The notes beneath the pieces were generated by a model, which ran no database searches, was not told where the DNA came from, and saw only the letters and a list, made by a program, of their open reading frames with translations. Positions 1 through 62,305 of a stretch of 62,305 bases of DNA are shown here, piece by piece (within the stretch, counting starts at the first letter, position 1; each line of letters starts with the position of its first letter). The stretch is from positions 1 to 62,305 of the forward strand of contig NZ_AOJD01000054.1 of NCBI RefSeq assembly GCF_000337415.1, read 5' to 3'. The stretch comes from Halorubrum tebenquichense DSM 14210 (lineage in GTDB: Archaea > Halobacteriota > Halobacteria > Halobacteriales > Haloferacaceae). The position numbers and the translations under genes were made by a program.

Positions 1-372
1 GAACCGCTCCATGTCGGCGTACGCGTCGTCGTCCGGCGGCTCCTCGCTCGCGCACATGTGGAGGTACGAGAGGAACGTCCGGTCGGTTCGGATCGGGTCG
101 GTCGCGGCCGGATCACCCTCACGCGCGACGCCGTCGGGGCCGACCCCGTCCGCGACCCCCGCGATCAGTCCCGCGGCCGACAGCGCCGACAGGAACGCGG
201 GCGACCACGGCTCGCCGGTGAAGGGGACGCCGGCCGCGGTCCCGCCGTGGACGCCCGGACGGTCGCCGACGACGTGGAAGTCGGCGTTGGCGTCGCCGTA
301 GCCCGGGACGAACGACGGACAGTCGGGACGCATCCCGAACGGGTTCCGGATCTGGTCCGTGACGTTCTGCAC
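1..372 (-). CDS. Uracil-DNA glycosylase family protein (partial, C-terminus outside window)
   Basis: The visible 124 residues are the N-terminal part of a haloarchaeal uracil-DNA glycosylase superfamily protein, which would remove uracil from DNA in base-excision repair. The start is a GTG at 372, with the opening VQNVTDQIRNPFGMRPDC followed by a GDRPGVHGG stretch that fits UDG motif I (the water-activating GDxPG-type loop). A TATA-like gcgatataacc on the minus strand (about 399-409) lies roughly 30 bases upstream, which fits a leaderless GTG start. The reading frame is open to base 1, so the later motifs cannot be checked. The family call rests on motif I and remembered haloarchaeal homologues. 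Confidence 0.6.
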   Translation of the reverse strand, partial: MQNVTDQIRNPFGMRPDCPSFVPGYGDANADFHVVGDRPGVHGGTAAGVPFTGEPWSPAFLSALSAAGLIAGVADGVGPDGVAREGDPAATDPIRTDRTFLSYLHMCASEEPPDDDAYADMERF

Positions 373-707
373 GCAACGTGATAGGCGCGCACCCGGTTAT
401 ATCGCGTTCGGTCCGACGCGGGAACGCTCCCCGGCCGGCGACCCGGATCCCGGCTCCGCAGCCAGGGAGCGGAACGAACCCCCGGAGTCGGCCCGATGCG
501 AGGCGCACGAACCGTCGTGGATACGCATAAGTTACGCAGATACCGTGGGTCCGACTGACGTTGGATACGCGTCGGTCGCCGCGCCGGGGTCGTAATTTCA
601 GGATCGTTAATTTACGACCGAGAATCGCACGACTGCGTCGGGGTACGTTCGGTCGACCGCGCGGAAGATACTTATACGTCCCCGCGCTCGGGTCGGGCAG
701 AAGTTCA
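373..707. other. Intergenic region with two outward promoters and an 8-bp inverted repeat
   Basis: No convincing gene was found here. The left part holds the leftward TATA-like box of the glycosylase gene (about 399-409). The right part holds the rightward box gatacttatacg (about 667-678) of the microprotein gene. Between them is an inverted repeat GGTCGTAA (588-595) / TTACGACC (612-619) with 16 bases between the arms, sitting about 50 bases upstream of the rightward TATA box, where an archaeal activator or repressor could bind. That role is inference. Confidence 0.5.
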
Positions 708-884
708 ATGTTCGACCGCATCCGCAGGGCGGCCCTGTTCGGGCTCCACCAAGCGACCGTCGCCGCCGGTATCTCGCTGTTCCCGGTGGCGGTCTTCGCG
801 CGCCGGCGTCTCGGCATCAACATCCCCGTCGGCCGGCTCGTCGAGACCACCACCGAGGCGTTCGAGACCGCGGACGAGGAGTGA
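708..884 (+). CDS. Small conserved-type haloarchaeal protein, 58 aa, unknown function
   Basis: A 58-residue protein starting at ATG 708, about 30 bases after a clear TATA-like box, so probably translated from a nearly leaderless transcript. The N-terminus is basic (FDRIRR), the middle (about residues 17-29) is hydrophobic and could be a short membrane segment or amphipathic helix, and the C-terminus is acidic (ETADEE). It stands alone ahead of the proteasome beta gene. I recognise it as the kind of small hypothetical protein common in haloarchaeal genomes but cannot name a function. Confidence 0.6.
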   Translation: MFDRIRRAALFGLHQATVAAGISLFPVAVFARRRLGINIPVGRLVETTTEAFETADEE

Positions 885-1142
885 TCGACCGACCGTAACG
901 GTCCGTTTTGGCGTCGACGAACGCAGATTCCCCCGAGCGACCGCGCCGGCGGCTTCTCCGGGCGTTCCGGCCGCTGACAGCTCCTACCCGCGGGACCGAC
1001 GTTGCGCGGTCGTCCGGCGGTCGCGGCCCGTTCCGGTCGGGCGGGCGAGCGGTCGTCCCCCGGCGACGGATAGGTTCGTCGGAACCGGTCGGCGGCCCCC
1101 GAAGGGTTGCCTTTATCAGCGCGCCGAGCGAATGAAGGTGTA

Positions 1143-1874
1143 ATGCGAACACCGACTGGCGACCTCTCAGACGGCCCGGCGGCGGACCTCGGCCGCGACC
1201 AGCCCGTCTTCGGACCGGAGCTCGGCGAGTTCGAACACAGCGAGCGCCGCGCCGCGAAGGCGGAAGGCGACGGCGAGATGAAGACCGGGACGACGACCGT
1301 CGGCATCAAGGCCGAGGACGGCGTCGTGATGGCGACCGACATGCGCGCCTCCCTCGGCGGCATGGTCTCCTCGAAGGACGTCCAGAAGGTCGAGGAGATT
1401 CACCCGCGCGGCGCGCTCACCATCGCCGGATCCGTCTCGGCGGCACAGAACCTCATCTCGACGCTCCGCGCCGAGACGAGCCTCTACGAGGCCCGCCGCG
1501 GCAAGGACATGTCCATGGAGGCGCTGTCGACGCTGACAGGGAACCTCCTCCGCTCGGGCGCGTTCTACATCGTCCAGCCGATCCTGGGCGGCGTCGACGA
1601 CGAGGGCGCACACATCTACTCCATCGACGCCCTCGGCGGCACGACCGAGGAGGAGTACACCGTCACCGGCTCCGGGTCGCAGTACGCGCTCGGTGTCTTG
1701 GAACAGGAGTACGACGACGGCGTCACCATCGACGAGGCGAAGACAATCGCCGCGAAGGCGATCCAGTCCGCCGTCGAGCGCGACCTCGCGTCCGGCAACG
1801 GGATCAACGTCGCCGTCGTCACCGATGACGGCGTCGACATCACCCGGTACAAGGAGTTCGACGGCCTCCTGTAA
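1143..1874 (+). CDS. psmB: Proteasome subunit beta, precursor
   Basis: Beta subunit of the archaeal 20S proteasome, a cytoplasmic threonine protease that degrades unfolded proteins delivered by PAN/CDC48-type ATPases. The 243-residue product has a 49-residue propeptide ending in MKTG, then the mature N-terminus TTTVGIKA, so the catalytic nucleophile is Thr50. In mature numbering Asp17 (ATDMR) and Lys33 (DVQK) are present, as the mechanism requires. An in-frame upstream ATG at 1107 was rejected because the known haloarchaeal propeptide is about 49 residues and a TATA-like ttgcctttatc lies about 30 bases before 1143. A T-rich stretch (1931-1940) after the gene may end transcription. Confidence 0.96.
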   Translation: MRTPTGDLSDGPAADLGRDQPVFGPELGEFEHSERRAAKAEGDGEMKTGTTTVGIKAEDGVVMATDMRASLGGMVSSKDVQKVEEIHPRGALTIAGSVSAAQNLISTLRAETSLYEARRGKDMSMEALSTLTGNLLRSGAFYIVQPILGGVDDEGAHIYSIDALGGTTEEEYTVTGSGSQYALGVLEQEYDDGVTIDEAKTIAAKAIQSAVERDLASGNGINVAVVTDDGVDITRYKEFDGLL

Positions 1875-1930
1875 GGCCGCCCGCACCGTCGACGCAGTTC
1901 CCTGACGCGGTTCGCCGACGACTCTCATCG

Positions 1931-1940
1931 CGATTTTTCC
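1931..1940 (+). terminator. T-tract after psmB
   Basis: The sequence cgatttttcc about 57 bases after the psmB stop is the kind of short T-run on which archaeal RNA polymerase ends transcription. It lies between psmB and the convergent pssA stop. No stem is needed in archaea; this is a weak call from base composition alone. Confidence 0.3.
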
Positions 1941-1984
1941 GATTCCCTCCCACTCGCGAGTACGTTCTCCGGGCTCTCCGGCCG

Positions 1985-2725
1985 TCACCGCCGCAGTCCC
2001 GGCGGCGCGCGGATCCCGTCGCCCCAGTAGAACCGGGGGCCGAAGAGGAGGTAGCCACAGGAGAGGAACAGCAGCGCGAACGCGAACCCCTCGCCGATCC
2101 ACGCGGGGAGCGCGTCCGTCGCCATGTGGCCGGCGGGGGTGAGGATCACGGCGGCCTGGACGACGCCCATCACGAGCGCGTCCTGCGCGTGGAGGTCCGG
2201 GTACGTGACCGTCGATCCCATCAGCAGCGCGAACGTCCCCGTCGCCGCGACGAGGAGAATCGGAGCGGTGTAGCCCGCAATGACGGCGGCCGCGAGCACC
2301 GTCGCCGCCAGCGTCGTCGGGACGCCGACCGTCTCGCGGGAGCCGTCCTCGTCGGCGGTGTAGAGGCCGAGGCGGGCGACCGCGGCGGCGACGAACAGCG
2401 CGCCAGCGCCGACGCCGGCGGCGACGAGGACGGGATCGGCCGCGAACGAGCGGCCGTCGCCGACGACGGCGGCGACCAGCGCGGCGGGGGCGACGCCGAA
2501 GGAGGCGACGTCCGCCAGCGAGTCGAGGTACGGGCCGGCCGGCGTCGACCCGCGGTGGCGGGCGACGACGCCGTCGAGGCCGTCCGCGACCGCGGCGAGG
2601 AGGACGAGTCGGGCCGCGAGCGCGACGTCGACCGTCGCGGCGACGACGGCGAGAAAGCCGACGGCGGCGTTGGCCACGGTGACCGCGTCCGCGAGTCCGA
2701 GCCGCCGGGCGAACCGCAGAGGCAT
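1985..2725 (-). CDS. pssA: Archaetidylserine synthase (CDP-alcohol phosphatidyltransferase family)
   Basis: A 246-residue multi-pass membrane enzyme that would join serine to CDP-archaeol to make archaetidylserine. The family signature is complete: D48, D51-G52, A55-R56, G64, D68 and D72 fit the D-x2-DG-x2-AR-x7/8-G-x3-D-x3-D pattern that binds metal and CDP. The ATG at 2725 (MPLRFARRLGLADAVTVANA) was chosen over an upstream in-frame ATG at 2782, because the shorter start matches the usual haloarchaeal N-terminus. In Haloferax, PssA is needed for lipid attachment to archaeosortase (PGF-CTERM) substrates. That is relevant here because this window encodes such a substrate at 31352-32914. Confidence 0.85.
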   Translation of the reverse strand: MPLRFARRLGLADAVTVANAAVGFLAVVAATVDVALAARLVLLAAVADGLDGVVARHRGSTPAGPYLDSLADVASFGVAPAALVAAVVGDGRSFAADPVLVAAGVGAGALFVAAAVARLGLYTADEDGSRETVGVPTTLAATVLAAAVIAGYTAPILLVAATGTFALLMGSTVTYPDLHAQDALVMGVVQAAVILTPAGHMATDALPAWIGEGFAFALLFLSCGYLLFGPRFYWGDGIRAPPGLRR

Positions 2726-2842
2726 ACCGTACCGGTCGACGAGACGGGTTTTAGGGCTTGTTATCTCGTCGACCGCCCGCACGCGACGCCGTCGAGGGAG
2801 CGTCGGGGCGCGAACCGGAGTCGGGCCGTGAGCCGACCGCCG

Positions 2843-3895
2843 TCAGGGCACGTGCCAGATGCCGCGCCCGAAGTCGAGCCACTCCCCGACGACGACGTGC
2901 GGGAGGGCGATGACGCAGACGAAGATGGTGTAGAAGGCGACCGCGCCGGAGAGCAGCGGGCCGCCGGCCAGCGGGTTCGGCGCGACGGTCCACAGGGTGA
3001 CGGCGACGGTCGCCGTGGCCAGCGCGCCGACGACGAGGACGCCCCACGCCACGACGAGCGAGACGCCCTCGGTCCGGCTGGGGCGCTCGCGCTCGACGAC
3101 CATGCTTCGGGCCGACTGGCGCATCGAGTACCACAGCGGGAAGTAGAGCCCGATGGCGACGACCACGGGCACGAGCGCGAAGTACGCGACGAGCAGCAGC
3201 GTCTCGGCGGCGTCGAGGAGCCACGATCGACTCACGCCGCCGGTCGAACGCCAACTGGTCGCGAGCCCGCCGCCGAGGTGCGCGAGCACCCCGACGCCGT
3301 ACGCTGCGCCGAGCGCCGTGGTGACCGCCTCGGGCGAGGAGGCGGCGGGACCCGCTAACTGCCCGTCGAAGACGCCGAGCATGATACCGGTGAAGCCGTA
3401 GAAGGTGTCGGTCCAGAAGACGGCGGGGACGACCATCACGGCCCCGCCGCGGACGAGGGCGGCGAGCGCGCGCTGCGGCCGCGTGGGGAGGTGGTCGGTG
3501 CCGACCAGCGCGTCCATCACGCGCAGGTCGCCGTGCCCCCCCTTCGCGACCGCGGTCCCGAACGCGAGCGCGAGCGCCGGCAGCGGCGCGACGACGAACA
3601 GCGTCACGAACGCCGCGACGAAGCCGACGTACAGCCCCACGTACCGCGCGCCGAACGGGAGGCCCCGCCGGCGGAGGTTCGAGAAGTGTTCGTACCCCCC
3701 GTGCGGGAGGTTCAGCGCGACCATCCCGACGAGGTACGCGATCATCTGCGTTCGGAGCGATACCTCGGTGCCGGCGGCGGACAGCGCGCCGAACCCGACC
3801 GCGAGCAGGAGCAACGCGGCGCGCGACGCACCGATGGCCGTCCGCTCCGGTTCACCGAGGAGCCGCCGTACCGGACTCGCCGTCGACGTCGACAT
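2843..3895 (-). CDS. brp: Brp/Blh family protein (beta-carotene 15,15'-dioxygenase-like)
   Basis: A 350-residue multi-pass membrane protein of the Brp/Blh family, whose members split beta-carotene to give retinal for rhodopsins. Conserved pieces include LPHGG (His65), KGGHGD (His121) and ALPHVVV (His333). The usual W-H-S-x-R-H box, which supplies two iron ligands in characterised Blh enzymes, reads WYSMRQ here (residues 255-260), so both histidines are replaced. It sits just leftward of the archaerhodopsin gene, as brp does beside bop in Halobacterium. A TATA-like atataaaatacc on the minus strand (about 3941-3956) would give a short leader. It may be an assembly or regulatory relative rather than an active oxygenase. 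Confidence 0.85.
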
Positions 3896-4015
3896 ACCAG
3901 CACGTACGGCTCTTACGGGGTTAGGGCCTCGTCGTCATTATTGGGTATTTTATATGCCGTGCGCGCGCTCGCCGCGGTCGCCAGCCGGCCGCCCCGCCGA
4001 GGGAGTGAGACGCGC

Positions 4016-4396
4016 TCAGTACGTGTGGATCACTTCGCCGCAGCGCGTGCACTCGATCGTGTCCGACCTGAACAGGCGCTCCTTCTTCTCCGTCGGCCCG
4101 TTACACTCGGGACAGACGCCGAGGTTCCGCCCGTCCGCGACGCGTGCGGAAAGGTCCAAGAACTGGTTTTCGAGCGTCTCGATCTGTTCGGACTGCTCTT
4201 CGACGACCGACTGGAGCTCCTCGATCGTGTCCTCCCGCTCCTCGACCGCGGTGGACAGCTCCTCGATTCGCTGTTCGTACGCGTCGATCGCCTCGACGTC
4301 GATGGTGACGTCGTCGGCCGCCTCGGTTTCGGCCTCTCGTTCCGCGGTTGTTTCGACGGTCGATTCCGCTTCCGCTTCGGCGTCATCGTCTGCCAT
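4016..4396 (-). CDS. Coiled-coil protein with C-terminal zinc ribbon, in the bop cluster
   Basis: A 126-residue acidic protein. Residues 1-30 are Glu/Asp/Ala-rich and probably disordered, about 35-88 form a heptad-like coiled coil ([18 protein letters not shown]), and 95-119 hold a zinc ribbon with Cys95/Cys98 (CPEC) and Cys116/Cys119 (CTRC). It is transcribed leftward from the 178-base region it shares with the archaerhodopsin gene. Its own TATA-like element (aagtaatgag) is about 28 bases upstream. Halobacterium has a small zinc-finger bop regulator, Brz, next to bop; this protein is twice as long and I cannot show homology. A role in rhodopsin gene control is inference from position. Confidence 0.8.
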
Positions 4397-4518
4397 GCCC
4401 TATCCGTGGTGCCCCAGGCTCATTACTTTCGGGCCGACAAGGTTCCCCCCGAAGGGGTGTCCGACGCCGGCGACGGCGGCCCGGACGCTGCCGCGACCAA
4501 GCGGCCGACGGCGCGGAT

Positions 4519-4533
4519 ACCTAACTGGGATGG
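4519..4533 (+). promoter_or_regulatory. Candidate Bat upstream activating sequence of the archaerhodopsin gene
   Basis: The 15 bases ACCTAACTGGGATGG fit most positions of the upstream element I remember for Halobacterium bop (ACCcnactagTTnGG): the ACC start, the AACT core, the central G and the GG end. The site lies 41 to 56 bases before the start codon. Because bop-type transcripts start only 2-3 bases before the ATG, this places it at about -50 to -37, where Bat acts. The consensus is recalled, not looked up. Confidence 0.6.
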
Positions 4534-4543
4534 CATCGATCTC

Positions 4544-4556
4544 AATAGAGTATATA
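4544..4556 (+). promoter_or_regulatory. TATA-like element of the archaerhodopsin gene
   Basis: The AT-rich run aatagagtatata ends about 18 bases before the start codon at 4575. If the transcript begins 2-3 bases before the ATG as in bop, the functional box is its left half (about -28). The next downstream AT-rich stretch is too close to the start. Confidence 0.5.
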
Positions 4557-4574
4557 CTGTATGAAGATGTGGGT

Positions 4575-5357
4575 ATGGACCCGATAGCGCTACAGGCGGG
4601 ATACGACCTCCTCGGGGACGGTCGCCCCGAGACGCTTTGGTTGGGTATCGGCACGCTACTAATGCTCATCGGGACCTTCTACTTCATCGCCCGCGGTTGG
4701 GGCGTGACGGACAAGAAGGCCCGTGAGTACTACGCGATCACGATCCTCGTGCCGGGGATCGCGTCGGCAGCGTATCTGTCGATGTTCTTCGGCATCGGGC
4801 TGACGACGGTCGAGGTGGCCGGGATGGCCGAGCCGCTCGAAATCTACTACGCCCGGTACGCGGACTGGCTGTTCACGACGCCGCTGCTGCTGCTTGACCT
4901 CGCGCTGCTCGCGAACGCGGACCGCACCACCATCGGGACGCTCATCGGCGTCGACGCGCTGATGATCGTCACCGGTCTCATCGGTGCGCTCTCGCACACG
5001 CCGCTCGCGCGGTACACCTGGTGGCTGTTCAGCACGATCGCGTTCCTGTTCGTGCTGTACTACCTCCTGACGGTGCTCCGCAGCGCGGCCGCGGAGCTCT
5101 CGGAGGACGTGCAGACCACCTTCAACACGCTAACGGCGCTCGTCGCCGTCCTCTGGACGGCGTACCCGATCCTGTGGATCATCGGGACCGAAGGCGCCGG
5201 CGTCGTCGGCCTGGGCGTCGAGACGCTCGCGTTCATGGTGCTCGACGTGACGGCGAAGGTCGGATTCGGGTTCGTCCTGCTCCGCAGCCGCGCCATCCTC
5301 GGCGAGACCGAGGCTCCGGAGCCCTCGGCGGGTGCCGAGGCGCAGGCCGCGGACTGA
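4575..5357 (+). CDS. bop: Archaerhodopsin, light-driven outward proton pump
   Basis: A 260-residue seven-helix retinal protein that pumps protons out of the cell in light. Key residues, with bacteriorhodopsin equivalents: Arg94 (R82), Asp97 (D85, proton acceptor), Trp98, Thr101, Asp108 (D96, proton donor), Asp224 (D212) and the retinal lysine Lys228 (K216) in LDVTAKVG. The N-terminus [20 protein letters not shown] is that of Halorubrum archaerhodopsins, which are made with a short cleaved leader of about six residues. An in-frame upstream ATG was rejected because this start is conserved and sits right after the promoter. Brp, Bat and a candidate Bat site are close by. Strictly an archaerhodopsin; the symbol bop is used for the orthologous locus. 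Confidence 0.97.
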
Positions 5358-5422
5358 CGGTCGCCCGTCGACCGTTCCGTGATCGCATCGCATCGACCGA
5401 CTTTCCACCGTTCATTTTTGAC

Positions 5423-5638
5423 ATGACTGACACAACCACCGAACAGCCGCCAGTGCTGCGTACGCGGTCCGTGATCGGACTCGCCGTCTGCCTCGCGATC
5501 GCCCTCGGCGGGATTTTCGTGATCCCCGGGTTCGAGTCGCAAGCGGGGTTCGGCGTCACGTTCTGGACGATGGCGGCGCTGGAGCTGCTCGCCATGGTCG
5601 GGGTCGCCTACTTCGTCCTCAACCTCCACGAGGAGTAG
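5423..5638 (+). CDS. Small two-helix membrane protein downstream of archaerhodopsin
   Basis: A 71-residue protein with two predicted membrane helices (about residues 17-36 and 46-67), a polar Thr-rich N-terminus and a short acidic tail (NLHEE). It begins 65 bases after the archaerhodopsin stop on the same strand and may be cotranscribed with it, although a T-rich stretch (5411-5420) sits just before the start and could be a stop or box. I do not recognise the family. A role in rhodopsin insertion or assembly is only guessed from the position. Confidence 0.65.
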   Translation: MTDTTTEQPPVLRTRSVIGLAVCLAIALGGIFVIPGFESQAGFGVTFWTMAALELLAMVGVAYFVLNLHEE

Positions 5639-5662
5639 CTCCGACCCCCGGTTTCGGCCGTC

Positions 5663-7744
5663 TCACTCCGCCGATCGATCGGGCCCCGACCGGCCGGGGT
5701 CGGCTCGCCCGTCGCGGGTCGACGGCGACGTCTCGGCGAGGGCGCGCTCGAAGTGGTCGCGACCGACGGTCGAGTCGGTCGCCGGGCCGTCGCCGACGAT
5801 CGCGTCCTCGATCGCGAGCAGCCCGGCCTCTCGGACCAGCGCCGCGAGGTCGCCGCCGCTGTACCCGGCGGTGCGGTCGGCGACGGCGTCGAGGTCGACG
5901 TCGGCCCCGACGGGCATCTCCCGCGCGTGGATCCCGAGGATCTCGCGGCGCGCGTCCCGGTCGGGGAGCGGCGTCTCGACCGCCTTCTCGATCCGTCCCG
6001 GACGCAGCAGCGCCTCGTCGATGTTGTCGGGGCGGTTGGTCGCCGCGATCACCACGACGTCGGTGAGCGGCTCCAGTCCGTCCAGCTCCGTCAGCAGCTG
6101 CGACACGACGCGCTCGCCGGCACCCGTGTCATCGCCGCGGCGCTTCGGCGAGATGGCGTCGACCTCGTCGAAGAACACCACCGCCGGCGCGTTCTCGCGC
6201 GCGGTGGCGAACAGGTCGCGGACCGCCTGCTCGCTGGCCCCGACGTACTTGTCGAGCAGCTCCGGGCCGTTCACCGGGATGAAATTCGCGTCGCTGAGGC
6301 TCGCCGCGGCCCGCGCGAGCAGCGTCTTCCCGGTCCCCGGCGGCCCGTGTAACAGGACGCCGGACGGCGGGTCGATCCCCATCTCGGCGAAGCGGTCGGC
6401 GTACTCCAGCGGCCAGTACACCGCGCGCACGAGCTCGCGTTTGGCCGGCTCCAGCCCGCCGACGTCGTCCCAGCCGACCGCGGGGAACTCCACCGTGACC
6501 TCCCGGAGGCCGGTCGGCTCGGCCTCGTCGATCGCGGCGTCGAAGTCGGTCAGCCGGATCGCGGACCGGCCGTCGCGCCGGACCGCGCGCTCCAGCGCCG
6601 CGTCCACGAGGACGGCCAAGTCAGCGAACACGTACCCGTTGAGTCGCGCGGCGATCGACTCGAAGTCGACGTCCATCGCGAGCGACGCGCCCTCGCAGAG
6701 CGCTTCGAGCGCGGCCGAGCGCTCGGCGGTCGTCAGCGGCTCGACCGCCACCTCCCGGTCGAACCGCCCGCCGCGGCGCAGCGCCGACGGCACGGCGCTC
6801 GGGTCCGTCGTCGCGCCGATCACGACCGTCCGGTCGCCGGCGCGGAGCTCGTCGACGGTCGAGCGGAGCCGGTCGGCCAGCGCGGAGCCGCCGTCGTCGG
6901 CCCCGAGCGCCTCGAGGTCGTCGAGGAGGGCCACGGTCGGCTCCCCCGCCGTGACGCTCTCGACGACGCGGTCGAGGCGGTCCGTCCGGTCGCCGGCCCG
7001 TTCGCCGCGGAGCCTGGCCGCCGAGACGCGTATGAGCGTCGCGCCGGTCGCGGCCGCGACGCCCTCGACGAGCGTCGTCTTCCCCGAGCCGCGCGGCCCG
7101 TGGAGGAGCAGGCCCAGCGTCGGGTAGCCCGCCGACTCGAAGGTGTCCGCGGCGTCGAACCGCGCCGCGACCGCCTCGCGAAGGCGCTCGAACGTCGCCG
7201 TCGGGACGAGCTCGTCCCCGACGCCGACCCCGTCCGGCCGCTCGGCGACGACGGCCGGCGTCCCGTCGTCGGCCGCGACGGTGATCTCGGTCTCGTCCGT
7301 GACGACGGCCGGCGATGACGGGGCCACGTCGCGCACGTCGAACCGGAGCGTGAGGGCACCGCCGAGGCGGGTGACCTCGAACTCGTCGCCGAGGGCGACC
7401 GCCCGGCGGTCGAGCCGCCGGCGGATCGCGTCCTCGCTCCGCTCCAAGTCGACCGACTGGCGGAGCCGGAGGGTGACGGCCGACGCGACGGGGAGGTCCG
7501 ACGCCGACACGGCCGCGGTCTCGCCGGGTTCGACCCCCGCGGTCCGACGGAGCCGTTCGGGGAGGAAGACGGCCCGCGCTCCGTCGTCGACCGCGACCGC
7601 AGGGGCGACGACCCGGTGTGCGCCCCCGACGGCGACGGAGTCGCCGAGCCCGATCCCCAGCTCGGCGAGGACGGACTCCGGGAGACCGACGCGGTCCCCG
7701 GGGACCGACGTGGGCGGCTCTCGGACCGGGATACGCACCGTCAT
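5663..7744 (-). CDS. CDC48/VAT-type AAA+ ATPase paralogue
   Basis: A 693-residue protein with the layout of archaeal CDC48: an N-terminal substrate domain (about 1-180) and two AAA+ modules. Module 1 has Walker A GPRGSGKT (216-223) and a Walker B reading ALLDDLE (272-278), with Asp where the catalytic Glu is expected. Module 2 is canonical: GPPGTGKT (467-474), VFFDE (523-527), and sensor/arginine-finger sequence ATNRPDN...RPGR. The ATG at 7744 was chosen because the longer reading frame upstream is Arg-rich, non-coding-like sequence. It runs head-to-head with the Bat-type gene. It probably remodels or unfolds proteins, perhaps feeding the proteasome; a specific link to rhodopsin is unproven. 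Confidence 0.88.
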   Translation of the reverse strand: MTVRIPVREPPTSVPGDRVGLPESVLAELGIGLGDSVAVGGAHRVVAPAVAVDDGARAVFLPERLRRTAGVEPGETAAVSASDLPVASAVTLRLRQSVDLERSEDAIRRRLDRRAVALGDEFEVTRLGGALTLRFDVRDVAPSSPAVVTDETEITVAADDGTPAVVAERPDGVGVGDELVPTATFERLREAVAARFDAADTFESAGYPTLGLLLHGPRGSGKTTLVEGVAAATGATLIRVSAARLRGERAGDRTDRLDRVVESVTAGEPTVALLDDLEALGADDGGSALADRLRSTVDELRAGDRTVVIGATTDPSAVPSALRRGGRFDREVAVEPLTTAERSAALEALCEGASLAMDVDFESIAARLNGYVFADLAVLVDAALERAVRRDGRSAIRLTDFDAAIDEAEPTGLREVTVEFPAVGWDDVGGLEPAKRELVRAVYWPLEYADRFAEMGIDPPSGVLLHGPPGTGKTLLARAAASLSDANFIPVNGPELLDKYVGASEQAVRDLFATARENAPAVVFFDEVDAISPKRRGDDTGAGERVVSQLLTELDGLEPLTDVVVIAATNRPDNIDEALLRPGRIEKAVETPLPDRDARREILGIHAREMPVGADVDLDAVADRTAGYSGGDLAALVREAGLLAIEDAIVGDGPATDSTVGRDHFERALAETSPSTRDGRADPGRSGPDRSAE

Positions 7745-8007
7745 CGGTCGTCGATGCGTACCGTCATCGTTCGTCGGTCGGATCGCGGGACGCCCCGCCG
7801 GCGGCGGTCGTCGACAGCATACACGGATCGGTACGCGCATCGACCACAAAGTACCCACGGCCTGACTGGACACCGTCGCGGCCGCCGACGCGACCGCGGC
7901 CCCGCGATTCGACTCGCTCGACGCGCCCGCCGACGCGACCCGGAGCCCCGATCCGACACGTCGGAAGACTGGCAAGCATTAACCCGTGTGACTACAAACG
8001 GCTACAC

Positions 8008-10011
8008 ATGGCGAACGCTCGGGCTCTGCTCGTCCATCCGGACGAGGGGAGCGATCGGATCGAGACGGCGCTCGACGCCGCGGGGTTCGACGTGACGCGC
8101 ACGGAGACCGCGGCGTCCGCCGTCGCGAAGGCGACGACGGGCGAGTACGACTGCGTCGTCAGCGAGTACGCCCTGGATGGCGACGACGGCGTCGCGCTGG
8201 CGACCGCGATCGAGGAGTCCGACGCCGGCATCCCGGTCGTGATGTTCACCGAGACGGACGAGGACGGCGTCCCGGAGGCCGCCTACGAGAACGGCGTCGA
8301 CCGGTTCCTCAAAAAGAACGGCGCGGCGTCGATCGACCGGCTCGTGTCCGACGTGTCGGCCGTCTCCTCCGGCGTGCCGGACTCGGAGCCGCGACAGGAC
8401 GTGTCCGACCACGAGCCGACCGCGACGGAGGTGACGCGGGCCGTCGAGGACGCGCCGATCGGGATCAGCATCAGCGACCCGGACCTCCCCGACTACCCGC
8501 TCGTGTACGTCAACGACGCGTGGCGCGAACACACCGGCTACTCGGTCGAGGAGGTTCTCGGCCGGAACCCGCGGTTCCTCCAGGGCCCGGGGACGGACCC
8601 GGAGACCGTCGAGGAGATCGCGGAGGCGATCGGCAACGAGGAGGAGGTGACCGTCGAGATACGGAACTACCGGCGGGACGGAACCCCGTTCTGGAACGAG
8701 CTGACGGTGGCCCCCGTCTACGACGAGGAGGGCGAGCTCGCCCACTACGTCGGGTTCCAGAACGACGTGAGCGAGCGGAAGGCGGCCGAGCGGCTCGCGG
8801 AGGAGCGCGCCGAGAAGCTCGCGACGGAGCGCCGGGCGCTCGACAGGCTCCTCGGTCGGGTGAACGGACTCCTCAGCGACATCAGCCGGATCCTCGTCGA
8901 GAACTGGGACCCGGACGTGATCCCCGATCGGGTCTGTGAGGTCGTCGCCGACGAGCCGGGGTACGCCGGCGCGTGGATCGGCGAGGTCTCCTCGGCGACC
9001 GGGCGGTTCGAGGTGAACGCCGCGAGCGGCGTGGCGGTCGAGCCGGGAGCGACGTTCGACGTCGCCGAGACCCCGGCCGAGGTCCGGGAGGCGATCGAGA
9101 CGGAGGAGCTCCGGGGCGGCTCGATAGAGGGCGACGGCGGCGGACCGCTCTCGCCGGCGTCCGCCGGCGGGACGCAGCTGCTCGTCGTCCCGCTCACCTA
9201 CGGGAAGCGCCGGTACGGCGTGTTGGGTATCTACGGGAACGGCGCGAACGTCCTCGACCGGCGGGAGCGGAAGGTGTGCGAGTCCGTCGGGAAGATGATC
9301 GCAAACGGCCTCCACTCCGTCGAGACGACGCGGATCCTCACCACCGACCGGGTCTGCGAGATCGTCGTGGAGATCCGCGACCCCTCGTCGACGCTCTCGC
9401 AGATCGCCGACGCGGTCGGCGAGGAGGTCGAACACCTCGGGACGACGCGGCTCGACGACGACGCCGGCGAACTGTACTTCCGAGTCGACGGCAGCGACGT
9501 GGACCTCGACGAGGTCGCGGCGCTGTCGGTGGTCGAGTCGATGCGGCCGGTCTCGGAGACGACCGACGCCGTCAGCTTCGCCGTCACCGTCACCGAGTCG
9601 CCCCCCCTCGCGCGGCTGGCCGACCACGGCGGGATCGTCTCAGAGGCGACCGCGACCGCGGACGCGACGACGCTGACGGTCGAGGCACCGCCCGAGCGCG
9701 ACGTGCGCTCGATCCTCGACGTGTTCCGCGACGAGTACGAGGGGGTCGAGCTCCGGTCGCGCGTCGAGCGCGAGAGCCGCGACCGCACCGTCGCGGAGTT
9801 CGCGGCGGCGGTCGACGAACAGCTCACCGAGCGGCAGCGCGCGGCGCTGAAGACCGCCGAGCTGAACGGCTACTTCGAGTGGCCGCGACCGGTCGACGGC
9901 TCGGAGATCGCGGAGCGGATGGGGATCACCCGGCAGACGTTCCACCAGCACCTCCGGGCCGCCGAGCGGAAGCTGGTCGAGGCGTACGTCGACCCGCGCT
10001 CGGACGAATGA
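8008..10011 (+). CDS. bat: Bat-type transcriptional activator (receiver-LOV/PAS-GAF-HTH10)
   Basis: A 667-residue regulator built like Halobacterium Bat (674 aa). Residues 1-115 form a receiver-like domain in which Glu53 stands where the phosphorylated Asp would be. Residues 145-260 are a LOV-like PAS domain with GRNPRFLQ (185-192), NYRRDGTPFWN and VGFQNDVS. About 280-440 is a GAF domain, followed by the Bat-associated region and a C-terminal HTH (about 605-660, ITRQTFHQHLRAAERK) that binds DNA. The start at 8008 follows accepted Bat N-termini. It lies within 3 kb of the archaerhodopsin gene and is the obvious candidate to bind the site at 4519-4533. The LOV cysteine is replaced by Pro188, so ordinary LOV photochemistry is not expected. 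Confidence 0.88.
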   Translation: MANARALLVHPDEGSDRIETALDAAGFDVTRTETAASAVAKATTGEYDCVVSEYALDGDDGVALATAIEESDAGIPVVMFTETDEDGVPEAAYENGVDRFLKKNGAASIDRLVSDVSAVSSGVPDSEPRQDVSDHEPTATEVTRAVEDAPIGISISDPDLPDYPLVYVNDAWREHTGYSVEEVLGRNPRFLQGPGTDPETVEEIAEAIGNEEEVTVEIRNYRRDGTPFWNELTVAPVYDEEGELAHYVGFQNDVSERKAAERLAEERAEKLATERRALDRLLGRVNGLLSDISRILVENWDPDVIPDRVCEVVADEPGYAGAWIGEVSSATGRFEVNAASGVAVEPGATFDVAETPAEVREAIETEELRGGSIEGDGGGPLSPASAGGTQLLVVPLTYGKRRYGVLGIYGNGANVLDRRERKVCESVGKMIANGLHSVETTRILTTDRVCEIVVEIRDPSSTLSQIADAVGEEVEHLGTTRLDDDAGELYFRVDGSDVDLDEVAALSVVESMRPVSETTDAVSFAVTVTESPPLARLADHGGIVSEATATADATTLTVEAPPERDVRSILDVFRDEYEGVELRSRVERESRDRTVAEFAAAVDEQLTERQRAALKTAELNGYFEWPRPVDGSEIAERMGITRQTFHQHLRAAERKLVEAYVDPRSDE

Positions 10012-10042
10012 CTCGGCGACCGACGGGGGGATCCGAGGAGCG

Positions 10043-10489
10043 ATGAGCGACGACCCGTTCGCCGCGAGCGACGCGATCCTCGTCGCGGCCGACCCCGAGA
10101 CCGTCTTCGCGTTCCTCGACGACCCCGCGAACCACGCGGCGATCACGCCCGGCCTCGCCGACGTGCGGGACGTCGAGCCGCTGGAGAACGGCGGGAAGCG
10201 CCTCTCGTACACCTACCGGATGGCGGGGATGGGGATCGACGGCGAGATCGTCCAGACCGTCCACGACCCGCCCGAGCGCCACGTCTTCGACCTTCGGGGA
10301 CGGCTCACCGGGACCATCGACCTGCGGCTCGCGCCCGCCGAGGGCGAGACGGAACTGACGTACGCCGCGACGTACGGCCTGCCGGAGAACGCGCTCACGA
10401 GGCTCGGCGCACCCGCGATCCGCCGGTTCAACGAGCGGCAGCTCCGGGCGGCGTTAGAGAACGTCGCGGGGCGGTTCGACGACGAGTAG
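10043..10489 (+). CDS. SRPBCC (START-like / CoxG-type) family protein
   Basis: A 148-residue protein with the helix-grip fold pattern of the SRPBCC superfamily: a first strand (AILVAADPETVFAFLDDP), a variable middle, and a long C-terminal helix (FNERQLRAALENVAGRF). These proteins bind hydrophobic ligands in a deep pocket; members near CO dehydrogenase are called CoxG, but no such genes are nearby. It starts 31 bases after the bat stop on the same strand and may be cotranscribed with it. No signal peptide or membrane segment is visible, so it should be cytoplasmic. The ligand is unknown. Confidence 0.75.
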   Translation: MSDDPFAASDAILVAADPETVFAFLDDPANHAAITPGLADVRDVEPLENGGKRLSYTYRMAGMGIDGEIVQTVHDPPERHVFDLRGRLTGTIDLRLAPAEGETELTYAATYGLPENALTRLGAPAIRRFNERQLRAALENVAGRFDDE

Positions 10490-10608
10490 GCGAACCGGGG
10501 AACACGACACCGGAGGGAGTCGGCCGCCGGCGCGCGTCGACCGGGAGATGGCGGGGCGACGGCCCCCGGCGTGCGAACTATTAAGCGTGCGATGTTCCAA
10601 GTGGGGGC

Positions 10609-11757
10609 ATGGATCCGATACCCCTCCAACTCGGTTTCGAGCTCGTGAGCGTCGGCCTGCTCGCGCTGCTTCTCGTGGTCGTCACGCTCTGGCAGTCGTT
10701 CGAGATCGTCGACGCCTACGAGAAGAAGACGCTCACCGTCTTCGGCGAGTACCGGAAGCTGCTCGAACCGGGCATCAACCTCATTCCCCCGTTCGTCTCG
10801 CGGACGTACCCGTTCGACATGCGGACGCAGACGCTCGACGTTCCTCGCCAGGAAGCGATCACTCGGGACAACTCCCCGGTGACCGCCGACGCGGTGGTCT
10901 ACATCAAGGTGATGGACGCAAAGAAGGCGTTCCTCGAAGTGGACGACTACAAGAAGGCGGTCTCGAACCTCGCGCAGACCACGCTCCGCGCGGTGCTGGG
11001 CGACATGGAGCTCGACGACACGCTGAACAAGCGCCAAGAGATCAACGCGAAGATCCGGAAGGAACTGGACGAACCCACAGACGAGTGGGGGATCCGCGTC
11101 GAGAGCGTCGAGGTCCGCGAGGTCAACCCCTCGAAGGACGTCCAGCAGGCGATGGAGCAGCAGACCTCCGCAGAGCGTCGCCGCCGCGCGATGATCCTCG
11201 AAGCGCAGGGTGAACGGCGCTCCGCGGTCGAGCAGGCGGAAGGTGACAAGCAGTCCAACATCATCCGCGCGCAGGGTGAAAAGCAGTCCCAGATCCTCGA
11301 AGCGCAGGGTGACGCGATCTCGACGGTCCTCCGCGCCCGCTCGGCCGAGTCGATGGGCGAGCGCGCCATCATCGAGCGCGGCATGGAGACATTAGAAGAG
11401 ATCGGCAAGGGCGAGTCCACGACGTTCGTCCTCCCGCAGGAGCTGACCAGTCTCGTCGGCCGCTACGGCAAGGCGCTCTCCGGCTCCGACGTTCAGGAGA
11501 TGGAGGGGCTCGACGGGAAGGAGTTCGACGCCGACACCCGGAAGATGCTCGGCCTCGACGACATCGACGAGATCCTCGGGCAGATCGAGGAGTCCGCGGA
11601 GATGGATGTCGAGGAGCTAGAGAAGGAGGCAGAGGCCGTGAAGGCCGGCGACGCCGGCGCGAGCATCAGGTCCGCCGACGAGGTCATCCAAGAGATGGAC
11701 GACGAGGAGGTGGACGCCGGAGTGGAGGCGGACGGCGAAGTGGAGACGGAGAACTGA
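10609..11757 (+). CDS. SPFH/band 7 (stomatin-like) membrane protein
   Basis: A 382-residue protein with one N-terminal membrane helix (about residues 10-30), then a band 7/SPFH domain (about 33-200, including the typical TVFGEYRKLLEPGINLIPPF start). An alanine/glutamate/glutamine-rich coiled coil with AQGE-type repeats (about 200-265) follows, then an acidic tail. Such proteins form large membrane-bound rings or scaffolds that often control proteases or organise membrane patches. A TATA-like actattaagcg ends about 22 bases before the ATG at 10609, so the gene has its own promoter. In many prokaryotes the partner is an NfeD protein; none is adjacent here. Confidence 0.85.
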   Translation: MDPIPLQLGFELVSVGLLALLLVVVTLWQSFEIVDAYEKKTLTVFGEYRKLLEPGINLIPPFVSRTYPFDMRTQTLDVPRQEAITRDNSPVTADAVVYIKVMDAKKAFLEVDDYKKAVSNLAQTTLRAVLGDMELDDTLNKRQEINAKIRKELDEPTDEWGIRVESVEVREVNPSKDVQQAMEQQTSAERRRRAMILEAQGERRSAVEQAEGDKQSNIIRAQGEKQSQILEAQGDAISTVLRARSAESMGERAIIERGMETLEEIGKGESTTFVLPQELTSLVGRYGKALSGSDVQEMEGLDGKEFDADTRKMLGLDDIDEILGQIEESAEMDVEELEKEAEAVKAGDAGASIRSADEVIQEMDDEEVDAGVEADGEVETEN

Positions 11758-11844
11758 CGCGGCGCGAGACGCCGCGAGCGCCGACTTTTCGGACCGAGGT
11801 CCCCGAACGAAGTGCTTTTGTCGAGGCGTAGTCTAACGTGTAGC

Positions 11845-12453
11845 GTGACAGAGGGGTTCGACGGCCGGAAGCGCGAGACGCTCCGGCGGTTCGCCGCGGT
11901 CGGGGCCGCCGCGCCGTTCGTCGGGACGGCGAGCGCGAGCGACGGCGACGACGCCAACGAGACGCGGGAGGCGATCCGCGGCTACGTGCCGACGACCCCC
12001 GGCGCGCACTTCTCGAAGCTCCGCGACGACCTCCGCCTCGGGACCGGGGAGGCGCAGTACCACCTCCGGAAACTGGAGGAGGCCGGCGCGATCGAGTCGG
12101 AGAAGGACGCCGACTACCGGCGCTTTTTCCCGGCGGACCGGTTCGACGAGACGGACAAGCGCGCGCTCGGCTACCTCCGCCGGGAGACGCCGCGCGGGAT
12201 GATCCTCACGCTGTTGCGCGACCCGGAGGCGACCGGGGCCGACCTCGCGAGCGCGCTCGACGTCTCCCGGCCGACGATAAGCGCCGCGGCCGCCGACCTC
12301 GAGGCCGCGGGGCTGTTGGACCGGAGCGACGGCTACGCGCTGACGGAGCCGGAGCGACTGCTCACCCTCGTCGTCCGGTACGCGGACTCCTTCGACGCCG
12401 AGACGGTCGCGTTCGCCGACGACGCCGCGTCGCTGGTCGCGTACGACCCGTGA
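11845..12453 (+). CDS. Double winged-helix transcription regulator with a signal-like N-terminus
   Basis: A 202-residue protein starting at GTG 11845, about 28 bases after a T-rich box, so probably leaderless. Residues 45-110 form one winged helix (HFSKLRDDLRLGTGEAQYHLRKLEEAGAI) and about 120-190 a second (ASALDVSRPTISAAAADLEAAGLL), both of the ArsR/MarR-like type. Odd point: residues 8-32 read like a Tat-type leader, with LRRFAAVG followed by a hydrophobic, Ala-rich stretch ending ASASD. A secreted transcription factor makes little sense, so this may be a membrane tether or an amphipathic segment. Targets are unknown. Confidence 0.75.
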   Translation: MTEGFDGRKRETLRRFAAVGAAAPFVGTASASDGDDANETREAIRGYVPTTPGAHFSKLRDDLRLGTGEAQYHLRKLEEAGAIESEKDADYRRFFPADRFDETDKRALGYLRRETPRGMILTLLRDPEATGADLASALDVSRPTISAAAADLEAAGLLDRSDGYALTEPERLLTLVVRYADSFDAETVAFADDAASLVAYDP

Positions 12454-12502
12454 CGCGCGCCGCGGGTGAAAGGGTCGACCGAACCGCGAGGGCGACCGCC
12501 GG

Positions 12503-12757
12503 TCAGGCGGTGACCATCCACGTCGTGCCCGACGAGTAGCCCCACTTCTCCACGTCGACATCGGTGGCCGCGTCGGCGACGGCTCCCATGTTCGCGCCGA
12601 CCTCCTTCGCCGAGAGGTCGAGGTCGTCGGCGATCAGCCGCGACTTGAAGTACGTGCGGTCGGCCGCGTTCTCGCGGAGGTACCGCAGGATGCGGGCCTG
12701 CTTCGCGGAGAGGCCGGCCGATTCGGCTGCGACCGCGTCCGGGTGGGCAGTGCTCAT
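12503..12757 (-). CDS. DUF7123-type small winged-helix protein
   Basis: An 84-residue protein with a winged-helix-like middle (LSAKQARILRYLRENAADRTYFKSRLIADDLDLSAKEVGANMG) and the conserved ending EKWGYSSGTTWMVTA, which I associate with the haloarchaeal DUF7123 family. A longer frame upstream to 13165 exists but is a shadow of the neighbouring gene. The ATG at 12757 gives the usual family length. It is probably a DNA-binding protein or an RNA-associated helper; no target is known. The 150 bases upstream hold its promoter region (rc of taaggcggttgg) and nothing else obvious. Confidence 0.8.
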   Translation of the reverse strand: MSTAHPDAVAAESAGLSAKQARILRYLRENAADRTYFKSRLIADDLDLSAKEVGANMGAVADAATDVDVEKWGYSSGTTWMVTA

Positions 12758-12909
12758 ACGCGGATCAGGTCCGCGTCCAGCATAAGGCGGTTGGTAGGTC
12801 GGGTTAACACGACGCGGTCGGGCGGTTTTGCCGAGATCCAAGGCGGGGAGCGACGGCCCGACCCCCGCGTTTAGGTACGGTCTTCGAACCCGTTCGGCCG
12901 GGGGTCGGG

Positions 12910-13503
12910 TCAGTACAACTCCGAGACGAACGGACCGAGCGCGCCGCTCACCGCGGCCGCGAGCGCCTCGGCGCGGTCGACGCGGCCGGCGGTGAGCGCG
13001 CCCGCCGCCCCGCCGCGCGTCGCGACGCCGTCCGTGCCGAGTCGGTCGTCGATCACGGGGCCGAGCTCCTCGCCGTCGTCGATCCGGGCGGCGACGTCCG
13101 CCGGGAGCGCGAGACTCGGCCCGGCGGCGCGCCCGACGCGGTCGCCGTCCGTCACCGCCGCCCACATGATCAGGTAGCGGCCGTCGGCCCCGTCGAAGCC
13201 GGCGACGCCGCCCTCGATCCCGACGCCGAGGTCGAACGCCGCGGGGTCGTCACCCCGCAGTCCCGCGGTTTCCTCCTCCGGTTCCGCTTCGAGGACCGCC
13301 GCGGCCCGGTTCTCCGCGCCGGCGACGGTCTCCGCGTGGCCGGTCGGCTGTTCGCTCACGCCGGAGTCGACGGGCACCGACTCGATCGCGACGCCCGTCG
13401 GGTCGCCCGGGAGGTCCGCGTCCGCCGCGGCTCCGAGCGCCAGTTCGACCGCGCGCCGCTTCACCGGGTTCCCGCTGCCGACGCCGACTCGCAGGGTCGT
13501 CAT
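12910..13503 (-). CDS. DUF84 family inosine/xanthosine triphosphatase
   Basis: A 197-residue YjjX-like NTPase that would hydrolyse damaged purine triphosphates (ITP, XTP) and keep them out of nucleic acids. It opens TLRVGVGSGNPVKRRAVELA, the family phosphate-binding loop, and has VDSGVSEQPTGHAETVAGAENRA and DLGVGIEGGV, the substrate and metal-binding stretches. The tail DRLGTDGVATRGGAAGALTAGRVDRAEAL is also typical. Its ATG overlaps the stop of the upstream BtuF-like gene by four bases (ATGA), so the two are translationally coupled, although their functions look unrelated. Confidence 0.85.
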   Translation of the reverse strand: MTTLRVGVGSGNPVKRRAVELALGAAADADLPGDPTGVAIESVPVDSGVSEQPTGHAETVAGAENRAAAVLEAEPEEETAGLRGDDPAAFDLGVGIEGGVAGFDGADGRYLIMWAAVTDGDRVGRAAGPSLALPADVAARIDDGEELGPVIDDRLGTDGVATRGGAAGALTAGRVDRAEALAAAVSGALGPFVSELY

Positions 13504-14297
13504 GCGCGGTCGTCGTCGCCGGGGGGCGAAAACGCCTCGGGATGGAGCAACCGCGCCAGCCGCTCGACGCCGTCGAGGAGGGCGGGGCTCGGCTGGTTGA
13601 GGAGCGAGTCGTCGATCACGCTGACGGGGGCGTCGATCCAGTCGCGCGACGCCACCGTCTCGGGGTCGACGCGGTCGCCGTGCCCGCAGACGTGGACCAC
13701 GACCCGCTCGGGGTCGGCCCGCTCGACCGCGCCGGGGTCGACCTCGCGGGAGCGCTCGCCCGAGTCGACGAACGGGTAGCGCCCGCCCGCGGCGCGGACC
13801 GCGTCGGGGACCCAGTTGCCGGCGGCCATCGGCGGGTCGGACCACTCCTCGCAGTAGACGGTCGGGCGGGGGCGGTCGGCGACGGCGTCGGCGATCCGGT
13901 CGAGTCGGTCGCGCGCGTCGGCCGCGAGTCGCTCGCCCGCCTCGGGGCGGCCCACGTCGCTCCCGCGGGCGGCGAACCCGTCGACGGCGTCGTCGAGGGT
14001 GGCCGGCTCGCGGTGCGCGACGTCGAAGCCGCGGTCGCGGCAGTCGGCGGCGAGGTTCTCCTGAAGCGCGTCGCTCGTGAGGACGACGTCGGGGTCGAGG
14101 GCGGCGACGCGGTCGAGGTCTGGGTTCAGCCACCCGCCGACGACGGTCGCGGGATCGTCGCCGTGCGCGGAGCCGCCCGGCGCGTCGTCGGGGAGGTCGC
14201 AGTGGGCGGTGACGCCGACGAGCCGGTCGGCCGCGCCGAGCGCGGCGACCGTCGCGGTCGCGCTCGGGGCGAGCGAGACGACGCGGGGCGTAGACAT
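13500..14297 (-). CDS. BtuF-like periplasmic-binding-fold protein without signal peptide (cobalamin/Fe-siderophore type)
   Basis: A 265-residue two-lobed binding-protein fold: STPRVVSLAPSATATVAALG at the N-terminus, the second-lobe entry DPDVVLTSDALQENLAADC, and a final lobe with WIDAPVSVIDDSLLNQPSPALLDGVERL. Homologues are annotated as cobalamin-binding (BtuF) or iron-chelate-binding proteins. No Tat or Sec signal or lipobox is seen at the chosen ATG (14297), so this version is apparently cytoplasmic, and no ABC permease or ATPase is adjacent. It may act in metal or cofactor handling inside the cell rather than in uptake. Upstream lies about 200 bases shared with tfb on the other strand. Confidence 0.78.
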   Translation of the reverse strand: MSTPRVVSLAPSATATVAALGAADRLVGVTAHCDLPDDAPGGSAHGDDPATVVGGWLNPDLDRVAALDPDVVLTSDALQENLAADCRDRGFDVAHREPATLDDAVDGFAARGSDVGRPEAGERLAADARDRLDRIADAVADRPRPTVYCEEWSDPPMAAGNWVPDAVRAAGGRYPFVDSGERSREVDPGAVERADPERVVVHVCGHGDRVDPETVASRDWIDAPVSVIDDSLLNQPSPALLDGVERLARLLHPEAFSPPGDDDRA

Positions 14298-14502
14298 GCC
14301 GTTCGCTCCGGCCGCGACCGTCTCAACGGTTTCGGTCCAGACGGGGGCGGGCGGCCCCGAGCGCGGACGCCGAAAACACGTGATAGATCGTGTCCTTTCG
14401 TCGGGTTTCGAGCGACACGTTCCGGTCGTTTTAAGTTGTGTTCCGTCGACGGTAAACTAAGATCGCTCTCGGGCAGTTTCAGTTTCCGGGGGCAACCGAG
14501 CT

Positions 14503-15477
14503 ATGAGTGAACGACTACACACACGGGGGAGTCGCTCCCGAACGGAGACGAACGAGGAGGAATCGGAAGACACCGACGAGACGCTGAGCTGTCCGGAGTG
14601 CGGCGGGCACGTCATCAACGACGAGGAACACGGCGAGACGGTCTGTAGCGACTGCGGGCTCGTCGTCGAGGCGGACTCGGTCGACCGGGGGCCGGAGTGG
14701 CGCGCGTTCGACTCCCGCGAGAAGGACGAGAAGAGCCGCGTCGGGGCCCCGACTACCAACACGATGCACGACAAGGGGCTCTCGACGAACATCGACTGGC
14801 GCGACAAGGACGCGTACGGGCGCTCCCTCGGCGCGCGCCAGCGCCAGAAGATGCAGCGGCTCCGCAAGTGGAACGAGCGGTTCCGCACCCGCGACTCCAA
14901 GGAGCGCAACCTGAAACAGGCGCTCGGCGAGATCGACCGCATGGCCTCCGCGCAGGGGCTCCCGGACAACGTCCGCGAGACGGCCTCGGTCATCTACCGC
15001 CGCGCGCTCGACGAGGATCTGCTTCCCGGCCGCTCCATCGAGGGCGTCTCCACCTCCTGCGTGTACGCCGCCGCGCGGATGGCCGGCGTCCCGCGCTCGC
15101 TCGACGAGATCGCCGACGTGTCGCGCGTCGAGAAGGCCGAGATCGCCCGGACGTACCGCTACGTCGTCCGCGAGCTCAAGCTCGAAGTGAAGCCGGCCGA
15201 CCCCGAGCAGTACGTCCCCCGGTTCGCCTCCGACCTCGAACTGTCGGAGGAGTCCGAGATGCGCGCGAAGAGCCTGCTCCGCAACGCGAAGGAGAAGGGC
15301 GTCCACTCGGGCAAGTCGCCGGTCGGACTCGCCGCGGCCGCCGTCTACGCCGCCGCGCTGCTGACGAACGAGAAGACGACGCAGGCCGCGGTGTCGGAGG
15401 TCGCCGACATCTCCGAGGTCACCATCCGGAACCGGTACCACGAGCTCCTCGAAGCCGAGGACGGCCTCGTCGCGTAA
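14503..15477 (+). CDS. tfb: Transcription initiation factor IIB
   Basis: A 324-residue archaeal TFB, which bridges TBP on the TATA box and RNA polymerase. Residues 30-55 form the zinc ribbon (CPECGGHV...CSDCGLV), followed by the B-reader/linker (GPEWRAFDSREKDEKSRVGAPTT) and two cyclin-like repeats (about 130-215 and 225-320) with the DNA-contacting EVTIRNRYHELLEA near the end. Haloarchaea carry several TFBs; this one has the full-length, canonical structure, but I cannot tell which paralogue it is. The leader is long (a TATA-like cgttttaag lies about 75 bases upstream), so expression may be controlled after initiation. Confidence 0.95.
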   Translation: MSERLHTRGSRSRTETNEEESEDTDETLSCPECGGHVINDEEHGETVCSDCGLVVEADSVDRGPEWRAFDSREKDEKSRVGAPTTNTMHDKGLSTNIDWRDKDAYGRSLGARQRQKMQRLRKWNERFRTRDSKERNLKQALGEIDRMASAQGLPDNVRETASVIYRRALDEDLLPGRSIEGVSTSCVYAAARMAGVPRSLDEIADVSRVEKAEIARTYRYVVRELKLEVKPADPEQYVPRFASDLELSEESEMRAKSLLRNAKEKGVHSGKSPVGLAAAAVYAAALLTNEKTTQAAVSEVADISEVTIRNRYHELLEAEDGLVA

Positions 15478-15562
15478 GTCGATCGCACTTTTCCGACCCG
15501 TTTCGACCCCGCCGACCGTTCCAACCCGACCAGCTAAGTCGCCGGCCGCGGAACGGCCGCGT

Positions 15563-16282
15563 ATGTTCGAGGAGTTCGTTCTCGCCGCCAGCACGGCCGA
15601 CCTCTCGGAGGAGCCGGCGGCCCGCGAACACGCCGACGCGGTGGAGTTCCGGATGGACCTGGCGGACGCGCCGCTCGACCAGCTGGCGGCCTACGACGGC
15701 GACCTCCCGCTGCTCGTCACGAACCGCGCGTCGTGGGAGGGCGGCGAGGCCGACGGGCTCGGTCGGTACGACGCGCTCTCGGACGCGATCGGGAACGGCG
15801 CGGTCGCCGCCGTCGACGTCGAACTCGCGGCGCTGCGCGGGACGCACCCGGACCCGGCCGAGGCGTCGCACGCGACCGCGCTGCGCGAGGCGGCCCGCGA
15901 GGCCGGCGTCGACGTGGTCGCCTCCGTCCACGACTTCGAGTCGACCCCCGAGCCGGCCGCGCTCGTCGACCTGCTGACAGAGGCCGCGAGCGAGGGCGAC
16001 GTGGGGAAGTTGGCGACGACCGCGACCGCCCCGCGAGACGCGCTCGCCATGCTGGAGGCCACCCACGAGGCGACCGCCGCCGGCCACCGCGTCGCGACCA
16101 TGTGTATGGGCGAGGCGGGTCGCCACACCCGCGCGGTCGCGCCCGTCTACGGCTCGAAAATCGGGTACGCGCCCGTCGACGCCGCGGACGCGACCGCGCC
16201 CGGCCAGTACCCCCTCGCGACGCTCCGGCGGCTCGTGGACGACCTGAGAGGTGGCGACGCGGAGATACCCGACGGCGACTGA
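15563..16282 (+). CDS. aroD: 3-dehydroquinate dehydratase, type I
   Basis: A 239-residue class I dehydroquinase, which converts 3-dehydroquinate to 3-dehydroshikimate in aromatic amino acid synthesis through a Schiff base. The catalytic His123 (VHDF) and Schiff-base Lys149 (GKLA) are both present, as are the barrel strands EFRMDLA and MGEAGRHTR. The start at 15563 gives a normal length. The gene stands alone downstream of tfb, and repeat element A begins 11 bases after its stop. Confidence 0.93.
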   Translation: MFEEFVLAASTADLSEEPAAREHADAVEFRMDLADAPLDQLAAYDGDLPLLVTNRASWEGGEADGLGRYDALSDAIGNGAVAAVDVELAALRGTHPDPAEASHATALREAAREAGVDVVASVHDFESTPEPAALVDLLTEAASEGDVGKLATTATAPRDALAMLEATHEATAAGHRVATMCMGEAGRHTRAVAPVYGSKIGYAPVDAADATAPGQYPLATLRRLVDDLRGGDAEIPDGD

Positions 16283-16292
16283 ACCGACTTCC

Positions 16293-16626
16293 GCGGTGGC
16301 GCGTGCCTGCGAGCGCCCGAAGGGCGCGAGGAGCACGCGCGAGGGAGTCGCGAGCGCGCGGGCGACCGAAGGGAGCCCCGAGCGAGCGACGAGGCTGGGG
16401 AGGCGTGAGGTGCGGGGCTGTGCCGGGTGGGACTCGAAGGGGCAGCCGCGAGGCGGGCGTAGACGACGCAAGGACCGCAACGAGGGAGCGACAGCGACCG
16501 AGTGAGGACCACAGCGAGTGTACGTCCGCCTCGCGGCTGGGGCTTCGGCGGTGTTCGCGCCGATCGGAGATTCACAACCGGTTACACTCTCTTACAGCTG
16601 ATCGACTGGAGCTTCGGAGGCGTTCA
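16293..16626 (+). repeat. Intergenic structured repeat, copy A
   Basis: One of three related elements in the window. It starts with GCGGTGGCG (16293), as the other copies do, and contains a block gaggctggggaggcgtgagg. Two arms, 16435-16461 and 16521-16547, pair over 27 bases: an outer 5-bp stem, a GGG/GGG internal loop (16440-16442 and 16540-16542), then a 19-bp inner stem with one G-T wobble, closed by a 59-base loop. A diverged second copy of the right-arm end (gactggagcttcgg, about 16604-16617) follows 69 bases later. No credible protein is encoded. It lies between aroD and the rhomboid gene, so it could also mark the end of the aroD transcript. Confidence 0.75.
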
Positions 16627-16738
16627 CGGGTGTGTTACCGGGGTTTTCTTTTCAGCCACCACGACGGCCGCTAACTGTCGCTCAGAAGACCGAGTAAAGA
16701 GCCAAACCGCTTTACGACCGCCCCCGTAAGAGTCGCCA

Positions 16739-17734
16739 ATGGCGACGTGCGACGTGTGCGGGGAGTACGAGAACCTCCCGTACCAGTGTAAACGGTGCGG
16801 CCAGACGTTCTGCGCCGAACACCGACTGCCCGAGAACCACGACTGCCCGGGCCTCGCCGAGTGGGACGACCCCGGCGGCGTCTTCGACAGCGGCTTCGAC
16901 GAGAGCGTCGAAGGCGACGACGGCGGCGGCACGGTGGGGGGAACCGGCCGTGCCGCCGGTGGCCGCGCTGGCGGCGTCGTGAGCCGGTTTAAACGGCGGG
17001 TCGACCGGGCGACCGGGACGGGCGGACTGGTGAGCTACTTCCGCAACAACGCGACGTACGCGATCCTGCTGGCGATGTGGGTCACCTTCGTCGCCCAGTT
17101 GGTCACGCTGTTCTTCGGCGGCCCCGCGCTCCATCAGACCCTGTTCGTCCTCCACACGGACGCGCTCGGCAACGTCTGGACGTGGGTCACGTCGGTGCTG
17201 TCGCACTCTCCGGTAAATCTGTTCCACATCATCGGCAACAGCATCGTAATCTTGTTCTTCGGCCCCCTCGTCGAGCGCGCGGTCGGGTCGAAGAAGTTCG
17301 TCGCGTTCTTCTTCGCGTCGGGGATCGTCGCCGGCCTCGGCCACATCCTGTTCGCGATCGGGATGGGCGCGTCCGCCGGCGTCCTCGGGGCCAGCGGTGC
17401 CGGCTTCGCGATCCTCGGCGTCCTCACCGTCTGGCGGCCGAACATGCAGGTGCTCCTCTTCTTCGTGATTCCGATGAAGATCAAGTACCTCACGTGGGGG
17501 ATCGCGGTCGTCTCGGCGGTGCTGGTGATCCAGAGCGTCCTGAGCGGCGGAGCCGGAAGCGCCGGCGGTATCGCGCACTTCGCGCACCTGATCGGCTTCG
17601 CGATCGGACTCGCGTTCGGCAAGCGCAACGAGGGGCTGGCGCGCTCCGCGGGCGGCATGGGCGGCGTCTCGATGGGCGGCGCGAGCGGCCCGCGCGGCCC
17701 GGGCGGTCCCGGCGGCCCGGGCGGTCGGTTCTGA
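16739..17734 (+). CDS. Rhomboid family intramembrane serine protease with N-terminal AN1-type zinc finger
   Basis: A 331-residue membrane protease. Residues 1-40 form an AN1-like zinc finger (CDVC...CKRC...CAEHRLPENHDC). A Gly-rich linker follows, then six membrane helices. The catalytic Ser is in LGASGAGF and the partner His in FAHLIGFAIG, with an oxyanion-side HIIGNSIV. The last 40 residues are Gly/Pro-rich (GPRGPGGPGG). Rhomboids cut membrane helices of other proteins; in Haloferax a rhomboid affects S-layer glycosylation. The AN1 finger suggests it also binds a cytoplasmic partner. Its stop overlaps the start of the endonuclease V gene by one base. Confidence 0.9.
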   Translation: MATCDVCGEYENLPYQCKRCGQTFCAEHRLPENHDCPGLAEWDDPGGVFDSGFDESVEGDDGGGTVGGTGRAAGGRAGGVVSRFKRRVDRATGTGGLVSYFRNNATYAILLAMWVTFVAQLVTLFFGGPALHQTLFVLHTDALGNVWTWVTSVLSHSPVNLFHIIGNSIVILFFGPLVERAVGSKKFVAFFFASGIVAGLGHILFAIGMGASAGVLGASGAGFAILGVLTVWRPNMQVLLFFVIPMKIKYLTWGIAVVSAVLVIQSVLSGGAGSAGGIAHFAHLIGFAIGLAFGKRNEGLARSAGGMGGVSMGGASGPRGPGGPGGPGGRF

Positions 17735-18624
17735 TGGACCGCGCGCGGCCCGACCTCCGGCCGGACCCGTCGCTCTCGCGAGCGGAGATGGAGGATCTCC
17801 AGCGCGAGATCGCGGCGGCCGCGACGTTCGACGACGACCACGCGCTCGACCCGGCCGCGGTCGCGGTCGACGAGGCCCCCTCGCTCGCGGACGGACTGCC
17901 GCCGGCGCGCGACGGCCCGCAGGAGCGACTCGGAACGGGCTCCGGCGCGGGGGACGACCACGACCCGGAAGCCGGCGCGGGGGACGACCACGACCCGGAC
18001 GCGCCCGTCGTGGTCGGGATCGATCAGGCGTTCCTGACCGACCGCGGCGACGCCCCCGACGCCGCCGTCTCCGCCGCGGTCGCGTTCCGCGACGGCGACG
18101 TGATCGAGTACGCGAGCGCGACGACGCCGCTGTCGATCCCGTACGTTCCCGGGCTGCTCGCGTTCCGGGAGGGCGACCCGATACTGGCCGCGCTCGACGC
18201 GCTCGCCGCCGACCCGGATCTCCTGATCTGCGACGGCTCCGGGCGGATCCACTTCCGCGAGGCCGGCCTCGCGACGCACGTCGGCGTCCTCCGCGACGCG
18301 CCGAGCGTCGGCGTCGCGAAGAACCTCCTCTGTGGCGAGCCGGACGAGCCGACCGAGGAGCGCCCCGAGGGCTGGCGGACGCCGGTCCGCGCCGACGGCG
18401 CGGTGACGACCGCGGAGCCGGGGACCGCGATCGGCCACGCGTTCCAGTCGCGGCAGTATCCGACGAGCAAGCGGGTGAACCCGCTGTACGTGAGTCCGGG
18501 CCACCGCGTGTCGGCGGAGACCGCGGTCGACCTCGTCGCGGCGCTTTGCGCGGGGTACAAGCTCCCCGAGCCGACGCGGTTCGCGGACGCGCACGCGGAC
18601 GCCGCGAAGCGAGACGCGGACTGA
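17734..18624 (+). CDS. nfi: Endonuclease V
   Basis: A 296-residue deoxyinosine 3'-endonuclease that starts repair of deaminated adenine. The active-site pieces are VVGIDQAF (first Asp), GLLAFREGDPIL (Glu), LICDGSGRIHFREAGLA (second Asp) and GVAKNLLCG. The start at 17734 is fixed by the one-base overlap with the rhomboid stop (TGATG). Compared with the usual ~225 residues it carries an extra acidic stretch near residues 65-90, made of a tandem GAGDDHDPE/D repeat inserted before the first catalytic Asp. This is probably a disordered halophile-type insertion that does not touch the fold. Confidence 0.9.
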   Translation: MDRARPDLRPDPSLSRAEMEDLQREIAAAATFDDDHALDPAAVAVDEAPSLADGLPPARDGPQERLGTGSGAGDDHDPEAGAGDDHDPDAPVVVGIDQAFLTDRGDAPDAAVSAAVAFRDGDVIEYASATTPLSIPYVPGLLAFREGDPILAALDALAADPDLLICDGSGRIHFREAGLATHVGVLRDAPSVGVAKNLLCGEPDEPTEERPEGWRTPVRADGAVTTAEPGTAIGHAFQSRQYPTSKRVNPLYVSPGHRVSAETAVDLVAALCAGYKLPEPTRFADAHADAAKRDAD

Positions 18625-18737
18625 ACGCTCCGGGGCGAGACGGTCACCGAACGGTCGGACGAACCGCGGCGACGGATCCGTGTCAGGAGTTGTCACGGTC
18701 GGGCGGTTTTTAGACGGTCGGCGGCGAACGCGATCGC

Positions 18738-19010
18738 ATGGGAGACGACGACGCGGAGAGTCCGATGTCCGCCGAGGAGTTCCGGTCGCTGACGGACGGC
18801 CTGGTGCGCCAGAGTTCCGGCGGCGGGACCACCGTCTACAAGAACGCGGCGGGGGTCGGCTGTCCGAACCCCGACTGCGACCGCGGCGTGTTCCAGACGC
18901 TGTTCGTCAGCGACCACGGCTGGCAGCAGATCGGCGCGACCCGCGACGGGATCGACCTCTGTTTAGTCAACACCGAGTCGAAGCGGCTCGTCTTCATCCA
19001 CGACGAGTGA
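18738..19010 (+). CDS. Small protein with a CPNPDC motif, unknown function
   Basis: A 90-residue protein starting at ATG 18738, about 25 bases after a T-rich box (gcggttttta). The N-terminus is acidic, the middle has GCPNPDC that could form half a metal site, and the end is a compact beta-rich sequence (LFVSDHGWQQIGATRDGIDLCLVNTESKRLVFIHDE). I recall similar short haloarchaeal proteins of unknown function but cannot name the family. It converges on the rhodanese-MBL gene. Confidence 0.65.
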   Translation: MGDDDAESPMSAEEFRSLTDGLVRQSSGGGTTVYKNAAGVGCPNPDCDRGVFQTLFVSDHGWQQIGATRDGIDLCLVNTESKRLVFIHDE

Positions 19011-19040
19011 ATCGAGATGCGGAGACGGCGGCGTCCGCAG

Positions 19041-20324
19041 TCAGTCGTCCGCCGCCGACGGCTCGTCCGGCTCGGCCGCACAGCGGTTCGGTCCCAGCTC
19101 CAGTTCGATCGCCGCGGTCTCGTCGGGCGGCGACTCGACGCCGCGGTTGGCCGCGATCACGGACTCGTAGTTCGGCGGCTTCTCCGGAAGCGTCCGCGTA
19201 ATCTTCTCGACGAACGCCTCCCGGTCGAGTCCGAGGACGCCGATCCCGCGGCGGGCCTCGCCGATCGTCGTGACGACCGGCTCGCCCGGAACCACGTCGC
19301 CGGTCGTCCCGTCGTTCGCGACCGCGAAGTGACCGGGACAGGCGACGACGGCGTCGGGTTCCGCGAGCAGCGTGCCGTGGAGCGAGTCGTAGAGGTCGCG
19401 GGCCGCTTCCGCGGCGGGCGCGTCCGGTCCGACTTCGTCGCCGTCCCGGTCACCGGCAGAGAACTGGAGTTCCGTCCGCCCGACGCTGTCGGTGAAGAGG
19501 GTGTCTCCGGTGAGGACCGCGCTCCCGCCGACGAGGTAGCTCGCGCCGTCGGCGGTGTGGCCGGGCGTCGCGAGCGCCTTCAGGTCGACCCCGCCGACGT
19601 CGAGCGTCTCGTTGCGCTCGATCGGCTCGAACGCGTGGGCCACGTCGCGGTCGGCGGCCGCGGCGGGCAGGTAGTAGGGAACGCCGAGGTCGTCGGCGAG
19701 CGCCCGGCCGCCCGAGAGGTGGTCGGCGTGGACGTGCGTGTCGAGGACCGCCGCGATCGACGCGTCGCGCTCCGCGGCGGCCTCGACCCACTCGTCGCCG
19801 TGTCGGGAGACGTCGATAGCGACGGCGACGCGGTCGGTGCCGTGGGAATCTGCGGGGGCGTGATCGGCGTCGCCCGCCTCGCGTCCGCCGACGGCGAGGT
19901 ATCCCAGACACCCCTTCGCACGACGCTGGATCTGAACGAGGTCGAGCGGCGGGGCGGAATCCGGCGCGTCGGGCAGCGGCACCGCGGTCCGGTCGTAGAC
20001 GGCGGACCAGCCGCGCATGCCGTCGTCGACGACGAGCACGTTCTCGTACCCCGCCGCCTCGAGTTCGGCGGCGAAGTCGTTCGAGGCCTTCCCCTTGGCA
20101 CACAGCGTGACCACGCTGTCGTCGGGCGAGAGGCCCGTCTCGCGCTCGAAGTCGTCGAGGTCGAACTCGTGGAACGGCTTGTGGAAGTAGTTGACCGCGT
20201 CCGCCACGTGCCACCCCGCGAAGCTCTCTTCCGGGCGCGTGTCGACGAGGGAGAACGAGCGGTCGCCGCGCCGTCGCGCGTCGATCATGTCGCGGAACTC
20301 GTCGGCGGAGATTGTTTCGACCAT
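19041..20324 (-). CDS. Rhodanese - MBL-fold hydrolase fusion (persulfide dioxygenase-like)
   Basis: A 427-residue fusion. Residues 1-115 are a rhodanese domain with the active cysteine in TLCAKGKASND. Residues 120-427 are a metallo-beta-lactamase domain with the metal motif THVHADHLSGG and further ligands in ATPGHTADG, LTGDTLF and CPGHF. This pairing is typical of enzymes that move or oxidise persulfide sulfur (ETHE1-like). In most such proteins the MBL half comes first; here the rhodanese half is N-terminal. A TATA-like gcgcttttgatcg lies 20-30 bases upstream of the ATG at 20324. It is cytoplasmic, with no partner gene nearby. Confidence 0.85.
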   Translation of the reverse strand: MVETISADEFRDMIDARRRGDRSFSLVDTRPEESFAGWHVADAVNYFHKPFHEFDLDDFERETGLSPDDSVVTLCAKGKASNDFAAELEAAGYENVLVVDDGMRGWSAVYDRTAVPLPDAPDSAPPLDLVQIQRRAKGCLGYLAVGGREAGDADHAPADSHGTDRVAVAIDVSRHGDEWVEAAAERDASIAAVLDTHVHADHLSGGRALADDLGVPYYLPAAAADRDVAHAFEPIERNETLDVGGVDLKALATPGHTADGASYLVGGSAVLTGDTLFTDSVGRTELQFSAGDRDGDEVGPDAPAAEAARDLYDSLHGTLLAEPDAVVACPGHFAVANDGTTGDVVPGEPVVTTIGEARRGIGVLGLDREAFVEKITRTLPEKPPNYESVIAANRGVESPPDETAAIELELGPNRCAAEPDEPSAADD

Positions 20325-20496
20325 ACCTGTGTCTCGGTCCGCGCGATCAAAAGCGCTCGGTGGGCGAAGCGGAGAGTGGAACGTCGGCGGCGGGGTCTGC
20401 GATGAAGACTGGTGCTCCCCGACGGTTCACTTATAAATAGCAGCTACGGCTGCGGTGAACATCGGCGTCGGTCGCTTGAGTGTAAATCACGGACAG

Positions 20497-20902
20497 TAGA
20501 TCGACACGAACACCGCCGAAGTCCCAGCCGCGAGGCTGTGAGTTATTGCTTATAAATCGCTGACCGACACGAACACCGCCGAAGCCCCAGCCGCGAGGCG
20601 GGCGCACACTCGTTGCGCTCCTCAGTCGCTCACTCCGTTCGCTCCTTGCGGTGCTTACGTCGTCTGCGCCCGCCTCGCGGCTGCCCCTTCGAGTCCCGCC
20701 CGACCGCACGGCACCGCCGGAAGACGGTCGCCTCGCTTCGCTCGGCGCTGCGTCTTCCGTACTCCCGCTCGCTCCCTCCGGTCGCTCGCGGGACCGCAGC
20801 CTCACGCCTCCCCAGCCTCGCCGCTCGCTTCGCTCGCGGCATCCCTCGCGCGTGCTGTCTCGCGGTCGCCGATGGCGACCGCTCGCAGGCACGCGCCACC
20901 GC
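20497..20902 (-). repeat. Intergenic structured repeat, copy B (longest copy)
   Basis: Read on the minus strand, it begins with GCGGTGGCG (20902 downward) and the first 25 bases match copy A. The arms are 20580-20606 and 20665-20691: a perfect 19-bp inner stem (20588-20606 with 20665-20683), a GGG/GGG internal loop and a 5-bp outer stem around a 58-base loop. About 80 extra bases, themselves rich in small hairpins, are inserted between the gaggctggggaggcgtgagg block and the left arm. A second right-arm-like unit (20499-20538) follows 63 bases later, separated by an AT-rich spacer with tttataag. It lies in the divergent region between the rhodanese-MBL and MinD genes. Confidence 0.78.
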
Positions 20903-20975
20903 AGTTGATCCTCGGGTTGATTCGCCTCGACCGACGATGGATAGGTTTTAGCCCGACGGACCGGAGAGCGGGCGT

Positions 20976-21743
20976 ATGGTCGAGGCGTTCGCGGTCGCCA
21001 GCGGGAAGGGCGGCACGGGGAAGACGACGAGCACGCTCGCGCTCGGGATGGCGCTCGCCGAGGACCACGACGTGACGGTCGTGGACGCCGACACGGGCAT
21101 GGCGAACCTCCTCTTTCACGCCGGGCTCGACGACGCGGCGGTCACCCTCCACGACCTGCTCGTCGCGGGGACCGCGACGGACGTGAGCGAGGCGGTCTAC
21201 GAGCGGTTCGGCCTCTCCGTCGTCCCCTGTGGCACCTCGCTCGCGGGCTTCGAGGCCGCGGAGCCGGAGCGGCTCCGCGACGTGGTGGCGGAGCTGGCCC
21301 GCGACACCGACGTGCTCTTGCTCGACTCGCCGGCCGCGCTGGGCTCGAAGTCGGCCGTGCTGCCGGTCGTGCTCGCCGACCGCGTCGTGGTCGTCGTCGA
21401 GCCGACGATCCCCGCGCTCTCGGACGGGCTGAAGGTCCAAGAGTACGCGCGCTCGTACGGCACCGAGACCGCCGGCGTCCTGTTCAACAAGGTCCGCGGC
21501 GAGGCCGACGACGTGGCGGCGCAGGCGGAGCGCCACTTCGGCGGGCCCGTCCTCGCGAACGTCCCCGAGAGCGACGCGGTCCGGGCGGCGCGTCGAGCCG
21601 GGAAGCCGCTGCTCGCGCACGCGCCGGAGAGCGCGGCCGCGGCGCGCTACCGACGGGCCGCCGACCGACTCGACGTGCGCCACGGCGACGGCGGCGCGGT
21701 GGCGGACCGGTTCCGCAGCGCGGTCGTCCCCGACACGCCATGA
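20976..21743 (+). CDS. MinD/ParA-type P-loop ATPase
   Basis: A 255-residue ATPase with the deviant Walker A KGGTGKTT (about residues 11-18), switch I DADTGMANL, and Walker B VLLLDSPAAL. MinD/ParA proteins dimerise on ATP binding and position other proteins on membranes or DNA. An amphipathic C-terminal membrane-targeting helix is not obvious; the end is VADRFRSAVVPDTP. Haloarchaea have several MinD homologues, one of which affects cell shape and motility rather than FtsZ placement. A TATA-like ataggtttta is at 20941-20950. Its stop overlaps the next gene's ATG by four bases, so the two are coupled. Confidence 0.85.
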   Translation: MVEAFAVASGKGGTGKTTSTLALGMALAEDHDVTVVDADTGMANLLFHAGLDDAAVTLHDLLVAGTATDVSEAVYERFGLSVVPCGTSLAGFEAAEPERLRDVVAELARDTDVLLLDSPAALGSKSAVLPVVLADRVVVVVEPTIPALSDGLKVQEYARSYGTETAGVLFNKVRGEADDVAAQAERHFGGPVLANVPESDAVRAARRAGKPLLAHAPESAAAARYRRAADRLDVRHGDGGAVADRFRSAVVPDTP

Positions 21744-22426
21744 GCGGAGAGTCGGCGGAGTCGACCGCTGAGCCGGCGACGCTCACCATCCCGCGGGGGA
21801 CCCTCCTGCGCTCGCGCGTGGTCTCGGACGTCGGGACGACGCTGTCGCGCGCGCTCGACCGCGAGCTCACCGGCTACGCGACGCTCGTCCCGCAGGAGAC
21901 GCTGCTGCTGTCCGGCGAGGCCCGCGGCGTGATCACCTTCGAGGACGGCGTCCCCGTGCTGGCGTACAACACCGTGACGGACAGCGGCGGCCCGGACGCG
22001 CTCGCGGAACTGGCGGTCCCGGGCCCGTACCGCGTCGAACTGTACGCCGTCGACGCCGGGGAGCTGGCCGCGGCCCACGAGGAGGACGCGCTGTGCGTCG
22101 CGCCCGACGCGGCCGCGACCGAGGTGGCCGACGACGCCGACCTCGCCGAGCGGACCCGTGAGGCGGCCCCAGACGACCGCCTCCGGGACGGCGCGGACGA
22201 CGACGACGCGGTCGCCGCCTTCCTCGCCGACGACGACCGGATCGAGGCGATCCGCGAGCAGGCGCGGTCGGAGGCCCGCGACCGCGCCGCGGAGTGGGGC
22301 CTCGACGACGCGCTCGACGATCCGGAGGTAGCGGAGGGATCGGAGGGCGTAAATCCCGGAGAGAGCGGTTCTAACGACCCGTTCGACTCGATCGACGCGG
22401 GAGACGACGACGGCTCGAACGGGTAA
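21740..22426 (+). CDS. Partner protein of the MinD-like ATPase, unknown function
   Basis: A 228-residue acidic protein whose ATG overlaps the MinD-like stop (ATGA). Residues 14-105 look like a folded domain (TLTIPRGTLLRSRVVSDVG, then GYATLVPQETLLLSGEARGVITFEDGVPVLAYN). Residues 110-185 are Asp/Ala-rich with a likely helix (IEAIREQARSEARDRAAEWGL), and the tail is disordered (DPFDSIDAGDDDGSNG). No signal or membrane segment is seen. Coupled genes next to MinD/ParA proteins usually encode the cargo or activator that the ATPase positions, which is the best guess here. I do not recognise a named family with confidence. Confidence 0.75.
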   Translation: MSGESAESTAEPATLTIPRGTLLRSRVVSDVGTTLSRALDRELTGYATLVPQETLLLSGEARGVITFEDGVPVLAYNTVTDSGGPDALAELAVPGPYRVELYAVDAGELAAAHEEDALCVAPDAAATEVADDADLAERTREAAPDDRLRDGADDDDAVAAFLADDDRIEAIREQARSEARDRAAEWGLDDALDDPEVAEGSEGVNPGESGSNDPFDSIDAGDDDGSNG

Positions 22427-22512
22427 CGCGGGACCGCGACCGAATTCGACGCGCGTTTGAAACGCTCGATTCACCGGTAATTTTTTGCCCGACGGCCATG
22501 TGAAGATATAAC

Positions 22513-23271
22513 ATGTCATTCGGAGGGAACGTGGAGGCGGAGAACCGAGCGTCCGGGGGCGGACCGGAGGCGACCGACTCCGGGGGCGAACCGGAGGCCG
22601 AGGGGCCGGCGAGCGGGGAGGGGCGGAGCGCCGACGCGGACGCGGCCGAACCGAACGCGGAGGACGGATCCGCGACGGGAGGCGGCGGTAGCGCGGGGGG
22701 AAACGGCGACGCGAGAGCGGTCGACGGCGACGGCAGGAGCGTCCGCGCGAACGAGCTCCTGGAGCTGCTCGGGAACCGCCGTCGCCGGCTCCTGTGGCGA
22801 CACCTCCGCGCGGAGGAGGCGGAGACGGCGCTGTCGGACGCGTCGCGGCGGATCGCGGCGTGGGAGAACGACGTCGACCCCGCCGACGTCGAGTACGACC
22901 AGCGCAAGAGCGTGTACACCTCGCTGCGGCAGTTCCACTGCCCGAAGATGGCCGACGCGGGACTCGTGGAGTTCGACGAGCGCGACGGGACGGTGCGCCT
23001 GACCTCGGACCTCCCCGACGAGCTGGTGATCGAGATCGAACCGGACACGGAGAACGTCAGGCGGACCGCGCTCGGTGCCCTCGCGCTCTCGACCGGAGTC
23101 ATCCTCGGTTCGTGGGCCGCCGGACTGCCGGTGTTCGGCCCGCTCTCGTTCGGCGGCGTCGCGTTCGCCGTCGCCGCCGCGGTCGCCGCCGCCGGACTCG
23201 TGTACGCCGTCGCGGTCCGCTCCGACCACGGCGTGTCGCTCGGTGACGCGCTGGCCCGCGTCGACGGCTGA
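22513..23271 (+). CDS. DUF7344-type membrane-anchored winged-helix protein, paralogue 1
   Basis: A 252-residue protein. Residues 1-75 are a Gly/Ala/Glu-rich disordered tail. About 78-165 is a winged-helix domain (ELLELLGNRRRRLLWRHLRA ... YDQRKSVYTSLRQFHCPKMADAGLVEFD). The C-terminus has two membrane helices (about 186-205 and 212-232). It would tether a DNA-binding domain to the membrane, so it could pass a surface signal to transcription. TATA-like ggtaatttttt is about 30 bases before the ATG. Close paralogues lie at 30597-31343 and 37720-38346, all in the protease island. Confidence 0.85.
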   Translation: MSFGGNVEAENRASGGGPEATDSGGEPEAEGPASGEGRSADADAAEPNAEDGSATGGGGSAGGNGDARAVDGDGRSVRANELLELLGNRRRRLLWRHLRAEEAETALSDASRRIAAWENDVDPADVEYDQRKSVYTSLRQFHCPKMADAGLVEFDERDGTVRLTSDLPDELVIEIEPDTENVRRTALGALALSTGVILGSWAAGLPVFGPLSFGGVAFAVAAAVAAAGLVYAVAVRSDHGVSLGDALARVDG

Positions 23272-23474
23272 TCGGACGGCGCTGACCGAGCGATTGCGCC
23301 CGGCGCGCCGGGGGCTCGGTTCGCCGGCCCGCCGGACGCGGCCCGAACGGTTATCTCGCCTCGGTCCCTTCGATCCGTATCACGGTCCTCCGACTCCTGC
23401 GGCTGACGACGCCCGCCGACTTCGCGGAGTGGTACGCGGCCGGCCGCGCGTACACCGCCGGGGTCGCCGAGGGA

Positions 23475-24104
23475 ATGGGATTCTCGGGCGTCGACGCCGT
23501 CGACGCCGACCGAATCGCCCGTCGACTCCGAACCGCGCCCGGGGACCTGACGCCCGACGAGGCCCGGTCGGTCGGGGCGACGCTGCTCGCGGACGGCGCG
23601 TTCTCGGAGCCGTACTGCGAGTGGCTGCCGACGTGGTACGAACTCGCGCTGATCGCGCCCGTCCGGTACTGCGACTGGCGGCTCCGGCGGGTCGTCGACG
23701 CGATCGCGGAGGCTGCGGGAGTGACCGCGACCGCGCCGCGGTTCTCGCGGCCGACCGACGTCCGCATCGACGGCGCACCGGCGCTGTCGCGGGTCGACGG
23801 CTTCCGCGAGCGGTTCCTCCTCGCCGACTCGCTGCTCCACCTGGAGTGGTTCGACCACGTCGCGGCCGCCGACGGGATCGACGTCCCCGCCGACCTCGTC
23901 GACCGGACCCGCGAGGAGTCGCTCTCCTACTACGGCGGCGAACGCGACCGCCTCTCCCCCGACGTGCGCCGGTTCCAGCGTCACCTGTTCGCCGACGACC
24001 GGTGGGTCCGACGCGTCAACGAGGCGTACGGCCTCGACAGCCGGCTGTTCGGACTCTGGGAGCGACTGCTGCGCGACGAGCGGCGACGGCTCGAAGCCGA
24101 CTGA
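23475..24104 (+). CDS. Hypothetical protein; true start probably upstream
   Basis: From ATG 23475 the product has 209 residues, mostly helical, rich in Trp/Tyr/Arg and charged pairs (EPYCEWLPTWYELALIAPVRYCDWRLRRVV; LLHLEWFDHVAAADG), with no membrane helix or signal. The same frame stays open upstream with strong G/C third positions and a protein-like sequence (LLRLTTPADFAEWYAAGRAY...), reaching a TATA-like ggttatctcgcc near 23349. There is no ATG, GTG or TTG in that stretch at a sensible place; candidates would be ATC 23379 or CTG 23397/23403. Either a rare start codon is used or the true start is 23475 and the upstream part is a remnant. The family is unknown. Confidence 0.6.
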   Translation: MGFSGVDAVDADRIARRLRTAPGDLTPDEARSVGATLLADGAFSEPYCEWLPTWYELALIAPVRYCDWRLRRVVDAIAEAAGVTATAPRFSRPTDVRIDGAPALSRVDGFRERFLLADSLLHLEWFDHVAAADGIDVPADLVDRTREESLSYYGGERDRLSPDVRRFQRHLFADDRWVRRVNEAYGLDSRLFGLWERLLRDERRRLEAD

Positions 24105-24148
24105 GGGCGACGGCCGGTGCGTCTGACGCTTCTTCCGCCGGGGTTGAT

Positions 24149-24178
24149 GTTACAGAGCCTGTAACGAGTTACAGCATC
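24149..24178 (+). promoter_or_regulatory. Operator-like sequence shared with the 38.4-kb regulator promoter
   Basis: It contains GTTACAG (24149-24155), three bases, CTGTAAC (24159-24165), GAG, then TTACAGCATC (24169-24178): two inverted and one further direct half-site. The promoter of the regulator gene at 37720-38346 has GTTACAG-N3-CTGTGTC-GAG-AACAGCATC at 38420-38392, the same order and nearly the same spacing. In both places a TATA-like box starts 16-17 bases after the last half-site. This strongly suggests binding by one protein, probably an island regulator. No gene starts downstream of this copy. Confidence 0.65.
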
Positions 24179-24194
24179 CGACCGCGAAACGGGA

Positions 24195-24204
24195 GATAAG
24201 TATA
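24195..24204 (+). promoter_or_regulatory. Orphan TATA-like box pointing at the 3' end of protease 1
   Basis: The sequence gataagtata follows the operator-like site by 16 bases. Transcription should begin near 24225 and run into a perfect 7-bp hairpin (24232-24238 with 24244-24250), then toward the 3' end of the convergent protease gene (stop at 24395). No start codon with a useful frame follows. It could make a small non-coding or antisense RNA, or be the relic of a lost regulator gene. Confidence 0.45.
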
Positions 24205-24358
24205 GACGGAAACGACCCCTCTGAAAGGACACGAACCGCAGGTCGGTTCGCTGTCCCCGACGCTTCGGCCCCCATCTCGGTCGCGGCCGCGAGGGTTCGT
24301 CGCCGCTCTCTCCCGTTCTCGTTCACCCCATAGCCGACGCTCGGCGAGCGCGCGTCGG

Positions 24359-24370
24359 TAAAAGAAAATC
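24359..24370 (-). terminator. T-rich end signal of protease 1
   Basis: On the minus strand the sequence reads gattttctttta 25-36 bases after the protease 1 stop, the clearest T-rich stretch in this convergent region and a likely archaeal transcription end. Confidence 0.4.
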
Positions 24371-24394
24371 CGCGTCGGAACGGGCGAGCGCCCG

Positions 24395-27300
24395 TCAGGC
24401 CGCGGGGGCCGCGACCGGCGCGAGGTCGGGCTGAGTGCCCGCCGCCGTCTCCTCTTCTTCCGCCGTCGTGTCGGCGTCGGACGACGCGGCCATGCTCGCG
24501 GCCTCCTCGACGGAGTTCGCGAACAGCGTGCGGCCCGCGTCGGTGAAGTCGTCCGGATCGTCGTGGAAGAAGTCCATCGCGATCGCCGTGTTCAGGACCT
24601 CGTTACGGTCCTCGTCGATCGCGACGCCCGGACCCTCGAACTCGCCCTCGTCGCTCGGGCTGAAGTCCGAGTGACCGAGCACCTGCCCGTCGTAGTCGTT
24701 GAACCACGAACCCCAGGTGTTTCCGGAGTCGACGACCGGGACCGACTCGCCCTCGCTGCCGACGCCGTCGAAGATCGGGTGGTCGGACTGGACGTCGACC
24801 TCGACGGGCTGGCTGTCGGCGTCGAGCGAGACGGAGTCGCGCTCGGCCGGGTCCTCGCGGACGTCGTTCAGTCGGTAGACGCCGTCCGCGTACGCCTCGG
24901 CGGTTCCGCCCTGGTAGGAGTCCAGGTAGACGACCGCCTGGTCGTCGGCGAGCGCGTCCGCGAAGTCGGACGCCAGCGAGTCGCTGCCGAACCGCTGGAC
25001 GACGAACACGTCGTACCCGTCCATCTCGTCGAGCAGCCCGTCCGCGGTGAGCGTGTCGACGGTGGTGTAGACGTCGTCGTCGAGCTCCTCGGAGAGCGCG
25101 CTCGCGATGGCACCCTCGTGGTAGTCGTTCTGATCGACGACCGCGACCGAGACGTCCTCGGGCTCGCTCGGTCCCTCGCCCGGACTCTCGCCCGGCGGCT
25201 GCGGGGCGGTCGGGGTCTCGGGATCGAGCAGCGCGCGGTAGTCGTCGATCGTCGGGTCCCGCTCCAGCTCGGAGAAGAGGGTGTAGCCGTCGCCCTCAGC
25301 GCCGATGCCGACCCAGTAGCCACCGAACGGGTTGACCGTCGAGTCGGCAACGGTCCCGTCGCCGACGTGGCCGTCGGCGTGGGTCTCGGCGACCATCCAC
25401 GTGCTCGGCGTGTAGTAGTCGCCGTCGCCCTTGTTCGTGCCGTCGGTCCAGAAGGCGTACTCCTCGTCGTGGTACGCCGACGGACTCACCAGGTTCCACC
25501 CGTCGTGGAGGTCGACCTGTCCCGGGCTGGCGGGCTCGTCCCCGGACTGGAAGTCGAAGGTGGCGTAGGTGTCCTCCTCCGCGACGACGAGGACGGCCGA
25601 GAGCGCGCTGAGGCTGTCGTTCGCCGTCAGCATCTGCCAGTCGCCGATCTCGGCGTCATAGCCGTAGATGGCACCCTCGAACTCGTCGTCGAACGCGTCG
25701 CCGACCGTCTGGTCGGTGGCCGCCGGGACGCCGACGGTGTAGGTCTCGTTGGCCTCCATCGTCAGGTCCACGGCGATCTGGGTCGTGTTCGTGTCGACCT
25801 CGCCGAGGTTGGCGGTGAGGAACGGCGAGTACCGCACGTCGCCCTCGACGCCGTTGTTGGCCTGCGGACCGTCCGCACCGAACCAGTTGAGTGGGGCCTC
25901 GAAGGTCCCGCTCTCGGCGGCCATCGCGGTCTCGGTCTCGGCTAGGTCGTTGAAGTGGAAGATGAGGTCGCTACCCGCGTCGGACGCCAGCACGCCGGTC
26001 GTGGCGTTGACGTCGTTGTTCGCGAACTCGCCGCTCGTCGCGCCGCCGGAGAACATGAAGCCGGTGGTGGCGTTCGTGATCTCGTTTCGCGCGGCGTTGG
26101 CGACGGCGGCACCGCCCTCCGCGGCGATGCCGTACTCGCTGTCACTGACGGAGCCGTCGGTCAGGTTACCGACCGAGCCGCCGTCGACGCGGACGCCGTA
26201 GCCGGCGTCGGTCACCGTCGCGTCGGTGACGTCGACGCCGCTCGAACTCATCGACGCGATCCCCGCCTCGGCGGCGGTCTCGACGGACGCGGCGGCGACG
26301 TCGGTGTCGGTCGCGCCGTCGAGCATCACGCCGTACGAGACGTTCGTCGCGGTGGGCGCGTCGACGGTGACGTTCGCGCTGTCGGCGATCCGAACGCCGG
26401 TGCCGGCGTCGGTCGCCTCGGCGTCGGTGACGTCGACCGCCTCGCTGTCGGCGACGTGGATGCCGTTGGCCGCGGCTCCGACGGCGCTGACGTCGCTCAC
26501 GCTCACGTCGCTGCTCTCGACGACCTGTACCGCGTCGGACGCGCCGGTCACCGAGACGTCGGCGACGGTGACGTCGCTCGCGCCGGAGACGCCGACGCCC
26601 GCGAGGGCCGCGGGCGTCTCGAGGTCGAAGCCCTCGAATTGGGTCCCGGCGGCCTGGATGTCGACGTGCGCGTGGCCGTCGTCGGCGCTCGAGTCGGGCG
26701 CGACGATCGTGGCGTTCTCGCCGGTTATCGTGAGGTTCTGCGTCCCCTCCACCGAGACCGTCTCGGCGTAGGTGCCCTCGGTGACCTGGATCTCGGTCCC
26801 GGCGGGCGCGAGATCGACGGCCTCCTGAATGGTCTCGACGTCGCCGTCGTCGCCGACCGTCAGCGGCGGGTCGTAGACGGCGGTCGGTCCGGTCGTGATC
26901 GTCACTTCGTGGGAGTCCTCGGGAGCGATGTCCCCGCCGTCGCCCACCGCGTCCGGGCTGTCGGCGAAGGTGAACGTCGTCTCCAGAACGACCGACCCCA
27001 CGGTGTCCTCGCTGGGTTCGACCTCGATCGTGAATTCATCGTCCGTCAGCGAGCCGGGGTAAGCGCGCCACTGGTCCCAGGCGTTGACCGACCCGTTGAC
27101 GTAGAGGTCGAGCTCTGACTGGTTCGCGGTGCTGTCCTCGTGGAGCGACACCTTGACCTGCTCCAGCTGCTGGACGCTGTACTCGGAGCCGAACCGCTCT
27201 CCGGGGGCGTTCTGCGCGGGCTGCCCCTCGTTCAGGACGACCGGCGGCGTGGTCGCGGCCCACGAGGCCGCGTTCGCCAGCACGGCGTCCGCGTCGTCGC

Positions 27301-30148
27301 TGTAGTCGCCGGGCTCGACGAAGGCGGTGGAGCCGAACGTCGAGAGGAGCACCTCGCGCTCCTGCCCGTTCGTCGCGGCGGCGGGACCGTCCGTCACGCC
27401 GCCGGCCTGGACGTAGCCGACCGTCCGGAAGTCGGTGCCCTCGAACCAGGCGTGGTCGGAGAATCCGGCGGAGTGGATGCCGAAGGTGTCACCGACCTCG
27501 CCGACGCCCTCGAAGATCGGGCTGTCGGCGACGATCTCCATCTCGGGGTTCGGCGAGGCGAAGCTGTCGTCCGTCTCGGCCGGGTCGCCGAGCGCGCTCG
27601 ACCGCGCGGGGACGCCGGTGCTCCCGCTGCCGAACTGGTCGAGCCACACGACGCCCGTCGAAGCGCCCGCGGTGTTCGACTTCAGGTCCTCGACGTGCGT
27701 CTCGTCGATGTCTTGGACGACGTACGCCTCGTGCTCGTCGTTCGCCGCGGCGTCGACCGCCTCGCTGCCGGTGAGCAGCGATATCTCGTACGACCCCGGC
27801 AGCTGCGCCGTGAGCCGGTCGACGACGGCGTCGCCGTAGGAGTCGTCGTCGACGACGGCGATCGGCGTGAACTCGGAGAACACGTCGGTCGGGCCGGTCG
27901 TCACGGAGACCGTGTCGCCCGCGCCGGAGAACGTGTGATCGAGCGCGAGTTCGCCCTCTGTGTTCGCCTCGGTGGTGACGGTGAGGGTGGCGGTCCCGGA
28001 GATGCCGCCGAGCGAGACCTCCTCGCCCTCCTCGATCTCGTCGCCGTTGAGTTCGAAGGTCAGGCTCCCGTTGTAGCCGCTCGCCCGCTCGACCGAATAG
28101 CTGTCGAGGTTGGCGACGTTCACCTGAACGTCGAACTGCTGGCCGCCCTCGATCGACTCGGGCTGCCCCGCGACCGGCTCGACGCCGAGCGCGTCGGCCA
28201 GCGTGATGTTCTGTTCGACGAACGTCTCGTCGTCCGGGACCGAGACGCTCTCGCTCGTCTCCTCGTAGCCGAAGCCGCTCGCGGTCACCGTGTAGTTGCC
28301 GGGCGGCGAGAGGACCGTGTACTCCCCGTCGGGGCCGGTCTCGGCGGCGAAGCCGCTCTCCTCGACCGCGACGGTCGCGCCCTCGACGGGCTCGCCGTCG
28401 CTGTCGGTGACGGTGCCGGTGACGCCGCTGTCGAGCGCGACCTGGTCGGCGGCCGCCTTGGCGTCGATGATGCCGACGCCGTACCGGGTGTCGGGGGTGC
28501 CCGGCGGCTCCGGCGCGTCGTCCGGCTTCCAGGCGGTGTCCTCGACCGCGTCGATCGCCGTCTGCCGGTCGAGGTCGCCGCCGGCCGCGGAGAGGATCAG
28601 CGCGAACGCGCCCGTCTTGTGCGGGGCCGACATCGACGTGCCGGAGATAGTGTTGTAGTCGCCGTCGTTCCACGAACTCAGCACGTCCACGCCGGGTGCG
28701 GCCGCGTTCGGCACGACGTACTCGTCGGGCCAGTCGTCGGGTGCGTCGCTGCCCCACGCCGAGGACGTGTCGACCGTCTCGCCGCCGGAGAAGGACGCCA
28801 CGTCGGCGTCTTCGTTGACCGCGCCGCTCGCGAAGTTGGGGTAGACGTTCCCCGGCGATCCGGTGTTGCCGGCCCCGCCGTTGCCGGCGGACGCGACGAG
28901 GATGACTCCCGCGTCGCGCGCGTTCTCGGACGGCTCGATCATGTTAGCGTTGTAGCCGGACCCGCCGAGGCTCATCGAGATGATGTCGACCTCGGCGGTA
29001 TCGACGGCCCACTCCATGCCGGCGGCGACGCGGGTGAAGGTACCGCTCCCGTCGTCGGCCAGTACCTTCCCGTGGTACAGTTCGGCCTCGGGTGCGACCC
29101 CGAACGCGGGGGTACCGCTGCCGTCCGGGTCGTCGGAGCCGACGACGGTGCCGGACGTGTGAGTCCCGTGTCCGTCGCCGTCGTTCGGCTCGCTTTCGAC
29201 CGGGTTGCCGTCGCCATCCCACGACTGCCACTGCTCGTCACTGAGTTCCGGGAGGTCGGGATGGTCCTCGTTGACTCCGGTGTCGAGCACGGCGACCTCG
29301 ACGCCCTCGCCCTGGGAGTTGTACGCGTCCCAGACCTCGGTCGCGTTGATCATGTCGAGACCGTACGTCGTCGAGTAGTTCTCGGTCCGCATCGACGACG
29401 GGGCAACCAGCTCGGTGTCGGCCGTCGCGTCCTCGGAGGACGTCTCGTTCGCCGACATGTCCTCCGACGTCTCGTTCGTCGGCGCGTCGCTCGACGTTTC
29501 CTCCGACGTCTCGTTCGTCGGCTCGTCGCTCGACGTTTCGTTCGTCGGCGTGTCGTCCGACGTGCCGTTCGTCGAGCCGTTGCCGCCGCTCGCCTGCGCC
29601 GTCGTGACCTCGAAGTTCACATGTAGGCGCTCGACGCCCTCCGCGGACGCGATCTCCTCCAGGCTGATCCGGTCGGGGTTCACTTCGAGGAGCACGGCGT
29701 TCGTGATCCAGAACTGCCGTTCGAGCTCGACGTGCTCGGACATCTGGGCGAAGCGAACGACGTTCTGTTGGGTCTCGGCGGCGTGGTCTTTCAGCGTATT
29801 GACCGTCGCCTCCTGCCCCTGAACGCCGCTCGTGTCGGCTGGCGAGAGCCTGACGACGACGTCGACCGTGCCGCCGGTGGACTCCGCGTCCCCCTCGAAC
29901 TTGCGTTCGAGCGCGGGGTCGATCTCGACGTCGCTCGCGTCCTGCTGTTCGAACTCGCCGTCGCTCGTCTGTTCGTACGATACCTCGTCGGAGAACGCCG
30001 GCGACGCGCCGGCTCCCTCCATCGTTGGTGTGGCGTCGCCCGTGTCCGCGGCCACGGCAGCTCCGGCGGCCGGAGCCATCATGGAGACGACCATGAGAAC
30101 CGCGAACAGCGCGGCGAGCGCCTTCGAGTAGTCGATGGTGCGTATCAT
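24395..30148 (-). CDS. Protease 1: very large secreted subtilisin-like (S8) protease with beta-helix and duplicated flavodoxin-like domains
   Basis: A 1917-residue exported protein. Order: Sec-type signal (about 1-35, no twin arginine); inhibitor-like propeptide (about 65-180); a Thr/Asn/Glu/Ser linker with many N-glycosylation sequons (TNETS repeats, about 195-260); the S8 domain with Asp289 (VAVLDTGV), His327 (GHGTHTSGT) and Ser505 (GTSMSAPH); a carboxypeptidase-type regulatory beta domain (about 575-650); a flavodoxin/GATase-like domain (about 760-960); a right-handed beta-helix (about 1095-1440); and a second flavodoxin-like domain (about 1665-1890). There is no PGF-CTERM, dockerin or C-terminal helix. 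The ATG at 30148 was chosen over 30196 because the signal peptide starts there; a GGAGGTG lies 17 bases upstream. Confidence 0.9.
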   Translation of the reverse strand: MIRTIDYSKALAALFAVLMVVSMMAPAAGAAVAADTGDATPTMEGAGASPAFSDEVSYEQTSDGEFEQQDASDVEIDPALERKFEGDAESTGGTVDVVVRLSPADTSGVQGQEATVNTLKDHAAETQQNVVRFAQMSEHVELERQFWITNAVLLEVNPDRISLEEIASAEGVERLHVNFEVTTAQASGGNGSTNGTSDDTPTNETSSDEPTNETSEETSSDAPTNETSEDMSANETSSEDATADTELVAPSSMRTENYSTTYGLDMINATEVWDAYNSQGEGVEVAVLDTGVNEDHPDLPELSDEQWQSWDGDGNPVESEPNDGDGHGTHTSGTVVGSDDPDGSGTPAFGVAPEAELYHGKVLADDGSGTFTRVAAGMEWAVDTAEVDIISMSLGGSGYNANMIEPSENARDAGVILVASAGNGGAGNTGSPGNVYPNFASGAVNEDADVASFSGGETVDTSSAWGSDAPDDWPDEYVVPNAAAPGVDVLSSWNDGDYNTISGTSMSAPHKTGAFALILSAAGGDLDRQTAIDAVEDTAWKPDDAPEPPGTPDTRYGVGIIDAKAAADQVALDSGVTGTVTDSDGEPVEGATVAVEESGFAAETGPDGEYTVLSPPGNYTVTASGFGYEETSESVSVPDDETFVEQNITLADALGVEPVAGQPESIEGGQQFDVQVNVANLDSYSVERASGYNGSLTFELNGDEIEEGEEVSLGGISGTATLTVTTEANTEGELALDHTFSGAGDTVSVTTGPTDVFSEFTPIAVVDDDSYGDAVVDRLTAQLPGSYEISLLTGSEAVDAAANDEHEAYVVQDIDETHVEDLKSNTAGASTGVVWLDQFGSGSTGVPARSSALGDPAETDDSFASPNPEMEIVADSPIFEGVGEVGDTFGIHSAGFSDHAWFEGTDFRTVGYVQAGGVTDGPAAATNGQEREVLLSTFGSTAFVEPGDYSDDADAVLANAASWAATTPPVVLNEGQPAQNAPGERFGSEYSVQQLEQVKVSLHEDSTANQSELDLYVNGSVNAWDQWRAYPGSLTDDEFTIEVEPSEDTVGSVVLETTFTFADSPDAVGDGGDIAPEDSHEVTITTGPTAVYDPPLTVGDDGDVETIQEAVDLAPAGTEIQVTEGTYAETVSVEGTQNLTITGENATIVAPDSSADDGHAHVDIQAAGTQFEGFDLETPAALAGVGVSGASDVTVADVSVTGASDAVQVVESSDVSVSDVSAVGAAANGIHVADSEAVDVTDAEATDAGTGVRIADSANVTVDAPTATNVSYGVMLDGATDTDVAAASVETAAEAGIASMSSSGVDVTDATVTDAGYGVRVDGGSVGNLTDGSVSDSEYGIAAEGGAAVANAARNEITNATTGFMFSGGATSGEFANNDVNATTGVLASDAGSDLIFHFNDLAETETAMAAESGTFEAPLNWFGADGPQANNGVEGDVRYSPFLTANLGEVDTNTTQIAVDLTMEANETYTVGVPAATDQTVGDAFDDEFEGAIYGYDAEIGDWQMLTANDSLSALSAVLVVAEEDTYATFDFQSGDEPASPGQVDLHDGWNLVSPSAYHDEEYAFWTDGTNKGDGDYYTPSTWMVAETHADGHVGDGTVADSTVNPFGGYWVGIGAEGDGYTLFSELERDPTIDDYRALLDPETPTAPQPPGESPGEGPSEPEDVSVAVVDQNDYHEGAIASALSEELDDDVYTTVDTLTADGLLDEMDGYDVFVVQRFGSDSLASDFADALADDQAVVYLDSYQGGTAEAYADGVYRLNDVREDPAERDSVSLDADSQPVEVDVQSDHPIFDGVGSEGESVPVVDSGNTWGSWFNDYDGQVLGHSDFSPSDEGEFEGPGVAIDEDRNEVLNTAIAMDFFHDDPDDFTDAGRTLFANSVEEAASMAASSDADTTAEEEETAAGTQPDLAPVAAPAA

Positions 30149-30596
30149 GTCTTCTCGCTTCGGAGCACCTCCCCCTACGGGAGGATGTCGAGGCAACGGC
30201 GCGGTTCGCCCGTAGTTATTAACGCAATGTGCGAACGCAACGCGCGGTTGCGACGTCGAAATCGCCGGTGTCGACGCCGCGGACTCCGCCGATCAGCGCC
30301 GTAATGACTCGTGGCGGCGCGACGTGTCACGTATCGAACGCGACGAGGGGCGGGAGGTTCCCGGCGTAATCGCTCGTTACGGCGCGGGCACTCGGCCGAT
30401 CGCCGAGGCCGGAACGGACGGATATACACATCAGTCCCCGGAGTCGATCATTCGCCGACGGCCCCGGTTTCGGGTACTCGGTAACGCGATCTTACCGCCA
30501 GGCCCCGATGCGCCCGGAAACGGTTACGACGGGGCCAAGAACGACATGGCAGCGTGCCAAGAAGTTATATACATTGAAGATAATTGAAACGTAGTC
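30149..30596. other. Divergent promoter region between protease 1 and regulator 2
   Basis: No gene is supported in these 448 bases. The left part holds the protease 1 promoter on the minus strand (gttattaacg, 30215-30224), giving a leader of about 45 bases with GGAGGTG at 30166-30172. The right part holds the rightward box gttatata (30564-30571) of the regulator 2 gene, close to its ATG at 30597. The middle has scattered GTTACG/CGTAAC words but no clean inverted repeat like the one at 24149. Confidence 0.55.
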
Positions 30597-31343
30597 ATGC
30601 GCCTCCGGGATCTGGATCCGAGAGACTCGACCGGTGACGATCGGAACGGAACGGGCGCAGGCGGCGACGGTCGGAGCGAACGGGAGCAAAGCTCGCCACC
30701 GGTCCGCGACTCGGAGGAGGCGACGGTCGCGCGGCCGGCGAGCGCGACCGACCGGCTCGCGGCGGACGAGGGCGAGTCTCCGGCCGACGACGGATCCCGC
30801 TCGGCCGCCGGCGTGGCGGCCGACGACCTCCTCGAACTACTGAGCAACCGCCGACGGCGGTACCTCTGGCGCGCGCTGCGTCGCGAGGGAGCGGAGCTGG
30901 AGCTGTCCGACGCGTCGCGCCGGATCGCGGCGTGGGAGAACGGCGTCGACATCAAGGACGTCGAGTACGACCAGCGCAAGAGCGTGTACAACTCGCTCCA
31001 CCAGTTCCACTGCCCGAAGATGGCCGACGCGGGGCTGATCGAGTTCGACAAGCGGAGTTCGACGGTCCGGCTCGCGACGGAGCTCCCGCCGCAGCTAACC
31101 GTGACCGTGGAGCCGGACACGGAGGACGTCCGCAACACGGCCTGCGGGGCGCTCGCGGTCGCTGGCGGCGTTGTCCTCGGCGCGTGGGCCCTCCGGCTCC
31201 CCGTCTTCGGGACCCTGTCGCTGGCCGCGGTCGGTCTCTCGCTGGGTATCGGCGCGACCGCGGCCCTCCTCGTCTACTCGCTTTTCGTTCGAACCGAGTA
31301 CGGGCTGTCGCTCGCCGACGCGCTCAGCCGCGTCGACGGCTGA
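30597..31343 (+). CDS. DUF7344-type membrane-anchored winged-helix protein, paralogue 2
   Basis: A 248-residue close relative of the proteins at 22513 and 37720. It has a charged disordered N-terminus (1-70), a winged helix (about 75-160, with LLELLSNRRRRYLWRALRRE and YDQRKSVYNSLHQFHCPKMAD) and two membrane helices (about 180-225). Many stretches match paralogue 1, including SDASRRIAAWEN and the ending ALSRVDG, so these two are the closest pair. Its promoter gttatata is about 26 bases upstream, giving little or no leader. It is transcribed away from protease 1 and toward the 3' end of the cohesin anchor gene, whose stop is 9 bases away. Confidence 0.85.
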   Translation: MRLRDLDPRDSTGDDRNGTGAGGDGRSEREQSSPPVRDSEEATVARPASATDRLAADEGESPADDGSRSAAGVAADDLLELLSNRRRRYLWRALRREGAELELSDASRRIAAWENGVDIKDVEYDQRKSVYNSLHQFHCPKMADAGLIEFDKRSSTVRLATELPPQLTVTVEPDTEDVRNTACGALAVAGGVVLGAWALRLPVFGTLSLAAVGLSLGIGATAALLVYSLFVRTEYGLSLADALSRVDG

Positions 31344-31351
31344 CGAACCGC

Positions 31352-32914
31352 TCAGCGTCGACGAGCGAGCAGCGCGGCACCGAGCGCCGCGAGCAGCGCC
31401 GTGAGGACGCCGAACCCGGGCGTCTGTTCTTCGAGGATCGGCTCGTCGCCGTCGCCGCCGGTCCCGTCGTCGGTCCCGGACGACGAGTCGTCGCCGGAGT
31501 CGGACGATCCGTCGGAGCCGTCGCCGTCCGTCGAGTTCGAACCGTCGCCGTCCGTCGAGTCCGAGTCGCCGGCGTCGGCGTCGTCGGTCGCCTGCGAGAC
31601 GGCGAAGTACGAGAACCCGGGCGTCTCGGCCGTGTAGACGCCGTCGCCCTCGTGAGTCGTCTCCAGTTCGGTCCACTCGCCGTCGACCAACCGGAACAGC
31701 CGCACGTCCGCCGGCTCCGCGCCGAGCGCGTCGGCGTCGGCGGTGAACGAGACCGTGGCGTCCGCGACGGCGTCGGACGAGGCGTTCGTCTCGAACTCGA
31801 GGTACGAGGCCGCTTCCTCGCCGGACGCGGGCGACCCCGCCGGAACCGCCTCGGCGTCGACCGACCGCGCCTCGACGGTGAGCGAGTCGACCGCCGCCGC
31901 GGTCTCGACCGTCAGCCCCTCGACCGCGACGGTCTCGTCACCGACCGCGTCGCCGAAGTCGGCCTCGACGGTCGAGCCCGCGTCGACGTCGGTCGCCGAG
32001 AGGGTCGCGCCGCCGTCGACCGGCGTCACGTCCGCGTCGACTGTCGCCGCCTCGTCGTCGCTCGACGGGGCGGTTCCCCCGGTTCCGCCGTCGCTCCCGT
32101 CTCCCCCGTCGCTTCCGTCACCGCCATCGCTTCCGTCCCCGCCATCGCTTCCGTCTCCGCCGTCGCCGCCATCTCCACCGTCGCTACCGTCTCCGCCGTC
32201 GCCGCCATCTCCACCGTCGGTTCCGTCTCCGCCGTCACTTCCGTCACCGCCATCGCTTCCGTCCCCGCCATCTCCACCGTCGCTTCCGTCGCCACCGTCG
32301 CTTCCGTCTCCGCCGTCACTTCCGTCACCGCCGTCACTTCCGTCACCGCCGTCACTTCCGTCACCGCCATCGCTTCCGTCGCCACCGTCGCTCCCGTCAC
32401 CGGCGAGGGTGACGCCGTCGCGCACGAGGTTCGTGACGTCTTCGGGTTCGCTCGTCGTCACGAGGGAGTCCTCGGCGACGAACGTGACATCGGTCGGTTC
32501 CTCCGGCACCGCGAAGACGAGCGTCGCCATCGTCGGCGCGTCGCTTCCCGACGAGATGTTCGCGGCGACCTGATTGAAGTTCACTGAGCCGTTCTCGTTG
32601 TCGACGTTCGTCACGGGATCGGCCGAGAACGCCCCCTCGCCCCCGGAGACGCTCTGGACCGCAGTCGAATCCGGGTCGAACGTCAGGTTCGCCTGATAGC
32701 CCGCGACGTCGTCGACCGTCGTCGAGAGCGTCACGGTCACCGTCTCGTCGGTCTGGTTCGTTGTGGTCAGCGTCAGTTCGCCCGTCGGCTCCGTCTGGTC
32801 GGTGGGCGCGGTCCCTATCGCGGCGGCAGCAGTGCCGGCTGTAAGCGGTGCGATCGCGACGAGCGCGACGAGGAGGTAGACGAGCAGTCGTCCGCGCGTG
32901 GTGTGAGTCGTCAT
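31352..32914 (-). CDS. Cell-surface cohesin protein with Ser/Asp/Gly linker and PGF-CTERM anchor
   Basis: A 520-residue surface protein. Residues 1-32 are a Sec-type signal. About 45-165 form a cohesin-like beta domain (DDVAGYQANLTFDPD...SVSGGE...VDNENGSVNF). About 172-283 is an SDGGDG repeat linker, and about 295-450 a PGF-pre-PGF domain (ending ETPGFSYFAVSQA). A Ser/Asp-rich stalk and the sorting signal TPGFGVLTALLAALGAALLARRR follow. Archaeosortase A should cut at PGF and attach a lipid. With one cohesin on a long stalk it looks like a docking post for dockerin proteins; the protease immediately upstream carries a dockerin. Its promoter is cttttatacc (33042-33051), with a leader near 100 bases. 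Confidence 0.88.
   Translation of the reverse strand: MTTHTTRGRLLVYLLVALVAIAPLTAGTAAAAIGTAPTDQTEPTGELTLTTTNQTDETVTVTLSTTVDDVAGYQANLTFDPDSTAVQSVSGGEGAFSADPVTNVDNENGSVNFNQVAANISSGSDAPTMATLVFAVPEEPTDVTFVAEDSLVTTSEPEDVTNLVRDGVTLAGDGSDGGDGSDGGDGSDGGDGSDGGDGSDGGDGSDGGDGSDGGDGGDGSDGGDGSDGGDGTDGGDGGDGGDGSDGGDGGDGGDGSDGGDGSDGGDGSDGGDGSDGGTGGTAPSSDDEAATVDADVTPVDGGATLSATDVDAGSTVEADFGDAVGDETVAVEGLTVETAAAVDSLTVEARSVDAEAVPAGSPASGEEAASYLEFETNASSDAVADATVSFTADADALGAEPADVRLFRLVDGEWTELETTHEGDGVYTAETPGFSYFAVSQATDDADAGDSDSTDGDGSNSTDGDGSDGSSDSGDDSSSGTDDGTGGDGDEPILEEQTPGFGVLTALLAALGAALLARRR
32066..32398 (-). repeat. Hexapeptide-coding tandem repeat (SDGGDG) in the cohesin anchor gene
   Basis: About 333 bases of imperfect 18-base units encode SDGGDG and GGD variants about eighteen times (residues 172-283). 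On the plus strand the unit reads cttccgtcaccgccatcg with C/T changes at third positions. Such arrays change length by slippage or recombination, which would change how far the cohesin reaches from the cell wall. Confidence 0.85.
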
Positions 32915-33086
32915 GTGGTGTGTTCGCCGTGGTGTGTAGCCGTCAACGCGTCAGTGCGTCTGCGGGCGCGAGCCCGCGCCGTCGGGGCCCGGGCATGGAT
33001 CCGGGCCGGCTTCCGTGTTCGAAAGTCGGTGCGGCCACCGCTGGTATAAAAGCCGCCGCCGAGGCGGCGATGGGTCGGTGGCGTGT

Positions 33087-36000
33087 CTATGCGAGCGCGG
33101 TCGCTGCGGCGAGCGAGGCCGGACCGTCCGCGACCGCCTGCAGCAGTTCGGGCTCCGTGGGTTCGCCGCTCGCGTCGACCGACTCGCTACCGTCGTCCTC
33201 AACGACCGTCACGGCCGTCGACGCCGTGTCGTCGACTGCGGGGTCGGGGTCGTAGAGCGGGTTCACGTCCTGACCGGCGACGTGCGTGACCGTGATCTCG
33301 TCGCCGGGCTGAATGGAGACGCCGTCGATGTCGTCGAACGACTGGATCGTCCCGAGGTTCAACTGGAGCGTCGCCGACTCGTTCGGGGCGAGCGGTCCGA
33401 CGGTGAACTCGTTGCTGTCCGTTGGAGCGAGCACGACGGCTCCCTGGAACCCGGGTCCGGTCACCTCGACGACGTTGTCGACCGTGCCGTTGGCGTCCCC
33501 GACGTTGGTGACCTCGGCGTCGAGCGTGAGCGAGTCGTTGAGCGTCGCGTTCGACGGACTCACGTCGAAGGCGGTCACCGCGAACTCGGCTTCCGCCGGG
33601 TCGGTGACGACGATCGTCGCCGTCTGACCGTCGTCCTCGGTGAAGATCCCGTGTTCGTACTCGCCCGGCTCGGACGGCAGCGTCACGTTCTCGAAGCCGA
33701 CGCTCTCGCTCGCGCCGGCCGCCAGCGTCACGTTCTGCGACGCGACGACGCTGCCGTTGAACACGAACTCCACGGCCTGCGTCCCGTTCGCGTCGCCGTC
33801 GTTTGTGACCGTCGCGTTCACGTCGATTTCAGCGCCCGGCTCCGCTTCCGCTGGCGCGGCGAGATCGCTCACGGAGAATGCCGGACTGTCGGCGGGGTCA
33901 CCGACGACGATCGTCGCCGTCTGACCGTCGTCCTCGGTGAAGATCCCGTGTTCGTACTCGCCCGGCTCGCTCGGTAGCGTCACGTTCTCGAAGCCGACGC
34001 TCTCGCTCGCGCCCGCCGCCAGTGTGACGTTCTGTGACGCGACGGTTTCACCGGCGAACGCGAACTCAACGGCCTGCGTCCCGTTCGCGTTCCCGTCGTT
34101 GGTGACCGTCGCGTTCACGTCGATCGAAGCGCCCGGCTCTGCCTCAGCCGGCGCGGCGAGATCGCTCACGGTGAACTCCTCACCGGTCACGGTGAACGGC
34201 GAGGTGCCCTCGTCGTCGATGACCGGATCTGGACCCTCATCTGGGTTGAGGCTCTCGCCGACCTGCTGGACACCTTCCAGCTCGTCACCGGGGCCTAGGT
34301 CGACATCGCCAAGCGCGGCGTTGAGTCCCTCTATCGAGGGGAACTCCGTCTGAAGCGTCGTCGACTCGCCCGGGTCAAGCGTCACAGAGCTCGGCGGGAA
34401 GTAGACGAAGGTGTCGTTTCCGCCGGTCGCCGCGTCTTGGATCGCGGTGATCGTCTGCGTCTGGCCGGACTGCTGACCGACGTTCGTCACCGTGGCCTCG
34501 ACCAGAATCGGCTCGTCGGCCGTCACCGATTCAGGTGTCTCGACGCTCTCGACCTCGAACTGGGCCGGACTGAGCTCGTCGACGACTTCGGTCGGACCGG
34601 TCTCGACGACGATCTGTTCGCCGTCCTCGTGGCCGTCCGCCGGAGTGACGCCGCCGTCGGCCGCCGCTTCGGCGACCGCGTCGACGCCCTGCGCGTTCGA
34701 GAGCACCGTCGCGGCGCTCTCGTCGTCGCCGACGAGCTGTTCGAGGATCAGGATGACGTCGGATGGGGTGATGGACCCGCTGTCGTCGACGTCGGCGAGC
34801 GACTCGTAGAAGTCGCCGTTCGGATCCTGATCGGCGATGAACTGCTGGGTCAACACCGCGTCGAACGGCGTGATCGCTCCGTCGTCGTTGACGTCGCCGG
34901 GGATTCCGGCGGACCAGGTGACCGTCTCGCCGACGGTTTGGAGGTCGCCGTCCGCGGCCGAGACACTCGTACCGTTATCGGCCACTTCGACGTCTGTCTC
35001 GTCGCCCTCGTCGCCGACGAAGGTGAACTCGACGTTCGCGAGGGTCGGCTGGTCGACGCCGTTGGCTTGCGCGTTGGCGATCGACAGCGTGCCGTTGTCG
35101 TTGTCGAGGTCGGTGATCAGTTCGCTCCCGACCTCGCCGCCCGAGACGCTCACTACCTGTAGCATGTCGGGGTCGAAGTCGATCGCGGCCTGGAACCCGG
35201 CGACATCGTCCGCGTCGGTGGACAGCGCCACCGACCTCGTCTCGCCCGCGTCGAAGACGAGTCCGTCTTGGAAGGAGACGGCCGCCTCAGCGTCCGGATC
35301 GTCCGGATCGTCCGGCCCGTCGGGCAGTCGCTCGAAGGTGTGTTCGAGCGCGACCGTCGATTCGAGGTCGGCGTCGTCGTCCACCGAGACCGTGAGCGTC
35401 ACGGTTCCGGTGAGTCCGTCCGTCTCGATCGGCTCGCCGATCGGGACCTCGTCTCCACCGACGGACAGCGTCAGGTCGTCGGGGTCGACGGTGGCGTCGT
35501 CGGCGAGGGCGACCGTCAGTCGATCGAGGTTGGCGACATCGACGACGACATCGAAGGAGCCACCCTGCTCGACCGCCGTCGGCTGTCCGTTAACGAGGTC
35601 GACGACCAGCTCGCTGTCGAGCTGGACGTCGGTCGTCTCGCCGCCCGAGACGTTCAGGGTCTCGCTCTCGTACCCGAAGGCGTCGACGGTGAGCTGCGCC
35701 GGGTCCGTCGTGGTCGGGAGCGAGTACGTACCGTTCTCGTCGGTCGCGGTGAGCGCGCCCGCGGCCGTTTCGACGGTGGCTCCGACGACGGGGTCGCCGT
35801 CGGCGTCGGTCACCGTCCCCTCGATCGTCTGCCGATCGTCGAGGGTCTGCGCGGCCGCGTAGACGTCGATGATCCCCGTGCCGTAACGGATGTCTCGTCC
35901 GTTCAGCTCGGTGAAGTCGTTTTCGGGCTTCTCGGCCGTCTCCGCCAGCGCGGATTCGAGGACCGCGGCATCGAGATCCTCATCGGTGTACGACTGGAGG

Positions 36001-37442
36001 AGCGCGATGGCCCCCGTGTAGTGCGGCGCGGCCATCGACGTGCCGCTGGCGTACGAGTACGTAGCATTGGCATCACCGATACCGCCGCCAAGCGGGCCGG
36101 AGCTCAGGACCTCGTTGCCGGGAGCCGCGACGTCGGGTTGGATGTACCGGCGCGGGAACCGATCGGGGAGCGTCTCGTCGCCCTCGATGCTGTTCTCGTC
36201 GATCACCGCGCCGCTGGAGAACGTCGCGATGTCCCCTGCCTCGGTCGAGGCGGCGACGGCGACGGAACTGAAGCTCGTCGCCGGCGCGGAGACGGGCCCG
36301 CCCGCATCGCCGCTACCGGAGTTTCCGGCGGACACGACCGCGGCGGTCCCCGCGGCCCTGACGTCTTCGATCGCGTCGGCGTACTGGAGACTGAACGTGG
36401 ACTGACCGGTTTCCGACGGGAGTCCGAGGCTGAAGCTCGCCGCGTCCGCGTCGTTCTCGGCCGCCCACTGCATCGAGGCGATGATGTCCTCGGTGAACGC
36501 GCCGCCCGCGAACACGTCCGCCATCAGCAGGTCGGCCTCGGGTGCGACGCCGTACCGCGGCACGTCGCCGGCCGGATGGGCCGCGCCGGTCGCGGTGCCG
36601 GCAGTGTGTTCGCCGTGTGCGCCGGCGTTACCGCCGACGAGAGTCCCCTCCTCGACGGTCCCGTTCTCGGCGATCGCTTCTTTGGCGAACTCGAGGTCGG
36701 GATGCCCCTCCTCGGGGTTCGAGATACCGTCGTCGCCGATCATGACGGTAGCGCCCTCGCCTCGGACGCCGAACTCGTCTTCGAGCTCGGGAACGTTGAT
36801 CTGTTCGAGTCCATACGTGTACTCGCCGTCGTGGTTTACGGGCGTGACCCCTGCGTCGCTCCCAGTCGCCGGCGGGTCGGGCCGCTCGTACTGGACGTTC
36901 GGCGACACGGAGCTCACGCCGTCGATCGACGCGATCTCCTCGACGTCGTTCTCGTCGAGGTCGACGTCGACCGAGATGACGTTCCCGGCCCAGAACGTGT
37001 TGCGGATCTCGGCGTCGAAGCCCGCTTCGAGCGCGTCGATGACGGGTGCCTGTGTCGCTTCCGCGTCGGCTCTGAGTTCGTCCAACGCCGACGCATCGTC
37101 CATCGCCGCGAGCCGTGGGACGTCGACCGTCCGGTCGACGGTCACGATCAGCGTGGTCTCGCCGCTGGCGTCGTCGAGCGCGTCCGAGACGGTGCCGGTC
37201 GTCTCCGCGTCCGGTACCGCCTCGACGACGCGCGTTTCGTCGCCCGTGGAAGCGGACTCGGTTTCGTTCGTCTGATCTGTCGTCTGTGGCTGTACGTCCG
37301 AATCGACGTCGGCGACGCCGGCGTCGACCGCGTCACCGCCCGTCGCGTCCATGGCCGCCGCCGCACCCGCGGTCGGCGCGAACATGGACGCGACCATGAC
37401 GGCCGCGAATAACGTCGCAAAGAGTTTCTTCCGATGTACCAT
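33087..37442 (-). CDS. Protease 2: secreted subtilisin-like (S8) protease with cohesin and dockerin modules
   Basis: A 1451-residue exported protease. Order: Sec-type signal (about 1-30); propeptide (about 65-190); S8 domain with Asp237 (MIGDDGI), His276 (HGEHTAGT), oxyanion Asn374 (SAGNSG) and Ser469 (GTSMAAPH); carboxypeptidase-like regulatory beta domain (about 535-610); cohesin-like domain (about 717-842); dockerin (about 845-903, two loops DVNDDGAITPFD and DVDDSGSITPSD); then CARDB-like beta domains, two of them 99-residue tandem copies (1090-1287). It ends without an anchor. The ATG at 37442 is fixed by the signal peptide and GGAGG at 37453-37457; the box cttatattctg is about 65-70 bases upstream. 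It probably docks on the neighbouring cohesin anchor and, through its own cohesin, could bind further dockerin proteins. Confidence 0.9.
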   Translation of the reverse strand: MVHRKKLFATLFAAVMVASMFAPTAGAAAAMDATGGDAVDAGVADVDSDVQPQTTDQTNETESASTGDETRVVEAVPDAETTGTVSDALDDASGETTLIVTVDRTVDVPRLAAMDDASALDELRADAEATQAPVIDALEAGFDAEIRNTFWAGNVISVDVDLDENDVEEIASIDGVSSVSPNVQYERPDPPATGSDAGVTPVNHDGEYTYGLEQINVPELEDEFGVRGEGATVMIGDDGISNPEEGHPDLEFAKEAIAENGTVEEGTLVGGNAGAHGEHTAGTATGAAHPAGDVPRYGVAPEADLLMADVFAGGAFTEDIIASMQWAAENDADAASFSLGLPSETGQSTFSLQYADAIEDVRAAGTAAVVSAGNSGSGDAGGPVSAPATSFSSVAVAASTEAGDIATFSSGAVIDENSIEGDETLPDRFPRRYIQPDVAAPGNEVLSSGPLGGGIGDANATYSYASGTSMAAPHYTGAIALLQSYTDEDLDAAVLESALAETAEKPENDFTELNGRDIRYGTGIIDVYAAAQTLDDRQTIEGTVTDADGDPVVGATVETAAGALTATDENGTYSLPTTTDPAQLTVDAFGYESETLNVSGGETTDVQLDSELVVDLVNGQPTAVEQGGSFDVVVDVANLDRLTVALADDATVDPDDLTLSVGGDEVPIGEPIETDGLTGTVTLTVSVDDDADLESTVALEHTFERLPDGPDDPDDPDAEAAVSFQDGLVFDAGETRSVALSTDADDVAGFQAAIDFDPDMLQVVSVSGGEVGSELITDLDNDNGTLSIANAQANGVDQPTLANVEFTFVGDEGDETDVEVADNGTSVSAADGDLQTVGETVTWSAGIPGDVNDDGAITPFDAVLTQQFIADQDPNGDFYESLADVDDSGSITPSDVILILEQLVGDDESAATVLSNAQGVDAVAEAAADGGVTPADGHEDGEQIVVETGPTEVVDELSPAQFEVESVETPESVTADEPILVEATVTNVGQQSGQTQTITAIQDAATGGNDTFVYFPPSSVTLDPGESTTLQTEFPSIEGLNAALGDVDLGPGDELEGVQQVGESLNPDEGPDPVIDDEGTSPFTVTGEEFTVSDLAAPAEAEPGASIDVNATVTNDGNANGTQAVEFAFAGETVASQNVTLAAGASESVGFENVTLPSEPGEYEHGIFTEDDGQTATIVVGDPADSPAFSVSDLAAPAEAEPGAEIDVNATVTNDGDANGTQAVEFVFNGSVVASQNVTLAAGASESVGFENVTLPSEPGEYEHGIFTEDDGQTATIVVTDPAEAEFAVTAFDVSPSNATLNDSLTLDAEVTNVGDANGTVDNVVEVTGPGFQGAVVLAPTDSNEFTVGPLAPNESATLQLNLGTIQSFDDIDGVSIQPGDEITVTHVAGQDVNPLYDPDPAVDDTASTAVTVVEDDGSESVDASGEPTEPELLQAVADGPASLAAATALA
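33582..34175 (-). repeat. Two-copy 297-bp in-frame tandem repeat in protease 2
   Basis: The 99-residue units at residues 1090-1188 and 1189-1287 are nearly identical in protein (SDLAAPAEAEPGA, NATVTNDG, EYEHGIFTEDDGQTATIVV), and long stretches of DNA are identical too, so the duplication is recent or kept uniform by gene conversion. Each unit is a CARDB-like beta sandwich with several N-glycosylation sequons. Confidence 0.88.
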
Positions 37443-37452
37443 CGATAGTTCG

Positions 37453-37514
37453 CCTCCACCGTGCGGAGGTGTCACGTCACAGCGGCCGGTCGGACGTGGT
37501 TATTCAGAATATAA
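37453..37514 (-). promoter_or_regulatory. Promoter and ribosome-binding site of protease 2
   Basis: On the minus strand the TATA-like cttatattctg (about 37504-37514) gives a start near 37483 and a leader of about 40 bases, with GGAGG at 37453-37457, ten bases before the ATG. A leadered message with a Shine-Dalgarno sequence is less usual than the leaderless genes elsewhere in the window and supports the chosen start. Confidence 0.6.
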
Positions 37515-37719
37515 GCCGTTCCCGCGGCGTGAAAATCCCACAAAGAGTCGTGTCTACCGGTGATTTTCGTCGGTATTCTGCGACGGCGGCTGATGGCCGA
37601 GAGCGGCCGGTCGGCGGTGTGAAAGACCGGCCAGACGGTCCTCGCGGAGTTCAGATCCACCTGCGAACCGAGGCTGTCGGAGCCAACGGGCGAGGCGAAG
37701 CGGTCGGGACCGGCGTGAG

Positions 37720-38346
37720 CTATCGGAGTCGGCGGAGGACTTCGTCGAACTCGACCGCGGGGGTCGACCTGAGGACGCTGTAGTAGAGGGAACACGCGAC
37801 CGCGACGGCGATACCGAGGGAGACCGCGAGCGCTTCGAGCGTGAGCGCGCCGAACACCGGGAGCCCGAGTCGCCACGCGCCGACCGTGACGAGCGTCGAC
37901 AGGCCGACCGCGCCGAGGACGGTGGCTCCCACCCGTCGTCGGTCGGGTTCGAGTTCCACCACGGGGTTCGACCCCTCGCAGGGGGAGACCCGGGCGGCGC
38001 GGCGGTCGAACTCGATCAGCCCCGCGTCGGCCATCTTCGGACAGTGGAACTGGAGCAGCGAGGTGTACACGCTCTTGCGTTCGTCGTAGGTCACGGCCGA
38101 CGGCGGCTTGTCCAGTTCGCGGGCCGCGACCGCCCGGGACGCCTCTTGGAGCGGTATCTCGCTGTCTTCTCGCCGGAGATGCTGCCACAGGTACCGCCGG
38201 CGCGCGTTGGCGAGCAGTTCGATGAGCGCCTCGGACCGGTCGGGAGCGGGATCGTTTGCGTCTGGCGACGCCTCTCCCCGTTCGTCGTCGTCGAACGCCG
38301 TCCGTTCGGCGTCGGGAGTGCGGGAAGATGCGGGCTGATGTGCCAC
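37720..38346 (-). CDS. DUF7344-type membrane-anchored winged-helix protein, paralogue 3
   Basis: A 208-residue relative of the proteins at 22513 and 30597, but more diverged. It has a shorter acidic N-terminus, a winged helix (about 40-125: ALIELLANARRRYLWQHLRRE, YDERKSVYTSLLQFHCPKMADAGLIEFD) and two membrane helices (about 140-190). I chose GTG 38346 over the TTG at 38355 because the TATA-like ttaaataaaa (38367-38376) lies 21-30 bases upstream, giving a leaderless message. It is directly upstream of protease 2 on the same strand (277 bases apart). Its promoter carries the operator-like sequence at 38392-38420, which may be its own binding site. Confidence 0.82.
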   Translation of the reverse strand: MAHQPASSRTPDAERTAFDDDERGEASPDANDPAPDRSEALIELLANARRRYLWQHLRREDSEIPLQEASRAVAARELDKPPSAVTYDERKSVYTSLLQFHCPKMADAGLIEFDRRAARVSPCEGSNPVVELEPDRRRVGATVLGAVGLSTLVTVGAWRLGLPVFGALTLEALAVSLGIAVAVACSLYYSVLRSTPAVEFDEVLRRLR

Positions 38347-38391
38347 AGTGAACAACAGGTAGCAGTTTTTATTTAAGAAAATTGTGTATAT

Positions 38392-38420
38392 GATGCTGTT
38401 CTCGACACAGCACCTGTAAC
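38392..38420 (-). promoter_or_regulatory. Operator-like sequence in the promoter of regulator 3
   Basis: On the minus strand: GTTACAG, three bases, CTGTGTC, GAG, AACAGCATC, ending 15-16 bases before the TATA-like box at 38367-38376. It matches the site at 24149-24178 in order, spacing and most bases. Its place just upstream of the TATA box fits an activator site. Confidence 0.6.
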
Positions 38421-38464
38421 ATCTCGGCGCGCCCGACGCGGCTGAAATTCGGGAGATTCACGGT

Positions 38465-38486
38465 CACAACTCGGACCCGAGTTGTG
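38465..38486. promoter_or_regulatory. Perfect 22-bp palindrome beside the ppsA promoter
   Basis: The arms CACAACTCGG (38465-38474) and CCGAGTTGTG (38477-38486) pair perfectly around two bases. The T-rich ttttattcat, the likely TATA box of ppsA, begins immediately after it. A perfect dyad touching the TATA box is typical of an archaeal repressor or activator operator. The binding protein is unknown; regulators of sugar metabolism such as TrmB or GlpR are possible, but the site does not match the TrmB pattern I remember. Confidence 0.6.
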
Positions 38487-38551
38487 TTTTATTCATTGTT
38501 ACGCCCGCCGGAAGCTTCATACGTCGCCTCGCGGATCCTCCGAGTACACGA

Positions 38552-40915
38552 ATGGCAGTACTCTTGCTGGAGGACGTCAACGCCGACGACGTCGGGACCG
38601 TCGGCGGGAAGGCCGCGTCGCTCGGCGAACTCATCGGTGCGGGGCTCCCGGTGCCGCCGGGGTTCGCCGTCACCGCGGGCACGTACCGAACGTTCATCGA
38701 GGAGGCCGGGATCGACGAGGAGCTGTTCGACGCGGTCGACGTCGACCCCGAGGACTCCGGGGCGCTCCGCGAGGCCGAGGCGACCGCGGAGCGGCTGATC
38801 CTCGAGACGCCGTTCCCGGAGGCGGTGCGCGAGGAGATCCTCGAGCGATACCGGGCGATGGGAGAGGACGGCGAGGAGGCGTTCGTCGCGGTCCGCTCGT
38901 CCGCCACGGCCGAGGACCTCCCCGACTCCTCGTTCGCCGGCCAACAGGAGACGTTCCTCAACGTCCGCGAGGAGGACCTGCTCCGCCGCGTCAAGGAGTG
39001 CTGGGCCTCGCTTTTCACCCAGCGGGCGATCTACTACCGCCAGCAGCGCGGCTTCCCGCACGCCGACGTCGACATCGCGGTCGTCGTCCAGCGGATGGTC
39101 GACGCCGAGAAGTCCGGCGTGATGTTCACGAGCCACCCCTCGACGGGCGAGCCGCAGGTCACCATCGAGGCGGCGTGGGGGCTCGGCGAGGCCGTCGTCT
39201 CCGGCACCGTCTCGCCGGACAACTACGTGTACGACCGCGAGCGCGGCGCGGTCGACGAGGTCACCGTCGCGGACAAGAAGGTGGAGATGGTGAAAGACGC
39301 CGAGACCGGCGAGACGGTCCAGCTCGACGTCGACGAGGAGCGACGCACGGCGCGGGTGCTCTCCGACGCCGAGATCGGCGACCTCGTCGCGCTCGGCGAG
39401 CGCGTCGAGGACCACTACGGCTCGCCGCAGGACGTCGAGTGGGCGATCTACGACGGCGAGATATACATGCTCCAGTCGCGCCCGATCACGACGATCCGCG
39501 AGGACGCCGGGGACGAGGCGGCCGCGGGCGGGGGCGACGCGAACGAGACGGGCGTCGGCGCGGCGACCGGCGACGGCGGCGCGGCGACCGGGGGCGTGAC
39601 CGGGACCGGTTCGAACGGGAGCGAAGACGACGACGCCGACCTGCTCGTCGACGGGCTCGGGGCCAGCCCGGGGGCCGTCTCCGGCACCGTCCGGATCGTG
39701 CGCAAGCTCGACCAGCTCGACCAGGTACAGGAGGGCGACGTGATGGTGACGGAGATGACGATGCCGGACATGGTGCCGGCGATGAAACGCGCCGCCGGCA
39801 TCGTCACCGACGAGGGCGGGATGACGAGCCACGCCGCGATCATCTCCCGCGAGCTCGGCGTCCCCGCGGTCGTCGGGACCGGCAACGGGACCCGCGTCCT
39901 CGAAGACGGCCAGCACGTCACCCTCGACGGCGACAAGGGAACCGTCCGAGCGGGCGAAGACGAGTCGGCCGAGCCGGGCGAGGAGTTCGAGCCGGTGGAG
40001 GCGGCGCGGCCCGAGACGCCCGTCAAGCCGATGACGGCGACGGAGGTGAAGGTGAACGTCTCGATCCCGGAGGCGGCCGAGCGCGCCGCGGCGACCGGCG
40101 CGGACGGCGTCGGGTTGCTCCGGATCGAACACATGGTGCTGTCGCTCGGGAAGACCCCCGAGAAGTACATCGCCGACCACGGCGCACAGGCGTATCAGGA
40201 CGAGCTCATCGAGGGCGTGCGGCGCGTCGCCGACGAGTTCTATCCGCGGCCGGTCCGGGTGCGGACCATCGACGCGCCGACGGACGAGTTCCGCGAACTG
40301 GAGGGCGGCGAGGGCGAACCGGTCGAGCCGAACCCGATGCTCGGCTGGCGGGGGATCCGGCGGAGCCTCGACAAGCCCGAGCCGTTCCGGCAGGAGCTGG
40401 CCGCGTTCGCGCGGCTCCACGAGATGGGGTACGACAACCTCGAAGTGATGTTCCCCCTCGTCAACGACGCGGCGGACGTCGAGGGGATCAAACGCCACAT
40501 GCGCGAGGCCGGGATCGACCCCGAGACGCACCGGTGGGGCGTGATGGTCGAGACGCCCGCGAGCGCGCTCCAGATCGAGGACCTCGCCGAGGCGGGGATC
40601 GACTTCGCCTCCTTCGGCACCAACGACCTCACGCAGTACACGCTCGCGGTCGACCGCAACAACGGCCACGTCGCCGACCGGTTCGACGAGCTTCACCCGG
40701 CCGTGTTGCGCCTGATCGGCGACACGATAGAGACGTGCCGGGAGCTCGGCGTCGACACCAGCATCTGCGGGCAGGCCGGCTCGAAGCCCGAGATGGTCGA
40801 CTTCCTCGTCGAGAAGGGCGTCTCCTCAATCTCCGCGAACATCGACGCGGTCCGCGACGTCCAACACGAGGTCAAGCGGACCGAACAGCGGCTGCTGCTC
40901 GATTCGGTCCGCTGA
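38552..40915 (+). CDS. ppsA: Phosphoenolpyruvate synthase (pyruvate, water dikinase)
   Basis: A 787-residue enzyme that makes PEP from pyruvate with ATP for gluconeogenesis. Residues 1-325 are the ATP-grasp domain ([34 protein letters not shown]). A Gly/Ala/Asp-rich linker (about 327-370) is longer than in most homologues. About 371-460 is the swivelling phosphohistidine domain with His427 (GGMTSHAA), and the C-terminal TIM barrel binds pyruvate ([36 protein letters not shown]). The ATG at 38552 follows a leader of about 35-40 bases. The palindrome at 38465-38486 is the likely control point. Confidence 0.95.
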
Positions 40916-40992
40916 GGCCGTCGGAGCCGGTTCCCCCTCCGCCGCGGCCGGGAGCGGAACGGGTAAGAGCCGCCCCCGGCAATAGGAGGCGA

Positions 40993-42078
40993 ATGCAACG
41001 GCCGGAACCGGAGCCGCAGTCGTTCGATCGGGTGCTCTCCTCGATGTGCACCGAGCCGCACTCCGACGCGCGGGCGGCCGCCGAGCGCTTCCTCGCCGCG
41101 AACCCCGGCGACCCCGCCACCTACGAGACCGTGGCCGCGCTCGAGGAGCGGGCGGTCGAGCGGCTCGCGACGCTCGCCGAACACCCGATTCCGAGCGACG
41201 CTGCGGGGTACGTCACCTCGGGCGGCACCGAGGCGAACGTCCAGGCGGTGCGGTCGGCGCGGAACCGACACGACGGCGGGCGCGACGACCGCGGCGTCAA
41301 CGTCGTCGCCCCGGAGAGCGCGCACTTCTCGTTCACCAAGGCGGCGGAGCTGCTCGACGTGGAGCTGCGGACCGTCCCCGTCGACGACGACTACCGGGCC
41401 GACACCGACGCGGTCGCGGCCGCGGTCGACGACGCCACCGCGCTCGTCGTCGGCGTCGCCGGCACCACGGAGTACGGCCGGGTCGACCCGATCCCGGAGC
41501 TCGCCGCGATCGCCGCGGAGGCGGGCGCGCGGTTCCACGTCGACGCGGCGTGGGGCGGGTTCGTCCTCCCGTTCACCGACCACGACTGGTCGTTCGCCGA
41601 CGCGGCGGTCGACACGCTGACGATCGACCCCCACAAGTTCGGGCAGGCACCGGTGCCGGCGGGCGGGCTGTTGGCCCGCGAGGACGCCGCGCTCGACGCG
41701 CTCGCGGTCAACACGCCGTACCTGGAGTCGCGGTCGCAGGCGACGCTGACCGGGACCCGGAGCGGCGCTGGCGTCGCCGGCGCGGTCGCGGCGATGGACG
41801 CGCTGTGGCCCGACGGCTACCGCGAGGCCGCGGATCGGGCGGCGGACCACGCCGACTGGCTCGCCGCGGAGCTCGCGGACCGCGGGTACGACGTGGTCGA
41901 CCCCGAACTCCCGCTCGTCGCCGCCGCGGTCCCGGAGTCGGAGTTCGCAGCGCTCCGCGACGCGGGCTGGAAGATATCGCGGACCGGGACGGGAGAGCTC
42001 CGCGTCGTCTGTATGCCGCACGTGACGCGGTCGACGCTGCGGGCGTTCCTCGACGATCTGGACCGGATCCGCGGGTGA
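40993..42078 (+). CDS. mfnA: PLP-dependent L-aspartate/L-tyrosine decarboxylase, MfnA type
   Basis: A 361-residue group II amino acid decarboxylase. The PLP lysine is Lys215 ([14 protein letters not shown]), with the PLP-binding SGGTEAN near residue 77 and HVDAAWGGF near residue 180. In methanogens MfnA decarboxylates tyrosine for methanofuran. In haloarchaea the likely role is aspartate to beta-alanine for coenzyme A. The start at 40993 has an aggaggcga Shine-Dalgarno directly before it. It follows ppsA by 77 bases on the same strand. Repeat copy C begins 54 bases after its stop. Confidence 0.9.
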
Positions 42079-42131
42079 GAACGCAAGTAAATCCGCGACC
42101 GTCGCGGAGCTGTTTACTTGTAAAAGACTGT

Positions 42132-42512
42132 GCGGTGGCGTCGCCGGCGGCTTCGCCGCCGGCTGCCAGAGGCGCGTAGCGCCTCACTGCGCGCCGCCGA
42201 GCGCGCCGCCGAAGGCGGCCGCGAGGGGCACGCGCGAGGGAGTCGGTCGCCGGAGCAACGCGGAGGCGACCGACGAGGCCGGAGAGGCGTGAGGTGCTGT
42301 GCGGAGCGGTGCGGGGTGGGACTTGAAGGGGCAGTCGCGAGGCGGGTACAGGCGAAGTAAGCACTGGAAGGAGCGAGCGCAGCGAGCGACTGAAGCGCGC
42401 AACGAGCGTGTGCCCGCCTCGCGACTGGGGCTTCGGTGATGTCCGCGTCGATCGGCGTCTTATAAACACTCACCGCGCCGTACGGCCGAGCGACTGGGGC
42501 TTCGGTACCGGT
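42132..42512 (+). repeat. Intergenic structured repeat, copy C
   Basis: It begins with GCGGTGGCG like the others, but then diverges into other small hairpins (gccggcggcttcgccgccggc). The arms are 42324-42350 and 42409-42435, with a 58-base loop and the same GGG/GGG internal loop (42329-42331, 42428-42430). Relative to copies A and B, one stem pair changes from C-G to T-A on both sides (42335 with 42424), and another becomes a T-G wobble. A second gcgactggggcttcgg unit (about 42490-42505) follows 69 bases after the first. AT-rich cttataaac, tatataaac and tttataaat motifs lie between and after the units. Confidence 0.75.
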
Positions 42513-42686
42513 CACCCCCGGGCCACAACTGTATATAAACAGTCGACAGAGTACCGTGGTTCGGTTTATAAATAACCGCGTGACGGCCGAAAGTGGAACG
42601 GAGCCGCCGACCCCTCGGTCTCGAATCGTCGTCGACGCCGCGTTCGGATCAACATATTCACTACGGGTCATCACGAACCGGGCAGT

Positions 42687-43322
42687 ATGAGTTCGGACGA
42701 CGTCTCTCGGCGCGCGTTCATGCGGACGGCCGGCGGTGCGGCGGCCGCCGCCGGCGCGGCGACGGCGACGGCGGGGACGGCGGCTGCACAGGAAGTGGAA
42801 CCCGACTGGCCGAGCGCCGCCGTCGGGAACGTGGGCTCGTACACGGACGCCCGCGGGCAGGACTCGGTGACCATCTCGGTCGGCGCGGGCGACCAGGGGC
42901 TCGCGTTCGACCCGACGCTGGTGTGGGTCGACGAGGGGACGACGATCACCTGGGAGTGGACCGGAAACGGCGGCGACCACAACGTCCAGACGGTCGAGGG
43001 CGGCGGCCCGGCCAGCCTCGACAGCGGCGACCCCGTCGGCGAGGAGGGAGCCACCTACGAGTACGAGACGTCGAGCGAAGACGCCGGCATCACCCACTAC
43101 CACTGCGTCCCGCACACCGCGGTCGGCATGCACGCTGGCCTCGCCGTCGGTGAGGACGTCGCCACCGTCGACGTCGGCGGCGGAAGTTCGGACGCGGTGT
43201 TCGTCCCGGACGCCGCCCGAGCGCTGGGCGTCGCGACGTTCATCGCGATGGTGAGCACGCTGGGACTGGCGTTCGTCTTCATGAAGTACGGCGGGTCGAT
43301 CACCCGGCAGGAACAGGCGTAA
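42687..43322 (+). CDS. Halocyanin-type blue copper protein, Tat-exported and membrane-anchored
   Basis: A 211-residue cupredoxin, a small copper electron carrier on the outside of the cell membrane. Residues 6-36 are a Tat signal (SRRAFMRTAGG, then an Ala-rich core ending AAAQ). The copper ligands are visible: His in GGDHNVQ, Cys and His in YHCVPH, and Met in VGMHAG. A single C-terminal helix (about 178-200) anchors it, with a short cytoplasmic tail. A TATA-like caacatattc (42651-42660) is about 30 bases upstream. It probably feeds a terminal oxidase or other electron acceptor; no oxidase gene is adjacent. Confidence 0.92.
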   Translation: MSSDDVSRRAFMRTAGGAAAAAGAATATAGTAAAQEVEPDWPSAAVGNVGSYTDARGQDSVTISVGAGDQGLAFDPTLVWVDEGTTITWEWTGNGGDHNVQTVEGGGPASLDSGDPVGEEGATYEYETSSEDAGITHYHCVPHTAVGMHAGLAVGEDVATVDVGGGSSDAVFVPDAARALGVATFIAMVSTLGLAFVFMKYGGSITRQEQA

Positions 43323-43384
43323 CGCACGACGCAGTCACGTTTTCGCCGTCGACCGCCGCGAGCGGTCGAAACTATTTGCCGAGG

Positions 43385-44434
43385 CTATTCGTCGCCGATC
43401 AGGTCCTCGTACAGCGTGACGTAGCGGTCGATCACCGCGGCGTGGTCGTAGGCGGCGAACTCGCGGTCGACCGCCCGGCGTTCGAGGTCACCGACCGCGA
43501 CGAACTCGTCGGCCAGCTCCGCCGGACTCGTCACGAGCCGCCCGCGCTCGCGCCCCTCGACGAGTTCGTGGGCGCTCGAATCGGCCTGGTACTCGACGAG
43601 GGCGACGCAGCCGCACGCGACCGCCCACAGCAGATCTGTGGCGAACGTCTCCCACGTGGCGGTCGCGACCGCGACGTGGGTTCCCTTGAGTATCGGGAGC
43701 CGCTCCTCGACGGGAAGGTCGCCGAGGAACTCGACGCGGTCGTCGATCCGGAGGTCGCGGGCGGTCGCCTCGACGCGCCCGCGCTCCGGGCCGTCGCCGA
43801 TCACGGCCGCGGTCCAGTCGCGGCCGCGCAGCTCGGCGAGCCCGAGGAGGAACGTCTCGACGTTGGCGTGGCGGTCGAGCCGCCGGGAGTACACCGCGTC
43901 GAAGCGGTCGTCGACGCCCGCCGACTCGACGGCGTCGAAGTCGATGCTCTCGGGGAGGACGCGCACGTCGTCGCCGTCCGCGCCGTGTTCGCGGACGCGG
44001 GTCTTGGTGGTCCGCGAGGGGGTCGTCACGGCGTCCGCGCGGCGCGCGAGCGGCCGGTACCAGCGGCGGGCGTCGGCCGGGTGGTCGCGCCACCAGTCGA
44101 CGACGACCGGAACCCGGGAGAGCGACCCCGCGACCGTGGCCGCGAGCGCCGGCGTCGGCGGGCTGTTGACGGCGTGGACCACGTCGGGGGCGACGCGCCG
44201 GAGCGCGAGGGGGAGCTTCGCGGCGAACGCGGTCGGTGCCGGCTCGGCGGTGACCGAGCGGTACTCGATCCCGTCGTCGTCGAAGGCGTCGTGGTCGCCG
44301 CCCCACCAGCGGGCGCAGAGCCAGACCACGTCGTGCCCGCGGTCGGCGAGCCCGCGGGCGGTTCGGAGCGTTCGCGTCCGCGCCGGGGTCTCCCCGTGAC
44401 CGGGGGCGAAGAGCGAGACGAACGCGACGCGCAT
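43385..44434 (-). CDS. Glycosyltransferase family 4 protein
   Basis: A 349-residue GT-B fold glycosyltransferase. The N-terminal half starts MRVAFVSLFAPGHGETPARTRTL and has the acceptor-side loop DVVHAVNSPPTPA. The C-terminal half has VIGDGPERGRVEATARDLRI and a nucleotide-sugar stretch VAVATATWETFATDLLWAVACG, in the place of the usual E-x7-E motif. It probably adds a sugar to a lipid or glycoprotein at the cytoplasmic face. The ATG at 44434 follows a TATA-like tctttttacc by about 25 bases; the longer frame to 44470 would remove that promoter. No other sugar genes are adjacent. Confidence 0.85.
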   Translation of the reverse strand: MRVAFVSLFAPGHGETPARTRTLRTARGLADRGHDVVWLCARWWGGDHDAFDDDGIEYRSVTAEPAPTAFAAKLPLALRRVAPDVVHAVNSPPTPALAATVAGSLSRVPVVVDWWRDHPADARRWYRPLARRADAVTTPSRTTKTRVREHGADGDDVRVLPESIDFDAVESAGVDDRFDAVYSRRLDRHANVETFLLGLAELRGRDWTAAVIGDGPERGRVEATARDLRIDDRVEFLGDLPVEERLPILKGTHVAVATATWETFATDLLWAVACGCVALVEYQADSSAHELVEGRERGRLVTSPAELADEFVAVGDLERRAVDREFAAYDHAAVIDRYVTLYEDLIGDE

Positions 44435-44607
44435 ACGCCGACCGCACGGTGGCGGCCGGTAAAAAGACACGGCATCCGGCCGGGAGGCCGGTCGCGTCGG
44501 CGGCCGAGGAGTGGTTGTCGGGTCGACGGCGGCGGAATCGGAGCCGCGACCGCGGCCGGGGTTCCGTCACCCGAAACGGTTTCCGGTCACGCGCGGAACC
44601 GGGTGGC

Positions 44608-46413
44608 ATGCGACAGTACGACATCGAGCGCTACCTCAACGTGCGGAACGCGGGCGGCCCCGACCTCGGCCCCGACGGGCGACTGTCCTTCCTCCTCGAC
44701 ACGACCGGGACGGGACAGGTGTGGTCGGTCCGCGAGGCGGAGTCGTGGCCGGAGCAGCACACCTTCTTCGAGGAGTCCGTCTCCTTCGTCGACTCCTCGC
44801 CGGAGCGGTCGGAGGCCGTCTTCGGCATGGACGAGGGGGGCAACGAGCGCGCGCAACTGTACCGGCTCGACTACGAGTCGGGCGCGATCACGGAGCTGAC
44901 GGCGATGCCCGAGGCGAAACACCGGTGGGGCGGGTGGGACTCGACCGGCGACCGGTTCGCGTTCGCGTCGAACCGCCGCGACGAGGCCGTCTTCGACGTG
45001 TACGTTCAGGGGCGCGACGAGACCGGCGACGACGCCGAACTCGTCTTCGAGGGCGACGGCTGGCTCTCGGTCGCCGGCTGGTCGCCGAGCGACGACCGCC
45101 TGATCGTCCACGAGGCGCACTCCTCGTTCGACCACGACCTCTACACGCTCGATCTGTCGACCGGCGACCTGGCCCACCACACGCCCCACGAGGGCGACGT
45201 GCGGTACTCCAGCCCCGAGTGGGGACCGGACGGCGAGGGGGTCTACCTCGTCACCGACCGCGACAGCGACACGCTCCGCTTGGAGCGGCTCGATCTGGAG
45301 ACCGGCGAGTTCGCCGTCGTCGCCGAGGGCGGCGAGTGGAACGTCGACGGCGTCGCGATAGACGAGGACTCGCGCCGGGTGGTCTACTCCCGGAACGTCG
45401 ACGGCTACACCGAACTCACGGTCGGCGAGCTGACGGGTCCCGGCCGGATCGACGAGCTCCCCGAGCCGGACCTCCCGGACGGCGTCGCCGGCGGCGTGAG
45501 CTTCGGTCCCGAGGGCGAGCGGTTCGCGGTGACCGCGACGGGCAGCACGCACAACGCGAACGTCTACGTCGTCGACGCGACCACCGGCGAGGCGGAGCGG
45601 TGGACGCGCGCCTCGACCGCGGGGATCCCGCGCGACTCGTTCGTCGAGCGCGAGCTGGTCCACTACCCCACCTTCGACGGCCGCGACATCCCGGCGTTCT
45701 TCTCCGTGCCTGAGACGGAACCGCCCGAGTCGGGATACCCGGTCGTCGTCGACATCCACGGCGGGCCGGAGTCGCAGCGGCGGCCCTCCTTCGCCTCGGT
45801 CACGCAGTTCCTGTTGAACAACGGGTTCGCCGTCTTCGAACCGAACGTCCGCGGCTCCTCGGGGTACGGGAAGGCGTACTCCGCGCTCGACGACGTGGAG
45901 AACCGGATGGACTCGGTGAAGGACGTTCGGGAGGGGGTCGGCTGGCTCCACGACCACCCGGAGGTCGACCCGGACCGCGTCGTCGCGATGGGGGGCTCCT
46001 ACGGCGGGTTCATGGTGCTCGCGTCGGTGACCGAGTACCCCGACCTGTGGGCCGCGGGCGTCGATATCGTCGGCATCGCGAACTTCGTCACGTTCCTCGA
46101 AAACACCGGGGACTGGCGGCGCTCGCTGCGCGAGGCGGAGTACGGCTCGCTCGCCGAGGACCGCGAGTTCCTCGAGTCCGTCTCCCCGATCAACAACATC
46201 GACCGGATCGAGGCACCCCTCTTCGTCCTCCACGGCGAGAACGACCCGCGAGTCCCGGTCGGCGAGGCCGAACAGATCGTCGAGAAGGCCCGCGAGCAGG
46301 GCGTCCCCGTCCGGAAGCTGATCTTCGACGACGAGGGGCACGGCTTCGCGAAGCTGGAGAACCGCATCGAGGCGTACCGCGGGATCGTCGAGTTCCTCGC
46401 CGAACACGTCTGA
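44608..46413 (+). CDS. S9 family prolyl-oligopeptidase-type peptidase
   Basis: A 601-residue cytoplasmic peptidase. The first ~360 residues form a beta-propeller (repeating WSPSDDRLIV, SPEWGPDGEGVYLVTD) that filters substrates. The rest is an alpha/beta-hydrolase with Ser464 (GGSYGGF), Asp546 (GENDPRVP) and His578 (EGHGF). It would trim short peptides, perhaps those left by the proteasome or imported after extracellular proteolysis by the two subtilisins. There is no signal peptide. The ATG at 44608 was chosen because upstream in-frame sequence is Arg-rich and unlike the family. Confidence 0.92.
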   Translation: MRQYDIERYLNVRNAGGPDLGPDGRLSFLLDTTGTGQVWSVREAESWPEQHTFFEESVSFVDSSPERSEAVFGMDEGGNERAQLYRLDYESGAITELTAMPEAKHRWGGWDSTGDRFAFASNRRDEAVFDVYVQGRDETGDDAELVFEGDGWLSVAGWSPSDDRLIVHEAHSSFDHDLYTLDLSTGDLAHHTPHEGDVRYSSPEWGPDGEGVYLVTDRDSDTLRLERLDLETGEFAVVAEGGEWNVDGVAIDEDSRRVVYSRNVDGYTELTVGELTGPGRIDELPEPDLPDGVAGGVSFGPEGERFAVTATGSTHNANVYVVDATTGEAERWTRASTAGIPRDSFVERELVHYPTFDGRDIPAFFSVPETEPPESGYPVVVDIHGGPESQRRPSFASVTQFLLNNGFAVFEPNVRGSSGYGKAYSALDDVENRMDSVKDVREGVGWLHDHPEVDPDRVVAMGGSYGGFMVLASVTEYPDLWAAGVDIVGIANFVTFLENTGDWRRSLREAEYGSLAEDREFLESVSPINNIDRIEAPLFVLHGENDPRVPVGEAEQIVEKAREQGVPVRKLIFDDEGHGFAKLENRIEAYRGIVEFLAEHV

Positions 46414-46529
46414 CGGGCACCGCCCGTCCCTCGTCGCCGCGCTCACGACAGCCATACCCGTCGCCGTGGCCACCGGAGGGCAGCGCGACGCTGCCACCAA
46501 AGTCGGGCCCGGTGTGGACGGGGCGGCCG

Positions 46530-46643
46530 TCACCGTCGATCGGTTCTTCGATCTCTCCAGAGCGGATATAGCTCCCAGAGCGCGATCAGTGAGATCACCA
46601 CGCCCGCCACCAACATCAGCGTGTCCGGGTCGATGTCACGCAT
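46530..46643 (-). CDS. Microprotein, 37 aa, single membrane helix
   Basis: A short frame from ATG 46643 to TGA gives MRDIDPDTLMLVAGVVIS and continues LIALWELYPLWRDRRTDRR. This is a textbook single-pass protein: an acidic outside end, a hydrophobic core of about 17 residues, and a basic inside end. Amino acid choice fits coding DNA better than chance. It lies in the otherwise empty 46414-46819 region and is too short for most gene callers. Function unknown. Confidence 0.5.
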   Translation of the reverse strand: MRDIDPDTLMLVAGVVISLIALWELYPLWRDRRTDRR

Positions 46644-46819
46644 AGACGTAGTACGGTCCTCGGACTCAAATCGTTTCGTGCGGTTCACAAGTGAGCGGGC
46701 CGGCCCTCGACGGTCAGAGAGACACGCTGCCGCTCGTCCGGGGTCGCCCGTGTCAGTGCCGATGGGGCCCGGTCGCCGTCGACACCCACGTACATTAGCC
46801 TGAAGACCGTACCGTATGT

Positions 46820-46942
46820 ATGCTTCCGAGTCCGGTCAATGCCGTGGTAGATGACGAGCGCGCGTTCGCGACCGTCATGATCGTACTGTCGGTCCTGATA
46901 TTCGTGCTCGTGTTCCGGAGAGAGCGGTCCGGGTCGTCGTGA
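46820..46942 (+). CDS. Microprotein, 40 aa, single membrane helix
   Basis: From ATG 46820 the frame reads MLPSPVNAVVDDERAFATV, then a hydrophobic stretch (MIVLSVLIFVLVF) and a basic end RRERSGSS. It follows a TATA-like gtacattagcc by about 25-30 bases, which fits a leaderless message. Another small membrane-protein gene begins 89 bases downstream. Function unknown; the call rests on topology and promoter position. Confidence 0.5.
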   Translation: MLPSPVNAVVDDERAFATVMIVLSVLIFVLVFRRERSGSS

Positions 46943-47031
46943 CACCGCCGGCGGCGACGTGAGACGAACGCGGCCCGGAGCGGGACCCACAGCAAGGAAA
47001 CACATATCACCGTCTACAGCATTAACTACCT

Positions 47032-47271
47032 GTGAGCGACACAACAGAAGAGACGGCGGTCGAGGTAGTCGAAGAGGTCGACGGCGACGGACTCGGACCC
47101 GCGGTGTTCGCCGCAGTGGGTTCGGTGGCGCTCGCGCTGTACTTCTACTACGTGCGGGGTGACAAGCAGCGCGGGCAGTTCGTCGGTCTGTGGCCGGTGA
47201 CGATACTCGGTCTCGCGTCGTATTTCAAGCTGGAAGAGATCCGGGAGGCCCTCTCGGCGAGCGACGACTAA
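47032..47271 (+). CDS. Small membrane protein, 79 aa
   Basis: The start is GTG 47032, about 28 bases after cacatatcac, so probably leaderless. Residues 1-20 are acidic and Thr-rich, about 24-41 and 52-65 are hydrophobic (VFAAVGSVALALYFYYV; GLWPVTILGLASYF), and the end is charged (KLEEIREALSASDD). It looks like a two-helix membrane protein. I do not recognise the family. The neighbouring histidine kinase starts 134 bases later on the same strand. Confidence 0.65.
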   Translation: MSDTTEETAVEVVEEVDGDGLGPAVFAAVGSVALALYFYYVRGDKQRGQFVGLWPVTILGLASYFKLEEIREALSASDD

Positions 47272-47405
47272 ACGGAGTCCACTCGTACCGGCCGGGCGCG
47301 TCCCGTCGCGCCGTGGTCTTTCCCGGTACCGCGGTTCGTCCGTGATCTCCCGACGGAGCCGGACAGCCGTGACGATTATACGCACACGCACACGAACTGG
47401 AGGGG

Positions 47406-48800
47406 ATGAACGGGTCCCAGCCGCACAGGCTGCTGCTCGATCAGGCCCAAGACAAGGTCGCCCTCTTGGACGAGGGGGGCGTCTACACGTACGTCAACGG
47501 GGCCGTAAAGCGGATTCTCGGATTCGATCCGGACGAGCTCGTCGGGACGAACGTCTTCGAACACGTTCACTCCGACGACCGGGAAGACGTGCGGCGCACC
47601 TTCCGCGGGGCCGTCCGGAGCGACGAGTTCACGGAGGTCACGGCGGAGTACCGACACCGGACCCGAGACGGGTCGTGGGTGTGGTTGGAGAGCCGCATGT
47701 CGAACCTCACCGACGACGCGCTCGACGGCTTCGTCGTCAGCTCTCGGGACATCACCGACCGCGTCGAGGCCGAGCGAGAGCGGGCGGAGGTCGCCTCGCA
47801 CCTTCGAGAGATCGCCGCCGTCTCCAGCGACGTGCTCTGGATGTTCGACGCCGACTGGTCGGAGCTCCTCTTCGTGAACCCCTCGTACGAGGAGATCTAC
47901 GGAACGTCGGTCGCCGAGCTGCGGGGCGACCCGGACGCGTTCCTCGACGCGATCCACCCCGACGACGTCCCCGCGGTGAGGGAGGCGATGGAACGGCTCT
48001 CCGAGGGGACCCCGGTCGACATCGAACACCGGGTGAACCCCGACGAGGATTACAACCGCTGGGTGTGGATCCAGGGCGAGCCGATCACCGTCGACGGCGA
48101 GGTCGTCCGCATTACGGGGTTCTCCAGAGACGTCACGGACCGGCGGCGGCGCGAGCGACAGCTGGTCGTGATGGACAACCTGCTCCGACACAACCTCCGG
48201 AACGACCTCAACCTCATCCTCGGCACGGTGGAGACGATCGAGTCGGCGGTCCCGGACGCGACCGAACACACCGCGGTGATCCGCCGCGTCGGCGAACAGC
48301 TCCTCGCGACCGCCGAGAAGGAGCGCGAGGTAATCGAGCTCATCACCGACCACCGGGACGGCGAGCCGATCGCCCTCGACGAGGTGATCGAGGAGTCCGT
48401 CGAGCGCGTCGGCGAGCGGTTCCCGGCGGCGTCGATCGAGGTCGGGTCGCTCGATCCGGTCGTGACCGACGGGCGCACCGAACTGCGGTCGGCGGTGACG
48501 GAACTCCTCGAGAACGCGGTCCGACACGCCGACGACGACGCGCCGACCGTGACGGTCGAACTCCGCCGCACGGCGGACGGGGGCGAGATCGTCGTCCGAG
48601 ACGACCACGCGCCGATCCCGACGGTCGAGGCGAACGTCCTCACCGGCGACCACGACATGACCGACGTCTACCACAGCAGCGGGCTGGGGTTCTGGCTCGT
48701 CTACTGGAGCGTGGAGCTGTCGGGCGGCTCCGTCGCGGTCGAGTCGAGCGACGAGCGGGGCAACGAGATCACGATCCGGCTCCCCGCGGGCGGAAAGTGA
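47406..48800 (+). CDS. PAS-PAS sensor histidine kinase
   Basis: A 464-residue soluble kinase. Two PAS domains (about 10-125 and 130-250, each ending with a PAC-type SSRDITDR / FSRDVTDR) would bind a small molecule or cofactor. A HisKA-like helix carries His262 (LLRHNLRNDLN), and the ATPase domain (about 330-464) has the N box LLENAVRHAD and the G box SSGLGFWLVYWSVEL. There are no membrane helices, so it senses an internal signal. No response regulator is adjacent, which is usual in haloarchaea. The signal and partner are unknown. Confidence 0.92.
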   Translation: MNGSQPHRLLLDQAQDKVALLDEGGVYTYVNGAVKRILGFDPDELVGTNVFEHVHSDDREDVRRTFRGAVRSDEFTEVTAEYRHRTRDGSWVWLESRMSNLTDDALDGFVVSSRDITDRVEAERERAEVASHLREIAAVSSDVLWMFDADWSELLFVNPSYEEIYGTSVAELRGDPDAFLDAIHPDDVPAVREAMERLSEGTPVDIEHRVNPDEDYNRWVWIQGEPITVDGEVVRITGFSRDVTDRRRRERQLVVMDNLLRHNLRNDLNLILGTVETIESAVPDATEHTAVIRRVGEQLLATAEKEREVIELITDHRDGEPIALDEVIEESVERVGERFPAASIEVGSLDPVVTDGRTELRSAVTELLENAVRHADDDAPTVTVELRRTADGGEIVVRDDHAPIPTVEANVLTGDHDMTDVYHSSGLGFWLVYWSVELSGGSVAVESSDERGNEITIRLPAGGK

Positions 48801-48865
48801 GGGGAGACGGTCTTGCTATACACCGGCCGGTATGAGTCGGAGCGACCGCGACCGAGAGGGCGGTC

Positions 48866-49696
48866 CTACCAGTCCGGGCCGAAGTCGGGGTTCAGCTGCC
48901 GGTCGGTGCGGCCCAGTTCGTCGATCGCCGCGACGTCCTCGTCGTCGAGTTCGAGGTCGAGGCTCGCGAGGTTGTCGCGGATGTGGTCGATCCCGGTCGC
49001 CTTCGGGATGGCGGTGACGCCGGACTCGCGGAGCCACGCGAGGCTTACCTGCGCGGCGCTGACGCCGTGTTTCTCGGCGATGTCGACGACCTCGGGGTCG
49101 TCGAGGATCTCGCCGCGGGCCAGCGGCGAGTAGGCGACGAGTTCGACGCCGTTGTCGTCGGCGTACTCGCGGAGCTCCTCCTGCCGGAGCAGCGGGTGCA
49201 TCTCGACCTGGTTCGCGAACGGCGTCTCGCCGAGCGCGTCCGTCGCCGCGTCGAGGTGGTGCGGCTCGAAGTTGGAGACGCCGATCCGGTCGATCAGGCC
49301 GTCGTCGCGCAGTTCGGCGAACGCCGGCAGCGTCTCTTCCGGCTCGTACTCTCCGGCCGGCCAGTGGACGTAGAGGAGGTCGACCGCGTCGACGCCGAGC
49401 TTCTCCAAGCTCTCGCGGGTGGAGGCGGCCACGTCTTCGGGCGACAGCTGGTCGATCCACACCTTCGTCGCGAGGAAGATGTCCTCGCGGTCGACGTCGC
49501 TCCGCGCGATTCCCTTCCCGACGGCCGCCTCGTTGCCGTAGATCTGGGCGGTGTCCACGTGGCGGTAGCCGGCGTCGAGCGCGTTCGCCACCGATTCGGT
49601 ACACTGCGCCGGGTCGTCGTTCTCCCACGTGCCGAGGCCGAGGACCGGCATCCCGTTCCGGGTCGGCGTCGCGGGCTGCTGCTGTTGGTCTGTCAT
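48866..49696 (-). CDS. Aldo/keto reductase
   Basis: A 276-residue NADPH-dependent reductase with a TIM-barrel fold. The catalytic tetrad is present: Asp in HVDTAQIYGNE, Tyr in IYG, Lys in LATKVW, and His in VHWPAG. The NADPH site is near IPKATGIDHIRDN. It reduces aldehydes or ketones; the substrate is not predictable. The start at 49696 gives a short Gln/Pro-rich N-terminus (TDQQQQPATPTRNG). It converges on the histidine kinase gene. Confidence 0.92.
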   Translation of the reverse strand: MTDQQQQPATPTRNGMPVLGLGTWENDDPAQCTESVANALDAGYRHVDTAQIYGNEAAVGKGIARSDVDREDIFLATKVWIDQLSPEDVAASTRESLEKLGVDAVDLLYVHWPAGEYEPEETLPAFAELRDDGLIDRIGVSNFEPHHLDAATDALGETPFANQVEMHPLLRQEELREYADDNGVELVAYSPLARGEILDDPEVVDIAEKHGVSAAQVSLAWLRESGVTAIPKATGIDHIRDNLASLDLELDDEDVAAIDELGRTDRQLNPDFGPDW

Positions 49697-49789
49697 CGCT
49701 CTCGCCTACTCGCGTGAGCCGAAAACAGTTTGCGGTAGGGGCGGACGCGGCCGCGTCGCGGGCGGCGGCCGCAGGACGCGCCGCCGGTG

Positions 49790-50236
49790 TCAGTCGAAGG
49801 CGTCGGCGACCGCGAACAGGTACCCGATGACCGCGACGTCGAGCGCGAGCTCGCCGATCGGTGACCGGAGCCCGCCGCCGGTGCCGACCGCGAACAGCAG
49901 TTCGGCCGCCGACACCGCAGCGCCGAACCCGAAGAACAGCACCGCGAGGCCCAGTCCGTGCGCTCGGAACCGGACGAGTTCGACGGCGGCCAACCACTTC
50001 GCGGCCCCGATCGCGCCGATCGGAACCGCGAGGAGGAGCAGCGCGTCGAGCGTGAACGCCACCGCGGTCAGCAGGTCCGTCAGCCCGCTGAGGAACGCCA
50101 GCGCCGCGACGAGCGGCACGCCGGTCGGGCGGGCGGGGCCGTCGTCCGCGGCGTCGTCGGGGTCGGAACGGTCCGGGTCTCGGTTCGTCGCGTCGTCTCG
50201 GCGGGACCGACGCTTCTCGGCCTCGTGGAGGGACAT
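49790..50236 (-). CDS. Integral membrane protein, unknown function
   Basis: A 148-residue protein with a charged, Asp/Arg-rich N-terminus (1-42) and about four hydrophobic helices (about 43-65, 67-82, 92-115 and 128-146). It lies 74 bases downstream of the copper ATPase on the same strand and could belong to its transcript. No metal motif is seen. I do not recognise the family. Confidence 0.65.
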   Translation of the reverse strand: MSLHEAEKRRSRRDDATNRDPDRSDPDDAADDGPARPTGVPLVAALAFLSGLTDLLTAVAFTLDALLLLAVPIGAIGAAKWLAAVELVRFRAHGLGLAVLFFGFGAAVSAAELLFAVGTGGGLRSPIGELALDVAVIGYLFAVADAFD

Positions 50237-50310
50237 GCGCGGCGGATCGGCCGCCGGCGAGAAGTGCCTTCGGGCGGGCGGTCGGGCGCGGCCGCGGCGA
50301 GCGCCGTGGC

Positions 50311-52887
50311 TCAGTCCGACAGCAGCGCCCGCGAGGAGTTCGTCACCACGAGCAGGCTCGACGCCCCCATCGCGACCGCGGCGAAGAGGGGGTTGAGCAG
50401 GCCGGTCGCCGCGAGCGGGATGGCGACCGCGTTGTAACAGAACGCCCAGCCGATGTTGCCCTTCACGCGCCGCCCGGCCGCGCGGGCGAGTTCGAAGACG
50501 GTCGCCACGGAGCCGAGGTCGTCGTCGACGATGGCAACGTCGGCGGCGTCGGCCGCCATCGCGGTGCCGCCGCCGAGCGCGACCCCGAGGTCGGCCGCGG
50601 CGAGCGCCGGGGCGTCGTTGGTCCCGTCGCCGACCATCACGGTGACGCCGCGCGCCTTCAGCCGCTCGACCGTCTCGGCTTTGCCCTCCGGGGGCACGCC
50701 GGCGAACACCGACGAGACGGCGTCGTGGTCGGCGAACACGGTCGCGGCGCGCTCGTCGTCGCCGGTGAGGACGATCACCTCGACGCCCGAGCGATCGAGC
50801 GCCGTCACCGTCTCCTCCCAGCCGTCGCGCAGTTCGTCGCCGACGACGACGAACCCCTCGGCGGCACCGTCGCGGCCGACCGCGACCGGGACGCGCCCCA
50901 CGTCGCGCGCGTCGGCGACCGCCTCGCGGACCGCGTCCGGGACGGTCCACCCGCGCTCGTCGAAGAGGTCCGGGTGGCCGACGACGACTTCGACCCCGTC
51001 GACGACGCCGGAGACGCCGCGGGCGTGGCTCTCGAAGGACTCGACGGTCGGTCCGAGGGCGTCCGATCCCCCGCCCGGCGCGTCCGTCGCCGCCGCGCCG
51101 CCGTCCGCGACCGCCGGGGTCGCGCCGTCACCGGGCGTCTCGCCCGGGCCGTCGTCGACCGCATCGGCCGCGTCCCGCGCCGCGGCGATGGCCTGTCCGA
51201 CCGGATGCGCGGACCGCGATTCGAGCGCGGCCGCCAGCCGGAGGAGGTCGTCGTCGACCTCGCGGGCGGTCAGGCGCATCTCGCCGGTCGTCAGCGTCCC
51301 CGTCTTGTCGAAGACGACGGTGTCGGCCTCGCGGATCCGCTCGAAGACGGTGTCGTCGAAGACGACGATGTTGCGCTCCAAGGCGTCGCGGATCCCGGCG
51401 GCGACCGCGAGCGGGGTCGCCAGCCCGAGCGCGCACGGGCACGAGACGATGAGCACCGTGAGTCCGACGAGCATCGCGTCGGTCCCGGTCCCGCCGAGCG
51501 CGAGCGACGCGGCGGCGGCGACGGCCGCGATGACGAGGACGGCGGGGACGAACACCGTCGCGAGCCGGTCCGCGAGCTTCTGGACGCCGTGGTTCCCGCT
51601 CTGGAGGTCGTACACCAGTTCGGCGACGCGGTCGAGGCTGGAGGTCGCGTCCGGGCCGACCGCGACCGTGAGCGACCCGTCGGTCACGACCGAGCCGCCG
51701 ACGACCGCGTCGCCGGCGACCTTCCGCACCGCGAGCGACTCGCCGGTGACGACCGACTCGTCGACCGCGGCGTCGCCGTCCACCGCCTCGCCGTCGACCG
51801 GGATCCGCTCGCCGGCGCGCACGAGGAGGCGGTCGCCCGGTTCGAGCGCGTCGACGGCGACCGATTCCGTCTCCCCGTCTCCGGTCAGTCGGCGCGCGTC
51901 GTCGACCTGGACCGCGGTGACCTCGGAGAGCAGTTCCGTCGCGCGGTCCTTCACCGAGTCCTCGTAGTGGTTGCCGACCGTGACGATCACGACGATCGCG
52001 ACGGTCACGTCGTAGTAGATCGACGGGGAGTCGACGAAGATCACCGCGAGCGTGCTGTAGAGGTACGCGCTCACCGCGGCGATGGCGACGAGGAGATCCA
52101 TGTTCGGCGAGCGAGTCTTGGCGCTGACGTACGCGCCGCGCAAGATTGGCTTGCCGGTGAAAAAGAGGACGATGGTCGTCAGCACGGCGATGACGATGAA
52201 GAAGTACGTGCCCGAGGTCGACGCCAACGCCTCGTCGAGGTACGAGAGGGTCCGCTCGTTGTAGAAGGGGAACGCGAAGTACGTCGGGTAGATGAGGACG
52301 ATGTACTGCAGCATGACCGCCATCCCGACGATGACGCCCGCCGCGAGCCGCGCGGTCGCCATGTTGCTCGCCTGTCGGCGCGAGAAGGCGTCGTCGCGGG
52401 CGTACGCGCTGTACCCCAGCCCGCTGACCGTCTCCGTGAGGTCCGCGACCGTGACCGCGTCCGGGTCGTGGTCGACCCGCACCGTGTCGGTGACGTAGCT
52501 CGCGCTCGCGGCGCTGACGCCGTCGGCGTCGGTCGCCACCGTCTCGATGAACGCCTCGCAGGTGGCGCAGTGCATCCCGTCCACCTCGAGGAACGTCGCC
52601 TCGTGGCCGTCCGGCACGTCGCGGTCGGCGTCGCCCGCGGCGTCCGGGTCGGCGGCGTCTCTCCCGTCCGCGTCGCCCGCGGCGTCCCCGCGCTCCCGTC
52701 GGCGCTCGCGGACCGCGTCGGCGTCCACGTCGGCGTCGCCGAGGGCGGCGTACACGTCGCGGCAGCCGGTACAGCAGAACTCGTTGCCGTCCTCGTCGGT
52801 GACGTCGACGCCCTCGGTCGGCAGTTCACAGAGGGTACAGGCTCCGGAGTCGTCGACCGTTCCCGCGGCGGGGGCGCTCCCGCTCAT
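50311..52887 (-). CDS. P1B-type copper-transporting ATPase (CcoI/CopA-like)
   Basis: An 858-residue metal pump. Residues 16-55 are a Cys-rich cap (CTLCELPTEG...FCCTGCRDVY), as in CcoI-type pumps that supply copper to oxidases. About 95-160 is a heavy-metal domain with GMHCATCEAF. The membrane part has the copper-type CPCALGLATP, then phosphorylated Asp527 (DKTGTLT), an HP motif (SAHPVGQA) and GDGTNDAPAL. TGES is present. Two acidic linkers (residues 68-92 and in the nucleotide domain) are halophile-type. The SafE-like gene ends one base upstream of its start. The neighbours suggest it exports copper for insertion into halocyanin or oxidase. Confidence 0.93.
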   Translation of the reverse strand: MSGSAPAAGTVDDSGACTLCELPTEGVDVTDEDGNEFCCTGCRDVYAALGDADVDADAVRERRRERGDAAGDADGRDAADPDAAGDADRDVPDGHEATFLEVDGMHCATCEAFIETVATDADGVSAASASYVTDTVRVDHDPDAVTVADLTETVSGLGYSAYARDDAFSRRQASNMATARLAAGVIVGMAVMLQYIVLIYPTYFAFPFYNERTLSYLDEALASTSGTYFFIVIAVLTTIVLFFTGKPILRGAYVSAKTRSPNMDLLVAIAAVSAYLYSTLAVIFVDSPSIYYDVTVAIVVIVTVGNHYEDSVKDRATELLSEVTAVQVDDARRLTGDGETESVAVDALEPGDRLLVRAGERIPVDGEAVDGDAAVDESVVTGESLAVRKVAGDAVVGGSVVTDGSLTVAVGPDATSSLDRVAELVYDLQSGNHGVQKLADRLATVFVPAVLVIAAVAAAASLALGGTGTDAMLVGLTVLIVSCPCALGLATPLAVAAGIRDALERNIVVFDDTVFERIREADTVVFDKTGTLTTGEMRLTAREVDDDLLRLAAALESRSAHPVGQAIAAARDAADAVDDGPGETPGDGATPAVADGGAAATDAPGGGSDALGPTVESFESHARGVSGVVDGVEVVVGHPDLFDERGWTVPDAVREAVADARDVGRVPVAVGRDGAAEGFVVVGDELRDGWEETVTALDRSGVEVIVLTGDDERAATVFADHDAVSSVFAGVPPEGKAETVERLKARGVTVMVGDGTNDAPALAAADLGVALGGGTAMAADAADVAIVDDDLGSVATVFELARAAGRRVKGNIGWAFCYNAVAIPLAATGLLNPLFAAVAMGASSLLVVTNSSRALLSD

Positions 52888-52888
52888 C

Positions 52889-53731
52889 TCACATCCCCCC
52901 GTGGCCCGCGCCGGCGACGTCGAGCGGGTTCCAGAACGGGAGCCGCGGGTGCGGCACGTGAACCCCGACTGCCATCAGCCCGTGCGCGAACAGGACGTAG
53001 CCGAGCGCGACGAACGCGACCCCGAGCAGCCGGTGGATCCGGCGGCGAGAGGCGGGGTCGACGCTCTCGATCAGCGTGCCGTACGCGAAGACGGCGGGGA
53101 TCGTCCCCAGCCCGAGCGCGCCGAGCGCGACGCCGCCCGCGACCGCGGAGCCGCTCGCGAACGCGTACAGGTACGCCGGGTAGAGGATCGGGCAGGGTAA
53201 GAGTCCGTGGACAGCGCCGAGCGCGACGATCCCCGGCCCGTTCGCGAGCCGGTCGACGCGGCCCGTGAGCCAGCCGGTGACGCGTTCGAGCCCGGGGAGG
53301 TGGACCCCGCCGGTCGCGCCGCCGAGGAGGTAGCGGACGCCGACGGCGATCACGGCCGCGCCGACGAGGAGGCCGACCCCGCCGCGGACGGCCTCGGCAG
53401 CGCCCGTCAGGGTCGCGGTGGTGACGAGGACCGCGCCGCCGAGCGCGCCGAGGAGGGTCCCGATCGTCGCGTAGCTCGCGGCGCGCCCGAGGTTGAACAG
53501 GGCGTGCTGGCGGACCTCGTAGGTGGTCAGGTGTCCCTCGCGACCGGTCGCCGCGCCCGTGCCGCGGCCGGCGTCCGCCGCGCCGCCGTCGGTCCGGCCG
53601 GCGTCGGGGTCCATCCGGCTCGCGTAGACGGTGACGAGCGGGCCGCACATCCCGATACAGTGCGCGCCGCCGAGCAGCCCGATCGCGGCGAACAGCAGCA
53701 CGTCGGTTCCGAGGAGCGACGGGAGGGACAT
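52889..53731 (-). CDS. SafE/DsbD-like membrane protein of the copper cluster
   Basis: A 280-residue multi-pass protein with the family hallmark AHCIGMCGPLV near the N-terminus and about seven helices. It carries the annotation sulfite exporter TauE/SafE, but in cytochrome-oxidase clusters such proteins accompany CcoI and are thought to help copper or thiol handling in the membrane. Residues 45-65 form an Asp/Arg/Gly-rich loop. It is wedged between the halocyanin gene (9 bases) and the ATPase gene (1 base), so the three are surely one transcript. Confidence 0.85.
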   Translation of the reverse strand: MSLPSLLGTDVLLFAAIGLLGGAHCIGMCGPLVTVYASRMDPDAGRTDGGAADAGRGTGAATGREGHLTTYEVRQHALFNLGRAASYATIGTLLGALGGAVLVTTATLTGAAEAVRGGVGLLVGAAVIAVGVRYLLGGATGGVHLPGLERVTGWLTGRVDRLANGPGIVALGAVHGLLPCPILYPAYLYAFASGSAVAGGVALGALGLGTIPAVFAYGTLIESVDPASRRRIHRLLGVAFVALGYVLFAHGLMAVGVHVPHPRLPFWNPLDVAGAGHGGM

Positions 53732-53740
53732 CGGGGCGGC

Positions 53741-54166
53741 TCACTCCTCCACGATCACGGTCCCGTACATGCCGCCCTCGCGGTGGGGGATACAGACGTA
53801 CTCGTACGTGCCGGGGACGGTGAAAGTGTGCTCGAAGCGGTCGCCGCTCTCCAGGATGCCGCCGAAGTCGGACTGCCACCCGGACAGCGCGGACTCGTAG
53901 TCGCCGAAGCCGCCCGAGGCGAAGAACTCGGCGGCGTCCGGGATCCCGCCCGGAGTCGCGGTGACGGTGTGGGCCCGCGCGCTCGTGTTCTGCCAGACGA
54001 CGGTGTCGCCGACCGAGACCGTGATCTGCCGCGGCTCGTACGCGGTGGCGAGCATGCCGACGTCGTGGTCGGGCTCGCCGCCGACGCCCGCGCAGCCGGC
54101 GAGCCCGACGGTCGTCGCCGCGCTCCCGACGGCACCGGCCCGCCGAAGGAACCGTCTGCGGTACAT
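53741..54166 (-). CDS. Halocyanin-like copper lipoprotein
   Basis: A 141-residue cupredoxin. The N-terminus has a twin-arginine signal (RRRFLRRAGAVG) and a lipobox (VGLAGCAG), so after Tat export Cys25 would be lipidated. The copper ligands are His in ARAHTVTA, Cys and His in YVCIPH and Met in EGGMYG. It starts the compact SafE-ATPase run, which probably loads its copper. The sequence is clearly different from the halocyanin at 42687, which has a C-terminal helix instead of a lipid. Confidence 0.92.
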   Translation of the reverse strand: MYRRRFLRRAGAVGSAATTVGLAGCAGVGGEPDHDVGMLATAYEPRQITVSVGDTVVWQNTSARAHTVTATPGGIPDAAEFFASGGFGDYESALSGWQSDFGGILESGDRFEHTFTVPGTYEYVCIPHREGGMYGTVIVEE

Positions 54167-54268
54167 ACCCCACCTCGGGGCTTGGACGGTTTCAATATCG
54201 CGGTCGGCCCCGTCGCGTGAGAAGGGGACGTGCCGTCGCCGGCCGACCGCGCCCGACCGCGCCCGCCC

Positions 54269-55135
54269 TCACCCGCCGACGAGGTCCTCGAAGACGCGCC
54301 GCTGCGCCGCCGCGAGGTGTTCCGAGAAGGTGGCGCGGGCGATGCCGATGGCGTCCGCGACCTCCGTCGCGCTCGCCCCGCGCGGGTGTTCGAAGTAGCC
54401 GAGCCGCTGGGCGGTCCGGATCACCTCCCGCTGTCGCTCCGTGAGCCGTCCGCGGTCGACGACGACCGGATCCGACCGGGTGTCGGCCCCGCCGGAGCTG
54501 GTGAGCCTTTCGAGCCGCACCGACCCGCCCGTCGCCTCCAGCGCGTCGATCACCTCGCCGAGCGGGTCGGCGGCCGGCAGCGACAGCCCCAGTCTGACGC
54601 GGTCGGGTGCCGTCCGGACCGTGACCGACGAGACCGGATAGCCGAGCGCCTCGACGGCGTCGGCGGGGAACGGACCCGCCGCGCCGCTCCGGCAGCGGTA
54701 CACGAGTTCGTCGCCCCCGTCGAAGACGAGCTCCGCGTCGACCCGGCGGTCGGCGCGGAACTGCGAGACGACCGCGCCGTCGACGCGGACGCGGTCGACG
54801 TCCTCTGCGACCGCCCCCGGCGGCAGCGCCTCCGCGACCGGGGCGGGCGTCGGGTCGCGGACCACGACCTCGACGCGCACCCCGGCGTCGCCGCACGCCG
54901 CCGCGGTCGACGACGCGTCTGAAGCGCCCCGCACCGGGCCCGCGTCGGCGTGGCTGTCGCCGTCGGCGTCGGCCGAGCCGGCGTCAGCGGACTCCGAGTT
55001 CGTCGATCCGGCGTCCGGGGACCCGGCGTCGGGCGCGCTCGAACCGGCGACGCTGTCGGACCCCGCCGAGCCGTTCGCGCCGGAGTCGACGGCGCTGGCG
55101 GGCGTGGAATCAGACGACTGCGACCGCCGTCCCAT
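54269..55135 (-). CDS. Bat-type HTH (HTH-10) transcription regulator of the copper cluster
   Basis: A 288-residue regulator. Residues 1-65 are Ser/Ala/Asp/Gly-rich and probably disordered. About 80-205 is a beta-rich sensory region of unknown type. Residues 220-288 are the HTH-10 domain found in Bat (RLTERQREVIRTAQRLGYFEHPRGASATEVADAIGIARATFSEHLAAAQRR). There is no PAS or GAF. It precedes the halocyanin-SafE-ATPase run on the same strand, with 102 bases between, so it probably controls copper genes. The ATG at 55135 has a T-rich gctttttttccc about 25-30 bases upstream. Confidence 0.82.
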   Translation of the reverse strand: MGRRSQSSDSTPASAVDSGANGSAGSDSVAGSSAPDAGSPDAGSTNSESADAGSADADGDSHADAGPVRGASDASSTAAACGDAGVRVEVVVRDPTPAPVAEALPPGAVAEDVDRVRVDGAVVSQFRADRRVDAELVFDGGDELVYRCRSGAAGPFPADAVEALGYPVSSVTVRTAPDRVRLGLSLPAADPLGEVIDALEATGGSVRLERLTSSGGADTRSDPVVVDRGRLTERQREVIRTAQRLGYFEHPRGASATEVADAIGIARATFSEHLAAAQRRVFEDLVGG

Positions 55136-55269
55136 ACCTCGATCGTGCGGTCGAACAGGGAAAAAAAGCGAGCCGAACGAGTACGCCTCGGGGGCGGTCG
55201 GCGATCGGTCTCATAAAATCCCGACGAGAGTTGGCAACGACTCACACGGGACGAGCCCGTACCGCACAC

Positions 55270-56802
55270 ATGAGCGACGAGGCACTCCGCGGGCAGTCGG
55301 TGGGAGTCGTCGGCGGCGGCATCGGGGGGCTCTCGGCGGCCGCGTACCTCGCGGCCGCCGGCGCGGAGGTGACGGTGTACGAGCGCGCCGAGCGCGTCGG
55401 CGGGGTGGCCGGGCGGCTCGAAGTCGACGGGTTCCGGTTCGACACCGGGCCGTCGTGGTACCTGCTGCCGGAGCTGTTCGAGCGGTTCTTCGACGACTTC
55501 GGTCGGTCGCCCGCGGAGTTCTACGAGTTAGAGCGGCTCGACCCGCACTACCGCGTGTTCTGGGACGACGGCGACCGCGCCGACGTGCCCGCCGACCCGG
55601 CGGCGGCGGCCGACCTGTTCGAGTCGTACGAGCCGGGGGCGGGCGACGCCTTCCGCGAGTACCTCGACGACGCGGAGCGAGCGTACGACGCCGGGATGAA
55701 CCGGTTCGTGCTCCCCGGCCGGTCGCGGTTCCGCGACTACCTCTCGCTCGACGTCGTCGCCGGCGGGCGGGAGCTGGATCTCCTTTCCAGCCTCGACGAG
55801 CGGGTGCGCTCGTACGTCGACCACCCGAAGCTGCGACAGCTGCTGGAGTACACGCTCGTGTTCCTCGGCGGGTCGCCGCACAACACGCCGGCGCTGTACC
55901 AGCTGATGAGCCACGTCGACTACGGGCTGGGCGTCTACTACCCGCAGGGCGGGATGTACGAGGTCGTCGAGGCGGTCGAGACGGTCGCGCGCGACGCCGA
56001 GGCGGACGTTCACACGGGGGTCTCGGTGACGGGACTGGAGCCGCTCGACGACGGCGTCGGCGTCGAACTCGGCGGGGACCGGTACGTCCACGACCGGGTG
56101 GTCTGTAACGCGCCGCCGGCGCACGTCGAGCGCGAACTGCTCCCCGAGGGGACGGTGCCGCGGCTCGGCGACTACTGGGAGCGGCGGACGTACGGACCCG
56201 CCGCGCACCTGCTGTACCTCGGCGTCGAGGGCGAGCTACCGGAACTGGAACACCACACGCTCGCGCTCCCGACGGACTGGGACCCGCACTTCGAGGCGAT
56301 ATTCGACGACCCCGCGTGGCCGACCGAGGACACCGAGCCGGTGGTGTACGTGAACGTCCCGTCGCGGACGGACCCGTCGGTCGCGCCCGACGGCCACGAG
56401 GCGGTCGTGACGCTCGTCCCGCTCGCGCCGGGGCTCGACGACACGCCCGAGCGGCGGCGGGCGCTTCGGGACCGGGTCTTAGAGGCGGTGGCGTCGCGGA
56501 CCGGCGTCGACCTCCGCGGCCGGATCGTCGTCGAGGAGTCGGCGTGCGTCTCCGAGTTCGCGGACCGGTTCGATCAGCCCGGCGGGAGCGCGCTCGGCCT
56601 CGCGCACACGATGCGACAGACCGGACCGCTCCGACCGGGACCGCGCGTCCGGGGGACGGACCGGCTCTACTACGTCGGCGGGAGCGCTAATCCGGGGATC
56701 GGCGTGCCGATGTGTCTGCTCGGCGGGGAACACTGCGCGGACGCGGTCGCGGCCGACGTCGCCGGTGGGCCGCTCGACCGCCTCCCGCTGGTCGGACGGT
56801 GA
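55270..56802 (+). CDS. CrtI-type carotenoid desaturase
   Basis: A 510-residue FAD-dependent desaturase. It opens with the dinucleotide site VGVVGGGIGGLSAAAYLAAAG, followed by VGGVAGRLEVDGFRFDTGPS, and ends with LYYVGGSANPGIGVPMCLLGG, the CrtI C-terminal signature. It would act on phytoene or a later intermediate (CrtI or CrtD, 3,4-desaturation) on the way to bacterioruberin and beta-carotene, the precursor of retinal. The start at 55270 was chosen over 55231 because the longer N-terminus is polar and not conserved; the box gtctcataaaatcc is about 55-60 bases upstream. It is directly upstream of the halorhodopsin gene. Confidence 0.9.
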   Translation: MSDEALRGQSVGVVGGGIGGLSAAAYLAAAGAEVTVYERAERVGGVAGRLEVDGFRFDTGPSWYLLPELFERFFDDFGRSPAEFYELERLDPHYRVFWDDGDRADVPADPAAAADLFESYEPGAGDAFREYLDDAERAYDAGMNRFVLPGRSRFRDYLSLDVVAGGRELDLLSSLDERVRSYVDHPKLRQLLEYTLVFLGGSPHNTPALYQLMSHVDYGLGVYYPQGGMYEVVEAVETVARDAEADVHTGVSVTGLEPLDDGVGVELGGDRYVHDRVVCNAPPAHVERELLPEGTVPRLGDYWERRTYGPAAHLLYLGVEGELPELEHHTLALPTDWDPHFEAIFDDPAWPTEDTEPVVYVNVPSRTDPSVAPDGHEAVVTLVPLAPGLDDTPERRRALRDRVLEAVASRTGVDLRGRIVVEESACVSEFADRFDQPGGSALGLAHTMRQTGPLRPGPRVRGTDRLYYVGGSANPGIGVPMCLLGGEHCADAVAADVAGGPLDRLPLVGR

Positions 56803-56892
56803 GCAAGAAAGGACGTTCGTCTACTCTTCCCCGGAGAAACCGGATCATTTCGAATAAGCACCGCAGAGATCGGAATCAGTCAAGAAACCCTT

Positions 56893-56907
56893 ACCAGTCA
56901 GGTTAGT
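56893..56907 (+). promoter_or_regulatory. Weak Bat-site-like sequence upstream of halorhodopsin
   Basis: ACCAGTCAGGTTAGT keeps the ACC start and the GTT half of the remembered Bat element but differs at about five fixed positions. It ends three bases before the TATA-like tttaataaat (56911-56920), closer than at the archaerhodopsin gene. Suggestive only. Confidence 0.3.
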
Positions 56908-56910
56908 ACA

Positions 56911-56920
56911 TTTAATAAAT
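56911..56920 (+). promoter_or_regulatory. TATA-like box of halorhodopsin
   Basis: tttaataaat lies 26-35 bases before the ATG at 56946 and is the most AT-rich stretch in the region, giving a nearly leaderless message. Confidence 0.6.
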
Positions 56921-56945
56921 TCGCCACGTTGGTTTCGAACGACGC

Positions 56946-57818
56946 ATGATCGAAACAGCAGCGGCTGACTTACTCGCAAGCGGAACAGTCCCGCTCGAAA
57001 TGACCCAAACAGAGATATTCCAGTTCATTCAGGACAACACCCTCCTGAGCGCGTCGCTGTGGGTGAACATCGCGCTCGCGGGCCTCTCCATCCTCCTGTT
57101 CGTCTACATGGGGCGGAACGTCGAGGACCCGCGCGCGCAGCTGATCTTCGTGGCGACGCTGATGGTACCGCTGGTGTCGATATCCAGCTACACGGGCCTC
57201 GTCTCCGGACTCACAGTGGGATTCCTCGAAATGCCGGCGGGTCACGCGCTCGCGGGGATGGGGGCCGGCCCGGAGGGCGGCGTGTTCACCCCGTGGGGGC
57301 GCTACCTCACGTGGGCGTTCTCGACGCCGATGATCCTGATCGCGCTCGGCCTCCTCGCGGGGTCGAACATGAGCAAGCTGTTCACCGCGGTGGTGGCCGA
57401 CGTCGGGATGTGTATCACCGGGCTGGCGGCCGCGCTGACCACCTCCTCGTACCTCCTTCGGTGGATCTGGTACGGGATCAGCTGCGCGTTCTTCGTCGTC
57501 GTCCTGTACATCCTGCTCGCGGAGTGGGCGAAGGACGCCGAGGTCGCCGGCACCGCGGACATCTTCAACACGCTGAAGGTGCTCACCGTCGTCCTCTGGC
57601 TCGGCTACCCGATCTTCTGGGCGCTCGGGGCCGAGGGGCTCGCAGTGCTCGACATCGCGATCACCTCGTGGGCCTACAGCGGGATGGACATCATCGCGAA
57701 GTACCTCTTCGCGTTCCTCCTGCTGCGGTGGGTCGTCAACAACGAGCGGACGGTCGCCGACATGGCCGCCGGCCTCGGCTCGGCCTCCCGCGGCGGCGCA
57801 GCGCCGGCCGACGACTGA
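56946..57818 (+). CDS. hop: Halorhodopsin, light-driven inward chloride pump
   Basis: A 290-residue retinal protein. The anion-pump pattern is clear: Arg119, Thr122 (where bacteriorhodopsin has D85), Ser126, Ala133 (in place of D96), Asp248 and the retinal lysine Lys252 (MDIIAKYLF). The long loop MPAGHALAGM before helix C is typical of halorhodopsins. The first 18 residues are a leader that may be trimmed. It imports chloride in light, helping osmotic balance. It follows a carotenoid desaturase gene and completes a two-pump set with the archaerhodopsin 52 kb away. Confidence 0.96.
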   Translation: MIETAAADLLASGTVPLEMTQTEIFQFIQDNTLLSASLWVNIALAGLSILLFVYMGRNVEDPRAQLIFVATLMVPLVSISSYTGLVSGLTVGFLEMPAGHALAGMGAGPEGGVFTPWGRYLTWAFSTPMILIALGLLAGSNMSKLFTAVVADVGMCITGLAAALTTSSYLLRWIWYGISCAFFVVVLYILLAEWAKDAEVAGTADIFNTLKVLTVVLWLGYPIFWALGAEGLAVLDIAITSWAYSGMDIIAKYLFAFLLLRWVVNNERTVADMAAGLGSASRGGAAPADD

Positions 57819-57860
57819 CGGGGCGGTCGCTCCCGACGTCGCGGTCGATCTCGCGGTTCT

Positions 57861-57870
57861 CCTTTTTGTT
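57861..57870 (+). terminator. T-tract after hop
   Basis: cctttttgtt about 43-52 bases after the hop stop is the likely transcription end before pth2. It is the only T-run in the 126-base gap. Confidence 0.4.
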
Positions 57871-57944
57871 GTACCACGTCCGCAAGCCCCGGCCACGGCC
57901 GCCGAGAGGGAAGCGCTAAACCCGCGGCGGCGGTGGGTGGAGAC

Positions 57945-58283
57945 ATGAAACAGGCCATCGTCGCCCGGACGGACATCGGCATGGGCGAGGGGAAACTCGC
58001 CGCGCAGGTCGCGCACGCGTCGCTGTCCGCGTACCAGGACGCGGGCCGGCGCGCCCGCAAGAAGTGGCAGGGAGAGGGACAGAAGAAGGTCGTCCTCAAG
58101 GGCGACTCCGAGAGCCAGCTGTTCGAGCTGGCCGACAAGGCCGACAAGGAGGGGTTACCGTACGCGATCGTCCGCGACGCCGGCCACACTCAGCTCGACC
58201 CGGGGACCGTCACCGCGCTCGCGGTCGGCCCGGCCCGCGACGAGGGCGTCGACCGCGTGACCGGCGACCTCTCGCTGTACTGA
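57945..58283 (+). CDS. pth2: Peptidyl-tRNA hydrolase, archaeal type 2
   Basis: A 112-residue Pth2 that frees tRNAs from stalled peptidyl-tRNA. The family pieces are [35 protein letters not shown], and [24 protein letters not shown]. The ATG at 57945 was chosen over 57933 because MKQAIV is the conserved family start. The stop is immediately followed by the truD ATG (no gap), so the two are translated from one message. Confidence 0.95.
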
Positions 58284-59837
58284 ATGGCCTCCGAACACGC
58301 GCTCCGCGAGGCGCACCCGACGGAGCGAGCGGTCGGGATCGAGTACTACGTCAGCGGCGCGGACGGGATCGGCGGTCGCCTGCGCGAGTCGCCGGACGAC
58401 TTCCGGGTCCGGGAGCTGGAGGCGTTCGAGGCGGAGCCGCTCAACGCCGACACCGGGAGCTACCCGGAGCTGGTGGTCCGGGCGACGCTCCGCGACTGGG
58501 ACACGAACGACTTCGCGCGGCGGCTCTCGGACGCGCTTGGCGTCAGCCGCGAGCGCGTCTCGTGGGCCGGGACGAAGGACAAGCGGGCGGTGACCACGCA
58601 GCTGTTCACGGTCCGCGGGGTCGACGCCGACGACCTCCCCGAGATCCGCGGGGCCGAGATCGAGGCGCTCGGCCGGGCGGGCCGGGCCCTCTCGTTCGGC
58701 GACCTCGCCGGCAACGACTTCGAGATCCGGGTCGCGGACGCGGTCGAGGACGCCCCCGGGCGCGTCGCCGCCGCGGTGCGCGACCTCCGGGCGTTCGCGG
58801 GCGGGACAGAGGGGAGCGACGCGGGCGACGCGGAGAACGCGGCAGAGGCCTCCGACGACCCGGCGTTCCCGATCCGTTCGACCGTCGGCGTCCCGAACTA
58901 CTTCGGCCAGCAGCGCTTCGGCAGCCGGCGGCCCGTGACGCACGTCGTCGGGCTGGCGATCGCCCGGAACGACCCACGCGAGGCGGTCCGGCTGTACGCG
59001 GGCAACCCCGCGGCGACGGAGCCGGACGACACGCGGGCCGCGCGCGACCGCGTCGACGCGGCGTTCGGCGTGAGCGGTGAGGGGGAGTCCGACGGCGACG
59101 AGCCCGGCGGGACGGCCGACGACAGCGACGCCGCGAACGACGGTTCGGGCTCGGGAAGTGCGGACGGCGCTGGCGACGGCGACTGGGCGGCCTGTCTCGA
59201 CGAGATCCCCGGCAAGCTCCGGTTCGAGCGCTCGATGGTCCACCGGCTCGCCGACCGCGGCGTCGCCCCCGACGCGCCCCCGGACCACGACGACTGGTGG
59301 CACGCGCTGGAGGCCGTGCCCTCGAACCTCCAGCGGCTGTTCGTCAACGCCGCCCAGTCGTACCTGTTCAACCGGGTCGTGAGCGAGCGGCTGCGGCGGG
59401 GGCTGCCGTTCGACCGCCCCGTCGCGGGCGACGTGGTCTGCTTCGCGGACGGCGACGCGCCCGGGGAGCTGTACGCGCCGGACGCGGACCGGCTCCAGCG
59501 CGTCGACGCCGACCGGGTCGACACCGTCTCGCGGCACTGCGAGCGCGGGCGGGCGTTCGTCACCGCGCCGCTCGTCGGCACCGAGACGGAGCTCGGCGAC
59601 GGCGAGCCGGGCGAGATCGAGCGGGAGGTGCTCGCCGCCGCCGGGATCGAGCCGGGCGACTTCGCGCTGCCCGGCGAGTTCGACTCGAAGGGCACCCGGC
59701 GGGCGATTCTCCTCCGGACGGACCTCGACGTGTCGGTCGAGGGCGGCGACCCCCGGTTCGGGTTCGCGCTGCCGAGCGGCTCGTACGCGACCGTACTGCT
59801 CCGGGAGTTCACGAAGTCCGGCCCGCTCGACCTCTGA
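58284..59837 (+). CDS. truD: tRNA pseudouridine synthase D
   Basis: A 517-residue TruD, which makes pseudouridine 13 in tRNA. Catalytic Asp99 lies in [12 protein letters not shown], and NDFEIRV and [12 protein letters not shown] are present. The insertion domain typical of TruD is there, with two halophile-type acidic insertions (about residues 173-192 and 264-298) that have no structure-bearing pattern. The ATG directly follows the pth2 stop. Both act on tRNA, so the pairing is sensible. Confidence 0.93.
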
Positions 59838-59941
59838 CCGATCCGCGTTCGTGTATTATCGTTCGGCTCGGTCGGACGAGATAACCACGATACTGCGCTT
59901 CGTTCCGAGCCGTTTTTGTGCGACAGCCGTCAATCGGGGCC

Positions 59942-60496
59942 ATGACTCGGATCGTCGTCATCGACCTCCACGGCCAGTTCACGCACCTCGAACGGCGGGC
60001 GCTCCGCGACCTCGGCGTCGACACCGAGATCGTGTCGGCGGAGACGCCGGCCGACGAGGTCGACGCCGACGGTGTCGTCCTCTCGGGCGGACCGGACATG
60101 GACCGCGTCGGAAACGCTCCCGACTACCTCGACGGCGACGTGCCCGTCCTCGGGATCTGTCTGGGCATGCAGCTGATCGCCGGCGAACTCGACGGCGCGG
60201 TGGGGTCGGGCGACTACGGCGGCTACGCCGACGTCGACGTGGAGATCGTCGACGACGAGGACCCGCTCGTCGGCTCGCTCGCGCCGGAGACCCGCGTCTG
60301 GGCCTCCCACGCCGACGAGGTGACCGAACTCCCCGACGGGTTCGACCGCACCGCCACCTCCGACGTCTGCGACATCGAGGCGATGGCCGACCCGGACGCG
60401 GGGCTGTACGGCGTCCAGTGGCACCCGGAGGTCGCCCACACCGAGCGCGGCGAGGAGGTCTTCGAGAACTTCGTCGCGATCTGCGAGTCGGCCTGA
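59942..60496 (+). CDS. guaAA: GMP synthase, glutamine amidotransferase subunit
   Basis: A 184-residue class I glutamine amidotransferase, which supplies ammonia to the separate GMP synthase subunit (XMP to GMP). Catalytic Cys73 (GICLGMQL), His161 and Glu163 (WHPEVAHTE) are all present. Archaea keep this subunit as its own protein, unlike the bacterial fusion. The ATG at 59942 follows a T-rich box (gccgtttttgtg) by about 25 bases; the upstream ATG at 59918 lies within the promoter spacing and was rejected. Confidence 0.9.
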   Translation: MTRIVVIDLHGQFTHLERRALRDLGVDTEIVSAETPADEVDADGVVLSGGPDMDRVGNAPDYLDGDVPVLGICLGMQLIAGELDGAVGSGDYGGYADVDVEIVDDEDPLVGSLAPETRVWASHADEVTELPDGFDRTATSDVCDIEAMADPDAGLYGVQWHPEVAHTERGEEVFENFVAICESA

Positions 60497-60615
60497 GGCG
60501 AGGCCACGCTCAGGAAGCGGCTGGTCGCGGCGACGCGCGAAGAGAGATAGCCGCGGCTCGGTAGTCGGTGAATCGAAGGCGATGAAAATCGAGCGCGACC
60601 GAGACCGGCGGGCGG

Positions 60616-60900
60616 TTACTCCGCGAACAGCTCGTCGACCGCCTCGCCCGCGGTCTCGACCGCCTCCTGCGCGACCGCCTCCCGGTCCGGATCCGCGTCT
60701 TCGGGGGCGTTGAGGTAGACGTCGACGTCGAGGACGCCGTCCTCGAACGTGACGGTGATGTCGAGGTCCGTCACGGTCGACTGGTCGTAGTGTTTGAACA
60801 CGATCCCCTCGGCCGCCTCCGCGGCGGTGCGGACGACCTCGTCGTCGTCCGGCCCGTCCGCGTCGACCGGCTCCGAGGCGTCGCTCGCGTCGTCGGTCAC
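60616..60900 (-). CDS. DUF3194 family protein downstream of prefoldin beta
   Basis: A 94-residue acidic protein starting at GTG 60900, four bases after the prefoldin beta stop. The sequence VVRTAAEAAEGIVFKHY, then LDITVTFEDGVLDVDVYLNAP and a C-terminal helix (AVAQEAVETAGEAVDELFAE), matches what I remember of DUF3194, which follows pfdB in many archaea. The link suggests a role with prefoldin, but the function is unknown. A longer frame upstream reads through the prefoldin gene and is a shadow. Confidence 0.8.
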   Translation of the reverse strand: MTDDASDASEPVDADGPDDDEVVRTAAEAAEGIVFKHYDQSTVTDLDITVTFEDGVLDVDVYLNAPEDADPDREAVAQEAVETAGEAVDELFAE

Positions 60901-60904
60901 GGCC

Positions 60905-61303
60905 TTACGCGCCGCCAGCGCCCGGACCGCCCGGTCCCATCGGGCCGCCGCCGCCAGCGCCGCCCTGGAGCATCTGCTGGAGCTCGCTCTGAAGCTCGTC
61001 GAACTGCTCCTCGACGCGCTCCTCCTGCTTCTCGAGCTGCTCGACGCGGACCTCGAGCGAGTCGACCTTGTTCTCGAGGTCGTCGTAGGCGGACTCGTAG
61101 TCCGTCTCGACGAGAACCTCACCGATCTCTCGGTACATCCCCGCGTCCTCGTCGACGTCTTCGAGGGCGTCGAGGGCGGTCTTCGACTCGTTCAAGGCGG
61201 ACTGCGCCTGCTCTCTCTGCTCGGAGACCTGCTGTGCCGTCTCCTGAAGCTCCTGCAGCTCCTCTATCTTCTCCTGTGCCTCGGGCGGCATATTCCCTTG
61301 CAT
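60905..61303 (-). CDS. pfdB: Prefoldin subunit beta
   Basis: A 132-residue chaperone subunit. Two long coiled-coil helices ([33 protein letters not shown] ... [33 protein letters not shown]) flank a beta hairpin ([17 protein letters not shown]), as in prefoldin beta. A Gly/Pro-rich tail ([13 protein letters not shown]) is extra. Prefoldin, with a separate alpha subunit, holds unfolded proteins for the thermosome. The ATG at 61303 ([13 protein letters not shown]) is the conserved start. Confidence 0.93.
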
Positions 61304-61405
61304 GGACGGACGGACGCGGCCCGGACGGAAAAACCCCCGACTTCTCCGACGACGGGCCATGCGGTCGTGACAGCCCCGAGAGAGGCCGTTATCGGTGTCT
61401 GGGCG

Positions 61406-61669
61406 CTACGTCCGATCGGCCCTCGCCCCGACGCGTTCGGCGACCGCGACGAGCCGCGACCAGCTGTTGACGCCGGCGCGGAGGGCGACGAGGTCGTCGG
61501 CGCGCACGCGGACGCGGACCGCGCTCCCGTCGCGGTCGACGGTCGCGGTCGAGCGGGCGTCGTCGATCTCGCCCACCTCGGGAGCGAGCGCGTCGGCCAC
61601 GACGCGAGCGCGTCGCTCGGAGGGGTAGGTAACGGAGAGGACCGTCTCGTGTGGTCGCGTCGCCGTCAC
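61406..61669 (-). CDS. pcc1: KEOPS complex subunit Pcc1
   Basis: An 87-residue Pcc1-like subunit of KEOPS, which makes the t6A base in tRNA. It starts at GTG 61669 and shows the small alpha-beta fold with SVTYPSERRARVVADALAPEVGEI and the typical VRVRADDLVALRAGVNSWSRLVAVAERV. It lies between rpoP and pfdB, the same order as in other haloarchaea. Confidence 0.88.
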   Translation of the reverse strand: MTATRPHETVLSVTYPSERRARVVADALAPEVGEIDDARSTATVDRDGSAVRVRVRADDLVALRAGVNSWSRLVAVAERVGARADRT

Positions 61670-61690
61670 GGTCCGAAGAGAAAGACGGCG

Positions 61691-61825
61691 TTACTCGACG
61701 TTGACTTCCTTCACGTCGCCGCCGCGCTCCTTCAGCAGGACGCGGTGGCCGCAGTACGGACAGCGCACGCCGCCGTACTCGTCGAGGGTGACGTCGCGCT
61801 TACAGCGGGAGCACTTGTAGCTCAT
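61691..61825 (-). CDS. rpoP: DNA-directed RNA polymerase subunit P (Rpb12-like)
   Basis: A 44-residue zinc-ribbon subunit of archaeal RNA polymerase. The four metal ligands are intact: CSRC near residue 5 and CPYC near residue 22, followed by [11 protein letters not shown]. It is four bases from the L37Ae stop and clearly cotranscribed with it. Confidence 0.95.
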
Positions 61826-61829
61826 CGTC

Positions 61830-62096
61830 CTACTCCTCGTCGGCGAGCGCGGCGCGGATGGAGCGGCGGACGGTGCGACCGCCGGGCGTCTCGGGGCGGT
61901 ACGCGCCGCCCGTGAACGTCTCGCCGGTCTCCTCGTTGACCCAGATGCCGGTGCCTTTGCGCGTGACGTCGTCACCGTCGACGGTGGCGTTGCGCATCTC
62001 CTCTTCGATGTCCTGAACCCGCTTGCGCGCGACCCGGCCGTAGCGGGCACCGAATCGGCCCGCACTCCCGGTGCTTCGTGCCTTGTCCTCAGCCAT
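61830..62096 (-). CDS. rpl37ae: 50S ribosomal protein L37Ae without its zinc-finger cysteines
   Basis: An 88-residue large-subunit protein (eL43). The N-terminal [18 protein letters not shown] and the C-terminal [22 protein letters not shown] are the conserved rRNA-binding parts. In most archaea the middle is a zinc ribbon with four cysteines; here it reads [26 protein letters not shown], with no cysteine left. The loop probably keeps its fold without zinc. The ATG at 62096 has a T-rich box (ccttttta, about 62125-62132) upstream. It heads the rpl37ae-rpoP-pcc1-pfdB run. Confidence 0.93.
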
Positions 62097-62230
62097 AGTG
62101 AGTCCGTCTACCGCCAGCGCGGGTAAAAAGGCTACGAGTCGCGGCGGGCGATGGCCGCCTTCGAGAGCGCCGGAGCCTCCCGGTTCACCGCGCCCGTCGC
62201 GCACTTCGTCCTTTTATGCTATAGTAGTTA

Positions 62231-62305
62231 CTAGAAATAATTACTCACTTTTGGAATCGAGAGCTGATCAAGAGCACTGTCGATCGCTGTTGTAAGTTCG
62301 TCGAG
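62231..62305 (-). pseudogene. C-terminal tail of a transposase-like gene at the window edge
   Basis: The last 75 bases encode LDELTTAIDSALDQLSIP followed by KVSNYF and a TAG stop at 62231, on the minus strand. Codons (aca, agt, ctt, att, aaa, aat, tat) are AT-rich, unlike every other gene here, and the flanking tatagtagttactagaaataattactc is the most AT-rich stretch in the region. This fits the end of an IS element, perhaps of IS630 type, as I remember similar endings. The rest is outside the window, so it may be intact; the type is only a guess. Confidence 0.45.

Follow-up and report, generated by a model that had tools for sequence, protein, structure and literature searches.

A candidate cohesin-dockerin module for holding a secreted subtilase on the haloarchaeal cell surface

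Introduction

Cohesin and dockerin modules have been known in archaea for decades, and their purpose there is unclear. We know of no anchored system with protease or phosphoesterase cargo described for Archaeoglobus fulgidus. The title of one paper calls the cohesin and dockerin of this organism an enigmatic vestige, and a passage of another cites a report of archaeal cohesin-dockerin binding (PMC9012536). Archaea have been described as lacking large scaffoldins except for ANME archaea, whose scaffoldin-like proteins, for which surface attachment has been proposed, contain up to five cohesins and a dockerin, with mainly ABC-transporter binding proteins as cargo (PMC9012536). The 'type I dockerin' of Natronoglomus mannanivorans glycosidases has been read as substrate-binding, in passages that mention no cohesin (PMC10963439). 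In the bacterium C. thermocellum, the S8 protease dDoc_0689 carries a double dockerin and prefers a cell-bound scaffoldin (PMC12484212).

Here we analysed a stretch of 62,305 nucleotides from Halorubrum tebenquichense DSM 14210 (contig NZ_AOJD01000054.1; hereafter the window). Judged from its sequence, it likely encodes a two-gene surface-docking module, in which an anchored cohesin would hold a secreted dockerin-bearing subtilase. A literature search found no description of this haloarchaeal docking system.

Results

Both ORFs named in the initial annotation were confirmed on the minus strand. The ORF at 33087..37442 (1451 aa from the ATG at 37442) encodes the putative docked cargo. Its Peptidase_S8 catalytic domain (35895..36761, residues 228-516, 114.9 bits) contains the triad motifs, and inspection by eye located the triad and oxyanion residues as Asp in DDGIS (237), His in AHGEHTAG (275), Asn in SAGN (369) and Ser in GTSM (466). 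By domain and by this catalytic triad, which had been proposed to be intact, the protein is an S8 subtilase. A cohesin (34929..35273, residues about 724-838, PF00963) directly precedes the dockerin (34728..34907, residues 846-905, PF00404), in the order originally proposed, and CARDB-type Ig-like repeats lie C-terminal to it (PF07705, four stretches, the best at residues 1187-1263; approximate span 33243..34595). Consistent with the expected lack of a C-terminal anchor, a profile scan of the protein gave no PGF-CTERM match at its C-terminus.

The dockerin, which had been placed at about residues 845-903, scored 26.8-33.9 bits with PF00404 against a cut-off of 22.9, and its two loops lie at residues 850-861 (DVNDDGAITPFD) and 884-895 (DVDDSGSITPSD). 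Ligand positions 1, 3, 5, 9 and 12 are present in both loops, and the dockerin helices are seen in an AlphaFold model of the cohesin-dockerin (Coh-Doc) stretch. A profile comparison matched the module to PDB dockerins (E 2e-15), and a single-sequence search matched the C. thermocellum Xyn10B dockerin (2ccl/1ohz) across both loops (E 7e-4 and 1e-3). By these comparisons the module is a type I dockerin with two F-hand calcium loops and helices. The idea that all dockerin matches of the genus form one family was rejected, as the others are mostly one-loop FDFNGDG domains at the C-terminus that have no neighbouring cohesin.

The gene for the putative dock lies 172 bp downstream of the protease gene, at 31352..32914 (minus strand, 520 aa). 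We found a signal-like N-terminus followed by a receptor-class cohesin (32405..32779, residues 46-170; its FNQ signature spans residues 113-115), an acidic, Gly-rich SDGGDG stalk (32075..32398, residues 173-280), a PGF-pre-PGF domain (TIGR04213; 31595..31936, residues 327-440; 32.2 bits, cut-off 28) and a PGF-CTERM sorting signal (TIGR04126; 31355..31429, residues 496-520; 37.2 bits, cut-off 24.5). The architecture first described for this protein was thus recovered; the stalk is indeed present, with a length of about 108 rather than 112 residues. The same genome encodes archaeosortase A (TIGR04125, 332.9 bits), and with this enzyme and its C-terminal PGF-CTERM the anchored protein is a predicted archaeosortase A substrate. 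Pfam and TIGR profile scans detected no carbohydrate-binding module in it.

A whole-protein Pfam scan with default filters listed PF00963 for neither protein. In the genome search (cut-off 24.1 bits), both window cohesins scored above the PF00963 cut-off, the enzyme-borne one with 33.7 and the anchored one with 27.7 bits; they were the only two cohesins of the genome. The two domains share 37% identity (E 1.7e-10), and a class-wide cohesin profile, the seed of which contains these sequences, gave 142-151 bits. The Coh-Doc stretch of the protease was modelled with a pLDDT of 93.8 and a pTM of 0.80, and the best 49 matches of this model in a structure search (VIA list) were all cohesins (top Z 16.1); for the anchored domain, a modelled orthologue likewise gave cohesins as its best Foldseek matches. 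On the strength of the genome search, the domain match, the class-wide profile and this fold prediction, which had been suggested as a check, both window domains are cohesins by family score and modelled fold. We also modelled an orthologous locus (L076) with Coh-Doc and the anchored cohesin tethered in one chain, the two intergenic stop codons being translated as Ser only so that the chains could be joined, with no claim about the cell; the domains are well folded, but the pTM was 0.42 and no coordinates were obtained, and the model speaks neither for nor against an interface.

The two window cohesins are related, as initially noticed, but belong to different classes. At a diagnostic strand position, all 76 of the 76 anchored and scaffoldin cohesins have N/T, whereas 40 of the 46 enzyme-borne ones have A/S/G, and the cohesin of the window protease belongs to this latter class. 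In the cohesin tree, only 2 label changes are needed to separate enzyme-borne from anchored and scaffoldin cohesins, compared with 37 in shuffles; the enzyme-borne cohesins form a nearly separate class. The tree likewise rejected an initial reading in which the cohesin of the protease had recently been copied from the anchored cohesin.

We then surveyed 391 haloarchaeal genomes, counting cohesins of at least 30 bits and two-loop dockerins of at least 40 bits. Cohesins were present in 60 genomes, two-loop dockerins in 68 and both in 56 (Fisher p 9e-51, computed ignoring the relatedness of the genomes). Twelve of the 391 had a two-loop dockerin and no recognisable cohesin, indicating that dockerins can occur without this partner. 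In 55 of the 391 genomes, spanning 20 genera and 4 families, a two-loop dockerin ORF and a cohesin encoded by a separate ORF were no more than 5 kb apart, and the pair is present in only 13 of the 52 genomes of the source genus. The gene adjacency, named in the initial annotation as a point on which the proposal could fall, is therefore kept in relatives.

Two main cargo types were found, namely S8 proteases with a cohesin of their own and Tat-type metallophosphoesterases without one. Outside the scaffoldin genus described below, all subtilase-type cargoes of paired loci have cohesin and dockerin directly adjacent in one chain. In 20 genomes with the metallophosphoesterase type there is exactly one cohesin, adjoining the dockerin gene, and in most of them the two genes overlap by an ATGA stop/start. 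The dockerin gene is upstream in all 48 adjacent dockerin-cohesin ORF pairs listed. Except where a contig or locus end cuts them, all receptor ORFs terminate in either a PGF motif or a tail of hydrophobic residues, and the C-terminal sorting motif was absent from every dockerin ORF. In a mirror-tree analysis, co-divergence with the dockerin beyond that of the catalytic domain gave a partial r of 0.45 for the anchored cohesin and 0.50 for the enzyme's own; co-divergence of dockerin and anchored cohesin is modest and no better than that with the own cohesin, and the analysis did not discriminate between the two as partners.

In three genomes of one genus (G232, G086 and G370), scaffoldins lie among dockerin-subtilases; their cohesin counts are 14, 8 and at least 4. 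The 14- and 8-cohesin scaffoldins adjoin 8 and 5 dockerin-subtilases, and these scaffoldins have a PGF-CTERM and no dockerin. Recruitment of multiple enzymes is likely in this genus.

Discussion

The idea that the free protease is captured at the surface by the stalked cohesin is likely and offers the best reading of the folds and families, the kept adjacency, the anchor found only on the cohesin partner and the archaeosortase A. Three observations in particular make surface docking likely: the pair recurs, anchors occur only on cohesin proteins, and scaffoldins lie among dockerin-subtilases. Weighing against it are the modest co-divergence of dockerin and anchored cohesin, the twelve genomes with a two-loop dockerin and no recognisable cohesin, and the small share of genomes of the source genus that carry the pair. 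We propose that the subtilase would be exported without a membrane anchor, as its sequence predicts, and that its neighbour would be exported and its PGF-CTERM processed by archaeosortase A, leaving the dock on the cell surface via a flexible acidic stalk, as the signal and the enzyme suggest. Families, folds and gene pairing suggest that the single cohesin of the dock would bind the subtilase's dockerin in its calcium-loaded form; the protease would thus be kept at the surface, and released peptides would be available for local uptake. The module may be exchangeable, with the anchored-cohesin design serving metallophosphoesterases in other haloarchaea, and the design appears to have been expanded in one genus into multi-cohesin scaffoldins for dockerin-subtilases.

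Two extensions of the original proposal find no support here. Recruitment of further dockerin enzymes is unsupported because the genome-wide search returned a single two-loop dockerin besides the two cohesins. Chaining via the cohesin of the protease is unsupported because such enzyme-borne domains are a near-separate class with a different diagnostic residue. For this cohesin, the data hint at a cis partnership with the neighbouring dockerin, or at a structural module, rather than at a second docking site.

A stricter form of cis pairing, in which the dockerin binds the protease's own cohesin as a stable Coh-Doc unit and the anchored cohesin has another partner or none, is unlikely. It accords with the same-chain adjacency in subtilase cargoes outside the scaffoldin genus, with the modelled tandem (pTM 0.80) and with a dockerin that co-diverges no less with its own cohesin than with the anchored cohesin. 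However, it leaves unexplained the anchored cohesin after nearly every Coh-Doc protease, and metallophosphoesterase cargoes have no cohesin of their own, yet an anchored cohesin gene still comes next. Far less probable is that the two, as adhesive beta or calcium-binding modules, bind substrate or the S-layer and do not pair with each other. The strong co-occurrence and adjacency of both families in separate genes, the restriction of anchors to cohesin proteins and the multi-cohesin scaffoldins among dockerin enzymes all argue against it, even though some dockerin enzymes occur in genomes without a recognisable cohesin and substrate binding has been proposed for haloarchaeal type I dockerins of glycosidases, in passages that give no binding test (PMC10963439, PMC13260240).

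It is also possible, if rather doubtful, that holding or inhibition of the protease by the anchored protein serves the processing of surface proteins and not feeding. Processing or nitrogen recycling has indeed been proposed for cellulosomal S8 proteases on cell-surface scaffoldins (PMC12484212), whereas eight dockerin-subtilases on one scaffold cluster fit bulk hydrolysis better and the phosphoesterase cargo speaks against a role in maturation that is confined to proteolysis. The docking step itself is common to this explanation and to surface docking for digestion.

Taken together, salt-loving archaea probably keep digestive enzymes attached to the cell surface in a manner resembling that of cellulosome bacteria. 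With somewhat less assurance, we favour a haloarchaeal cellulosome-like system for proteolysis, in which archaeosortase-anchored cohesins, from single docks to 14-cohesin scaffoldins, would display dockerin-subtilases (elsewhere phosphoesterases), with two cohesin classes, the enzyme-borne one giving cis or secondary contacts. The conserved pair in 20 haloarchaeal genera and the anchored 8- and 14-cohesin scaffoldins give these modules a testable job, that of retaining secreted hydrolases at the cell under high-salt conditions. If true, this would carry the principle of the cellulosome over to protein digestion and archaeosortase anchoring, call into question whether dockerins that have a cohesin partner bind substrate, and provide a source of salt-tolerant docking modules for engineering.

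Like the bacterial cellulosome (C. thermocellum CipA/Xyn10B, type I), the window locus combines a cohesin with a two-loop dockerin, matching in fold and sequence, and a secreted enzyme with an anchored cohesin protein. Unlike in C. thermocellum, the cargo is a subtilase and not a carbohydrase, the genome's only two-loop dockerin being on a Peptidase_S8 protein, and the anchor is of the PGF-CTERM/archaeosortase type, without a detected carbohydrate-binding module and with a single cohesin; the multi-cohesin scaffoldin typical of a cellulosome occurs in G232, G086 and G370. A Coh-Doc profile search gave PDB 8x39/8x3a ('Serine protease') as its best sequence matches. These entries are presumably dDoc_0689, which resembles the window protease as an S8 protease with dockerin-mediated docking and differs in its double dockerin, the lack of an own cohesin as described, its place in a cellulosome and its bacterial anchoring. 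The N. mannanivorans glycosidases are likewise haloarchaeal secreted enzymes with a type I dockerin annotation. The cohesin and dockerin proteins of A. fulgidus are similarly archaeal and outside cellulose degradation, and the A. fulgidus cohesin (PDB 2xdh) matched the Coh-Doc model with a Z of 15.4. In contrast to the ANME proteins, the haloarchaeal cargoes are subtilases, and the PGF-CTERM scaffoldins carry no dockerin and up to 14 cohesins.

Architecture and fold of the protease–cohesin pair

The initial annotation had placed a dockerin-bearing S8 subtilase at 33087-37442 and an anchored cohesin protein at 31352-32914, and both ORFs were indeed found there, both on the minus strand and 172 bp apart, with the protease gene upstream. 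The 1451-aa protease comprises Peptidase_S8 (residues 228-516), CarboxypepD_reg, a cohesin (~724-838), a two-loop dockerin (846-905) and CARDB repeats; its 520-aa partner comprises a cohesin (46-170), a 108-residue SDGGDG stalk, PGF-pre-PGF and PGF-CTERM. Neither cohesin appeared in the default whole-protein Pfam scan listing, and both exceeded the curated cut-off in the genome search. Archaeosortase A is encoded in the source genome (332.9 bits).

The protease's beta domain, initially described as cohesin-like, was modelled as a cohesin. Built from an alignment of the window's cohesin–dockerin stretch with 39 relatives, the model reached a pLDDT of 93.8 and a pTM of 0.80, and the top of the structure-match list for its residues 1-133 held only cohesins, namely those of ScaC (best Z, 16.1), Archaeoglobus fulgidus (Z 15.4) and CipA (Z 15.2). 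The dockerin part was recognised from sequence. A profile search against solved structures returned dockerins with E-values as low as 2e-15, the leading hit being an entry for the dockerin of a serine protease, and a search with the window sequence alone matched the Xyn10B dockerin across both loops. The anchored cohesin was modelled only via its orthologue at locus L076, for which the top Foldseek matches were cohesins.

The intergenic gap (32915-33086) contains TTTTATA, a possible archaeal TATA box from which the cohesin gene might be transcribed separately. Nearby lie another large subtilase, which has NosD/beta-helix repeats but lacks a dockerin (24395-30196), and, on either side of the pair, two related small proteins sharing a similar RRRYLWxxLRRE motif (30597-31343 and 37720-38355), which may be regulators. 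A relative of this subtilase and a copy of the small protein also adjoin the pair at loci L071-L073.

Conservation of the gene pair

In the window's genus, 13 of 52 genomes encode a two-loop dockerin, and a cohesin gene lies directly 3' in all 13, so the adjacency seen in the window is retained in its dockerin-bearing relatives. Eight of these 13 cargoes carry their own cohesin (seven subtilases and one protein without an S8 match, in G024); the other five are metallophosphoesterases whose dockerin is C-terminal and which lack a cohesin of their own, and their genes share an ATGA stop/start with the cohesin gene. The remaining dockerin matches in the genus are mostly one-loop FDFNGDG C-terminal domains with no neighbouring cohesin. 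Such FDFNGDGxVxVxDVQxLF domains, also called dockerin by Pfam (L087, L088, L093, L094 and others), probably differ in function; in genome G016, Pfam gives 11 matches to dockerin and none to cohesin. Both pair genes at L077 6562-10699 (G022, the window's genus) and L127 3407-7559 (G164, another family) are close in the cohesin tree, which suggests that the pair moved as a unit between these lineages.

We searched 391 haloarchaeal genomes with cohesin and dockerin profiles and found cohesins in 60, two-loop dockerins in 68 and both in 56 (Fisher p 9e-51, a statistic that ignores kinship, for which the 20 genera below are a fairer count). Separate cohesin and dockerin ORFs lie within 5 kb (≤5 kb) of each other in 55/391 genomes, spanning 20 genera and 4 families, and the dockerin gene is upstream in 48/48 adjacent pairs listed. 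All receptor ORFs not cut by a contig or locus end terminate in a PGF motif or hydrophobic tail, with stalks of ~12 to >350 residues; in the locus survey, a C-terminal sorting motif was flagged on no dockerin-bearing ORF. Twenty metallophosphoesterase-type genomes have a single cohesin each, adjoining the dockerin gene. Loci L078-L082, L114-L117, L119-L125 and L146 encode Tat-type metallophosphoesterases whose dockerin is C-terminal; most of their genes overlap the anchored-cohesin gene by stop/start.

Twelve genomes have a two-loop dockerin without a recognisable cohesin. The three examined encode large proteins with the dockerin in about the first third (L140 4879-10023, L141 4385-9751 and L142 4990-9510); that of L140, checked against Pfam, is a subtilase whose dockerin comes immediately after its S8 domain. 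At L144 4886-11131 (G377), two proteins have a weak cohesin-like domain amid CarboxypepD_reg repeats and no neighbouring dockerin.

Annotated examples include WP_327053866.1 (S8) followed by WP_327053867.1 (cohesin) on Halomicrococcus gelatinilyticus plasmid NZ_CP100467.1, and WP_284063504.1 (annotated DNRLRE) overlapping WP_284063503.1 (cohesin) in Halobaculum halobium NZ_CP126159.1. The gene corresponding to WP_284063504.1 in genome G353 matches metallophosphoesterase and dockerin models. Annotations of both pairs name domains and no system.

Cohesin classes and the probable docking partner

The protease's own cohesin had been proposed as a further dock for dockerin enzymes. In a tree of 122 cohesins built on few columns (76 receptor, that is anchored or scaffoldin, and 46 enzyme-borne), the two classes required 2 label changes, compared with 37 for shuffled labels, the exception being four long-branch rows. 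One strand position is N/T in 76/76 receptors and A/S/G in 40/46 enzyme-borne cohesins, a rule that the window pair obeys (FNQ in the anchored cohesin, IAN in the protease's own). This separation argues against an interchangeable second dock.

Observed here are the domain folds or families, the pairing of the genes, the placement of the anchors and the sortase gene; beyond these, we envisage that protease and partner would be exported, the anchored partner processed, and cohesin–dockerin binding followed by proteolysis at the surface. The dockerin might instead close onto the cohesin of its own chain. Dockerin co-divergence did not separate own from anchored cohesin as partner, and a tethered model of the L076 orthologue, with cohesin–dockerin and anchored cohesin in one chain, reached a pTM of 0.42 and speaks neither for nor against an interface. 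Such closure may occur in subtilase cargoes but cannot apply to the metallophosphoesterase cargoes.

Scaffoldins and comparison with known systems

Multi-cohesin proteins occur in three genomes of one haloarchaeal genus. G232 encodes a 2087-aa ORF with 14 cohesins (L109 7165-13425), a 623-aa ORF with 3 and two with one each, amid 10 dockerin ORFs, of which 8 have Peptidase_S8. In G086, a 1258-aa ORF with 8 cohesins (L112 566-4339) is accompanied by three single-cohesin ORFs and 6 dockerin ORFs (Peptidase_S8 in 5), and G370 has an ORF with at least 4 cohesins (L113 9732-11774) and another with 2, adjoined by 2 dockerin-subtilases. PGF-CTERM scored near or above cut-off on the 14-, 8- and 3-cohesin ORFs; the additional single- and triple-cohesin proteins of G232 and G086 are anchored. 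These scaffoldins among dockerin-subtilases are the strongest sign that the window pair represents a protease-docking system in its minimal form.

In the open-licence literature we found no paper pairing 'cohesin domain' with haloarchaea, an absence that is not proof of novelty. Haloarchaeal dockerins have been taken as substrate-binding, with cohesin unmentioned (PMC10963439, PMC13260240). Large scaffoldins are described as lacking in archaea except in ANME, whose proteins reach 5 cohesins at most (PMC9012536), and S8 proteases of cellulosomes, docked at the cell surface, have been reviewed (PMC12484212).
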